IMG/VR virus record: IMGVR_UViG_3300037963_000715
Location: 1 to 33,303 of that record
Origin: a virus
Length of the DNA: 33,303 nt
Strand: one strand, 5' to 3'
Position 1 is the stretch's first letter, and each line of letters starts with the position of its first letter. Made by a program: the position numbers and the translations under genes. Positions 1-33,303 of this stretch are shown piece by piece. The notes beneath the pieces were generated by a model. That model was not told the origin of the DNA. It did no database searches and was given only the letters and a program-made list of their open reading frames with translations.

Positions 1-66
1 TGGTTATTCGCGACCACAGTTTTTTTTTAGCGATAGTCCTGATTTATTAGGGTAAATTACTGCAAT
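1..66. other. candidate cos/packaging region, left contig end
   Basis: The first 66 bases precede the small terminase gene and hold no gene. Positions 2-14 (GGTTATTCGCGAC) are repeated exactly as the last 13 bases of the window. The stretch contains the palindrome TCGCGA, which is GC-rich against AT-rich surroundings, and is followed by a run of nine T's. Lambda-type phages carry cos directly upstream of the small terminase gene, so this is where a cohesive-end site would be expected. An assembly overlap of a circular or permuted genome would look the same. Confidence 0.45.
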
Positions 67-579
67 ATGGCAACACAAAAAGATATAGCTGAACACCTTG
101 ATTTATCGGTAAAGCGTGTATCTGAATTAATAAGAGACGGAATATTGCCATCAAAAAAAGGTAGAAGTCCTTTAAATATAGATGTTTGCAGGTTTGCATA
201 CATTTCTTACTTGCGAAAACTTGGTCAATACAACAAAAAGAGTGGAACTGGCGATATTGCAGAAGCTAAAACAAGATTAACACAAGCACAAGCAGATAAA
301 GCGGAGTTAGAAGTATCAGAATTAGAAGCAAAATTAATACCTGCTGAATTAGTGGCTGATACTTGGATAGATTACGTTGCAAATGCAAGGGCAAAGCTAC
401 TTGGATTGCCTTCAAGAATAGCACACCAAGTTATAACAGTTGATAAATATGCAGAAGCAGAAGAAATTATAAAAGAACAAGTGCATGAAGCACTGAATGA
501 ACTATCACAAAATGGAATACCTGAAAAATATACAAAGAGTAGTAAATCAGACCAATCAGACATGGACGCCACCGCCTAA
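67..579 (+). CDS. terminase small subunit (Nu1-like)
   Basis: Probable DNA-recognition subunit of the packaging motor. The 170-residue protein opens with a helix-turn-helix (about residues 3-30, KDIAEHLDLSVKRVSELIRD), as in the winged-helix DNA-binding part of lambda Nu1. A charged helical segment follows (about residues 60-95), and then a helical C-terminus where small terminases contact the large subunit. It is the first gene after the candidate cos site, and its 3' end overlaps the large terminase gene by 83 bases, a much longer overlap than elsewhere in the window. The family is inferred from the HTH, the size and the position next to an unmistakable large terminase. Whether it binds the TCGCGA site at the contig end is not shown by the sequence. 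Confidence 0.8.
   Translation: MATQKDIAEHLDLSVKRVSELIRDGILPSKKGRSPLNIDVCRFAYISYLRKLGQYNKKSGTGDIAEAKTRLTQAQADKAELEVSELEAKLIPAELVADTWIDYVANARAKLLGLPSRIAHQVITVDKYAEAEEIIKEQVHEALNELSQNGIPEKYTKSSKSDQSDMDATA
480..494 (+). promoter_or_regulatory. small hairpin just before the large-terminase start
   Basis: AGTGC (480-484) and GCACT (490-494) can pair around the loop ATGAA, ending two bases before the ATG at 497. It lies inside the small-subunit gene, where passing ribosomes would open it, so it could support translational coupling. The stem is only five base pairs. Confidence 0.2.
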
Positions 580-2332
580 TCTTAAAATATCTGATTGGTC
601 AGACACATATAGAAAACTTTCACCTGAAAGTTCTGCTGAAGCGGGACAATGGCGTACAGACAGATGCCCTTATCAGAAAGAAATTATGGATACTTTTAAT
701 AATCCTGATATAGAACGTATAGTGGTTATGACAAGTAGCCAAGTTGGTAAAACAGAAATATTACTTAACGCAATAGGATATTATATCGATCAAGACCCTT
801 CCCCACTGCTGATTGTGCAACCAACTTTGCAGATGGGTCAGGCATTTTCAAAAGATAGATTGTCTGCAATGATACGAGATACAGAAAAATTACGTGGCTG
901 CGTTAAAGATGCAAGAAGTAGAGATAGTGGCAACACAACTATGCACAAAAAATTTTCAGGTGGTCATTTATCAATAGTTGGTTCTAATTCTGCATCGGGA
1001 CTTGCATCAAGACCAATAAGAATTTTGTTGATGGACGAAGTTGATAGATATGAGTTATCAGCAGGAAGTGAAGGTAGTCCTATTGCATTGGCTACAGCGA
1101 GAACTAAAACTTTTTGGAACAGAAAGATATTTATGTGTTCTACTCCAACGATAAAAGGTTTATCTGTAATAGAAGCTGCTTTTGAAGAAAGCGATCAAAG
1201 ATATTATCATGTGCCATGTCCTGAATGCGGTACAAAACAGGTTTTAAAATGGAAGAATGTTGTTTGGGAAGAAGATAAACCTGAGACAGCAGCCTATGCT
1301 TGTGAAGAATGCGGTTCTGTTATTGAAGAACATAAAAAACAATATATGTTAAAGCATGGCGAGTGGATTGCATCTGCTGAAGCATCTAACACAGCAGGTT
1401 TTCATATATCTGAATTATATTCAGTTTGGTCAACTTGGGCTGATATGGCAAAAAACTTTTTAGAAGCTAAGAAAAATCCTGAAACATTAAAAACATTTAT
1501 TAATACAGCGTTGGGAGAAAGTTGGGAAGAACAAGGTGAAACAGTTGAGTATGACACTTTATTACAAAGAAGATTAAATTATGATGCTACAACTGTTCCT
1601 GAAGATGTTTTAGTTATCACAGCAGGAATTGACTGTCAAAAAGACCGATTAGAATGTCAAATTGTTGGTTGGGGTAAAAACTATGAAGCGTGGGTTATAG
1701 AATATCGTATTTTTTGGGGTGACCCGAATGCAATTAATGTTTGGTCAGATTTAGATGCGTTTTTGAAAAAGAGATTTAAAACTGAAAGCGATAGAATGAT
1801 ACCTATTTCATGTGCAACAGTTGATAGTGGTGGACATCATACAAATATGTGTTATCAATTTACAAAACCACGACAAGCAAGAAGAATTTTTGCAATAAAA
1901 GGTTTATCAACAGCAGGAAAACCAATAGCTAATAAACCAACATACGTAGGTAAAAATAAAGCGGTACTTTATGGAGTTGGAACTGATAGTGCAAAAGAAG
2001 CTATATTTGCAAGACTAGCATCTGAACCTGAAGATACTACATTGCATTTTTGTAGTGACCTTGACGAAGAATATTTTAAACAATTAACCAGTGAAAAAAG
2101 AATAACAAAGTACGTTAGAGGTAGAAAAACGCTAGTTTGGAAACAAATTAGACCAAGAAACGAAGCATTAGATACATTAGTCTATAATTTTGCTGCTATT
2201 TACATCTTAAATCCTAATTTCGAAACTATAGAGTTAAAAATTCTAAATCAAGATCAAGGATCAAGAGAAAAACCACAAAAAAGACAAAAAAAGGGCATAA
2301 ATAGGCAAAATTTTGCTACATCTTGGAAATAA
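497..2332 (+). CDS. terminase large subunit (lambda gpA family)
   Basis: ATP-driven DNA translocase and cos-cleaving endonuclease. Counting from the ATG at 497, the ATPase has a Walker-A-like loop SSQVGKTE (about residues 80-87) and a Walker B ILLMDEVD (176-183). A four-cysteine zinc ribbon, C241/C244 with C269/C272, lies between the ATPase and nuclease parts. The nuclease begins at TAGIDCQKDRLE, with the acidic residue D379 and a later TVDSGG. This order and the 611-residue length fit the GpA family. The start is uncertain between codons at 497 and 512, because no strong ribosome-binding site precedes either, and translational coupling to the small subunit is likely. The ORF cannot start later, since conserved residues follow the overlap directly. 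Confidence 0.95.
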   Translation: MNYHKMEYLKNIQRVVNQTNQTWTPPPNLKISDWSDTYRKLSPESSAEAGQWRTDRCPYQKEIMDTFNNPDIERIVVMTSSQVGKTEILLNAIGYYIDQDPSPLLIVQPTLQMGQAFSKDRLSAMIRDTEKLRGCVKDARSRDSGNTTMHKKFSGGHLSIVGSNSASGLASRPIRILLMDEVDRYELSAGSEGSPIALATARTKTFWNRKIFMCSTPTIKGLSVIEAAFEESDQRYYHVPCPECGTKQVLKWKNVVWEEDKPETAAYACEECGSVIEEHKKQYMLKHGEWIASAEASNTAGFHISELYSVWSTWADMAKNFLEAKKNPETLKTFINTALGESWEEQGETVEYDTLLQRRLNYDATTVPEDVLVITAGIDCQKDRLECQIVGWGKNYEAWVIEYRIFWGDPNAINVWSDLDAFLKKRFKTESDRMIPISCATVDSGGHHTNMCYQFTKPRQARRIFAIKGLSTAGKPIANKPTYVGKNKAVLYGVGTDSAKEAIFARLASEPEDTTLHFCSDLDEEYFKQLTSEKRITKYVRGRKTLVWKQIRPRNEALDTLVYNFAAIYILNPNFETIELKILNQDQGSREKPQKRQKKGINRQNFATSWK

Positions 2333-2354
2333 ATACAATTTTTCAACAAAATAG

Positions 2355-2383
2355 TTGTATATTTATATATATTTATATATAAT
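2355..2383 (+). promoter_or_regulatory. sigma70-type promoter of the accessory cassette
   Basis: TTGTAT (2355-2360) and TATAAT (2378-2383) are separated by exactly 17 bp in the gap after the large terminase. Transcription would start near 2390. The same promoter and the same 27-base leader recur at 23823-23887. The predicted +1 falls on the upstream ATG at 2390, which supports translation from the ATG at 2417 instead. Confidence 0.8.
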
Positions 2384-2416
2384 ATACTTATGTTAAACAA
2401 AAAAGGAGTAAATAAC

Positions 2417-2869
2417 ATGATAAATTCAAGACATATAACAAATAAAGAATGCGTAGAACCTAAAAACTTACCAAAAGGAAAATATCTATTAGGTTGGTCA
2501 AGATATAAAAAAGAAATCCAAATACCTTTGGAAGAAGATTTTTATATTGGTCAGGGTGCAACACTTAGCTGTATGCTTGGGCATTCACACCCATATACAG
2601 TTATAGAGATCAAGGGTAAGGTAGGTGAAAGAACTGTTAAACTTGTTGAATGTATAATAAATGAAGATGATACATATACAAATAAAAATTATGAGTATGA
2701 AAGAAATTGTATATATATAAAAGAAAATACATTAACAAAAAAATTTAATGGTCATAATTCTTATGGAAACCCAAAAATAAGAAACAAACATACAGGTAGG
2801 CTAATAACTCAAAAATGGTCTGTTTTACAAACAGGATATAGAAGGAGTTATAGTAATCCTGAAGTTTAG
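2417..2869 (+). CDS. unknown protein, first gene of the accessory cassette
   Basis: A 150-residue soluble protein with no signal peptide or membrane segment. The start is the ATG at 2417 because AAAAGGAG lies 8 bases upstream. The in-frame ATG at 2390 coincides with the predicted transcription start and has no ribosome-binding site. The middle (GQGATLSCMLGHSHPYTVIEI, counting across about residues 45-65) looks like the beta-rich core of short phage proteins with a GxGAT...TVIEI pattern, but I do not assign a family. The C-terminal third is basic and rich in Asn, Tyr and Arg. It is first in a promoter-to-terminator unit, so it is probably the most strongly expressed. Position and promoter fit an early host-takeover or anti-defence role, which is inference only. 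Confidence 0.75.
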   Translation: MINSRHITNKECVEPKNLPKGKYLLGWSRYKKEIQIPLEEDFYIGQGATLSCMLGHSHPYTVIEIKGKVGERTVKLVECIINEDDTYTNKNYEYERNCIYIKENTLTKKFNGHNSYGNPKIRNKHTGRLITQKWSVLQTGYRRSYSNPEV

Positions 2870-2890
2870 TTTTATTTTAAATTTATAAAA

Positions 2891-2907
2891 AAGGAGAGTA
2901 CATAATG
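2891..2907 (+). repeat. cassette junction repeat 1 (SD plus start)
   Basis: AAGGAGAGTACATAATG: a strong Shine-Dalgarno sequence plus the start codon of the gene at 2905. This is one of five near-identical 17-bp copies in the cassette. It is the only one not inside a preceding coding sequence. Confidence 0.85.
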
Positions 2908-3090
2908 TCAAACTTAGAACAATTAAAACAAGAAAGAACTAAATATATCAAGGCATACAGAAATTGCAGACCTTTAACTGGTCAAACTATGCAAGAATTT
3001 GAAGTAATGCAAAAAGGCTTTGCTGCAAAGTACAAAGAACTTGATAAACAAATAAAAAAAATGCAAAGGTTACAAAAGGAGAGTGCATAA
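2905..3090 (+). CDS. small unknown protein, cassette gene 2
   Basis: A 61-residue, basic, helical protein (Gln/Lys/Glu-rich, heptad-like C-terminal half). It is translated from the strong site AAGGAGAGTACATA directly before the ATG. Its last codons read Lys-Glu-Ser-Ala-stop because they are the ribosome-binding site of the next gene, with which it shares one base. No family is recognised and no membrane segment is present. Membership of the promoter-terminator cassette and the strong initiation site argue that it is real despite its size. Confidence 0.7.
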   Translation: MSNLEQLKQERTKYIKAYRNCRPLTGQTMQEFEVMQKGFAAKYKELDKQIKKMQRLQKESA

Positions 3091-3092
3091 TG
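3076..3092 (+). repeat. cassette junction repeat 2
   Basis: AAGGAGAGTGCATAATG spans the stop of the gene at 2905 and the start of the gene at 3090. Read in the upstream frame it encodes the terminal Lys-Glu-Ser-Ala. Confidence 0.85.
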
Positions 3093-3365
3093 GCAATTAA
3101 ACTTAAAAGACTACATAACAAAAATGTTTATGTTGGTAGGCACTATAACAACTACAGACATGATTGCTCAAAATCATTATATGGCTACAAAAATTTTAGG
3201 ATTAGGACAAATGATTATTATGGTGGTTGGTATGTAGAAGAAATTAGAGGTGGTATCAGAAATCAAATCTCTGATTACAGCTTATCGATGACTTTTAAAG
3301 AAGCTAAGAAGTGGTTAGAACAATATATCGAAAAATTAAATATAATAAATAAGGAGAGTACATAA
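3090..3365 (+). CDS. small unknown protein, cassette gene 3
   Basis: A 91-residue basic protein rich in Tyr, Asn and Arg in its first half (KNVYVGRHYNNYRHDC), ending in an amphipathic helix (FKEAKKWLEQYIEKL). No recognisable family or membrane segment. It starts on cassette junction repeat 2 and ends in Lys-Glu-Ser-Thr, the Thr variant caused by A instead of G in junction repeat 3. It shares one base with each neighbour. The Tyr/Arg-rich surface could suit nucleic-acid or protein binding, but nothing catalytic is visible. Confidence 0.7.
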   Translation: MAIKLKRLHNKNVYVGRHYNNYRHDCSKSLYGYKNFRIRTNDYYGGWYVEEIRGGIRNQISDYSLSMTFKEAKKWLEQYIEKLNIINKEST

Positions 3366-3367
3366 TG
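3351..3367 (+). repeat. cassette junction repeat 3
   Basis: AAGGAGAGTACATAATG at the boundary of the genes at 3090 and 3365. The A at the variable tenth base makes the upstream protein end in Thr rather than Ala. Confidence 0.85.
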
Positions 3368-3667
3368 GCAAAAAAAGTAGAGTATGAATGGCATTTTTGT
3401 TATACAGACATAGATGATACAGATTGGGAATATTTAACAAAATCTGAATATGGTACAGCTAAACAAAATTTTGAACGCACAAAAGAAATATTTGAAGAAA
3501 ACAAGCATGATAAATATTTCGAATTGGAAATATCAAAATGGATTTATGACAATCCTTGGGAACAACATAGAGAAGATTATTCAGTATATCCAAAAAGAGA
3601 TACAGATGATTTACCAAAATGGGTAAATAAAATTATCGATAAACTTTTAAATAAGGAGAGTGCATAA
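3365..3667 (+). CDS. small acidic unknown protein, cassette gene 4
   Basis: A 100-residue protein with a clear excess of acidic over basic residues (24 Asp/Glu against 16 Lys/Arg by eye) and many aromatics, including several Trp. No membrane segment, cysteine pair or catalytic motif is evident. Small acidic early phage proteins sometimes mimic DNA or bind host enzymes, and the charge is compatible with that but does not prove it. It starts on junction repeat 3 and ends in Asn-Lys-Glu-Ser-Ala written by junction repeat 4. Confidence 0.7.
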   Translation: MAKKVEYEWHFCYTDIDDTDWEYLTKSEYGTAKQNFERTKEIFEENKHDKYFELEISKWIYDNPWEQHREDYSVYPKRDTDDLPKWVNKIIDKLLNKESA

Positions 3668-3669
3668 TG
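3653..3669 (+). repeat. cassette junction repeat 4
   Basis: AAGGAGAGTGCATAATG, the boundary of the genes at 3365 and 3667, identical to repeats 2 and 5. Confidence 0.85.
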
Positions 3670-3921
3670 TGTAAGTTAAAAAAAGGTCAAGCAATTTATT
3701 ACAAAGACTGGCAAAACAATGACAAATTGATACCCGCTAGAGTGGTTAGATGCAAAAAAGCATATTGTTATATAGATGTTCTTAAACCAAATTCAATGAA
3801 TGATTGGGAAACATGGGAAGTAAATATAGAAGATTGCTTACCAACAGATCATTTTACTATAAGCAAATTTCATGAGTTTTTGGGTTATATGATTGATTGG
3901 AAAAATAAGGAGAGTGCATAA
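3667..3921 (+). CDS. small unknown protein, cassette gene 5
   Basis: An 84-residue protein with the appearance of a compact beta-barrel. KKGQAIYYKDW, then IPARVVRCKKAYCYIDV, then WETWEVNIEDCLPTDHF gives alternating hydrophobic strands and a Lys-Gly turn, as in small SH3- or KOW-like folds. That fold is a guess from pattern alone. Three cysteines outside the start region are scattered rather than paired as zinc ligands. It starts on junction repeat 4 and ends in Asn-Lys-Glu-Ser-Ala. Confidence 0.7.
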   Translation: MCKLKKGQAIYYKDWQNNDKLIPARVVRCKKAYCYIDVLKPNSMNDWETWEVNIEDCLPTDHFTISKFHEFLGYMIDWKNKESA

Positions 3922-3923
3922 TG
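3907..3923 (+). repeat. cassette junction repeat 5
   Basis: AAGGAGAGTGCATAATG, the boundary of the genes at 3667 and 3921, and the last copy before the terminator. Confidence 0.85.
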
Positions 3924-4121
3924 GCAAATTTAGAATTAATATTTGACAAAATTAAAAATGACATCGACTTAGAATTTAGCGAATGGTTAGATATGCCTGA
4001 TGTTAAAGAAGTAATGCACGAATATATTATTAAGGCACTCAATCATTACGACATTGATAATGAAACCATGCTACAACTAGAAAGCAAATTAATAGAATTT
4101 TGTATTAAAATGCTACCCTAA
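3921..4121 (+). CDS. small acidic helical unknown protein, last cassette gene
   Basis: A 66-residue, mainly helical, acidic protein (FDKIKNDIDLEFSEWL, then helices to the C-terminus), with no membrane segment or known motif. It uses junction repeat 5 for initiation. It lacks the Lys-Glu-Ser-Ala end because no further gene follows, only the terminator about 27 bases downstream. That contrast shows the KESA tails belong to the junction and not to the proteins' function. Confidence 0.7.
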   Translation: MANLELIFDKIKNDIDLEFSEWLDMPDVKEVMHEYIIKALNHYDIDNETMLQLESKLIEFCIKMLP

Positions 4122-4147
4122 CAACCTAATATATATATTTTTTTACT

Positions 4148-4179
4148 AAAGGCTCTTGATTGAGCCTTTTTTATTTTTT
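4148..4179 (+). terminator. rho-independent terminator closing the accessory cassette
   Basis: AAAGGCTC (4148-4155) pairs with GAGCCTTT (4162-4169) around a six-base loop, followed by T-rich sequence to 4179. It lies after the last cassette gene and before the head genes, so the cassette is a separate transcription unit. Confidence 0.9.
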
Positions 4180-4191
4180 GCATTTTAAATG

Positions 4192-4224
4192 TTGACATAT
4201 TACTAATGCACCTTAACTTATAGT
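4192..4224 (+). promoter_or_regulatory. possible promoter for the head genes
   Basis: A consensus -35 TTGACA (4192-4197) follows the terminator. The best -10 candidates are TAACTT (4214-4219, spacing 16, poor) or TATAGT (4219-4224, spacing 21, long). A promoter is expected here because transcription from upstream should stop at the terminator. The imperfect -10 could mean activator dependence. Confidence 0.4.
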
Positions 4225-4258
4225 ATAGATATATCTTTAACATTAATGAGGTTTTTGT

Positions 4259-4843
4259 TTGGCAAACAAATTTAATTCAGCAAATTATCCTTCACAAGTA
4301 CCTACTGAATTGCAGTTGGGAGACTATTGGGCTTGGAAAAGAGAGGATTTATCAGACGATTATCCTGTATCAACTCATTCATTATCTTATGAATTTAACT
4401 TAGTTGATGGTTCAACAGCATCTAATTTTACATTAACAGCTACAGAAAGCGGTGATACTTATTTAATCGAAACTAGCAGTACAACATCATATACAGCAGG
4501 GAATTATAATTGGATTTCTTATATAACAAGGAGTTCTGACAGTGCTAGAATTAAATTAGAGGAAGGTTTTGTTGAAATACAGTTAAATTATGCAACAACA
4601 ACTGCTTCTGTCAGAAGTCATGCAAAGATAGTTTTAGATGCGATTGAAGCTGTAATTGAAAATAGAGCCAATATCGATCAATCATCAATGTCTATAGCGG
4701 GTAGGTCTTTATCAAGAATGTCTATAGACGATTTACTTACTTTTAGAGATAGATATAAAGCTGAATATTTAAAAGAAGTCAAACAAGCAAGAATTAAAAA
4801 CAAAAGAGGGTCAGGAAATACTATTAAAGTAAATTTTGGATAA
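4259..4843 (+). CDS. head protein with gpW-like C-terminus
   Basis: A 194-residue protein between terminase and portal, where lambda has head-tail joining protein gpW. The last 65 residues (helix, then AGRSLSRMSIDDLLTFRDRY, then a charged helix) resemble the helix-hairpin-helix of gpW-like proteins. The first about 110 residues look like a beta-rich extra domain (STHSLSYEFNL, FTLTATES, ISYITRSSD). If this is a gpW homologue it is nearly three times the lambda protein's length. The start is TTG at 4259 with TGAGG seven bases upstream, and no ATG fits better. The gpW link is a pattern-level judgement; the N-terminal domain is unassigned. Confidence 0.6.
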   Translation: MANKFNSANYPSQVPTELQLGDYWAWKREDLSDDYPVSTHSLSYEFNLVDGSTASNFTLTATESGDTYLIETSSTTSYTAGNYNWISYITRSSDSARIKLEEGFVEIQLNYATTTASVRSHAKIVLDAIEAVIENRANIDQSSMSIAGRSLSRMSIDDLLTFRDRYKAEYLKEVKQARIKNKRGSGNTIKVNFG

Positions 4844-4846
4844 ATT

Positions 4847-6343
4847 ATGGCGTGGTATAACAGATTATTAGGAATTACAGAACAACCTAAGAAAAAAAAG
4901 AAGAACTTTTTTAGAAGTTATTCAGGTGCTAATACAGGAAGATTATTTGCAGATTTTCTAACTTCATCATCAAGTGCCAATGCTGAGATCAAAGATAACA
5001 TACGAATATTAAGAGATAGAGCAAGAGAATTAGCGAGAAACGATAGCTATATTGCAAGATACTTAAATCTGATGGTGTCTAATGTTATCGGTAAGCATGG
5101 CATAAGAGTTAGTGCCAAATCTAGGAATGAAGATAATTCTTTAGATATTGGTGCTAACCTGCTCATTGAAAGAGCATGGCGTGAATGGGGTCAAGTTGGA
5201 AATTGTACGACTAATGGAAGATTATCTTTTTTAGATTGTCAAAAAATATTTATTGAAACCTTATGCCGAGATGGCGAGGTATTAATAAGAAAAATAAAAG
5301 CACCCGATAGTCCTTTTGGATTTCAATTACAGTTTTTAGAAGCTGACCATTTAGACGAAAACAAGAACGAATACATGATGAAAAATGGCAACAGTATTAA
5401 AATGGGTGTTGAGGTTGATAAATATGACAAACCTGTTGCTTATCATTTATTTAAAAAACACCCTTACGACAATTACTACCCAAAACCAACGCAAGAATAT
5501 ATTAGAGTACCTGCTGATGAAATAATTCATGCTTATTTACCGCAAAGAGCAGAACAAACAAGAGGGGTTTCTTTAGTTTCTACTGCTATGGCAAATGTAA
5601 AAATGTTAAATGGATATTTAGAAGCGGAAATTGTAGCAGCTAGAGTTGGTGCTTCTAAAATGGGGTTTTTTGTAAGTCCTGATGGAGATGGATACGTTGG
5701 TGATGGAGAAATGGAAGATCAATTTAATCCAACAATGAACGCACAAGCAGGTGTATTTGAACAATTACCTAGTGGTATGGATTTCAAAGCATTTGACCCT
5801 AGTCACCCAACATCTGCTTTTGATAGTTTTACAACTAGCGTATTAAGAAGTATCGCATCAGGTTTAAATATTTCATATCATTCGCTTTCTAATGACCTTA
5901 CAAGTGTCAACTATAGTAGTATCAGGCAAGGTAGTTTGGAAGATAGAAGTATGTACCAAATTTACCAACAGTTTGTAATTGAACATTTTATTAATCCTGT
6001 TTTTCAGTCATGGTTAGAAATGGCAATATCAACTGGTTATATAAACTTACCAATTAATAAATTTGATAAGTTTGCTAAATCTATTTCATATATTCCAAGA
6101 AGTTTTGCTTGGATTGACCCTCTAAAAGAAATGCAAAGTAATGTAATAGGTTTGCAAAATGGAACTGTAACCTATGCAGATATTGCAGCAACTTATGGAC
6201 GAGATGTTGAAGAATTATTTGAACAACATCAAAAAGAAGTAGAACTAGCCAAACAATATAATATTGAAATGGCATATCAACCATTTGGTGCTACTAAATT
6301 ACCAGTAGAGCCAAATATTGAAGGTGGTGAAGAAGATGCCTAA
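4847..6343 (+). CDS. portal protein (lambda gpB family)
   Basis: Forms the dodecameric ring at one capsid vertex through which DNA is packaged and to which the tail attaches. Recognisable lambda-type features include the N-terminal helix with RARELARNDSYIARYLNLM (about residues 60-80), the following SNVIGKHGIRV strand, the LEADHLDENKN loop, and the stem/clip region with RGVSLVSTAM. The 498-residue length is typical. It starts three bases after the gpW-like gene. Its 3' end overlaps the protease-capsid gene by eight bases. Lambda's portal is proteolytically trimmed; nothing here indicates whether this one is. Confidence 0.93.
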   Translation: MAWYNRLLGITEQPKKKKKNFFRSYSGANTGRLFADFLTSSSSANAEIKDNIRILRDRARELARNDSYIARYLNLMVSNVIGKHGIRVSAKSRNEDNSLDIGANLLIERAWREWGQVGNCTTNGRLSFLDCQKIFIETLCRDGEVLIRKIKAPDSPFGFQLQFLEADHLDENKNEYMMKNGNSIKMGVEVDKYDKPVAYHLFKKHPYDNYYPKPTQEYIRVPADEIIHAYLPQRAEQTRGVSLVSTAMANVKMLNGYLEAEIVAARVGASKMGFFVSPDGDGYVGDGEMEDQFNPTMNAQAGVFEQLPSGMDFKAFDPSHPTSAFDSFTTSVLRSIASGLNISYHSLSNDLTSVNYSSIRQGSLEDRSMYQIYQQFVIEHFINPVFQSWLEMAISTGYINLPINKFDKFAKSISYIPRSFAWIDPLKEMQSNVIGLQNGTVTYADIAATYGRDVEELFEQHQKEVELAKQYNIEMAYQPFGATKLPVEPNIEGGEEDA

Positions 6344-8918
6344 GCCAACCGAAGGCATGAAAACCGAAGCACAAAAAGGTTTAGATTGGCGTGAAGAATT
6401 TGGACGTGGTGGCACTAGAATTGGTGCTGTTAGAGCAAGACAAATTGTTGCAGACGAAAATCTTTCAGATGAAACTGTTAAAAGAATGTATAGTTTTTTT
6501 AGCAGACATGAGGTTGACAAAGAAGCAGAAGGTTTTAATGTTGGCGAAGATGGTTACCCTTCTAATGGTAGAATTGCTTGGGCTTTATGGGGTGGCGATG
6601 CAGGTTATACTTGGTCAAAAAGATTAGTAGAACAAATGAAAAATGAAGAAGAAAGAGCAGTATCAGGTAAAGCACTTGCAATGATTGAAAACAAAGTAGA
6701 AGAACATAACGAAGAAGTTGGTAATGTTAAATCAAAAAGAACTAACATATCAACCTTATCAAAAGTTTACGAGAGAGGGATTGGTGCTTATAAAACTAAT
6801 CCCGCTTCAGTAAGACCTAATGTTAGTAGTCCTGAACAATGGGCTGCGGCGAGAATTAACAGTTTTTTATATGCTTTAAGAAACGGAAGATTTAGAAGTG
6901 GCAAACATGATACAGACCTACTACCTGAAGGACACCCTTTATCAACAAAAAATAAAGAGGAGAAATCTATTATGCAAGATAAAGAAGATAGACATATCCT
7001 CAATGTAAATGAAACAGATGATAGTGTTATCATTGAGTTTTCAAAATATCATGAGGATAAAGAGAATGAAGAAGGTGAAGCAGTAGAAATGGAAACAGAA
7101 GGCTCAGAAAGACCTTATCACGATGATGACGAAGATAGAAAAGTGGTAGATATGCCAATGAAGTATAGAACCATAGATTTATCAAGGTCGGAATACATTG
7201 ATGATGAAAATAGACGAGTTAGAGTTGGCGTTTCATCTGAAGAACCAGTAGAAAGAAGTTTTGGCATGGAAGTGTTAGGACATTCACCTGAAGATATAAA
7301 CATGGAGTTTATTAATTCAGGACGCGCACCTTTATTGTTAGACCATGACATGGAAAAACAAATTGGTGTTATAGAAGAATTTAAACTTGACGAGACAGCT
7401 AAAAGGACAATAGCTGTAGTAAGATTTGGAAAATCTACTCTTGCACGTGAGGTTTATGAAGATGTCAAAGATGGTATTCGCATGAATATATCTGTTGGCT
7501 ATCGAGTAGATAAACTAGAGCGTTACGAACAAGACGATAAGACTTATTACAAGGCATCATGGACACCGATGGAAGTTTCTTCTGTTAGTATCCCTGCCGA
7601 TCAATCAAGACTTGTTGGAGTTGGACGTAGCAAACATAAACAAAACACACAAATACAAAAGGTGATAATAGTGGAAAACGAAAAACAAGAAATTAATCTT
7701 GATGAAGTTAGAACTCAAAGTGTTAATGAAGCTAAAAAAGAATTTCAAAAAAATTCAAAAGAAATTATTGATTTAGGTGTCAGACACAATAAAAGAGATT
7801 TAGCAAATCAAGCTATTTCTGAAGGCAAGTCTGTTGAAGAATTTAGAGGTCTTTTGTTAGAAAATATTTCTAACGATGTACCTTTAGAAACTCCAAAAGA
7901 TATTGGTCTAACAGAAAAAGAAACAAAAAGATTTAGCATTCTTAGAGCAGTTAATGCTATGGCAAATCCTACTGATAGGAAAGCACAAGAAGCTGCTAAA
8001 TTTGAAATGGAGTGTAGTGAAGCTGCACAAAGAGAATATGGTAAAACTGCACAAGGCGTGATGATACCTAACGACATTCTAAGAAGTTGGTCGCAAAGAG
8101 ACTTAAATGCATCAGATGATGCAGGTCTAATTGGACAAGATTTTAGAGGTGGTTCTTTCATCGATGCTTTAAGAAATAATTCAGCAGTTATGCCAATGGC
8201 TACTGTATTGAATGGACTTCAAGGCGATGTAAAAATCCCTAAAAAATCAAGTGCTTCAACAGCAGCATTTATAAGTTCTGAAGGCGGCGCTGCGGGTGAA
8301 AGTGAAATGACTATCGGCTCAGTAACAATGTCTCCAAAAACTTTAGGTGCTTATACAGATGTCACTAGACAGCTTTTAATTCAATCTTCATTAGATGTTG
8401 AAAACTTAATTAGAGACGACTTAGCAAAATCTATAGCTATTGCGATTGATGATGGTGCTTTAGAAGGTTCAGGAAGTTCAGGTAATCCAACAGGTATTAC
8501 TAACACTTCAGGAATTAATACAGTATCACTTTCAAGTGCTGCTGCTCCTACTTTTGCTGAAATGGTTTCTATGGAAACTGCTGTAAGAGTTGATAATGCG
8601 TTAATGGGCGATTTAGCTTATATCGTACACCCAACTAACTATGGCACATTAAAAACTACTGAAAAAGCTACAAATACCGCACAATTTGTTGCTGTTAATG
8701 ACGAGATCAATGGTTACAAAACTGTTGTTTCTCCACAAATAACTGCTAACAATTACGTTTTTGGTAACTTTAGCGACTTGCTAGTTGGTTTCTTTGGTGG
8801 CGTTGACTTAGTTGTTGACCCATATAGTAACTCAACATCAGGAACAATTAGAGTAGTTGGCTTGGCTTCAGTTGATGTAAATGTACGTCATGCTGTAAGT
8901 TTCTGTCACGGCTCATAA
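6336..8918 (+). CDS. prohead protease-major capsid protein fusion with extra N-terminal domains
   Basis: One uninterrupted frame (860 residues from the ATG at 6336; a TTG at 6318 is possible but lacks a site). In order: residues 1-95, an uncharacterised phage domain ending NGRIAWALWGGDAG; about 125-205, a second small domain (GIGAYKTNPASVRPNV); 213-300, an acidic linker; about 265-430, an HK97/U35 prohead protease with His337 (LLLDHD) and Ser386 (NISVGY); 446-540, a helical scaffold-like delta region; about 540-860, an HK97-fold major capsid protein with QDFRGGSFIDALR and ending HAVSFCHGS. Maturation must release the capsid domain from the protease. Two strong internal ribosome-binding sites (ATG 6972, GTG 7671) suggest shorter products are also made. 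Protease-capsid fusions are known in other phages; the extra N-terminal domains' role is unknown. Confidence 0.92.
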   Translation: MPKPTEGMKTEAQKGLDWREEFGRGGTRIGAVRARQIVADENLSDETVKRMYSFFSRHEVDKEAEGFNVGEDGYPSNGRIAWALWGGDAGYTWSKRLVEQMKNEEERAVSGKALAMIENKVEEHNEEVGNVKSKRTNISTLSKVYERGIGAYKTNPASVRPNVSSPEQWAAARINSFLYALRNGRFRSGKHDTDLLPEGHPLSTKNKEEKSIMQDKEDRHILNVNETDDSVIIEFSKYHEDKENEEGEAVEMETEGSERPYHDDDEDRKVVDMPMKYRTIDLSRSEYIDDENRRVRVGVSSEEPVERSFGMEVLGHSPEDINMEFINSGRAPLLLDHDMEKQIGVIEEFKLDETAKRTIAVVRFGKSTLAREVYEDVKDGIRMNISVGYRVDKLERYEQDDKTYYKASWTPMEVSSVSIPADQSRLVGVGRSKHKQNTQIQKVIIVENEKQEINLDEVRTQSVNEAKKEFQKNSKEIIDLGVRHNKRDLANQAISEGKSVEEFRGLLLENISNDVPLETPKDIGLTEKETKRFSILRAVNAMANPTDRKAQEAAKFEMECSEAAQREYGKTAQGVMIPNDILRSWSQRDLNASDDAGLIGQDFRGGSFIDALRNNSAVMPMATVLNGLQGDVKIPKKSSASTAAFISSEGGAAGESEMTIGSVTMSPKTLGAYTDVTRQLLIQSSLDVENLIRDDLAKSIAIAIDDGALEGSGSSGNPTGITNTSGINTVSLSSAAAPTFAEMVSMETAVRVDNALMGDLAYIVHPTNYGTLKTTEKATNTAQFVAVNDEINGYKTVVSPQITANNYVFGNFSDLLVGFFGGVDLVVDPYSNSTSGTIRVVGLASVDVNVRHAVSFCHGS
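6956..6974 (+). promoter_or_regulatory. internal ribosome-binding site and ATG in the capsid gene
   Basis: AGAGGAG at 6956-6962 is followed nine bases later by an in-frame ATG at 6972. Initiation here would give a 648-residue protease-capsid protein without the two N-terminal domains. The position, exactly at the end of the second small domain, makes it look like a former or still active gene start. Confidence 0.55.
7657..7673 (+). promoter_or_regulatory. internal ribosome-binding site and GTG before the capsid domain
   Basis: AAAAGGTGAT at 7657-7666, a long match to the anti-Shine-Dalgarno sequence, lies four bases before an in-frame GTG at 7671. Initiation here would give a 415-residue protein consisting only of the delta region and major capsid domain, the usual length for a stand-alone capsid precursor. 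Confidence 0.55.
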
Positions 8919-8945
8919 TTAGGTGGTTATGACTACAAGTAAACA

Positions 8946-8964
8946 GGCGGGGTTAATCCCCGCC
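8946..8964 (+). terminator. GC-rich stem-loop directly after the capsid gene
   Basis: GGCGGGG (8946-8952) and CCCCGCC (8958-8964) form a perfect seven-pair stem around TTAAT, 27 bases after the capsid stop. It is the strongest GC helix noticed in this AT-rich window. No U-run follows, so partial termination, pausing or protection of the capsid mRNA 3' end are all possible. Confidence 0.65.
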
Positions 8965-8988
8965 ACTTTAAATAAGAGGAATGGTATT

Positions 8989-9198
8989 ATGAAATATTTA
9001 GTTTTAAGCGATACAGTTGCGGATAAAAAGAGAGTTGCAGCAGGTGATATTATTGAACTTGATGCAGACGAGGGAAGGATATTAGTTTCATACGGAAAAG
9101 TAGAAGAATATAAAGGTAAAGAAAAAAAAGAAACTAATAGAAGTGTAGGTTTAGAAAAATCTGAAAACAAACCTTTAAAAAAAAGAACTAAGAAGTAA
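8989..9198 (+). CDS. small unknown head-region protein
   Basis: A 69-residue basic protein (MKYLVLSDTVADKKRV...) between the capsid and the head-completion genes, where lambda has gpFI. The N-terminal half reads as a small beta fold with a DIIELDADEGRILVSYGKVEE core; the tail is a Lys/Glu-rich extension. The start is placed at 8989 because AGAGGA lies eight bases upstream. The in-frame GTG at 8923 would force translation through the GC-rich stem-loop and has no good site. The family is not recognised beyond resemblance to short phage proteins with a VxAGDIIEL pattern. Confidence 0.7.
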   Translation: MKYLVLSDTVADKKRVAAGDIIELDADEGRILVSYGKVEEYKGKEKKETNRSVGLEKSENKPLKKRTKK

Positions 9199-9201
9199 AT
9201 C

Positions 9202-9603
9202 ATGGCATTAGAGAGTGCATTAGATTTCAGTTCTTATGTTGATACAACAACAGGACATGGAGTTACAGGCACTTTCTTTGAAGTGCAACAAACCCTATGG
9301 GATAGTTTAGGTTTGATTGATGATTTATTTGACATAGATAGTGGTGCTGCAACAAATATCAATTTAATCATAGATCAAGAATATTTTAATATTGAGGGTG
9401 GTACTGTTCCCGTAACAGGTTATCAACCAAGAGCAATAATAAAAGCATCAGATGCACCCTATATTTCACAAAATGACAAATTAAGAGTAGATGCTATAAC
9501 AACCAATAATGGCAATGTTCTTGTCCCACAAACAACATTTTTAATTAGAACAGTAGAGCCTGATAATACAGGCTTTGTTTCTTTAGTTTTAGAGCAAGAA
9601 TAA
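9202..9603 (+). CDS. gpFII-like head-tail joining protein, copy 1
   Basis: A 133-residue beta-rich protein. The second half (NINLIIDQEY, then APYISQNDKLRVDAI, then a strand pair, then PDNTGFVSLVLEQE) follows the strand order of lambda gpFII, which joins the portal vertex to the tail. It is a paralogue of the next gene: both contain GHGV near the start, an I-N-(L/I)-I-(I/L) strand followed by (Q/N)-E-Y, and the same closing TGFxxLxLE motif. It starts three bases after the previous stop and shares one base with the next gene. Copy 1 has about 15 extra residues after GHGV. Assignment rests on fold-pattern resemblance and on position between capsid and gpU-like genes. Confidence 0.65.
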   Translation: MALESALDFSSYVDTTTGHGVTGTFFEVQQTLWDSLGLIDDLFDIDSGAATNINLIIDQEYFNIEGGTVPVTGYQPRAIIKASDAPYISQNDKLRVDAITTNNGNVLVPQTTFLIRTVEPDNTGFVSLVLEQE

Positions 9604-9956
9604 TGAGCCAATTTATGTTAGAGACAGAAGAAGATATGTCAGCATATTTAGATATAAATTACGGGCATGGCGTATCTGCTGTTTATACTAATAGTAGTGG
9701 CACAGCATCTACAATAAACATTATTTTAAATAATGAATATGTAGAACAAGAAGAAGGCATTGGTGTAGAAGCATTAAAACCAATAGCCTATTGCAGAACA
9801 ATAGATGTACCAAGTATTGCTTTTGGTAATACTTTAGCTGTTTCTGCGATCAAAGATACTAATGGTAATACCATAAAAGCAGCACAAAATTATACAGTTG
9901 TTAATATACAATCTGATAGAACGGGATTTAGTGCTTTAATGTTAGAGGAAGTTTAA
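9603..9956 (+). CDS. gpFII-like head-tail joining protein, copy 2
   Basis: A 117-residue paralogue of the gene just upstream, exactly the length of lambda gpFII. Shared landmarks are YGHGV, INIILNNEYV, an APS/VPSIAFGNTL segment, and the end RTGFSALMLEE. The sequences are diverged enough that the duplication is old or the two copies have different jobs, such as separate rings of the connector. It shares a base with copy 1 and abuts the gpU-like gene. Confidence 0.65.
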   Translation: MSQFMLETEEDMSAYLDINYGHGVSAVYTNSSGTASTINIILNNEYVEQEEGIGVEALKPIAYCRTIDVPSIAFGNTLAVSAIKDTNGNTIKAAQNYTVVNIQSDRTGFSALMLEEV

Positions 9957-10397
9957 ATGGCAAATCATATCAGACAACAAATTAGAGAATATTTTGGTAC
10001 TAATTTGAACAATTTAACAACAACAGGAACAAGAGTACATGAAACTAGGGTTTATCCTTTAGAGACTTTACCTGCTTTAGTTATTTATACTAAATCTGAA
10101 ACTTCAGAACCATTGGTTATAGGTAGCGATAGACTTATGAGTAGGGAATTGTCTGTAGTGGTTGAAGGATATGCAAAAGCAACTAGCAATTTTGATGACA
10201 CTATTGATACAATAAGCAAGGAAGTTGAAGAAGCTATTTCTGCTGACCCTACATTAGGCGGTTTAGCAAAAGATACTTATTTAGAAGCAACAGAAATAGA
10301 ATTTAACGCAGAAGGTGAACAACCTTTAGGTTTTGTTTCTTTGACATTTTTAACTAATTACTATGTTCAGGAAACAAATCCTGATGTAGCAGTATAA
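9957..10397 (+). CDS. tail terminator (gpU-like)
   Basis: A 146-residue protein with the layout of lambda gpU, which caps the growing tail tube as a hexamer and sets its length with the tape measure. An N-terminal helix (HIRQQIREYF) is followed by ETLPALVIYTKSE, the strand ELSVVVEGYAKA, a helix (DDTIDTISKEVEEAI), then ATEIEFNAEGEQPLGFVSLTFLTNYYV. Position between head-joining and tail-tube genes agrees. It overlaps nothing and follows the previous stop directly. Confidence 0.75.
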   Translation: MANHIRQQIREYFGTNLNNLTTTGTRVHETRVYPLETLPALVIYTKSETSEPLVIGSDRLMSRELSVVVEGYAKATSNFDDTIDTISKEVEEAISADPTLGGLAKDTYLEATEIEFNAEGEQPLGFVSLTFLTNYYVQETNPDVAV

Positions 10398-10411
10398 AGA
10401 GGTATATAATT

Positions 10412-10579
10412 ATGAAAATGATTAGTCCTAACGGAAAAGTTTCTATAGATGCTCACCCTTCAAAGGTTGAGAGTTTATTGAATATGGGTTGGAAAGAGGA
10501 AGCAGTCCATTCGCAAGATAAAATTAAATCTTCTTCTAAAAAAAACAAAAGTGAGGTAAAAGAAGATGGCAACTCATAA
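10412..10579 (+). CDS. small unknown protein before the tail tube
   Basis: A 55-residue gene with AAAGAGG about nine bases upstream of the ATG. The protein starts MKMISPNGKVSIDAHPSKVESLLNMGW and ends in a Lys/Ser-rich tail. A PNGK...VxxLLxxGW pattern is common in very short proteins beside phage head-tail genes, but their function is unknown to me. Its last 14 bases overlap the tail-tube start, and the strong ribosome-binding site makes it likely to be translated. Confidence 0.65.
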   Translation: MKMISPNGKVSIDAHPSKVESLLNMGWKEEAVHSQDKIKSSSKKNKSEVKEDGNS

Positions 10580-10955
10580 AGGAAGTGAAGGAACTGTAAA
10601 AGTTGGTTCTAATGCTATTGCAGAAATAAGGTCTTATTCTTTAGAAGAAAATGCCGATGTTATTGAAGATACTTCAATGGGAGATAGCGCAAGAACTTAT
10701 TTAGCATCATTAACAACATTTAGCGGTTCTGTTGACGTATTTTGGGACGAAACGGACACAAACGGACAGGGTGCTTTAACAGTTGGTAGTTCTGTAACTT
10801 TAAACGTTTATCCTGAAGGTTCTACGAGTGGTGACACATACTATTCAGGCACAGCTTTAGTAACAGGCGTAACAAGAAGTGCATCATTTGATGGTATGGT
10901 TGAAGCTAGTATTTCTGTACAAGGTACAGGTGCATTAACAGCAGCTACAGTATAA
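10566..10955 (+). CDS. major tail tube protein
   Basis: A 129-residue beta-rich protein matching the tail-tube pattern of TP901-1/gpV-like phages. KGSEGTVKVGSNAIAEIRSYSLEE gives the first strands. DTSMGDSARTYLASLTTFSGSVDVFWDE is the diagnostic middle, and a final strand pair ends MVEASISVQGTGAL. It polymerises as stacked hexamers to form the non-contractile tail. No Ig-like extra domain is present, unlike lambda gpV. It is directly followed by the chaperone pair and the tape measure, the canonical order. Confidence 0.88.
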   Translation: MATHKGSEGTVKVGSNAIAEIRSYSLEENADVIEDTSMGDSARTYLASLTTFSGSVDVFWDETDTNGQGALTVGSSVTLNVYPEGSTSGDTYYSGTALVTGVTRSASFDGMVEASISVQGTGALTAATV

Positions 10956-10957
10956 TC

Positions 10958-11293
10958 ATGAAAGCTATTGAGAGAGCTAAGTCACATTTTGAAGATCAAG
11001 ATGTAAAGGTTATTGAAGTACCTGAATGGGGAAGTGAAGATGAACCATTAAAAATATATGCGAAGCCATTAACGCTAAGTGAAACGTCAAAACTCTATAG
11101 AATGAGCAAAAACGATGACCTTACGATGATGGCTTACGTCTTAATATACAAGGCACTAGATGAAAATGGAGATAAGTTATTTAGTTTGGAAGATAAAAAT
11201 CCTTTATTAAATAAAGTTGACCAAGATGTATTGGTCAGGGTGGCAACTCAAATTATGGGACAAGAACCTATTGAGAATGTCAAAAAAAACTAA
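10958..11293 (+). CDS. tail assembly chaperone G (0-frame product)
   Basis: A 111-residue protein beginning MKAIERAKSHFEDQDVKVIEVPEW, with a beta-rich N-terminus (LKIYAKPLTLSE) and a helical C-terminal half, like gpG-type chaperones that coat the tape measure during tail assembly. It ends in Val-Lys-Lys-Asn-stop exactly at a slippery heptamer, so most ribosomes make this short form. It starts three bases after the tube gene. The family call rests on position and on the frameshift architecture rather than on strong sequence identity. Confidence 0.85.
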   Translation: MKAIERAKSHFEDQDVKVIEVPEWGSEDEPLKIYAKPLTLSETSKLYRMSKNDDLTMMAYVLIYKALDENGDKLFSLEDKNPLLNKVDQDVLVRVATQIMGQEPIENVKKN

Positions 11294-11436
11294 TAGAGGA
11301 CGTTAATTTACATACACAATATGCACTAGCTGAAAAACTAGGCAAGACTTTAGAAGAAGTACAACAAATTAGCGTCCATGAATATCAAGGTTGGATAGCC
11401 TACTTTGAGTTAAAGGTAGAAAAAGAGAATGGCTAA
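10958..11436 (+). CDS. tail assembly chaperone GT (frameshift product)
   Basis: A 159-residue product: residues 1-111 from frame 0, then 48 residues in the -1 frame after slipping at 11284-11290. The added T part runs from LIEDVNLHTQYALAEKLG to HEYQGWIAYFELKVEKENG. The Trp/Tyr-rich end is the usual look of T domains, which contact the tail tube protein. The -1 frame has no start codon with a ribosome-binding site, and it exactly fills the otherwise empty 135 bases before the tape measure. Conserved G/GT frameshifting in lambda and relatives supports it. Confidence 0.88.
11284..11290 (+). promoter_or_regulatory. programmed -1 frameshift site (A AAA AAC)
   Basis: Within eight consecutive A's, the zero-frame codons AAA AAC (11285-11290) preceded by A give the canonical X XXY YYZ heptamer. 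A TAA stop follows immediately. A -1 slip continues from CTA at 11290 through 48 codons to TAA at 11434-11436, eight bases past the tape-measure start. Confidence 0.9.
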
Positions 11437-13237
11437 ACAAAAGGTAAAATTTGAATTAACCGCAGTTAATAGGACTACTGCTGCTTTTAATAAAGTAAAA
11501 ACAAATTTACACGCTGTTAGAAATGCGGGTGCTATGGTGGCTGCAGGTATGCTTGTTGTTGGTGCTGCTGTTATTGGTGCATCAAAAGCATTTGTATCTC
11601 TTACCAAAAAAACTTTTGAATTTGTTGATGCTATAGGTAAAACCGCAACTAGAACAGGTATAACTACTGATGCAATACAGGCATTTAGCTTGGCAGCATT
11701 AGAAAGTGGCACAAGTATTGAGGGTGGTAATAAAGCATTAGAAAAGTTTGCTAGAAGTGTTGGTGATGCTCAAAGAGGATTAAAAACAACTAAAGATATA
11801 TTCAAAGCTATTGGCGTTGAATTGCAAACAAATGAGGGTAGGTATAAATCAACAACTCAGTTATTAGAAGAAACTGCTGTTGGTATATCAAATCTAGGAT
11901 CACAAACTGAAAAAGCAACTGCATTGGCTAATTTATTTGGTAGACAAGGTATTTTATTAACTGGTGCTTTGGAAGATTTAGCTGAACGTGGTATGGACGG
12001 ATTTATAGAACGTGCCGAAGAATTAGGACTTGTTTTAAGTGAAAAATCAATTAGAGCAGTTGAACAATTCAACGACAAAATGAGTGTTATTCAATTACAA
12101 ATCAGAAATGTAACAGCAGAATTTTTAATTGGTCTTTTACCTGCTTTAGATTTATTTAGAGAACAAATAGCAACTGCTATTGGCGAAGCTAGAGGTGAGT
12201 TTCAGGATTTTGAAAGAGTTGGTAGAGATAGTTTCAACACCATTATCGATACTTTTGTTAGTTTAGCGGAAGTCATGAAATTCTTTTCACCAATAATGGC
12301 ATTCCAATTAAACAATGTAAGAGCATTATTTTTTGGACTTGTTGGTGCAATACAAACAGTTGAAATAGCTTTTAAGGGTTTTATAATAGCAAATCAGGTA
12401 TTACTTAAAGAGGTTCCATTATTAGGTGCTGTTTTAAAAAAAGCAGGTATTGATGTAGATGGTTTTACTGGTGCTTTAGATGAAACTGTACAATCATTAA
12501 ATGAAAGCGTAGAAGGTGCAAAGGCTACACAACAAAAATTAAAAGAGGTATTTACGTTTAATCCTCTTGAAGCTAGAGGTTTATATGATGGCATAATTAC
12601 ATTTGCTGAAGGTTTAAAAATTACAGAAGAAAAAGCAAAAGAATTTTCTGAAGCTTTGGAACAGGCGTTTGTTGATGATAATTTAAACAGATTACAAGCA
12701 ATAAATGCTTTTAAAGATAGTTTGGGAACAGTTGACGAAGCATTGGACAAAGTAGCTGTTAGTTCAATGAAAAAATTTGAAGATAGTATTATACAAGGTC
12801 TAAAAAATGGTAAATTAGCATTTAAAGATTTTGCTACTTTTGTTGTTGAGCAATTAATAAGAGTTGCTATACAGCAATTAATAGTAAAAAATCTTATAGA
12901 CCCATTTAGGTCAGCGTTAGGTTTTCCCACCGATTTAGGAACAACGCAAACAAGCAATCCATCTGCAAATATATTTGGCTTTGAAGGTGGTGGATATACT
13001 GGCATGGGTGCTAGAGCAGGGGGGTTAGATGGACGTGGTGGTAGATTGGCTATGGTACACCCCAACGAAACCATTATTGACCACGAAAAAGGACAATCAA
13101 TGGGTGCAACAGTTAATTTTAATATATCAACAGTAGATGCAGCAGGTTTTGACCAATTACTAACTTCAAGAAAAGGTTTGATAACTTCAATAATTAATAA
13201 TGCTATGAACAATCAAGGCAAAATGGGGGTAATATAA
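11429..13237 (+). CDS. tape measure protein
   Basis: A 602-residue, mostly helical protein that sets tail length and is ejected ahead of the DNA. A hydrophobic segment lies at about residues 33-57 (AGAMVAAGMLVVGAAVIG) and further hydrophobic helices in the middle. The C-terminus has a Gly-rich stretch (about 519-540) and LAMVHPNETIIDHEKGQ, common in tape measures. It overlaps the GT frame by eight bases and the next gene by one. At the usual 0.15 nm per residue it predicts a tail of roughly 90 nm, shorter than lambda's. No peptidase or lysozyme motif was seen. Confidence 0.92.
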   Translation: MAKQKVKFELTAVNRTTAAFNKVKTNLHAVRNAGAMVAAGMLVVGAAVIGASKAFVSLTKKTFEFVDAIGKTATRTGITTDAIQAFSLAALESGTSIEGGNKALEKFARSVGDAQRGLKTTKDIFKAIGVELQTNEGRYKSTTQLLEETAVGISNLGSQTEKATALANLFGRQGILLTGALEDLAERGMDGFIERAEELGLVLSEKSIRAVEQFNDKMSVIQLQIRNVTAEFLIGLLPALDLFREQIATAIGEARGEFQDFERVGRDSFNTIIDTFVSLAEVMKFFSPIMAFQLNNVRALFFGLVGAIQTVEIAFKGFIIANQVLLKEVPLLGAVLKKAGIDVDGFTGALDETVQSLNESVEGAKATQQKLKEVFTFNPLEARGLYDGIITFAEGLKITEEKAKEFSEALEQAFVDDNLNRLQAINAFKDSLGTVDEALDKVAVSSMKKFEDSIIQGLKNGKLAFKDFATFVVEQLIRVAIQQLIVKNLIDPFRSALGFPTDLGTTQTSNPSANIFGFEGGGYTGMGARAGGLDGRGGRLAMVHPNETIIDHEKGQSMGATVNFNISTVDAAGFDQLLTSRKGLITSIINNAMNNQGKMGVI

Positions 13238-13836
13238 TGAGTGGACAATTTCCAACAACACCAAATTTTAGAGCATTAGATTTTAGAGATAATAGACCAA
13301 CCTTATTAAATCAGACACTATCAGGAAAAAGGTCAGTTAGACAAATTGGTTCACAATATTTTTCTTTTACAGTACAGATGCCACCAATGGAACAATTAGA
13401 AGCACAGGCAATATTTGCATTTCTACAAAAACAAAAAGGTTCTTTTGAAAATTTTACAATACAAGCACCATTGAATAATAAAGGCGTTAGTTATTCTGAA
13501 ACAGATATATTAGTAAATGCAGTTCATGCAGCAGGTGTAAGTGCTATCGCAATGGACGGGTTTTCTCAAACCACCAATGCACTAAGAGCAGGAGACATAA
13601 TAAAATTTGCTAATCATTCAAAAGTTTACATGGTTCAAAGCGATGTTACTGCTAGTGGTGGCGGTGCTACTGTAAACATTTCACCAAATTTAGTAACTGC
13701 TCTAGCTGACAATGAAGCTGTAACTGTTAATAAACCTTTATTTACTGTATATCTAGCTAACGATGAAATTATGTATTCAACTGATGCTAGTGGTTTATAT
13801 ACAATTTCATTTGATGTTAGAGAGGTTATTACATAA
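13237..13836 (+). CDS. distal-tail-like minor tail protein
   Basis: A 199-residue beta-rich protein directly after the tape measure, where lambda has gpM and other phages a Dit protein. The N-terminal half (FRALDFRDNRPTLLNQTLSGKRSVRQIGSQYF, then MPPMEQLEAQAIFAFLQKQKGSFENF) has the pattern of distal-tail hubs that measure displacement by a short linear chain of strands. The C-terminal half is a separate beta domain (GDIIKFANHSKVYMV). GGGGGT precedes the start. The exact family is not certain, so the name is positional plus fold pattern. Confidence 0.65.
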   Translation: MSGQFPTTPNFRALDFRDNRPTLLNQTLSGKRSVRQIGSQYFSFTVQMPPMEQLEAQAIFAFLQKQKGSFENFTIQAPLNNKGVSYSETDILVNAVHAAGVSAIAMDGFSQTTNALRAGDIIKFANHSKVYMVQSDVTASGGGATVNISPNLVTALADNEAVTVNKPLFTVYLANDEIMYSTDASGLYTISFDVREVIT

Positions 13837-14384
13837 TGCCAAGAAGTTTATCATCTGACTTACAAACACAAGTATCAGCAACCGCAACAAAAACAGCCTT
13901 TTTGGTTGAACTTAATTTATCCTCTACAATTAGACTAACAGATTGGTATTCTAATGTTGTTTATGATAGCAACACCTATGAAGCGGGTGGTTCTTTTTTA
14001 TCAGTTGATGCGGTTACAGAAACAGGTCAATTAGAGGTTACAGAAATGACTATTGGTTTTTCTAATGTTACAGATCAAGTAAGAACATTAGTACAAAGTG
14101 GTGCATTTACCGATAAAATTGTAGATGTTTATTTAGCTTACTTTAATACATCTGAAACTATAGTGGGTGCTATAACTTATTTTACAGGGCAAATACGTAG
14201 TGTTTCTATAGAAGAAAATATCAACAGTTCAACATTATCTTTAGTAGTTGCGTCACATTGGGCTAATTGGAATTTGACTAAAGGACGACATTATTCAGAC
14301 GAAAGTCAACAAAAATTTAGTACAGGTGATAGAGGTATGGAGTTTGCAACGCAAGTTAAAGAAAATGTTAGGTGGGGTATGTAA
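13836..14384 (+). CDS. tail-tip protein, DUF2163/BR0599-like
   Basis: A 182-residue protein between the Dit-like and J-like genes. It reads as the N-terminal part of DUF2163-type tail-tip proteins: LTDWYSNVVYDSNTYEAGG, TEMTIGFSNVTDQVRTLV, YFTGQIRSVSIEE, then LVVASHWANWNLTKGRHYSDESQQ and a final DRGMEF motif. In gene transfer agents and many alphaproteobacterial phages this family sits just before a cell-wall peptidase and the J-like protein. Here no NlpC/P60-type peptidase gene follows. It shares one base with the upstream gene and directly abuts the J-like gene. Confidence 0.65.
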   Translation: MPRSLSSDLQTQVSATATKTAFLVELNLSSTIRLTDWYSNVVYDSNTYEAGGSFLSVDAVTETGQLEVTEMTIGFSNVTDQVRTLVQSGAFTDKIVDVYLAYFNTSETIVGAITYFTGQIRSVSIEENINSSTLSLVVASHWANWNLTKGRHYSDESQQKFSTGDRGMEFATQVKENVRWGM

Positions 14385-17072
14385 ATGGCATTTTGGGCTG
14401 CAGTAGGTGGTTTTTTTAAGTCAGTTGGTGCTGCAATAGTAACTTATGCAAAAGCAAATCCAATAAGGTTTGCGCTACAAGCAGCTACACTTGCTGTTGG
14501 CGTTAAGGGTTTCTTACAAGCAAAACAAATGTTAGCTAAAGGGCAAGATATTCTTGCTAACAAAACAGCAGCAGGTGGCAAATTACCTGTCATTTATGGT
14601 ACTAGAAGGGTTGGCGCACAAATTATATATATGGATACCTCTAGCAATGACAGTAGAGATTTATATGTTGTTTATGCTTTAGCTGTTGGGGAATGTGATG
14701 AAATTTTAGGTAGAACCATTGAATTAGATGGTACTGCTTTAACTGATAGTGCTAGATTTAGAGATGGCGGATATATTGGTACAGATAAAATATCATCAGG
14801 AAATGGTTCCCTTAACAGCGTTTCACAAAATGGCACAGGCATTGATGCGGGTGCGGGTGGTTTTGGCACAAGTCCTACTGCAAGATATCGTTACGTGATG
14901 AACCTACATCATGGGGCAGCAACACAAACAGCAGACCCTATGTTAGTTGCTTCTATGCCAAATTGGACTTCTTCACATAAATTAGACGGAGTTTGTTATA
15001 TAGCAGCACATTTTGGTTATGATAAAGAAGGTATGTGGAGTGGCATACCACAATTAACAGTACAAGTAAGAGGTAAAAAAGTTTTTGACCCAAGAGACGG
15101 AAATCAAACATTTGGAACAGTTTCAACTTACACACATTCTGATAATCCTGCTCTTTGTTTCCTTGATTACATAACTTCAGATGAATATGGTAAAGGATTA
15201 CCAATAGCAAATATAAATACATCTACATTTTCAACTGCTGCTAATGTTTGTGATACTGAAGTTAATCAACCTTATTTTAATGGTTCAACTAAAGCTATAA
15301 CTTGGAGTGGTACAAGTGGTAATGACTTTATAAAAATTACAGGAACAAATGCTAATAGGGATTGGTGGCAAAGTAAGATTGCGGAATTAATTGATTTATT
15401 TGATGATGATGGAAATGGTGTTTTAGATGGTGCTGAGATCAAGGATATACAAAGATACCATTTTTACGATGATACTGAGGAATATTTTATTTTTTTTGAT
15501 ACTACTTTAGGTGCAACATATTCAGAACAAACTGGTACTTATGAGGTCAAAACCAAAAGATTTCATTGCAACGGATATTTAGATACCAATAAAAATGTTA
15601 TGGATAACGCAAAAGAATTACTTGCTAATATGCGTGGTATTTTTCTTTATGTTGATGGCAAATATGAATTAGAAATAGAAGATACTGGTTCATCAGGTTT
15701 TAGCATAACTGACAATCATATTATTGCAGATGCAGGTATTTCTGTAGATTATGGTAATAAAGATAAAAAAGCTAACAAAGTTATTGTTGAATTTTTTAAC
15801 GCTAATAAAAAATATGAATTAGATACAGCTACAGTTTTACATGGTGCTAGTCCAAATTATTATTCAGATGATGGTGATGAAATATTAGAAGTTAAAGCAG
15901 AATTTTCTTACATTACAGACCCATATATTGCATATAACATGGGGAAAGCTATTCTTGATCGCAGTAGAAACCAAATGACAATACAATTTACAGGTACGCC
16001 TGAAATGTATAAATTAAATGTTGGTGATATTGTTGACATTACTTATGCAGGACTTGGTTTTAGTAGCAAGGTTTGTAGAGTACAAGCATTAGAATTGCAG
16101 CCAAACGGATTAGTTGCGGTCTCTTTAATTGAATATGTAGATGTATATTCATGGCAAGTGCCTTCACAAGAAAGTGAAGAAGATAATGCAGATGTTCCAA
16201 GTGCTTTTGCGGTTAAAGTACCTGCTAGTTTGAGTTTTACAGATACAGATAGTAGTTCTACAGGCAGACCTTTTATATCTTGGACAACGCCAACAGATTT
16301 TCCAAATAAAGAATATCGAGTAAATATTGTTGATAGTTCAAGTAATCAGGTAATGAACAAAATTGTTGATACAGAAAATGTTGACCTTAATTTTTTACCA
16401 GTTGCAAGTAACTATGTTGCTAGTGTTTCATCAATAAATACGTTAGGTGTAGAAAGTGCTGCTACAACATTAACCTTTAGTGTTGGAGATGAACCTGTAG
16501 TTACTAACGATATTAAAGATTTAGCTATTACCAACGCAAAAATAAACGATTTAAACGCAACAAAAATTAACGCAGGTACTATAAGTTCAGACAGAATTGA
16601 TGTTGATACATTAAATGTTAAACATTTTGCAAATGTATCAGCAGATATACTAGCACATGATGGAGTGGCAGTACCTTTGTCAGTTTTTGGAAGTGCTTTT
16701 CAAAGAGGTTCGACTGATTTTACTACTAACACAACTGCTTTAGGTAATTATCTGCCTATTGATATTGATAACGTGCGAAACAATGCAAAATATCAAGCTA
16801 TATGGACTGGTGTATATGGTGATTGCACAAATGGTATTTTAGAGTATAGCGTAAATAATGGAACATCTTATGCAGAAGCAGCAGGTGGTATTCAAAATGT
16901 AGAGTTTGATGCAGGAACTTTTAGAACTTATACCTTTGTTTACAATGGTAGTATTACAGGATTACCAACTACAGGATCAAACACAAGATTAGTTAAATGG
17001 CGTATAAGATGGGTTACAAAACTAAATTCAACTTATCAATCGCTTTATGTTTTTATAGATAACACGCAATAA
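14385..17072 (+). CDS. tail tip/host-specificity protein (lambda J-like)
   Basis: An 895-residue central tail-tip protein. Landmarks: a hydrophobic N-terminus (AAVGGFFKSVGAAIV) as in J-type proteins; GGKLPVIYGTRRVGAQIIYMDTSS (about 62-86); a hub region with YLDTNKNVMDNAKELL and DVDGKYELEIED; AILDRSRNQMTIQF; then a fibronectin-III-like module (about 610-700) and a C-terminal receptor-type domain after NDIKDLAITNAKIND. Residues 340-351 form a complete EF-hand loop, DDDGNGVLDGAE, inserted after a WWQSKIAELIDLF helix. This would bind calcium at the tip. It probably determines host receptor contact together with the following fibre. Confidence 0.85.
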   Translation: MAFWAAVGGFFKSVGAAIVTYAKANPIRFALQAATLAVGVKGFLQAKQMLAKGQDILANKTAAGGKLPVIYGTRRVGAQIIYMDTSSNDSRDLYVVYALAVGECDEILGRTIELDGTALTDSARFRDGGYIGTDKISSGNGSLNSVSQNGTGIDAGAGGFGTSPTARYRYVMNLHHGAATQTADPMLVASMPNWTSSHKLDGVCYIAAHFGYDKEGMWSGIPQLTVQVRGKKVFDPRDGNQTFGTVSTYTHSDNPALCFLDYITSDEYGKGLPIANINTSTFSTAANVCDTEVNQPYFNGSTKAITWSGTSGNDFIKITGTNANRDWWQSKIAELIDLFDDDGNGVLDGAEIKDIQRYHFYDDTEEYFIFFDTTLGATYSEQTGTYEVKTKRFHCNGYLDTNKNVMDNAKELLANMRGIFLYVDGKYELEIEDTGSSGFSITDNHIIADAGISVDYGNKDKKANKVIVEFFNANKKYELDTATVLHGASPNYYSDDGDEILEVKAEFSYITDPYIAYNMGKAILDRSRNQMTIQFTGTPEMYKLNVGDIVDITYAGLGFSSKVCRVQALELQPNGLVAVSLIEYVDVYSWQVPSQESEEDNADVPSAFAVKVPASLSFTDTDSSSTGRPFISWTTPTDFPNKEYRVNIVDSSSNQVMNKIVDTENVDLNFLPVASNYVASVSSINTLGVESAATTLTFSVGDEPVVTNDIKDLAITNAKINDLNATKINAGTISSDRIDVDTLNVKHFANVSADILAHDGVAVPLSVFGSAFQRGSTDFTTNTTALGNYLPIDIDNVRNNAKYQAIWTGVYGDCTNGILEYSVNNGTSYAEAAGGIQNVEFDAGTFRTYTFVYNGSITGLPTTGSNTRLVKWRIRWVTKLNSTYQSLYVFIDNTQ
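15402..15437 (+). other. EF-hand calcium loop in the J-like protein
   Basis: Residues 340-351 of the J-like protein fit the 12-residue EF-hand: Asp at 1 and 3, Asn at 5, Gly at 6, Leu at 8, Asp at 9, Glu at 12. Helices precede (IAELIDLF) and follow (IKDIQRY). Confidence 0.75.
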
Positions 17073-17131
17073 TGAACTTTTTATATTACAAAATTCTATC
17101 TAAAGGACTACAATAGAAACGAGGTAAAAAT

Positions 17132-20100
17132 ATGGCACAACATGATTACAATATAGCTAACCAGTCAGGGGCAAATTTTAGAGCAGACTTAAATAATGCT
17201 TTGTCTGCTATTGTTACTGTAAATAGTGGTTCATCAGAACCATCAACTACATTTGCACATCAATTATGGGTAGATACAAGCAGTAATGTTTTAAAAATTA
17301 GAAACGCAGCAGACAATGCTTGGATTACACTTGGTTTAAGTATTACAGCCAGTAACACAGTAGATGTAAATGGTGGAACTGTTAATGGCATAACATCTTT
17401 TAGTTTTAGTTCAGGTGCAACTGTAACTTCAATATTAGATGAAGATAATTTATCAAGTGATAGTGCAACAGCATTAGCAACCCAACAATCAATAAAAGCG
17501 TATGTTGACAGTCAAGTTACCGCACAAGATTTAGATATAAGCGATGGCTCATCTACAATAGCTATTGATTTAGATAGTGAAACATTATCTTTATTAGGCG
17601 GAACTGGTGTTACATCAGCAGCTTCAGGCAATGGAGTTACTTTTTCTATTGGTCAATCAGTAGGCACAGGGGACAATGTAGTATTTAATCAAGTAACAAG
17701 TGCATTAGTTGGTAATGCTTCAACTGCAACTGCTTTAGCTACTGCAAGAACAATATCAGGCGTAAGTTTTGATGGTACTGCAAATATAACTTTAGATACA
17801 GACGATATTGGGGAAGGTTCTGCTAAATATTTTACTGCTGAAAGAGTAGATGACCAAGTAAATACATTATTAACAGCAGGTGCAAATATAAGTCTTACTT
17901 ATGATGATGCAGCAGGTACTTTAACTATAGCAAATACTAATAGTGCTGATATTACTTCAGTTGTTGCAGGAGATGGTTTAACAGGTGGGGGAACTTCAGG
18001 AGATGTTACATTAGCAGTTGGAGTTGATGATAGTTCAATAGAAATAAATTCAGACGCATTAAGAGTTAAAGCAAGTGGTATAACAAATGCTATGTTAGCG
18101 GGTTCTATTGCAAATGCTAAGTTAAGTAATTCAAGTGTAACTGTAAATTCACAAGCTATAGCATTGGGTGGTTCACATACATTTGATACTGATGACATTG
18201 GTGAGGGAAGTTCAAACATCTACTATACTGATGCAAGAGCAAATTCAGCTATTGATGCGAGAGTAACTAATACATTTATAAATAATTTATCAGGAGTTGT
18301 TGCTGATACCGCTACAGCACTTGCAACAGGTAGAACTATAGCTCTATCAGGCGATGTAACCGCTTCAGGCGTTAGTTTTGACGGAACAGGTAACATAACT
18401 CTATCTACAACAATAGCAGCTAACAGCGTGGCTTTAGGAACTGATACAACAGGCAATTATGTAGCCACTGTAGCAGATGCAGGAAATTCAAGAATTACTG
18501 TAGCTAATTCAGGAAGTGAAACAGCAGCAGTAACTTTAGATATAGCAGACGATGCTATTGGAACAGACCAAATAGCAAATAATGCAGTTGCTTTAGGAAC
18601 ACAATCAACAGGAAATTATGTAGCAACGATTAGCGGAACAACAAATGAAATAGAAGTATCGGGTTCAGGTAGTGAAACTGCAACAGTAACAATAGGCTTA
18701 CCTGATAATGTTACTATTGCAGGAAATTTAACTGTAAATGGCACAACAACTTCTGTTGATACACAAACATTAGAAGTTGAAGACCCATTAATAAAATTAG
18801 CAAAAAGCAATAGTGGTGCTGATAGTGTTGATATAGGTTTTTATGGTTTGTATGACACTTCAGGATCACAGGATTTATATGCAGGTTTATTTAGAGATGC
18901 ATCAGATAGCGGTAAATTTAAACTATTTAAAGATTTACAATCTGAACCGACTACAACTGTTAACACAGGTGGAACAGGTTATGCAGTTGGAACTTTAGTA
19001 TCTAATTTAGAAGGTGCTGTAACGGGTAATGCTTCAACAGCTACAGCTTTAGCAACAGGAAGAACAATAGGAATGACGGGAGATGTTGTTTGGACCTCTG
19101 CATCTTTTGATGGTTCAGGCAATGTAACTGGTACAGCCATTATACAACCTAATTCAGTTGCTTTATCAACAGATACTACAGGCGATTACGTAGCAACAAT
19201 AACAGGTGGTACAGGTATTGATAGCACAGGTGCAACAAGTGGTGAAGGCATAGGACATACTTTAAGTTTAGACCTAAATGAATTAACGACTGAAACCTCT
19301 ATTGCACAAGCTGATTTTGTTGCTATGGTTGATGCTACGGATAATGCATCAGGAAAAATAACTTTAAGCGATTTAGAAGATGAAATATTTGGAAATGTAA
19401 GTGGTGATATAGCAATAGCAGCAGGTGGTGCAGCTACAATACAAGCAAATAGCGTTGCATTAGGAACAGACACTACAGGGGATTATGTAAGCACAATAAC
19501 AGCAGGAACAGGACTAACATCAACAGGTGCTACATCAGGTGAAGGTGTTGCACATTCATTATCAGTAGATGCTGCTCAAACTCAAATAACAAGTGTTGGT
19601 GCTTTAGATGGCGGTTCTATAACATCAGGTTTTGGAAGTATAGATGTTGGTTCTTCTGCAATTACTACAACAGGTATAGTTACAGGCGGTACATTAGCAG
19701 GAACTTTATCAACAGCAGCACAAACAAATATTACAAGTGTTGGTACATTAACAACACTCACAGTTGACGATATTACGATCAATGGCTCTACAATTTCAGA
19801 TAGTGGCGATTTAACACTAGATGTTGGTGGAGATTTGACAATAGATGTTGATGGTGCGGATATTTTATTAAAACATGATGGTACACATTGGGGATCAATA
19901 TATACAAACGCAACTCCTAATAATCTATTTATACAAAACATGATTTCTGATGGTGATATTTACTTATCAGGTAGTGATGGTGGTTCTAATATAAATGCCT
20001 TAATTCTTGATATGTCAGATGCAGGCACAGCTACATTTAATAACAAAGTTGGTGTAAATCAATCTTCACCACAAGCTCAATTACACACAACTATTGAGGG

Positions 20101-21319
20101 TAGTGTGCCTACTATAGCATCAGAAACAGTAGCAATATTTAACAGAAGCGGTGGTTTAAGTCATGAAGCTAATATATCTATTATTGGTGGTGCAACAGGT
20201 GCATCTAATATTCATTTTGGAGATACAGCAGATGAAGATATTGGGCGAATAAGATACGAACACGCTACAAGTGATGCAGACAACATGGCATTTTATGTAG
20301 CAGGTTCAGAAAAAATGCGTATTGATGCTACAGGTAATGTAGATATATTACAAAGCAATCATTTAAGGTGGAAACACGCAGCAGGTGGAACTATTAGAGG
20401 TTCTATTGATGCAGACAGTAATGATAATTTAATGTTCTATACAGGTTCTAGTGAAACTGAAAGAATGCGTATTGATGGTTCAGGTAAGGTTGGAATAGGT
20501 GGTACGCCAAGTGTTGCACAATTTGATATAAAAGCCAGTAATTCAAACAAATATATTTATTGCGATGATGGTACTAATGCACTATTAGAAATCAAAGGAA
20601 CTAGCAGCGAATTAGCAATATCTTCACAAGCAACAGGTTTTTCTGCTTGGGAAGATATGCAACTTAAAGCACATAACATTTCATTCTATACAAGTGGCAG
20701 TGAAAGACTGAAAATTGATAGTGCGGGAACAGTAAACCCTGATGCTATTATAAATTTCATTAATCAATATGATGCAAATGTAGGCAATGGACCTTTTATT
20801 TATTTTAGTACCAGTGGCTCAATAACAGTTGGTACTGATAGTGCTTCAGCTAGAAATGTAATGGGTTTTAGAAATCCTAATGGTGAAATAGGTACAATAA
20901 CAACAAGTGGTTCTTCAACAGCCTACAACACATCTTCAGATTACAGGTTAAAAGAAAATGTTGATTATAATTTTAATGCTCTTGATAGAATTTCAGAATT
21001 AAAACCTGCTAGATTTAATTTTATATCTGACCCAAATACAACAGTTGATGGCTTTTTGGCACATGAGGTTTCTAACATAGTTCCCGAAGCTATTACAGGT
21101 GAAAAAGATGCAGTTAAAGAAGAAGAATACGTAATTACACCTGCGGTATTAGATGATGATGATAATGTTATTATTGAAGCTGAAATGGGAACAAGAGAAG
21201 TACCTGACTATCAAGGTATAGACCAAAGTAAATTAGTTCCTTTATTAACAAAAGCTATACAAGAACAACAAGAACAGATTGATAATTTAGTAGCTAGAAT
21301 AGAACAACTTGAAAATTAG
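17132..21319 (+). CDS. long tail fibre with C-terminal S74 chaperone
   Basis: A 1395-residue fibre. The N-terminal about 1000 residues are low-complexity, Ser/Thr/Gly/Asn-rich beta repeats. Recurring units include TATALAT(A/G)RTI with SFDGxxNxT, DDIGEGS, NSVALGTDTTG(N/D)YV and GATSGEGxxHxLSxD. The C-terminus is an intramolecular chaperone of the endosialidase/peptidase S74 type: SSDYRLKENV gives the Ser1269-Asp1270 dyad, then ARFNFIS, DGFLAHEVSNIVPEAI, SKLVPLLTKAIQE and a final coiled coil. Self-cleavage would occur before Ser1269 after trimerisation and release about 127 residues. GAGG lies seven bases before the ATG. It probably binds the host surface. Confidence 0.92.
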   Translation: MAQHDYNIANQSGANFRADLNNALSAIVTVNSGSSEPSTTFAHQLWVDTSSNVLKIRNAADNAWITLGLSITASNTVDVNGGTVNGITSFSFSSGATVTSILDEDNLSSDSATALATQQSIKAYVDSQVTAQDLDISDGSSTIAIDLDSETLSLLGGTGVTSAASGNGVTFSIGQSVGTGDNVVFNQVTSALVGNASTATALATARTISGVSFDGTANITLDTDDIGEGSAKYFTAERVDDQVNTLLTAGANISLTYDDAAGTLTIANTNSADITSVVAGDGLTGGGTSGDVTLAVGVDDSSIEINSDALRVKASGITNAMLAGSIANAKLSNSSVTVNSQAIALGGSHTFDTDDIGEGSSNIYYTDARANSAIDARVTNTFINNLSGVVADTATALATGRTIALSGDVTASGVSFDGTGNITLSTTIAANSVALGTDTTGNYVATVADAGNSRITVANSGSETAAVTLDIADDAIGTDQIANNAVALGTQSTGNYVATISGTTNEIEVSGSGSETATVTIGLPDNVTIAGNLTVNGTTTSVDTQTLEVEDPLIKLAKSNSGADSVDIGFYGLYDTSGSQDLYAGLFRDASDSGKFKLFKDLQSEPTTTVNTGGTGYAVGTLVSNLEGAVTGNASTATALATGRTIGMTGDVVWTSASFDGSGNVTGTAIIQPNSVALSTDTTGDYVATITGGTGIDSTGATSGEGIGHTLSLDLNELTTETSIAQADFVAMVDATDNASGKITLSDLEDEIFGNVSGDIAIAAGGAATIQANSVALGTDTTGDYVSTITAGTGLTSTGATSGEGVAHSLSVDAAQTQITSVGALDGGSITSGFGSIDVGSSAITTTGIVTGGTLAGTLSTAAQTNITSVGTLTTLTVDDITINGSTISDSGDLTLDVGGDLTIDVDGADILLKHDGTHWGSIYTNATPNNLFIQNMISDGDIYLSGSDGGSNINALILDMSDAGTATFNNKVGVNQSSPQAQLHTTIEGSVPTIASETVAIFNRSGGLSHEANISIIGGATGASNIHFGDTADEDIGRIRYEHATSDADNMAFYVAGSEKMRIDATGNVDILQSNHLRWKHAAGGTIRGSIDADSNDNLMFYTGSSETERMRIDGSGKVGIGGTPSVAQFDIKASNSNKYIYCDDGTNALLEIKGTSSELAISSQATGFSAWEDMQLKAHNISFYTSGSERLKIDSAGTVNPDAIINFINQYDANVGNGPFIYFSTSGSITVGTDSASARNVMGFRNPNGEIGTITTSGSSTAYNTSSDYRLKENVDYNFNALDRISELKPARFNFISDPNTTVDGFLAHEVSNIVPEAITGEKDAVKEEEYVITPAVLDDDDNVIIEAEMGTREVPDYQGIDQSKLVPLLTKAIQEQQEQIDNLVARIEQLEN

Positions 21320-21356
21320 TATATAATAAAATAAATATTAACTTATAGGAGAGATA

Positions 21357-21629
21357 ATGAGTGAAGATAAAACTATGAAAACAGATCAAGAAACAACAAA
21401 AGAAGAACCTGTTGTAATAACTTACAATGGTACTGAATACAGGCAATCTGACCTTACAGAAGAACAGATGGCACTTGCATCTAGGTTAAATGTTATTGGT
21501 AGAAAACTAGCAACACTACAAGCAGCACACGATGATTATGTTATGACTAATGATTATAAAAATATTGTTATACAGTCATTTGAAAGAAGCATTAACCCTG
21601 AAGTTGTAGAAGAAGATAAGGAAGAATAA
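21357..21629 (+). CDS. small fibre-adjacent acidic protein
   Basis: A 90-residue acidic protein: disordered start, then ITYNGTEYRQSDLTEEQMALASRLNVIGRKLATLQAAHDDYV, a short strand pair followed by a long helix. Small proteins with the same NGTEY...DLT...helix layout sit after tail-fibre genes in many marine phages; I do not assign a family number. A fibre-assembly or chaperone role is guessed from position only. GGAGAG lies five bases before the ATG, and the gene shares one base with the next one. Confidence 0.7.
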   Translation: MSEDKTMKTDQETTKEEPVVITYNGTEYRQSDLTEEQMALASRLNVIGRKLATLQAAHDDYVMTNDYKNIVIQSFERSINPEVVEEDKEE

Positions 21630-21865
21630 TGCCAAGAGTAACTGCATCTGATGTAAGTGTAGAATTAGAAAAACACGAAATACAATGCAGTGAAAGATGG
21701 ACACAAAACTGGAACAGATTAAGAAAAATAGAAGTTTCAGTTAGGGATTTAGACAATAAAACAGAAGCTAAATTGAATAAAATTGATTGGACAATCAAAG
21801 GCGGTTTGGGTGCTGTTATTTTAATCCTTTTAAGTGGCATTATTAGCTTATTAATTAAGTTATGA
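21629..21865 (+). CDS. XhlA-like membrane protein (lysis accessory)
   Basis: A 78-residue protein with a charged, coiled-coil-like N-terminus (residues 5-55, ending TEAKLNKIDW) and one C-terminal membrane helix (about 57-77, GLGAVILILLSGIISLLI). This is the layout of XhlA/haemolysin-type accessory proteins found next to holins. It overlaps the 3TM holin gene by four bases. It would sit in the inner membrane with the N-terminus in the cytoplasm. A separate small holin is the alternative. Confidence 0.7.
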   Translation: MPRVTASDVSVELEKHEIQCSERWTQNWNRLRKIEVSVRDLDNKTEAKLNKIDWTIKGGLGAVILILLSGIISLLIKL

Positions 21866-22236
21866 TAGATAAACTCATTCAACCAGTCAGTAAATTATTA
21901 GATAAATTCATACCTGATGCTGACGAAAAACAAAAAATAGCACATGAAATTGCTACTATGTCAGAAAGACATATCCACGAAATTGCAAAGGCACAAATAG
22001 AAGTTAATAGAGAGGAAGCTAAAGGTAATTGGTTTCAATCATCTTGGCGACCTGCTACAGCTTGGGTTTGTGTTGCAGGTTTTGCAATTAATTTCTTAAT
22101 CAGTCCATTACTTGCACCATTTGGAATAGATATACCACAAGCGGATACAACAACTATGTTACCAGTTTTAATGGGAATGTTGGGTTTGGGTGGTTTAAGA
22201 ACAATGGAACGAGTAAAAGGCGTTGGAAAAAATTAA
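21862..22236 (+). CDS. holin, GTA-type 3TM family
   Basis: A 124-residue protein that matches the layout of the GTA_holin_3TM family. An amphipathic N-terminus (LIQPVSKLLDKFIPDADEKQKI) is followed by a charged helix with IEVNREEAKGNWFQSSWRPATAWVC in sequence order. Hydrophobic segments cover about residues 63-89, and 98-113 carry the family-typical MLPVLMGMLGLGGLRTMER. It would permeabilise the inner membrane to let the lysozyme reach the wall. The last codons (Val-Lys-Gly-Val-Gly-Lys-Asn) lie in a direct repeat whose second copy is 480 bp downstream. Confidence 0.82.
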   Translation: MIDKLIQPVSKLLDKFIPDADEKQKIAHEIATMSERHIHEIAKAQIEVNREEAKGNWFQSSWRPATAWVCVAGFAINFLISPLLAPFGIDIPQADTTTMLPVLMGMLGLGGLRTMERVKGVGKN

Positions 22237-22251
22237 ATTAAATAGAGGTAA
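22215..22251 (+). repeat. direct repeat at the holin 3' end, copy 1
   Basis: About 37 bp covering the last holin codons, its stop and the following ribosome-binding site TAGAGGTAA. The copy at 22695-22730 differs by one substitution and one missing A. The pair encloses two small genes. Confidence 0.8.
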
Positions 22252-22257
22252 TAACCA

Positions 22258-22497
22258 ATGGACGAAATGTTTATAGAAGATATATCAATTATTGATTATG
22301 GAAGCGGTGGCATTTTCTTTTACAAAATACAATTAGAAAAAGATTTTGATATTGAACAATCTGTATTAAATCTTATGGATTTAAAAGGACATAAAGAAAG
22401 TAATTGTCATTGGTCAGTTATGTGCATGAACGATATTATTAACAATACAAATACAATAATAACGCATCAAGAGTTAAAAGCTATGGAGAATAAATAA
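22258..22497 (+). CDS. small unknown protein between direct repeats, gene 1
   Basis: A 79-residue soluble acidic protein. It begins with beta strands (FIEDISIIDYGSGGIFFYKIQL) and continues with helices (SVLNLMDLKGH, HQELKAMEN), an overall look of a small alpha/beta domain. AGAGGT provides the ribosome-binding site. No family is recognised and no membrane segment is present, so it does not look like a lysis protein despite its location. With its neighbour it forms a two-gene insert bounded by the repeats at 22215 and 22695. Confidence 0.65.
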   Translation: MDEMFIEDISIIDYGSGGIFFYKIQLEKDFDIEQSVLNLMDLKGHKESNCHWSVMCMNDIINNTNTIITHQELKAMENK

Positions 22498-22695
22498 ATG
22501 ACTTATAATCAGAATGAAATAAGTGAAGCTAGATTATACGCATGGAATTTATTAAAAGATTATTTAAAAGAATGTATTCAAGAAAATACTGACCCTTGTT
22601 CTGAGGAATTATTAGAGCAAATGAATATTTGGGAAGCTGAATATGATAAAAAATGCGATCAATATTATTCTGAAGGTAGGTTTCAAAATGGATAA
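22498..22695 (+). CDS. small unknown protein between direct repeats, gene 2
   Basis: A 65-residue, acidic, helical protein (EARLYAWNLLKDYLKECIQE, then EELLEQMNIWEAEYDKKCDQYY). It follows gene 1 directly, with GGAG nine bases before the ATG inside gene 1's end. No family is recognised. Its stop TAA coincides with the start of the second direct repeat. Confidence 0.65.
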   Translation: MTYNQNEISEARLYAWNLLKDYLKECIQENTDPCSEELLEQMNIWEAEYDKKCDQYYSEGRFQNG

Positions 22696-22730
22696 AAAGG
22701 TGTTGGAAAAATTAAATTAAATAGAGGTAA
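22695..22730 (+). repeat. direct repeat, copy 2 (holin-end remnant)
   Basis: A 36-bp near-copy of 22215-22251. Here it is not in the holin frame, so it appears to be a leftover 3' end of the holin gene plus its downstream ribosome-binding site, now serving the gene at 22734. Confidence 0.8.
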
Positions 22731-22733
22731 ATT

Positions 22734-22964
22734 ATGAAAATAAAAGAAATAGTTAGTAAATTAAATTTAAGTAAATATCAATGGTTTCAAACCTTCTTGA
22801 AACAAAAATATGCACATTCAGTTATTGTTGGCGTAGTTATATTTATTGTTGATTGGTTTACAAACTTAACTTGTGATAACAGCGATATATCACAAGCATT
22901 TGTTGTTGGTTTTGTAGCTTGTTTAATATCTGCTTTCTTTATTTATAATCCACTTAAAAAATAA
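22734..22964 (+). CDS. two-helix membrane protein (possible second holin)
   Basis: A 76-residue protein with two predicted membrane helices (about 28-44, SVIVGVVIFIVDWF, and 55-72, AFVVGFVACLISAFFIY) and a basic, amphipathic N-terminus. Position between the 3TM holin and lysozyme genes suggests a holin, antiholin or pinholin-like role. It uses the ribosome-binding site TAGAGGTAA in the second direct repeat and shares one base with the lysozyme gene. No family is named. Confidence 0.7.
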   Translation: MKIKEIVSKLNLSKYQWFQTFLKQKYAHSVIVGVVIFIVDWFTNLTCDNSDISQAFVVGFVACLISAFFIYNPLKK

Positions 22965-23404
22965 TGATTGCCAAGATCAAGGAAATGTTACTTCGGCATG
23001 AAGGTTTGCGACTATTTCCGTATCAAGACCATTTGGGATACCAAACTATAGGCATTGGGCGTTGTATTGAAAAAATAGGTATAACAGAAGATGAAGCTAT
23101 GTATTTACTAGCAAATGACATAAAAAGGGTTGAAGATAATTTAGATAAAAATTTTGGTGCTTGGCGTACATTTCCTGAAAAAGCTAGATTAGTTTGTATT
23201 GATATGACCTTTCAAATGGGTATTACAGGTTTTATGGGTTTTAAACAAACAAGGCAACTCATGCAAGATGGGTTATGGCTAGAAGCCAGTGAAGAAATGT
23301 TGCGTAGCAAATGGGCGACACAAACTCCGCATCGTGCATTATACAATTCAAGACAAATAGCGTTGTGTCATAATGGCAAAGACAACGGAAGACCATCAAA
23401 ATAA
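22964..23404 (+). CDS. endolysin, T4-type lysozyme (GH24)
   Basis: A 146-residue muramidase that cuts the peptidoglycan glycan chain. The catalytic triad is visible: Glu13 (RHEGLRLFPYQD), Asp22 and Thr28 (YQTIGIGR). The spacing 9 then 6 is identical to T4 lysozyme's E11-D20-T26. Later family landmarks include FPEKARLVCIDMTFQMGITGF (about 71-91) and the C-terminal WATQTPHRA. No signal peptide or signal-anchor helix is present, so release depends on the holin. The last 32 bases overlap the nuclease gene. Confidence 0.92.
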   Translation: MIAKIKEMLLRHEGLRLFPYQDHLGYQTIGIGRCIEKIGITEDEAMYLLANDIKRVEDNLDKNFGAWRTFPEKARLVCIDMTFQMGITGFMGFKQTRQLMQDGLWLEASEEMLRSKWATQTPHRALYNSRQIALCHNGKDNGRPSK

Positions 23405-23819
23405 TTCAAGACTTGGTGCATTAGGCGAAAGTTTTGTGCAAACATTCTTGCTTGAATATTGCGATTGGTGTTATCCTACTCAGGAGAAACACCCCGCAGA
23501 CTTATTAGTAGAATTAGGGTCTGCAAAATATACAATACAAGTTAAATCAAGAAGGGAAACCAAAGAAGGTAAATATGTTTTTGCTGTTGAAAATTCTAGA
23601 GCATTATCAGAAGTTTATAAGCAATATCATTGCGATATTCTTGCTTTTGTTTTCTTTGGTGAACTTGGAAAACATATCAAGTTCCAACCAAATAACAGTA
23701 CGCAACAGTATTACACCTTTACTAAAGAAATTATAACTCCAACCTTAGAACTTGATAGCTTTAAAGAAACCCTAGATACGTTAAGTTCTGTACCAATAAT
23801 AAATCCACTATTAAAATAA
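23373..23819 (+). CDS. PD-(D/E)XK nuclease-like protein (QxK variant)
   Basis: A 148-residue protein with the PD-(D/E)XK core: Glu19 in LGALGESFVQTFL, Asp43 in HPADLLVEL, and Gln56-x-Lys58 in YTIQVKSRRE, followed by a helix and CDILAFVFFGEL. The Gln in place of the usual Glu/Asp occurs in Mrr-, VRR-NUC- and some homing-endonuclease relatives. It could be a resolvase, a homing-type nuclease or an attack enzyme on competitor DNA. It overlaps the lysozyme gene by 32 bases, is the last gene before the second strong promoter, and so is probably expressed late. Confidence 0.7.
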   Translation: MAKTTEDHQNNSRLGALGESFVQTFLLEYCDWCYPTQEKHPADLLVELGSAKYTIQVKSRRETKEGKYVFAVENSRALSEVYKQYHCDILAFVFFGELGKHIKFQPNNSTQQYYTFTKEIITPTLELDSFKETLDTLSSVPIINPLLK

Positions 23820-23822
23820 TAC

Positions 23823-23851
23823 TTGTATATTTATATATTTATGTATATAAT
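23823..23851 (+). promoter_or_regulatory. sigma70-type early promoter, second copy
   Basis: TTGTAT (23823-23828) and TATAAT (23846-23851) with a 17-bp spacer, in an AT-rich context matching the promoter at 2355-2383. The same 27-base leader beginning ATGTTAAA and carrying AAAAAGGAGTAA follows. It probably drives the early region. Confidence 0.8.
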
Positions 23852-23884
23852 ACTCTCATGTTAAATAAAAAAGGAGTAATTAAC

Positions 23885-24091
23885 ATGAAACAAGAAAATG
23901 TAATACAAGAACTAAAATCAGAAATAGAATTATTACAAGATCAAAAAAAATCTTTGCAATCTAGACAAAAGGGTATGGCAGATAGAATAATTGATCTTGC
24001 AGATAGTATAAAAAAGTATAACCAAGAAATTAACAGTATCATTGAAAAAATAGAAATACTTCAAAATCAATTAAAAAAAGGGGGTGAATAA
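23885..24091 (+). CDS. small coiled-coil protein, first early gene
   Basis: A 68-residue, highly charged protein that is essentially one coiled coil (ELKSEIELLQDQKKSLQ, then IIDLADSIKKYNQEI and IIEKIEILQNQLKK) with hydrophobic residues at heptad spacing. The start is ATG 23885, eight bases after AAGGAG; the in-frame ATG at 23858 falls on the predicted transcription start. First position behind a strong promoter suggests high early expression. Function unknown. Confidence 0.7.
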   Translation: MKQENVIQELKSEIELLQDQKKSLQSRQKGMADRIIDLADSIKKYNQEINSIIEKIEILQNQLKKGGE

Positions 24092-24249
24092 TGAAACTAG
24101 AAAATAGAATTATACAACTAGAAAACATGATTGCCATGCGACAAGACATGAACAAAAAGTTTGGTAGCTACTGTTCACAAGAAGAAATTGATGAACTACA
24201 ACAAGAGTTAGACAAAGCAAAAAGAGATCAAAACAAGGGGGAAAAATAA
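24091..24249 (+). CDS. very small helical protein
   Basis: A 52-residue protein with heptad-like segments (ENRIIQLENMIAMRQD and EEIDELQQELDKAK), probably a helical hairpin that could pair with the coiled-coil protein just upstream. GGGGGTGA lies just before the ATG; the gene shares one base with each neighbour. Family unknown. Confidence 0.6.
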   Translation: MKLENRIIQLENMIAMRQDMNKKFGSYCSQEEIDELQQELDKAKRDQNKGEK

Positions 24250-24467
24250 TGTTAGGCGTAGGCAAAACAGGAAAAGGCAATCAAACAACTAAGGCTGACT
24301 ATGTACAAAAGTTGGCTAAAGTTATAGGCAACAATCCTCAATTACATGATGCTCTTAGAAAAAGAGAGGGTGAGCATTATGAGTTCATTAAGACAGTATT
24401 TCGAACACAATGGTCTGCTAAGTTCTTTGAAAGAATAGTAGATGCTTATTTAAAGGAAACTGTATAA
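24249..24467 (+). CDS. small basic unknown protein
   Basis: A 72-residue protein: a Gly/Lys/Thr-rich start (VGKTGKGNQTTK, not a Walker A in context), then helices (YVQKLAKVIGNNPQLHDALRKRE, FIKTVFRTQWSAKFFERIVDAY). It resembles small DNA- or protein-binding helical domains, but no family is recognised. AAGGGGGAAA precedes the ATG. It shares one base with each neighbour. Confidence 0.65.
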   Translation: MLGVGKTGKGNQTTKADYVQKLAKVIGNNPQLHDALRKREGEHYEFIKTVFRTQWSAKFFERIVDAYLKETV

Positions 24468-24661
24468 TGGCAATCAATAAAAAGGTTACAAAAAAATATA
24501 GTCCTTTCAATAAATCGAGTAATAAAGAGGGCGAAGGTGTTTTGGCTATGTTCTATAAAGATAAAGGCAATGGATCAAAACAGAAACCAAATTTAAAAAA
24601 TTTGAGAAAGAAAAGAAAAATTGCAAAGAAAATGCGACAAAAAAATAGGGGGAAGAAATGA
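24467..24661 (+). CDS. very basic small protein
   Basis: A 64-residue protein with about a third Lys/Arg, concentrated in the C-terminal half (LKNLRKKRKIAKKMRQKNRGKK in part). It is probably disordered and nucleic-acid-binding. The ribosome-binding site of the next gene (GGGGGAAG) lies inside its last codons. Family unknown. Confidence 0.6.
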   Translation: MAINKKVTKKYSPFNKSSNKEGEGVLAMFYKDKGNGSKQKPNLKNLRKKRKIAKKMRQKNRGKK

Positions 24662-24831
24662 ACTACCGAATTACAACAACAACAAAAAGTATTAAACAAG
24701 GTAAGAAATTAGAAACTACCATGTATGACATTTATGCTGAAAACTTACTTGATTTATTTAATAGTTTAGAAAAATTAAAAAGCAAACATTGTATATACAA
24801 TGACGAAATTGTATCTATAAAACTTATATAG
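24658..24831 (+). CDS. small unknown protein
   Basis: A 57-residue protein starting MNYRITTTTKSIKQGK, with two strands followed by a helix (IYAENLLDLFNSLEKLK) and a last strand (EIVSIKLI). GGGGGAAGAA lies just before the ATG, and the start overlaps the upstream stop (ATGA). The same GGGGGAAGAA site precedes the next gene, which supports translation of both. Confidence 0.6.
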   Translation: MNYRITTTTKSIKQGKKLETTMYDIYAENLLDLFNSLEKLKSKHCIYNDEIVSIKLI

Positions 24832-24840
24832 GGGGAAGAA

Positions 24841-24996
24841 ATGAGATACGAACTATATGTATTAACAAAAAGAAACTTTTGGTGGTTAGCTATTAAAACA
24901 CCACATGAAGAATATTTTAATTACAAGAAAAAAAACTTTATCAAAGATGGATTTAAAGTAAAAGAAGTTATAAAAAAAATAAACAATGGCAAATAA
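24841..24996 (+). CDS. small basic unknown protein
   Basis: A 51-residue, basic, aromatic-rich protein (RYELYVLTKRNFWWLAIKTPHEEYFNY). It is initiated from GGGGGAAGAA, the same site as the gene before. The last 11 bases overlap the zinc-ribbon gene. No family is recognised. Confidence 0.6.
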   Translation: MRYELYVLTKRNFWWLAIKTPHEEYFNYKKKNFIKDGFKVKEVIKKINNGK

Positions 24997-25288
24997 CAGA
25001 TCAACAAAAGCACAAGTATTAAAAAGATTTCCTAACTCCTCTATATCACAAGCTGACACATTAATGTTGAGTTATAAAGATGGCAAAAAATGGGAACAAA
25101 GTCCTATATGTATGAATTTAAATTGCAGAAGCACAGAACTACGCTACGAAGGAAAGAATGAAATATATGATGTAGATGTTTACACTTGTTTGGATTGCAA
25201 AACAATTTCAGTACAAGGTTATGAAACTATAAGAACAGGTGGTAATGTAGGCTGCAAAGAAGATTTATATGAAGCTAGAGGTTGGTAA
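24986..25288 (+). CDS. zinc-ribbon protein
   Basis: A 100-residue protein with a likely zinc site: Cys42 and Cys47 (CMNLNC) paired with Cys68 and Cys71 (CLDC), separated by a strand pair. The N-terminus (STKAQVLKRFPNSSISQADTLM) is a short helical region. Zinc ribbons of this size in phages often bind nucleic acid or RNA polymerase, but no specific role can be assigned. Confidence 0.65.
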   Translation: MANNRSTKAQVLKRFPNSSISQADTLMLSYKDGKKWEQSPICMNLNCRSTELRYEGKNEIYDVDVYTCLDCKTISVQGYETIRTGGNVGCKEDLYEARGW

Positions 25289-25290
25289 AA

Positions 25291-25389
25291 ATGCTAGAAG
25301 ATTTATTAGTTAAAATATCTGTAGTAGGAATGTTTATTTGTGCGTGGTTAATATATGTCATAACAAACAAGGAGAGTTTTTTATTATGA
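25291..25389 (+). CDS. tiny single-span membrane protein
   Basis: A 32-residue candidate, MLEDLLVKISVVGMFICAWL plus a short tail ending Asn-Lys-Glu-Ser-Phe-Leu-Leu, with one hydrophobic helix. Only a weak AGGTTGG site precedes it. Its last codons contain the strong AAGGAGAGT site of the next gene, echoing the KES ends of the accessory cassette. Plausible but small. Confidence 0.45.
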   Translation: MLEDLLVKISVVGMFICAWLIYVITNKESFLL

Positions 25390-25577
25390 ATGTAAAATTT
25401 TATTTATTAGGTGGCGGAGAATTAAATATTCCCGCAAGAGCAGTAAGCGGTTTTTACAAAGACGATATAACGGGTAATGTTATAGTTGTAGTAGATTTCA
25501 AAGGGGTTCAACGACAAGAGTTTAAGGTTAGAGATAGCATAGACGAGGTTAAGTATATTTTGGGGATAGCTACATGA
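25386..25577 (+). CDS. small beta-rich unknown protein
   Basis: A 63-residue protein of alternating strands (VKFYLLGGGELNIPARAVSGFY, then NVIVVVDFKGVQRQEFKV) with a short final helix. Start ATG 25386, ten bases after AAGGAGAGT; the longer frame from 25338 has no site. It overlaps the exonuclease gene by four bases (ATGA). Function unknown. Confidence 0.65.
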   Translation: MNVKFYLLGGGELNIPARAVSGFYKDDITGNVIVVVDFKGVQRQEFKVRDSIDEVKYILGIAT

Positions 25578-26515
25578 AACCAATAGGTAAGATAACAAGA
25601 GATGATATTTGCACTCATTCATTAGTGCCTTATTTGTTTGATGAAGGGCATTTTAAGACCAAACAAGAGGTTTTAAACGATTGTATAAGGGCAAGGCATG
25701 GGGAGAACATAAGAACAGCACAGACGTTGCGACAAAGAACAGGAGATGTATTAGAAAAACCATTAATCCATGAATGTATGCAAAGACTAGGAATTACAGA
25801 ATATCAACCTGAAATTAATGAAAAGGTAATACACCCATTTTTGCCATTAGAGGGTTCTTTAGATGGAATAGCAGAAGCAACCAATATCAAGATTGAACCT
25901 AATGCGGAACAAGGTATTTATGTTATGGGTTCAAGTTGTATTTTCTTAAATGGTGAGATGCCGATAGAAGTAAAATGCTCTAGTCAATTTCCAACTGATG
26001 AACCGCCTAATTGGTTAGGAGTTATGCAATTAAAAGCAGCTATGAGTTCATTACAGGCAAAATGCGGAATACTTATAATTTTATTTCAATCTACAGATTT
26101 AAGAATATATTTGTACAGTAAAGACCATGAGTTTGAGAAACAATTAGAAGAAAAAGTTATGGATTTTGATCGCAGAATTACCGAAGAAGATTATTTTACA
26201 CCGCACATAACAAAAGATGCTTACATTAAATATCCTAATGCAAAAGATGAAACAAAAATATTAAAAGAAGATACTGCTGATTTATTAAACCAACATGAAA
26301 CAACAAAAGATATGATTAAAAAGTTACAAGTTGTAAATGACAAGATACAGGCACAAATCATGGACGAATTAGGCAATTCAAGTGAGGGAAGAATAGGCGA
26401 TTGGATAGTGCAATGGAAAACAAGAAAATACAAGGCACAGCCTGAAAAGATAATACCGCCAAAAGATGCTTATGAGATTAGAAGTAAAACATTAACTATT
26501 AAAAAGGGCAAATAG
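25574..26515 (+). CDS. YqaJ/lambda-exo-like recombination exonuclease
   Basis: A 313-residue PD-(D/E)XK nuclease. An N-terminal helix carries ARHGENIRTAQTLRQRTGDVLEKPL in sequence. The core follows: LEGSLDGIAE with Asp97, then MPIEVKCSS with Glu132 and Lys134, and WLGVMQLKAAMSSL, the Q-x(2)-A helix of lambda exonuclease and YqaJ. Such enzymes resect double-strand ends for single-strand annealing. A charged helical C-terminus (about 230-275) and a basic end are typical of the family. No Bet/RecT-type annealing protein is recognisable, so its partner may be the SSB-like protein at 27574 or an unrecognised gene. Confidence 0.8.
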   Translation: MKPIGKITRDDICTHSLVPYLFDEGHFKTKQEVLNDCIRARHGENIRTAQTLRQRTGDVLEKPLIHECMQRLGITEYQPEINEKVIHPFLPLEGSLDGIAEATNIKIEPNAEQGIYVMGSSCIFLNGEMPIEVKCSSQFPTDEPPNWLGVMQLKAAMSSLQAKCGILIILFQSTDLRIYLYSKDHEFEKQLEEKVMDFDRRITEEDYFTPHITKDAYIKYPNAKDETKILKEDTADLLNQHETTKDMIKKLQVVNDKIQAQIMDELGNSSEGRIGDWIVQWKTRKYKAQPEKIIPPKDAYEIRSKTLTIKKGK

Positions 26516-26561
26516 ATATATGAGAGTAGTAGGTTTAATGGAGAGTTTATCCTTTGCCCTT
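26504..26561 (+). promoter_or_regulatory. inverted repeat after the exonuclease gene
   Basis: AAGGGCAAA (26504-26512, at the exonuclease stop) and TTTGCCCTT (26553-26561) are exact complements separated by 40 bases. They start the 137-base gap before the ribbon-helix-helix gene. No U-run follows. It could be an operator, an attenuator or an mRNA 3' structure. Confidence 0.4.
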
Positions 26562-26652
26562 AACCTAATTATAAATTAAATATTATTTATGCAATACGAA
26601 ATAACTAGCAAAAAGGATATTTTTAAATTAATATAAATATTGGAGAGAAAAA

Positions 26653-26817
26653 ATGGAAGATATGAATAAGAAGGCATTATGGATACCGCCTGACTTACAT
26701 AAAGCAATTAAAATATTTGCAATCAAACAAAATATGAATATTGAAGCAGCAACGCAACTTTTATTAAAGTTGGGTTTATGTTCTTATTCTGAGGAAAAAG
26801 AAAATGACAGAACATAG
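26653..26817 (+). CDS. ribbon-helix-helix DNA-binding protein
   Basis: A 54-residue protein with the ribbon-helix-helix layout of Arc/CopG-type regulators: strand KALWIPPDLH, helix KAIKIFAIKQ, turn NMN, helix IEAATQLLLKLGL. Such proteins bind operators as dimers. GGAGAG lies seven bases before the ATG. It follows one of the few gaps in the early region (26516-26652), which has an inverted repeat and is the natural place for autoregulation. It may control the downstream replication genes; that is inference. Confidence 0.65.
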   Translation: MEDMNKKALWIPPDLHKAIKIFAIKQNMNIEAATQLLLKLGLCSYSEEKENDRT

Positions 26818-26980
26818 TCAATTAGTTGCAAAAAGATTAGAAGAATTGCAAGAAGAAGAAAAAGACAAATCTATTAAGTATTTTTATTTTGAAAAAAGAC
26901 CTAATGGAGATACTTTTAGAGAAATTGGATTTTACAGTGGTAGAAAAGAAACAACATTTATTGAAAATGGTAAACGCTAG
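26804..26980 (+). CDS. small acidic unknown protein
   Basis: A 58-residue protein: an N-terminal helix (SQLVAKRLEELQEEEKDK) then strands (SIKYFYFEKRPNGDTFREIGFYSGRKETTFI in sequence). It overlaps the upstream gene by 14 bases and the resolvase-like gene by 14. No family is recognised. AGG-type sites are weak; coupling to the upstream gene would explain translation. Confidence 0.55.
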   Translation: MTEHSQLVAKRLEELQEEEKDKSIKYFYFEKRPNGDTFREIGFYSGRKETTFIENGKR

Positions 26981-27377
26981 AAATAAGGGTGCTGCATTTG
27001 AAAGATATATTGTTAATATGCTAAATACATATTTTGAAAACAAAGGAATAGATAAGAGAGTAAAACGCAATCTAAATCAATATCAAGAAAAAGGTCAAGC
27101 AGACATTTATTTAGATAATATAGCTATTGAATGCAAGAGATATAAAAGCGGGAGTGGTATGCCTAGAAATAATTGGTGGACACAAACATTACAAAGTGCG
27201 GGAGATAAATATATACCTATTTTAATATGGAAGTATGACAGAAAACCACCACAGGCTATAATACCTGCATGGTTAATGTCAGAAGTTCCAAGATCAAACA
27301 AAGTAACTTTAATGTGTCCTTTAGCGGATATTTGTAAGAATTTAGATGAAGTCTTACAAAAAGCAAATGGACGTTAA
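26967..27377 (+). CDS. Holliday-junction-resolvase-like PD-(D/E)XK nuclease
   Basis: From ATG 26967 the protein has 136 residues and begins MVNARNKGAAFERYIVNML. The nuclease site is clear: Glu12 in AAFERY, Asp46 in GQADIYL, and Glu55-x-Lys57 in AIECKRYK, matching archaeal-type Holliday resolvases. It would resolve recombination or replication intermediates before packaging. The longer frame from 26889 is rejected because its extension reads through the upstream gene and is not part of the nuclease fold. C-terminal NWWTQTLQSAGDKYIPILIWKYDRKPP fits the family's last strands. Confidence 0.75.
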   Translation: MVNARNKGAAFERYIVNMLNTYFENKGIDKRVKRNLNQYQEKGQADIYLDNIAIECKRYKSGSGMPRNNWWTQTLQSAGDKYIPILIWKYDRKPPQAIIPAWLMSEVPRSNKVTLMCPLADICKNLDEVLQKANGR

Positions 27378-27555
27378 TAGCTTTTTATTAGAGGAAGATT
27401 TTGAAGATTATTGCAGAATGGCGTATCAAAGAATTAACGTAGCGTGTGAATTTCTTGGAATAATTAATGATGAAGATTTTGAGAGTTTTAAGGCTAGAAA
27501 TTATTCAAGACTTGAAACAGATTATTTATCCAGTATTGATAAAACAATACATTAA
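27346..27555 (+). CDS. small acidic helical protein
   Basis: A 69-residue protein (or 62 from ATG 27367, which reduces the overlap with the resolvase-like gene from 32 to 11 bases). It is helical and acidic (SFLLEEDFEDYCRMAYQRI, then FLGIINDEDFESFKARNY). Neither start has a clear ribosome-binding site. Family unknown. It lies directly before the SSB-like gene. Confidence 0.55.
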   Translation: MKSYKKQMDVNSFLLEEDFEDYCRMAYQRINVACEFLGIINDEDFESFKARNYSRLETDYLSSIDKTIH

Positions 27556-27573
27556 CTATAGGAGAGTATTATT

Positions 27574-28200
27574 ATGGATATATTAGGTGGCATGAGTAAT
27601 GCTAACGAGGGTTCGCAAATGTATCTTGCGTTTAAAACACAACAACAACAATGGTATGTAAATGGTGAAACACCCATTGAATTTACCTATATGCAAGTTG
27701 ACCCTGCATCATTTAAATCGGGTTGGGGTAAATATACTCCTGTTAGCGGTTATGAATATGTTTGGGATAATAAATTTGGAGTTATGGACACAAGACCTGA
27801 TGAAGATTTTAGAAGGGCATTTAGTGCATGGGTAATGCCACAAGGTACTGCAAGTCCTTTACTTTGGCAAAGGTTCACTTATGCAGAAAGCACCGCATTT
27901 AATCAATTACTTGGAACATTTTGGAATGCAAAAGAAACAGCAGGTCAAAATTTACCAGTAGTTAAATATGAAGGCTCTAAAGAAATTACTATTGGTATGG
28001 GTAAATCTTCAGAAATAACTTTTAGCTTTGCAAAATTTGCACCAAGAGCCGATGGTTTTGTTGTTCCTAGTTGGTATTATGAAGATACAAATACTAATGA
28101 AGAAGAATTTAAGTCACCCAATGATGGTCTGCAAGATTTAGTTAATAAGCAGATAAATGAAAACAATGATTTATTGAATGACGAAGATATACCTTTCTGA
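27574..28200 (+). CDS. single-stranded DNA-binding protein-like
   Basis: A 208-residue protein ending NDLLNDEDIPF: an acidic tail with terminal Ile-Pro-Phe, the tip that bacterial SSBs use to recruit replication and repair partners. The body has the strand-rich, aromatic look of an OB-fold ssDNA-binding protein (MYLAFKTQQQQWYVNG, SGYEYVWDNKFGVM, EITIGMGKSSEITFSFAKF). It lies directly before the primase-helicase, shares one base with it, and GGAGAG precedes the ATG. The SSB call rests on tail plus context; the body is not a textbook SSB sequence. Confidence 0.65.
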   Translation: MDILGGMSNANEGSQMYLAFKTQQQQWYVNGETPIEFTYMQVDPASFKSGWGKYTPVSGYEYVWDNKFGVMDTRPDEDFRRAFSAWVMPQGTASPLLWQRFTYAESTAFNQLLGTFWNAKETAGQNLPVVKYEGSKEITIGMGKSSEITFSFAKFAPRADGFVVPSWYYEDTNTNEEEFKSPNDGLQDLVNKQINENNDLLNDEDIPF

Positions 28201-30083
28201 TGCAATCAATAGATTGGCAAAAGATAGCACCTGAGGTTGCATTAGAACTTCTAGGCGAACCCAAGATCAAGAAAACTAACGAATGGCGTTGGAATAATAA
28301 AGGTTCTTTGGTTTTAAACTTAGAAGCGGGAACATGGTGGGATTTTGAGAATGATACTGGTGGTGGTATCATTGATTTAATCAAACATCTTAACCATGAT
28401 GTTAATACAATTTTAAAAAGGTTTGGTTATGACTTGACATTACGTTCAAATTACTCCTTTATAAAAAATAGCAACAATCCCCCTGTTGCTAAAAGTAATG
28501 TCAAGTCTTTTACAAGGGAACAGATGATTGACCTTTATAAACAAGCTATTGTGAAGGTCAAATATGCTGACAACTTTATGGTTTTAAGATTTCCTGAAAA
28601 TCATCATATAAAACAAAAATATGCACCTTTTTCACTAAATCCTGATACAAGTTGGTCTCTAAAACGTCCTGACATGGCGTTGTTGCCAATATATTATCAA
28701 CCCAATGGTAAAGACAAGCCTGTATTAATTTGTGAGGGTGAAAAGGCTATGCGTGGTGCAGAACAAATATATGATGGAGATTGTGTTACTTGGCATGGTG
28801 GCGTAAACGCTTGGGATAAAGCAGATTGGTCACCTATCTTTGGTAAAGAGGTCTATATTTTTCCTGATAATGATACAGCAGGATTTAAATGTGCTAACGC
28901 TATAGCCAAATATCTAAAAAGAAACGATTGTAAAGTCAAAGTAGCACAACCGCCAAAAGATTTTGCTGATAAAGATGATTTGTATGATGCTTATGAAAGT
29001 GGTTATTTTGACAACTCAAAAGCATTGGAAAGCTATATACAACAAAATGCGATCAAACCGCCAAGAGGTTCTTTGTACTTTCAAACTGTTAATGAGATTT
29101 TAGATAACATGAAAGAGCCTGATTGGTTGGTAGATAGATGTATTGAAAGAGGTACAGTTACTAGCATATTTGGCGCACCTAAAAGCGGTAAATCATTTAT
29201 TGGTATTGCTATGGGTTGTGCTATAGCTACAGGAGAGGATTTTTATGGTTATAAAACACAACCTGCAACAGTATTATATTTAGCAGGTGAGGGTTATATG
29301 GGGGTTGGCAGGAGAATAAAAGCCTATGAGGAGTTTTATGGTAGAAGTTTAACTGATAAACCATTATTAGTGTCTAACAGGGGTTCAAGAATAGGAGATG
29401 ATGAAGAATTTGCAATGCTACAAGATGTATGCAGGGATATAGAAGCAGAACATGGAAATATAGGAATGATAGTTGTTGATACTTTAGCTAGAAATTATGG
29501 TCTTAATGAAAATAGCACCGAAGATATGAATAAATTTATACAACGCATAGACGAATTAAAAGAGGAGTTTAATGCAAGTATGGTTATTGTCCATCATACA
29601 GGGCATGGTGCAAATGGTAGGGCTAGGGGTAGTTCAGTATTACCTGCTGCTCTTGACTATGAATTTAAAGTTGTTAGAGACCCTAACAGCGATGATAAGT
29701 CTATGCTTGTTACTTTGAAACAAACTTTAGTTAAAGATGGTACACCTATTGATGATTTATACTTTCAATTTAAAGAGCAAACATTATATGGCTATGAAGG
29801 TGTTACAAGCGGTGTTTTAGCTTTAACAGATCAATCACCACGTCAAATAGGATTATCTAAAGCAAGAGAAGAAACATTAGCTGCTATAGAAAAGATACAA
29901 AGAGAAAAAGCACCACATGACCCTGTAAGTTATTGGGTTAAACATAGTATTTTATTAAGCGTTATGGATATAAAAGAAAGCACTTTAAAAAGCAGATTAA
30001 GAGATTTAAAAGATAATGAGTTAGTGCATTATAAAGAGGGTTATGGTTATCAATCAAAATCACTAGACAATGAGGTATTTTAA
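28200..30083 (+). CDS. toprim primase / RepA-type helicase
   Basis: A 627-residue replication protein. Residues 1-80 (IAPEVALELLGEP..., NTGGG-type GTWWDFENDTGGGIIDLI) resemble a primase N-terminal domain without a zinc motif. A toprim core lies at about 173-250: CEGEK with Glu179, then FPDNDTAG with Asp223 and Asp225. A RecA-like ATPase follows: Walker A GAPKSGKS (325-332), Walker B MIVVDTLA with Asp427, VIVHHTGHG (463-470). The C-terminus (about 565-620) is a winged-helix-like domain (ILLSVMDIKESTLKSRLRDLKDNELV). It would unwind and prime at the phage origin, with elongation left to the host polymerase. It starts on the last base of the SSB-like gene. Confidence 0.88.
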   Translation: MQSIDWQKIAPEVALELLGEPKIKKTNEWRWNNKGSLVLNLEAGTWWDFENDTGGGIIDLIKHLNHDVNTILKRFGYDLTLRSNYSFIKNSNNPPVAKSNVKSFTREQMIDLYKQAIVKVKYADNFMVLRFPENHHIKQKYAPFSLNPDTSWSLKRPDMALLPIYYQPNGKDKPVLICEGEKAMRGAEQIYDGDCVTWHGGVNAWDKADWSPIFGKEVYIFPDNDTAGFKCANAIAKYLKRNDCKVKVAQPPKDFADKDDLYDAYESGYFDNSKALESYIQQNAIKPPRGSLYFQTVNEILDNMKEPDWLVDRCIERGTVTSIFGAPKSGKSFIGIAMGCAIATGEDFYGYKTQPATVLYLAGEGYMGVGRRIKAYEEFYGRSLTDKPLLVSNRGSRIGDDEEFAMLQDVCRDIEAEHGNIGMIVVDTLARNYGLNENSTEDMNKFIQRIDELKEEFNASMVIVHHTGHGANGRARGSSVLPAALDYEFKVVRDPNSDDKSMLVTLKQTLVKDGTPIDDLYFQFKEQTLYGYEGVTSGVLALTDQSPRQIGLSKAREETLAAIEKIQREKAPHDPVSYWVKHSILLSVMDIKESTLKSRLRDLKDNELVHYKEGYGYQSKSLDNEVF

Positions 30084-30085
30084 CA

Positions 30086-30592
30086 ATGATAGAACTTCCA
30101 AATAAAAAATATAGAACAATTTATGCTGACCCTGCATGGAATGAAGTGGGTGGCGGGAAAATAGTTAGGGGTGCTAATAGACATTATAGTTTAATGAAAA
30201 CAGAAGATATAAAAGCACTACCAGTAGCAGAAATAGCTGATGATAATTGTTGGTTATATTTATGGGTTACTAATAATTTTTTAAAAGATGGTTTATCTGT
30301 AATGGAAGCATGGGGTTTTAGATATGTAACTAATTTTGTATGGACAAAAGACAGATTTGGTATTGGTTACTATTTTAGAGGACAACATGAATTATGTTTG
30401 TTTGGTGTAAAGGGTAATCTAAAACCCAAACATAGGAATATTAGTAGCGTACTAAATGTTCCAAAAACAAAACATTCTAGAAAACCTAAAGAAGCAAGAG
30501 ATAAAATTCAACACATGAGTTATGAGCCAAGAATAGAATTATTTGCTAGGGAAAGAGTAGAGGGTTGGGATTGTTGGGGAGATGAAGTATGA
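30086..30592 (+). CDS. MT-A70 adenine-N6 methyltransferase, copy 1 (DPAW)
   Basis: A 168-residue protein of the MT-A70 family. After LPNKKYRTIYA comes DPAW (residues 15-18), a variant of the catalytic DPPW. Family landmarks follow: WLYLWVTNNFL, NFVWTKDRFGIGYYFRGQHELCLFGVKG, then RKPKEARDKIQ and ELFARERVEGWDCWGDEV. It would methylate adenine in DNA, perhaps to evade host restriction or to mark phage DNA. It overlaps copy 2 by four bases (ATGA). Pro-to-Ala in the motif may lower or alter activity; many phage enzymes of this type still work with DPPW variants. Confidence 0.85.
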   Translation: MIELPNKKYRTIYADPAWNEVGGGKIVRGANRHYSLMKTEDIKALPVAEIADDNCWLYLWVTNNFLKDGLSVMEAWGFRYVTNFVWTKDRFGIGYYFRGQHELCLFGVKGNLKPKHRNISSVLNVPKTKHSRKPKEARDKIQHMSYEPRIELFARERVEGWDCWGDEV

Positions 30593-31131
30593 AAAGTTTA
30601 GTTGGTTTACCTAATAAAAAATACAATACAATAGTCCTTGATCCACCTTGGAATATTACAATGGGTGCAATTCCAAAAAAAAGAAGACCAAACACAAAAA
30701 CAAAATTAGATTACCCAACAATGACTTTAAATGAAATTAAGGCAATACCAATAGGAGAAATAGCAAATTTAGGCTGTCATGTATATACATGGACGACCAA
30801 CAAAATGCTTCCATATACATTTGATGTATTAAAGTCTTGGGACGTAAATTATCACTTAACTTTAGTTTGGACAAAACACAATGGCATGACACCAAACTTT
30901 GCTTATAAATTTGCTACTGAATTTTGTTTACTTGGGTTTTATAAAAAACCTATGCAAAAATTTAAAAGATGCGGAAAGTTAAATTGGATAAGCACTAACG
31001 CACCAAGAAAACACTCTACAAAACCACAAGAATTTTTTGATTTAGTAGAAGAAATGTCGCCTGACAATTATTTAGAGATGTTTGCTAGAAATAAAAGAGA
31101 TGGTTGGGACGTTTGGGGTAATGAAGTATGA
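30589..31131 (+). CDS. MT-A70 adenine-N6 methyltransferase, copy 2 (DPPW)
   Basis: A 180-residue paralogue of copy 1 with the canonical DPPW (residues 18-21). Both share the start LPNKKYxTI, the TWTTNK/LWVTNN strand, the VWTK motif, HSxKP, and the end GWDxWGxEV. Even the DNA around the stops is alike (ATGAAGTATGA in both). One active and one variant copy side by side recalls heterodimeric MT-A70 enzymes, but the two could equally have different target sites. No target-recognition domain beyond the compact core is visible. Confidence 0.88.
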   Translation: MKSLVGLPNKKYNTIVLDPPWNITMGAIPKKRRPNTKTKLDYPTMTLNEIKAIPIGEIANLGCHVYTWTTNKMLPYTFDVLKSWDVNYHLTLVWTKHNGMTPNFAYKFATEFCLLGFYKKPMQKFKRCGKLNWISTNAPRKHSTKPQEFFDLVEEMSPDNYLEMFARNKRDGWDVWGNEV

Positions 31132-31289
31132 ATATATATAAATATAATAGGTTTGGTTTTGGTTTGGTTTTAGGTTTGGTTTTGGTTTGGTTTTTGACCG
31201 AAATCATCAAAAAGTTGGTTGGTTTGGTTTGTATTTCTAATACAACCAACCAAACCACTATGAGATTAACACATTATGACCAAACCTAA
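31128..31289 (+). CDS. possible small membrane protein encoded by G-rich repeats
   Basis: An open frame of 53 codons starts in the ATGA at the copy-2 methyltransferase stop and runs through the whole G-rich repeat region. It begins MNIYKYNRFG and has a hydrophobic helix (FGFGLVLGLVLVWFL, then EIIKKLVGLV), as a GGTTTGG-type repeat would give in this frame. No convincing ribosome-binding site is present, and the start is duplicated from the same position after copy 1. It may be accidental. Listed because every neighbouring gap in this genome is coding. Confidence 0.3.
   Translation: MNIYKYNRFGFGLVLGLVLVWFLTEIIKKLVGLVCISNTTNQTTMRLTHYDQT
31149..31194 (+). repeat. tandem 23-bp G-rich repeat
   Basis: Two exact 23-bp units (31149-31171 and 31172-31194), each made of AGGTTTGGTTTTGG and GTTTGG-type elements, giving eight GG pairs in a row. 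A related GGTTGGTTTGGTTTG follows at 31217-31231. TATAAT at 31143-31148 lies directly upstream but without a matching -35. Confidence 0.85.
31217..31256 (+). promoter_or_regulatory. imperfect hairpin in the leader of the gene at 31276
   Basis: GGTTGGTTTGGTTTGTAT (31217-31234) and ATACAACCAACCAAACC (31240-31256) are imperfectly complementary around a short loop (TTCTA region). The start region of the next gene, ACCAAACCT at 31279-31287, is exactly complementary to AGGTTTGGT in each upstream repeat unit. The leader could therefore fold in alternative ways that hide or expose the start. Confidence 0.5.
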
Positions 31290-31788
31290 TAATTCATTCT
31301 TTAATGATACTTTAGTTAGGAAATTAAAGAATTTAAGAATATATGAGCAAGAAACTTATTGTAAGTGGGGTCACAGAAAACGCATCTTTAAAATGGTAGG
31401 TGTAAATTTTGAAATAAAATTTTGTAGGGCTGAAATGTTGTTATCTAAATCATTACAAGATCAAGAATGCAATGTAGAAAAGAAAATTAAAATGATAGAA
31501 ATGATGAATAGAGCATTTGAGCAACTTAATATAAAATGTGAAGAAAGTGGTTATGCTATGCTACAACCTGATACTAAATGTTTTTGTTTAGATAAAAAAA
31601 TAATTGTTGTATGTGATACCGATGAACAAAAACCATTATTAAATAAAATACACAAACAAGAAAAAGATATTATGATATTTAGTATTGAGGAATTATTGAG
31701 ATGTATTCCTAATGATTTTATGGAAGCTAAAAAGTTATTATCTAGTATTGATAAGAGAGTTAATTTTAAAAGAATAGATTATGTCTAA
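31276..31788 (+). CDS. unknown protein after the G-rich leader
   Basis: A 170-residue protein with no recognised family. The first half is basic with Cys/His/Lys clusters (YCKWGHRKRIFKM, VNFEIKFCRAEMLL) followed by helices. The second half looks like an alpha/beta domain (KKIIVVCDTDEQKPLLNKIH, then IMIFSIEELLRCI). Eight cysteines in all suggest metal binding or simply a cytoplasmic protein. Only a weak site (TGAG) lies before the ATG, and its first codons can pair with the upstream repeats, so its translation may be regulated. Its position after the methyltransferases hints at DNA modification or host takeover, without proof. Confidence 0.7.
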   Translation: MTKPNNSFFNDTLVRKLKNLRIYEQETYCKWGHRKRIFKMVGVNFEIKFCRAEMLLSKSLQDQECNVEKKIKMIEMMNRAFEQLNIKCEESGYAMLQPDTKCFCLDKKIIVVCDTDEQKPLLNKIHKQEKDIMIFSIEELLRCIPNDFMEAKKLLSSIDKRVNFKRIDYV

Positions 31789-31912
31789 AGGTAGCAAAAG
31801 GAGACCTGAAGATAAAAAGAAAATAGATGCAAATTGGGATAACATATTTAAAAAGAAAGATGCCAACAAAATTAAAAAAAAGCGTAAAACATTACAACAG
31901 AAAGACAGGTAA
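31781..31912 (+). CDS. small basic protein of the MSKGSK-type
   Basis: A 43-residue, very basic protein beginning MSKGSKRRPEDKKKIDANWDNIF. Short proteins with this start (SKGSK-R-P...F/IDxNWDxIF) are frequent in phages beside replication genes, function unknown. It overlaps the gene before by eight bases and the next gene by 53 bases in another frame. Confidence 0.6.
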   Translation: MSKGSKRRPEDKKKIDANWDNIFKKKDANKIKKKRKTLQQKDR

Positions 31913-32054
31913 AACTACTGTTGAACATTTTTATTTACACGCTACACCCATGACTGAATTAGAACGGATTGCTTATGATGATAAAGCTAATCCAAAGTTA
32001 AGAATAAAATGTAGAAGGGAATTGATAAAACGTAACAAATGTTTAAGTATTTAG
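31860..32054 (+). CDS. small basic phage protein (THEHFYL-type)
   Basis: A 64-residue protein: MPTKLKKSVKHYNRKTGK, then TTVEHFYLHATPMTELERI, then a basic helix (PKLRIKCRRELIKRNK). The pattern KTTxEHFYLxxTP followed by a helix with K-x(2)-C-x(2)-E-L occurs in small proteins of other marine phages, function unknown. The start is placed at 31860 because the region upstream belongs to the MSKGSK-type gene in another frame; the ORF could begin at 31827. Confidence 0.6.
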   Translation: MPTKLKKSVKHYNRKTGKTTVEHFYLHATPMTELERIAYDDKANPKLRIKCRRELIKRNKCLSI

Positions 32055-32128
32055 AAGATTTAATTGATAAATTTTTAGAATGGTCATTACAAAGACAGGC
32101 AAACAAATTATTTAAAAGGAGAAAATAA
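32039..32128 (+). CDS. tiny basic peptide
   Basis: A 29-residue candidate, MFKYLEDLIDKFLEWSLQRQ plus a basic tail (ANKLFKRRK), an amphipathic helix. It overlaps the gene before by 16 bases, and its end carries the AAGGAG site of the DUF3310 gene. It could be real, or simply the leader of that gene. Confidence 0.35.
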   Translation: MFKYLEDLIDKFLEWSLQRQANKLFKRRK

Positions 32129-32347
32129 ATGACAGATTTAGTAAACAAACCGCCACATTATAATAAGGGTGGTGTTGAGTGTATTGCATATATTCAGCAA
32201 CAATTAGGATCAAACTTTCCTGCATATCTTGAAGGTTCAGCAATTAAGTATATTCACAGACATAGATATAAAGATGCCAATATACAAGACTTAAAGAAAG
32301 CAGTTTGGTATATTAATAAGCTAATAGAGCATTATGAAAATTTATGA
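32129..32347 (+). CDS. DUF3310 protein
   Basis: A 72-residue protein with the DUF3310 signature: VNKPPHYNKGGVECIAYIQ, then EGSAIKYIHRHRYKDANIQDLKKAVWYINKLIE. The domain is widespread in phage early regions, sometimes annotated as a nucleotide-kinase-like protein, but no catalytic function is established. AAGGAG lies eight bases before the ATG. It overlaps the next gene by four bases (ATGA). Confidence 0.88.
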   Translation: MTDLVNKPPHYNKGGVECIAYIQQQLGSNFPAYLEGSAIKYIHRHRYKDANIQDLKKAVWYINKLIEHYENL

Positions 32348-32523
32348 AGATAGATGCACATGAAATACACTACGTATATTGTATTGATTGTGAAATAGAT
32401 TATAGGGTGATTGAGATAGAACCTTCACAAAATGTAAAAGAAGTAGAACCTTTTATATGTCCGTTTTGCGGTAATAAAAAAACTGAATTTTATTATATAG
32501 ATTTAGATGATGAAGATAGATAA
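32344..32523 (+). CDS. small zinc-ribbon protein
   Basis: A 59-residue protein with two cysteine pairs, Cys13-x2-Cys16 (CIDC) and Cys39-x2-Cys42 (CPFCG), forming a compact zinc ribbon, and an acidic end (DLDDEDR). Starts in the ATGA of the DUF3310 gene and overlaps the HTH gene by 14 bases. Likely a nucleic-acid or protein-binding adaptor. Confidence 0.65.
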   Translation: MKIDAHEIHYVYCIDCEIDYRVIEIEPSQNVKEVEPFICPFCGNKKTEFYYIDLDDEDR

Positions 32524-32677
32524 ACAGAAACTAAAAGAAAAGATAGCACAAGGCAAATCAAGTACAGATGTTGCAATGTCTTATGGTGTTCACCCAACTA
32601 CAATAAGAAGAAAAGCAAAAGAGTTTGGTTTGAAGTTTGCAACCAAATCATGTTGGAGAAATCATCAATGCAAGTAA
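32510..32677 (+). CDS. small helix-turn-helix protein
   Basis: A 55-residue protein that is essentially one resolvase-like HTH: KLKEKIAQGKSSTDVAMSYGV, turn HPTTI, recognition helix RRKAKEFGL. It overlaps the last gene by ten bases and the zinc-ribbon gene by 14. It is the last regulator-like gene before the packaging and virion genes, so a role as a late-gene switch is possible. DNA binding at the cos site or simple transposase-type similarity are alternatives. Confidence 0.6.
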   Translation: MKIDKQKLKEKIAQGKSSTDVAMSYGVHPTTIRRKAKEFGLKFATKSCWRNHQCK

Positions 32678-33264
32678 ATGTTACAAGCAATGTTGCGTTT
32701 GTCGAAAAGCGATTAAACAAAATACAAAAGAAACAAATACCTTTTGCTACTTCTGTTGCAATAAACAATACATTATTTGGTTTACGTAAAGAGATGGGTA
32801 AACAGGTTGATAAGAAATTAGATAGACCCACGCCATTTACTAAAAGAGGTTTCTTGGTTGATAAGGCTAAGAAAACAAAGCTATTTGGTATTTTGTTTAT
32901 GAAAAATAAAGTAGCAGATTATATGCAATATCAGGTAGATGGTGGGATACGTAAAGAAACAAAAATGATACCAGTCCCATTCAAAGCAAATGCAAGATTA
33001 AATAAATACGGAAACATTATTGGTAAGCGTACAGGTCTAATTAAAAAAAATTCACAATTTATAGGTACAATAAATGGTACAACTGGTGTTTGGGAAAGAA
33101 CTAACAAGAACCAAAGAGTAAAACTAATGATTGGTTTTGAGGGTCAAGTGAATTATAAACCAAGATTTCCATTCTATAAAATAGCAAGTAAGTATTCAGG
33201 TAGGTTATTTCCAAAGAATTTTGACAGGGCTATAACTAAGGCTTTAAGGACTGCTAGACGATGA
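32668..33264 (+). CDS. probable virion-assembly protein (RPTPFT-type, gpZ-like?)
   Basis: A 198-residue basic protein. It starts MQVNVTSNVAFVEKRLNKI, with GGAG nine bases upstream of ATG 32668; an in-frame ATG at 32650 has no site. Landmarks are IPFATSVAINNTLFGLRKEM, then DRPTPFTKRGFLVDKA, ADYMQYQVDGGIRKETK, and a C-terminal RFPFYKIASKYSGRLFPKNFDRAI. Many tailed phages have a protein with a V(A/S)xAINxTxxxxRKE...RPTPFT...Q(V/I)xGG pattern near their head or tail genes; a neck or tail-completion role like lambda gpZ is possible. On the circular map it directly precedes the candidate cos site and small terminase. Confidence 0.6.
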   Translation: MQVNVTSNVAFVEKRLNKIQKKQIPFATSVAINNTLFGLRKEMGKQVDKKLDRPTPFTKRGFLVDKAKKTKLFGILFMKNKVADYMQYQVDGGIRKETKMIPVPFKANARLNKYGNIIGKRTGLIKKNSQFIGTINGTTGVWERTNKNQRVKLMIGFEGQVNYKPRFPFYKIASKYSGRLFPKNFDRAITKALRTARR

Positions 33265-33303
33265 CGGGTCCTTTCTGTTGGTCTACTATGGGTTATTCGC
33301 GAC
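33265..33303. other. right contig end with the terminal 13-bp repeat
   Basis: A non-coding 39-base tail ending in GGTTATTCGCGAC (33291-33303), identical to positions 2-14. The bases before the repeat differ from those at position 1, so the match is exactly 13 bp. See the left end for the cos interpretation. Confidence 0.8.

Follow-up and report, generated by a model that had tools for sequence, protein, structure and literature searches.

A moron is a promoter-gene-terminator unit inserted where related phages have two adjacent genes, from which it differs in base composition. Accessory 'moron' loci are discussed in PMC7067206. In archaeal viruses, diverse early anti-defence genes are united by one strong early promoter, counter-defence has been shown for some of them, and promoter-based guilt by association has already been used to predict anti-defence genes (PMC11065993).

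The segment of the window (the whole 33.3-kb stretch of DNA analyzed here) that separates the terminase gene from the head-operon promoter is very probably an exchangeable, moron-like cassette of early genes in a dedicated slot. The slot has defined boundaries and conserved signals, its contents are exchanged among relatives, and its cargo belongs to a common pool. In its architecture the cassette appears to be a moron: like the morons of lambdoid and other temperate phages, it is inserted between genes that are adjacent in relatives (44 of 87 junctions are empty), it has its own predicted promoter and terminator, as do all 43 filled slots, and its G+C content (28.4%) differs from that of its neighbors (34.8%). 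Unlike those morons, the cassette is found in a phage family that is probably lytic, it has its promoter and cargo in common with the phage's own early operon, and it occupies a fixed slot that has received different cargo again and again.

In logic, the closest parallel is provided by the early anti-defence regulons of archaeal viruses. In both cases diverse small early genes are tied together by a conserved promoter rather than by protein homology, and the early-promoter sequence is repeated in one genome, here in two copies (at 2355 and 23823). The promoter of the cassette, however, is of the bacterial sigma70 type, one of its copies lies inside the late region, and counter-defence, which was shown for some of the archaeal genes, is here a candidate role by analogy. 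As in the P2/P4 antiviral hotspots, variable accessory cargo is found in otherwise conserved phage genomes, but the hotspots, as presented in excerpts of PMC9122126, hold antiviral systems of phages and satellites, whereas the slot holds small early-operon genes. With subgroup V of the CRP-822-type phages, as presented in excerpts of PMC12629253, the window shares related packaging genes in the same order, a low G+C content and SAR86 as the predicted host; the TerL-gpW slot, however, is not described in those excerpts, and three deposited roseophages of the group lack it.

The window is an ocean phage genome with a G+C content of 33% in which the main genes are all oriented rightward. The sequence GGTTATTCGCGAC is present at both window ends (1-14 and 33290-33303), many relative contigs start at the same base as the window, about 67 nt upstream of terS, and a second type of contig end among the relatives is GGTAATTGGACAG. 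The window ends resemble cohesive ends of the lambda type, and the genome they enclose is therefore probably complete from cos to cos. The left border of the slot is the gene for the terminase large subunit, TerL, of the GpA type (497..2332, plus strand; Pfam PF05876/PF20454, PHROG 15), and the right border is the gene for a gpW-like head-tail joining protein (4259..4843, plus strand; PHROG 5774, E=9e-33), which is followed by the portal gene (4847-6343; PF05136). The best TerL matches among named phages in the annotated phage collection were CRP-822-type roseophages (48-49%), and the order TerS-TerL-gpW-portal-capsid is common to the window and the CRP phages, suggesting on both grounds that the window phage is of the CRP-822 type. 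Two neighboring MT-A70 methyltransferase-like genes, the first of which is a Pfam match, were observed at 30086-31131, and relatives have one, both or none of them.

According to excerpts of PMC12629253, integrase is absent in almost all members of the CRP-822-type family, which is probably lytic, and the predicted host of subgroup V is SAR86, which agrees with the presence of a relative in the genome of a single SAR86 cell. In a general view of the window ORFs no integrase was noticed. The window phage is probably lytic, and SAR86 is its likely host. The relative, represented by L214/L228/L229, was found on a 72.7-kb contig of the SAR86 single-cell genome AG-390-L11; its slot is empty, and from about 50.3 kb onward the phage joins SAR86 chromosomal genes (icd, clpS, clpA and others, recognized by eye). 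The join is explained either by a chimera made during amplification or by a prophage, even though the family is called lytic.

Between the TerL stop codon (2332) and the gpW-like start (4259) lie a promoter, six rightward genes and an intrinsic terminator, followed by a separate head-operon promoter, which confirms at the sequence level the arrangement described in an earlier note on this DNA. The slot promoter (2355..2383, plus strand) consists of a -35 element, TTGTAT (2355-2360), a 17-nt spacer and a -10 element, TATAAT (2378-2383), with a transcript start predicted near 2390. The sole other copy of its 43-nt pattern in the window is at 23823-23865, with none expected from shuffled sequences. 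This copy and its leader (23823..23888, plus strand) are at the head of the early/replication operon and match the promoter and leader of the slot with 88% identity over 66 nt (E=2.7e-18). In relatives, too, the promoter and leader precede the replication operon. As a near copy of the promoter before the replication operon, the slot promoter is of the early type, as the earlier note had proposed. A generic sigma70 scan was uninformative, detecting fewer sites than in shuffled sequences and missing the slot promoter, because the -35 element matches at three of six positions.

The leader of the cassette, ATGTTAAACAAAAAAGGAGTAAATAAC (2390..2416, plus strand), has a possible start codon at the predicted 5' end of the transcript, in the frame of the first gene, g1, followed by the g1 Shine-Dalgarno (SD) sequence. 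This leader type was found in 36 of the 43 filled slots and also at early-operon heads; in the phage family it is present in two places, the slot and the start of the early/replication operon, immediately behind the gene at 23373-23819. Three matches in the leader scan (L121, L128 and L132) were without relation to the phage family. In the leaders at 2390 and 23858 an ATG is located at the predicted 5' end, usually in frame with an SD-led start 24-30 nt downstream, and a second, leaderless start at the leader ATG is possible. A reading of the leader as a fused N-terminal peptide was dropped: most leader types keep the frame, with the ATG 24, 27 or 30 nt upstream, but L138, L144 and the L037-type leader do not.

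The intrinsic terminator (4148..4179, plus strand) consists of the stem AAAGGCTCTTGATTGAGCCTTT (4148-4169) and a T-tract extending to 4179, and the window contains no other exact copy of it. The same stem was found in 40 of the 43 filled slots, the other three having a different intrinsic terminator, and in none of the empty ones. Further downstream, the conserved head-operon promoter region (4192..4237, plus strand) includes TTGACA (4192-4197) and a palindrome-like site, TAGATATATCTT (4226-4237). TTGACA precedes gpW in all 43 filled and in 41 of 44 empty junctions, and the palindrome in 43/43 and 40/44, respectively. In nearly all junctions, at 4192-4258 in the window and at the equivalent position in relatives, TTGACA is followed by the palindrome AGATWWATCT before gpW, and the two elements are a candidate regulated late promoter with its operator.

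The six genes, all on the plus strand, encode small proteins. The product of g1 (2417-2869), 150 aa from the SD-led start or 159 aa from the ATG at 2390, is basic (pI 9.3) and an orphan, with no match in Pfam or PHROG and no relative in IMG/VR. The g2 product (2905-3090; 61 aa) is predicted to be helical or coiled-coil, and the g3 product (3090-3365; 91 aa) has a pI of 9.7. The proteins of g1-g3 are basic, and those of g4 (3365-3667; 100 aa, pI 4.9) and g6 (3921-4121; 66 aa, pI 4.3) are acidic. The AF2 model of g4 reached a pLDDT of 76, and the fold search with it gave no confident or meaningful match. For g5 (3667-3921; 84 aa) the AF2 model (pLDDT 84) has Tudor domains as its best fold matches in the PDB (E about 0.01), with viral fold matches likewise at E about 0.01, and the protein is predicted to be a binding module with a small Tudor/SH3-like beta barrel.

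Each of g2-g6 is opened by the sequence AAGGAGAGTRCATAATG, which at three or fewer mismatches had six matches in the window, five of them in the cassette, against 0.59 expected. This arrangement is similar to the start-associated sequences of cluster K mycobacteriophages, short RBS-containing repeats directly upstream of unrelated genes (PMC3203893), but the sequences are unrelated (GGGATAGGAGCCC against AAGGAGAGTGCATAATG) and most copies of the cassette repeat also overlap the preceding stop codon. Use of the junction repeat as a family-specific marker was dropped, the matches of an IMG/VR scan being mostly in another phage type.

No virion family was matched by g1-g6 in Pfam or PHROG, in keeping with the statement of the earlier note that the six proteins resemble no virion part. 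Comparison with Pfam, PHROG and PADLOC gave no convincing family match of any kind and no anti-defence family above the curated cut-offs, and the annotated phage collection contained no match to the six proteins. Twenty-five other slot cargo representatives likewise had no convincing anti-defence family match in Pfam and PHROGs. Two weak matches among the six genes were rejected. Assignment of g5 to Tad2 rested on PF11195 at E=0.009 and 16.9 bits, against a Pfam cut-off of 25; five g5 homologs lack this match and the predicted Tudor/SH3-like fold disagrees with it. The match of g2, a short helical protein, to Cas2 in PADLOC (E=0.0035, 15.6 bits) was treated as chance. No catalytic domain was seen in the cassette proteins, which fits small binding inhibitors. 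The dN/dS ratios of g2, g3 (0.31) and the closest g5 pair were 0.25-0.31, indicating that these are maintained genes, and that of a more distant g5 pair was 0.58. No second contig spanning the six-gene content was found, and this content is known from one contig.

The slot was compared across 80 IMG/VR relatives (TerL 81-85%) and further contigs collected by leader, early flank and genome contigs, which together with the window and three cultured roseophages gave 87 non-redundant TerL-gpW junctions, 44 of them empty and 43 filled. Empty junctions of close relatives measure 79-93 nt and contain the head promoter as their sole content, and the TerL-gpW spacing is 0-4 nt in the Roseobacter phages CRP-823, CRP-811 and CRP-406, so the flanking genes are normally adjacent, as the earlier note had supposed. 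A -10 hexamer and an intrinsic terminator are present at the sequence level in all 43 filled junctions, followed by the TTGACA head promoter, and none of the 44 empty junctions contains the leader or the terminator. The description of the segment as a self-contained accessory cassette is borne out; furthermore, the order of the six genes is not conserved in relatives, a comparison by which that description could have failed.

The cargo of the slot comprises about 31 unrelated families. Most filled slots hold one gene; the six genes of the window are the extreme. Different cargo was found between flanks that are 97-99% identical (pairs L085/L072 and L087/L102), and in one pair with equally similar flanks (L065/L102) one slot is empty. 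At least 18 switches between the empty and the filled state were counted on the flank tree, 11 of which are forced by strongly supported branches. In the near-identical pairs the insert extends exactly from the TerL stop codon to the head promoter, and flank comparison indicated the replacement of a short stretch rather than target duplication. Neither the six genes nor the 25 other cargo representatives matched a nuclease, integrase or transposase. Weak matches of slot cargo to HTH_26, Phage_scaffold and a clamp loader, each in single members, were set aside. The slot proteins of L016, L074 and L077 have unlike N-termini and a similar C-terminal tail (like ESVIATDVEF), which suggests recombination within cargo genes or a functional tail. 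In L088, L103, L112, L124 and L127, TerS and TerL are strongly diverged (TerL 58%), gpW is 80-87% identical, the downstream genes are the same and the slot leader is present, indicating that the terminase pair was exchanged beside the slot.

Cargo homologs outside the slot were detected in the family's DNA for six of the 31 families (E<1e-4), in every case in an early-operon head and nowhere else. Early heads make up 6.3% of the searched bases, and the probability of all six families falling there by chance is about 6e-8, a figure that presumes independent families and representative searched DNA. For the other 25 families, a search of DNA that included a few dozen early heads gave no homolog beyond the slots. 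In relatives, the head of the early/replication operon was the sole location of homologs of g2, g3, g4 and g5. Homologs of g2 (48-50% identity) are the first early-operon gene in L086, L098, L099, L115 and L131, and divergent homologs of g4 (24-29% over the alignment) are in the early heads of L196/L197, L144 and L111. A g3 homolog with 82% identity is the first early-operon gene in L208/L182; the lysozyme and exonuclease of L208 are 46% and 40% identical to those of the window, a difference which points to recent horizontal movement of g3. Homologs of g5 (29-73% identity) were found in the early heads of G014/MED769, L135, L198, L184, L172, L170 and L203. In G014/MED769 g5 is the second early-operon gene (80% DNA identity), the leader of its operon is 90% identical to the slot leader of the window, and the slot of this phage is itself empty.

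Homologs of g6 (59-78% identity) are located in early-type small-gene operons of L248-L253, which are unrelated phages. No core gene of the window's phage family was detected in the stretches of these contigs that were analyzed, and one of them, a 73.9-kb record, has a terminase of a different type. Some of the g6 homologs lie beside homologs of the window early genes e24658 and e24249. Early-type operons that share genes with the family's early head in this way suggest a pool which extends across phages. The base composition of the cassette fits the early head (29.8% G+C) and not the flanks. Beyond what the earlier note had claimed, both the cargo and the expression signals are those of the phage's own early-operon head, and the origin of the cargo in this pool is the new point of the present analysis. 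The segment therefore reads as a second socket for early genes in this phage.

A classical prophage moron, expressed in the lysogen for the benefit of the host (conversion or superinfection exclusion), would likewise have an autonomous promoter and terminator, an insertion point between genes adjacent in relatives and a deviating G+C content, and the SAR86 single-cell contig that joins a phage to host DNA means that some relatives may be lysogenic. However, no integrase was noticed in the window ORFs, the family is almost entirely integrase-free and probably lytic (excerpts of PMC12629253), and the promoter and cargo belong to the phage's own early operon, which makes this explanation unlikely. 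The absence of nuclease, integrase and transposase matches in the six genes and the 25 other representatives, together with flanks that indicate short-stretch replacement instead of target duplication, argues against an independent mobile element (a homing endonuclease unit or a satellite-like or transposon-like insertion); such an element is very unlikely, even though presence and absence at one exact site in many genomes is what it would produce.

Accessory packaging or head-assembly genes that are late, virion-related and native to the locus might be expected from the location between the terminase and the head-tail joining genes. This possibility is already largely refuted and must be considered extremely unlikely, as the six genes are missing from half of the junctions and other genes are present in the rest, the cassette has its own terminator and an early-type promoter, no virion family was matched, and the homologs are in early operons. 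The restriction of the six-gene content to one contig could, finally, reflect an assembly chimera in which a fragment of an early operon was fused to the TerL-gpW junction. This is scarcely credible, given that the terminator and head promoter of the slot are correctly placed, as in 42 other filled slots, and that the early head of the window is intact, different from the cassette and repeated in contig L162.

Under the preferred reading, an exchangeable early-gene cassette in a dedicated slot, the identity and position of the promoter suggest that the cassette is expressed early. Since the slot promoter copies the early promoter, host RNA polymerase would transcribe the cargo at the same time as the replication operon and well before the head genes. 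The cassette terminator would halt this early transcript ahead of the head genes and the head operon would restart from its own promoter, so that the cargo would leave the assembly genes undisturbed. The cargo would be drawn from a pool of small early-head genes that is found in both the phage family and unrelated marine phages. The promoter-leader, as the sequence that marks both sites, is a plausible recombination handle between the early head and the slot, and exchange may proceed via the leader.

Early-operon heads in phages generally serve host subjugation. The cargo has an early-type promoter and consists of small, dispensable genes that turn over rapidly, and on these grounds the disarming or redirecting of the host, by counter-defence or takeover, is its likeliest role; this functional step, taken alone, has about an even chance of being correct. 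The slot probably acts as a socket for exchangeable genes of host takeover or anti-defence.

With this analysis, six anonymous genes become a system that can be tested. Any metagenome can be searched for the slot and the leader, and the contents found there would be candidate early effectors in phages of largely uncultured hosts. A socket that is insulated and employs the early promoter a second time would allow a compact phage to add early genes with the replication operon untouched and the head operon unbroken. If the anti-defence reading is true, the cassette would be a bacterial-phage counterpart of the promoter-sharing gene sets of archaeal viruses (PMC11065993). Tentatively, and with somewhat less than an even chance, one promoter-leader may mark both the early-operon head and a terminator-insulated socket in the late region, with cargo moving between the two sockets and between unrelated phages by means of the shared sequence. 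If this is true, a leader scan would list a large and mostly undescribed set of counter-defence genes, the targets of which would be in SAR86, an uncultured and abundant marine host.
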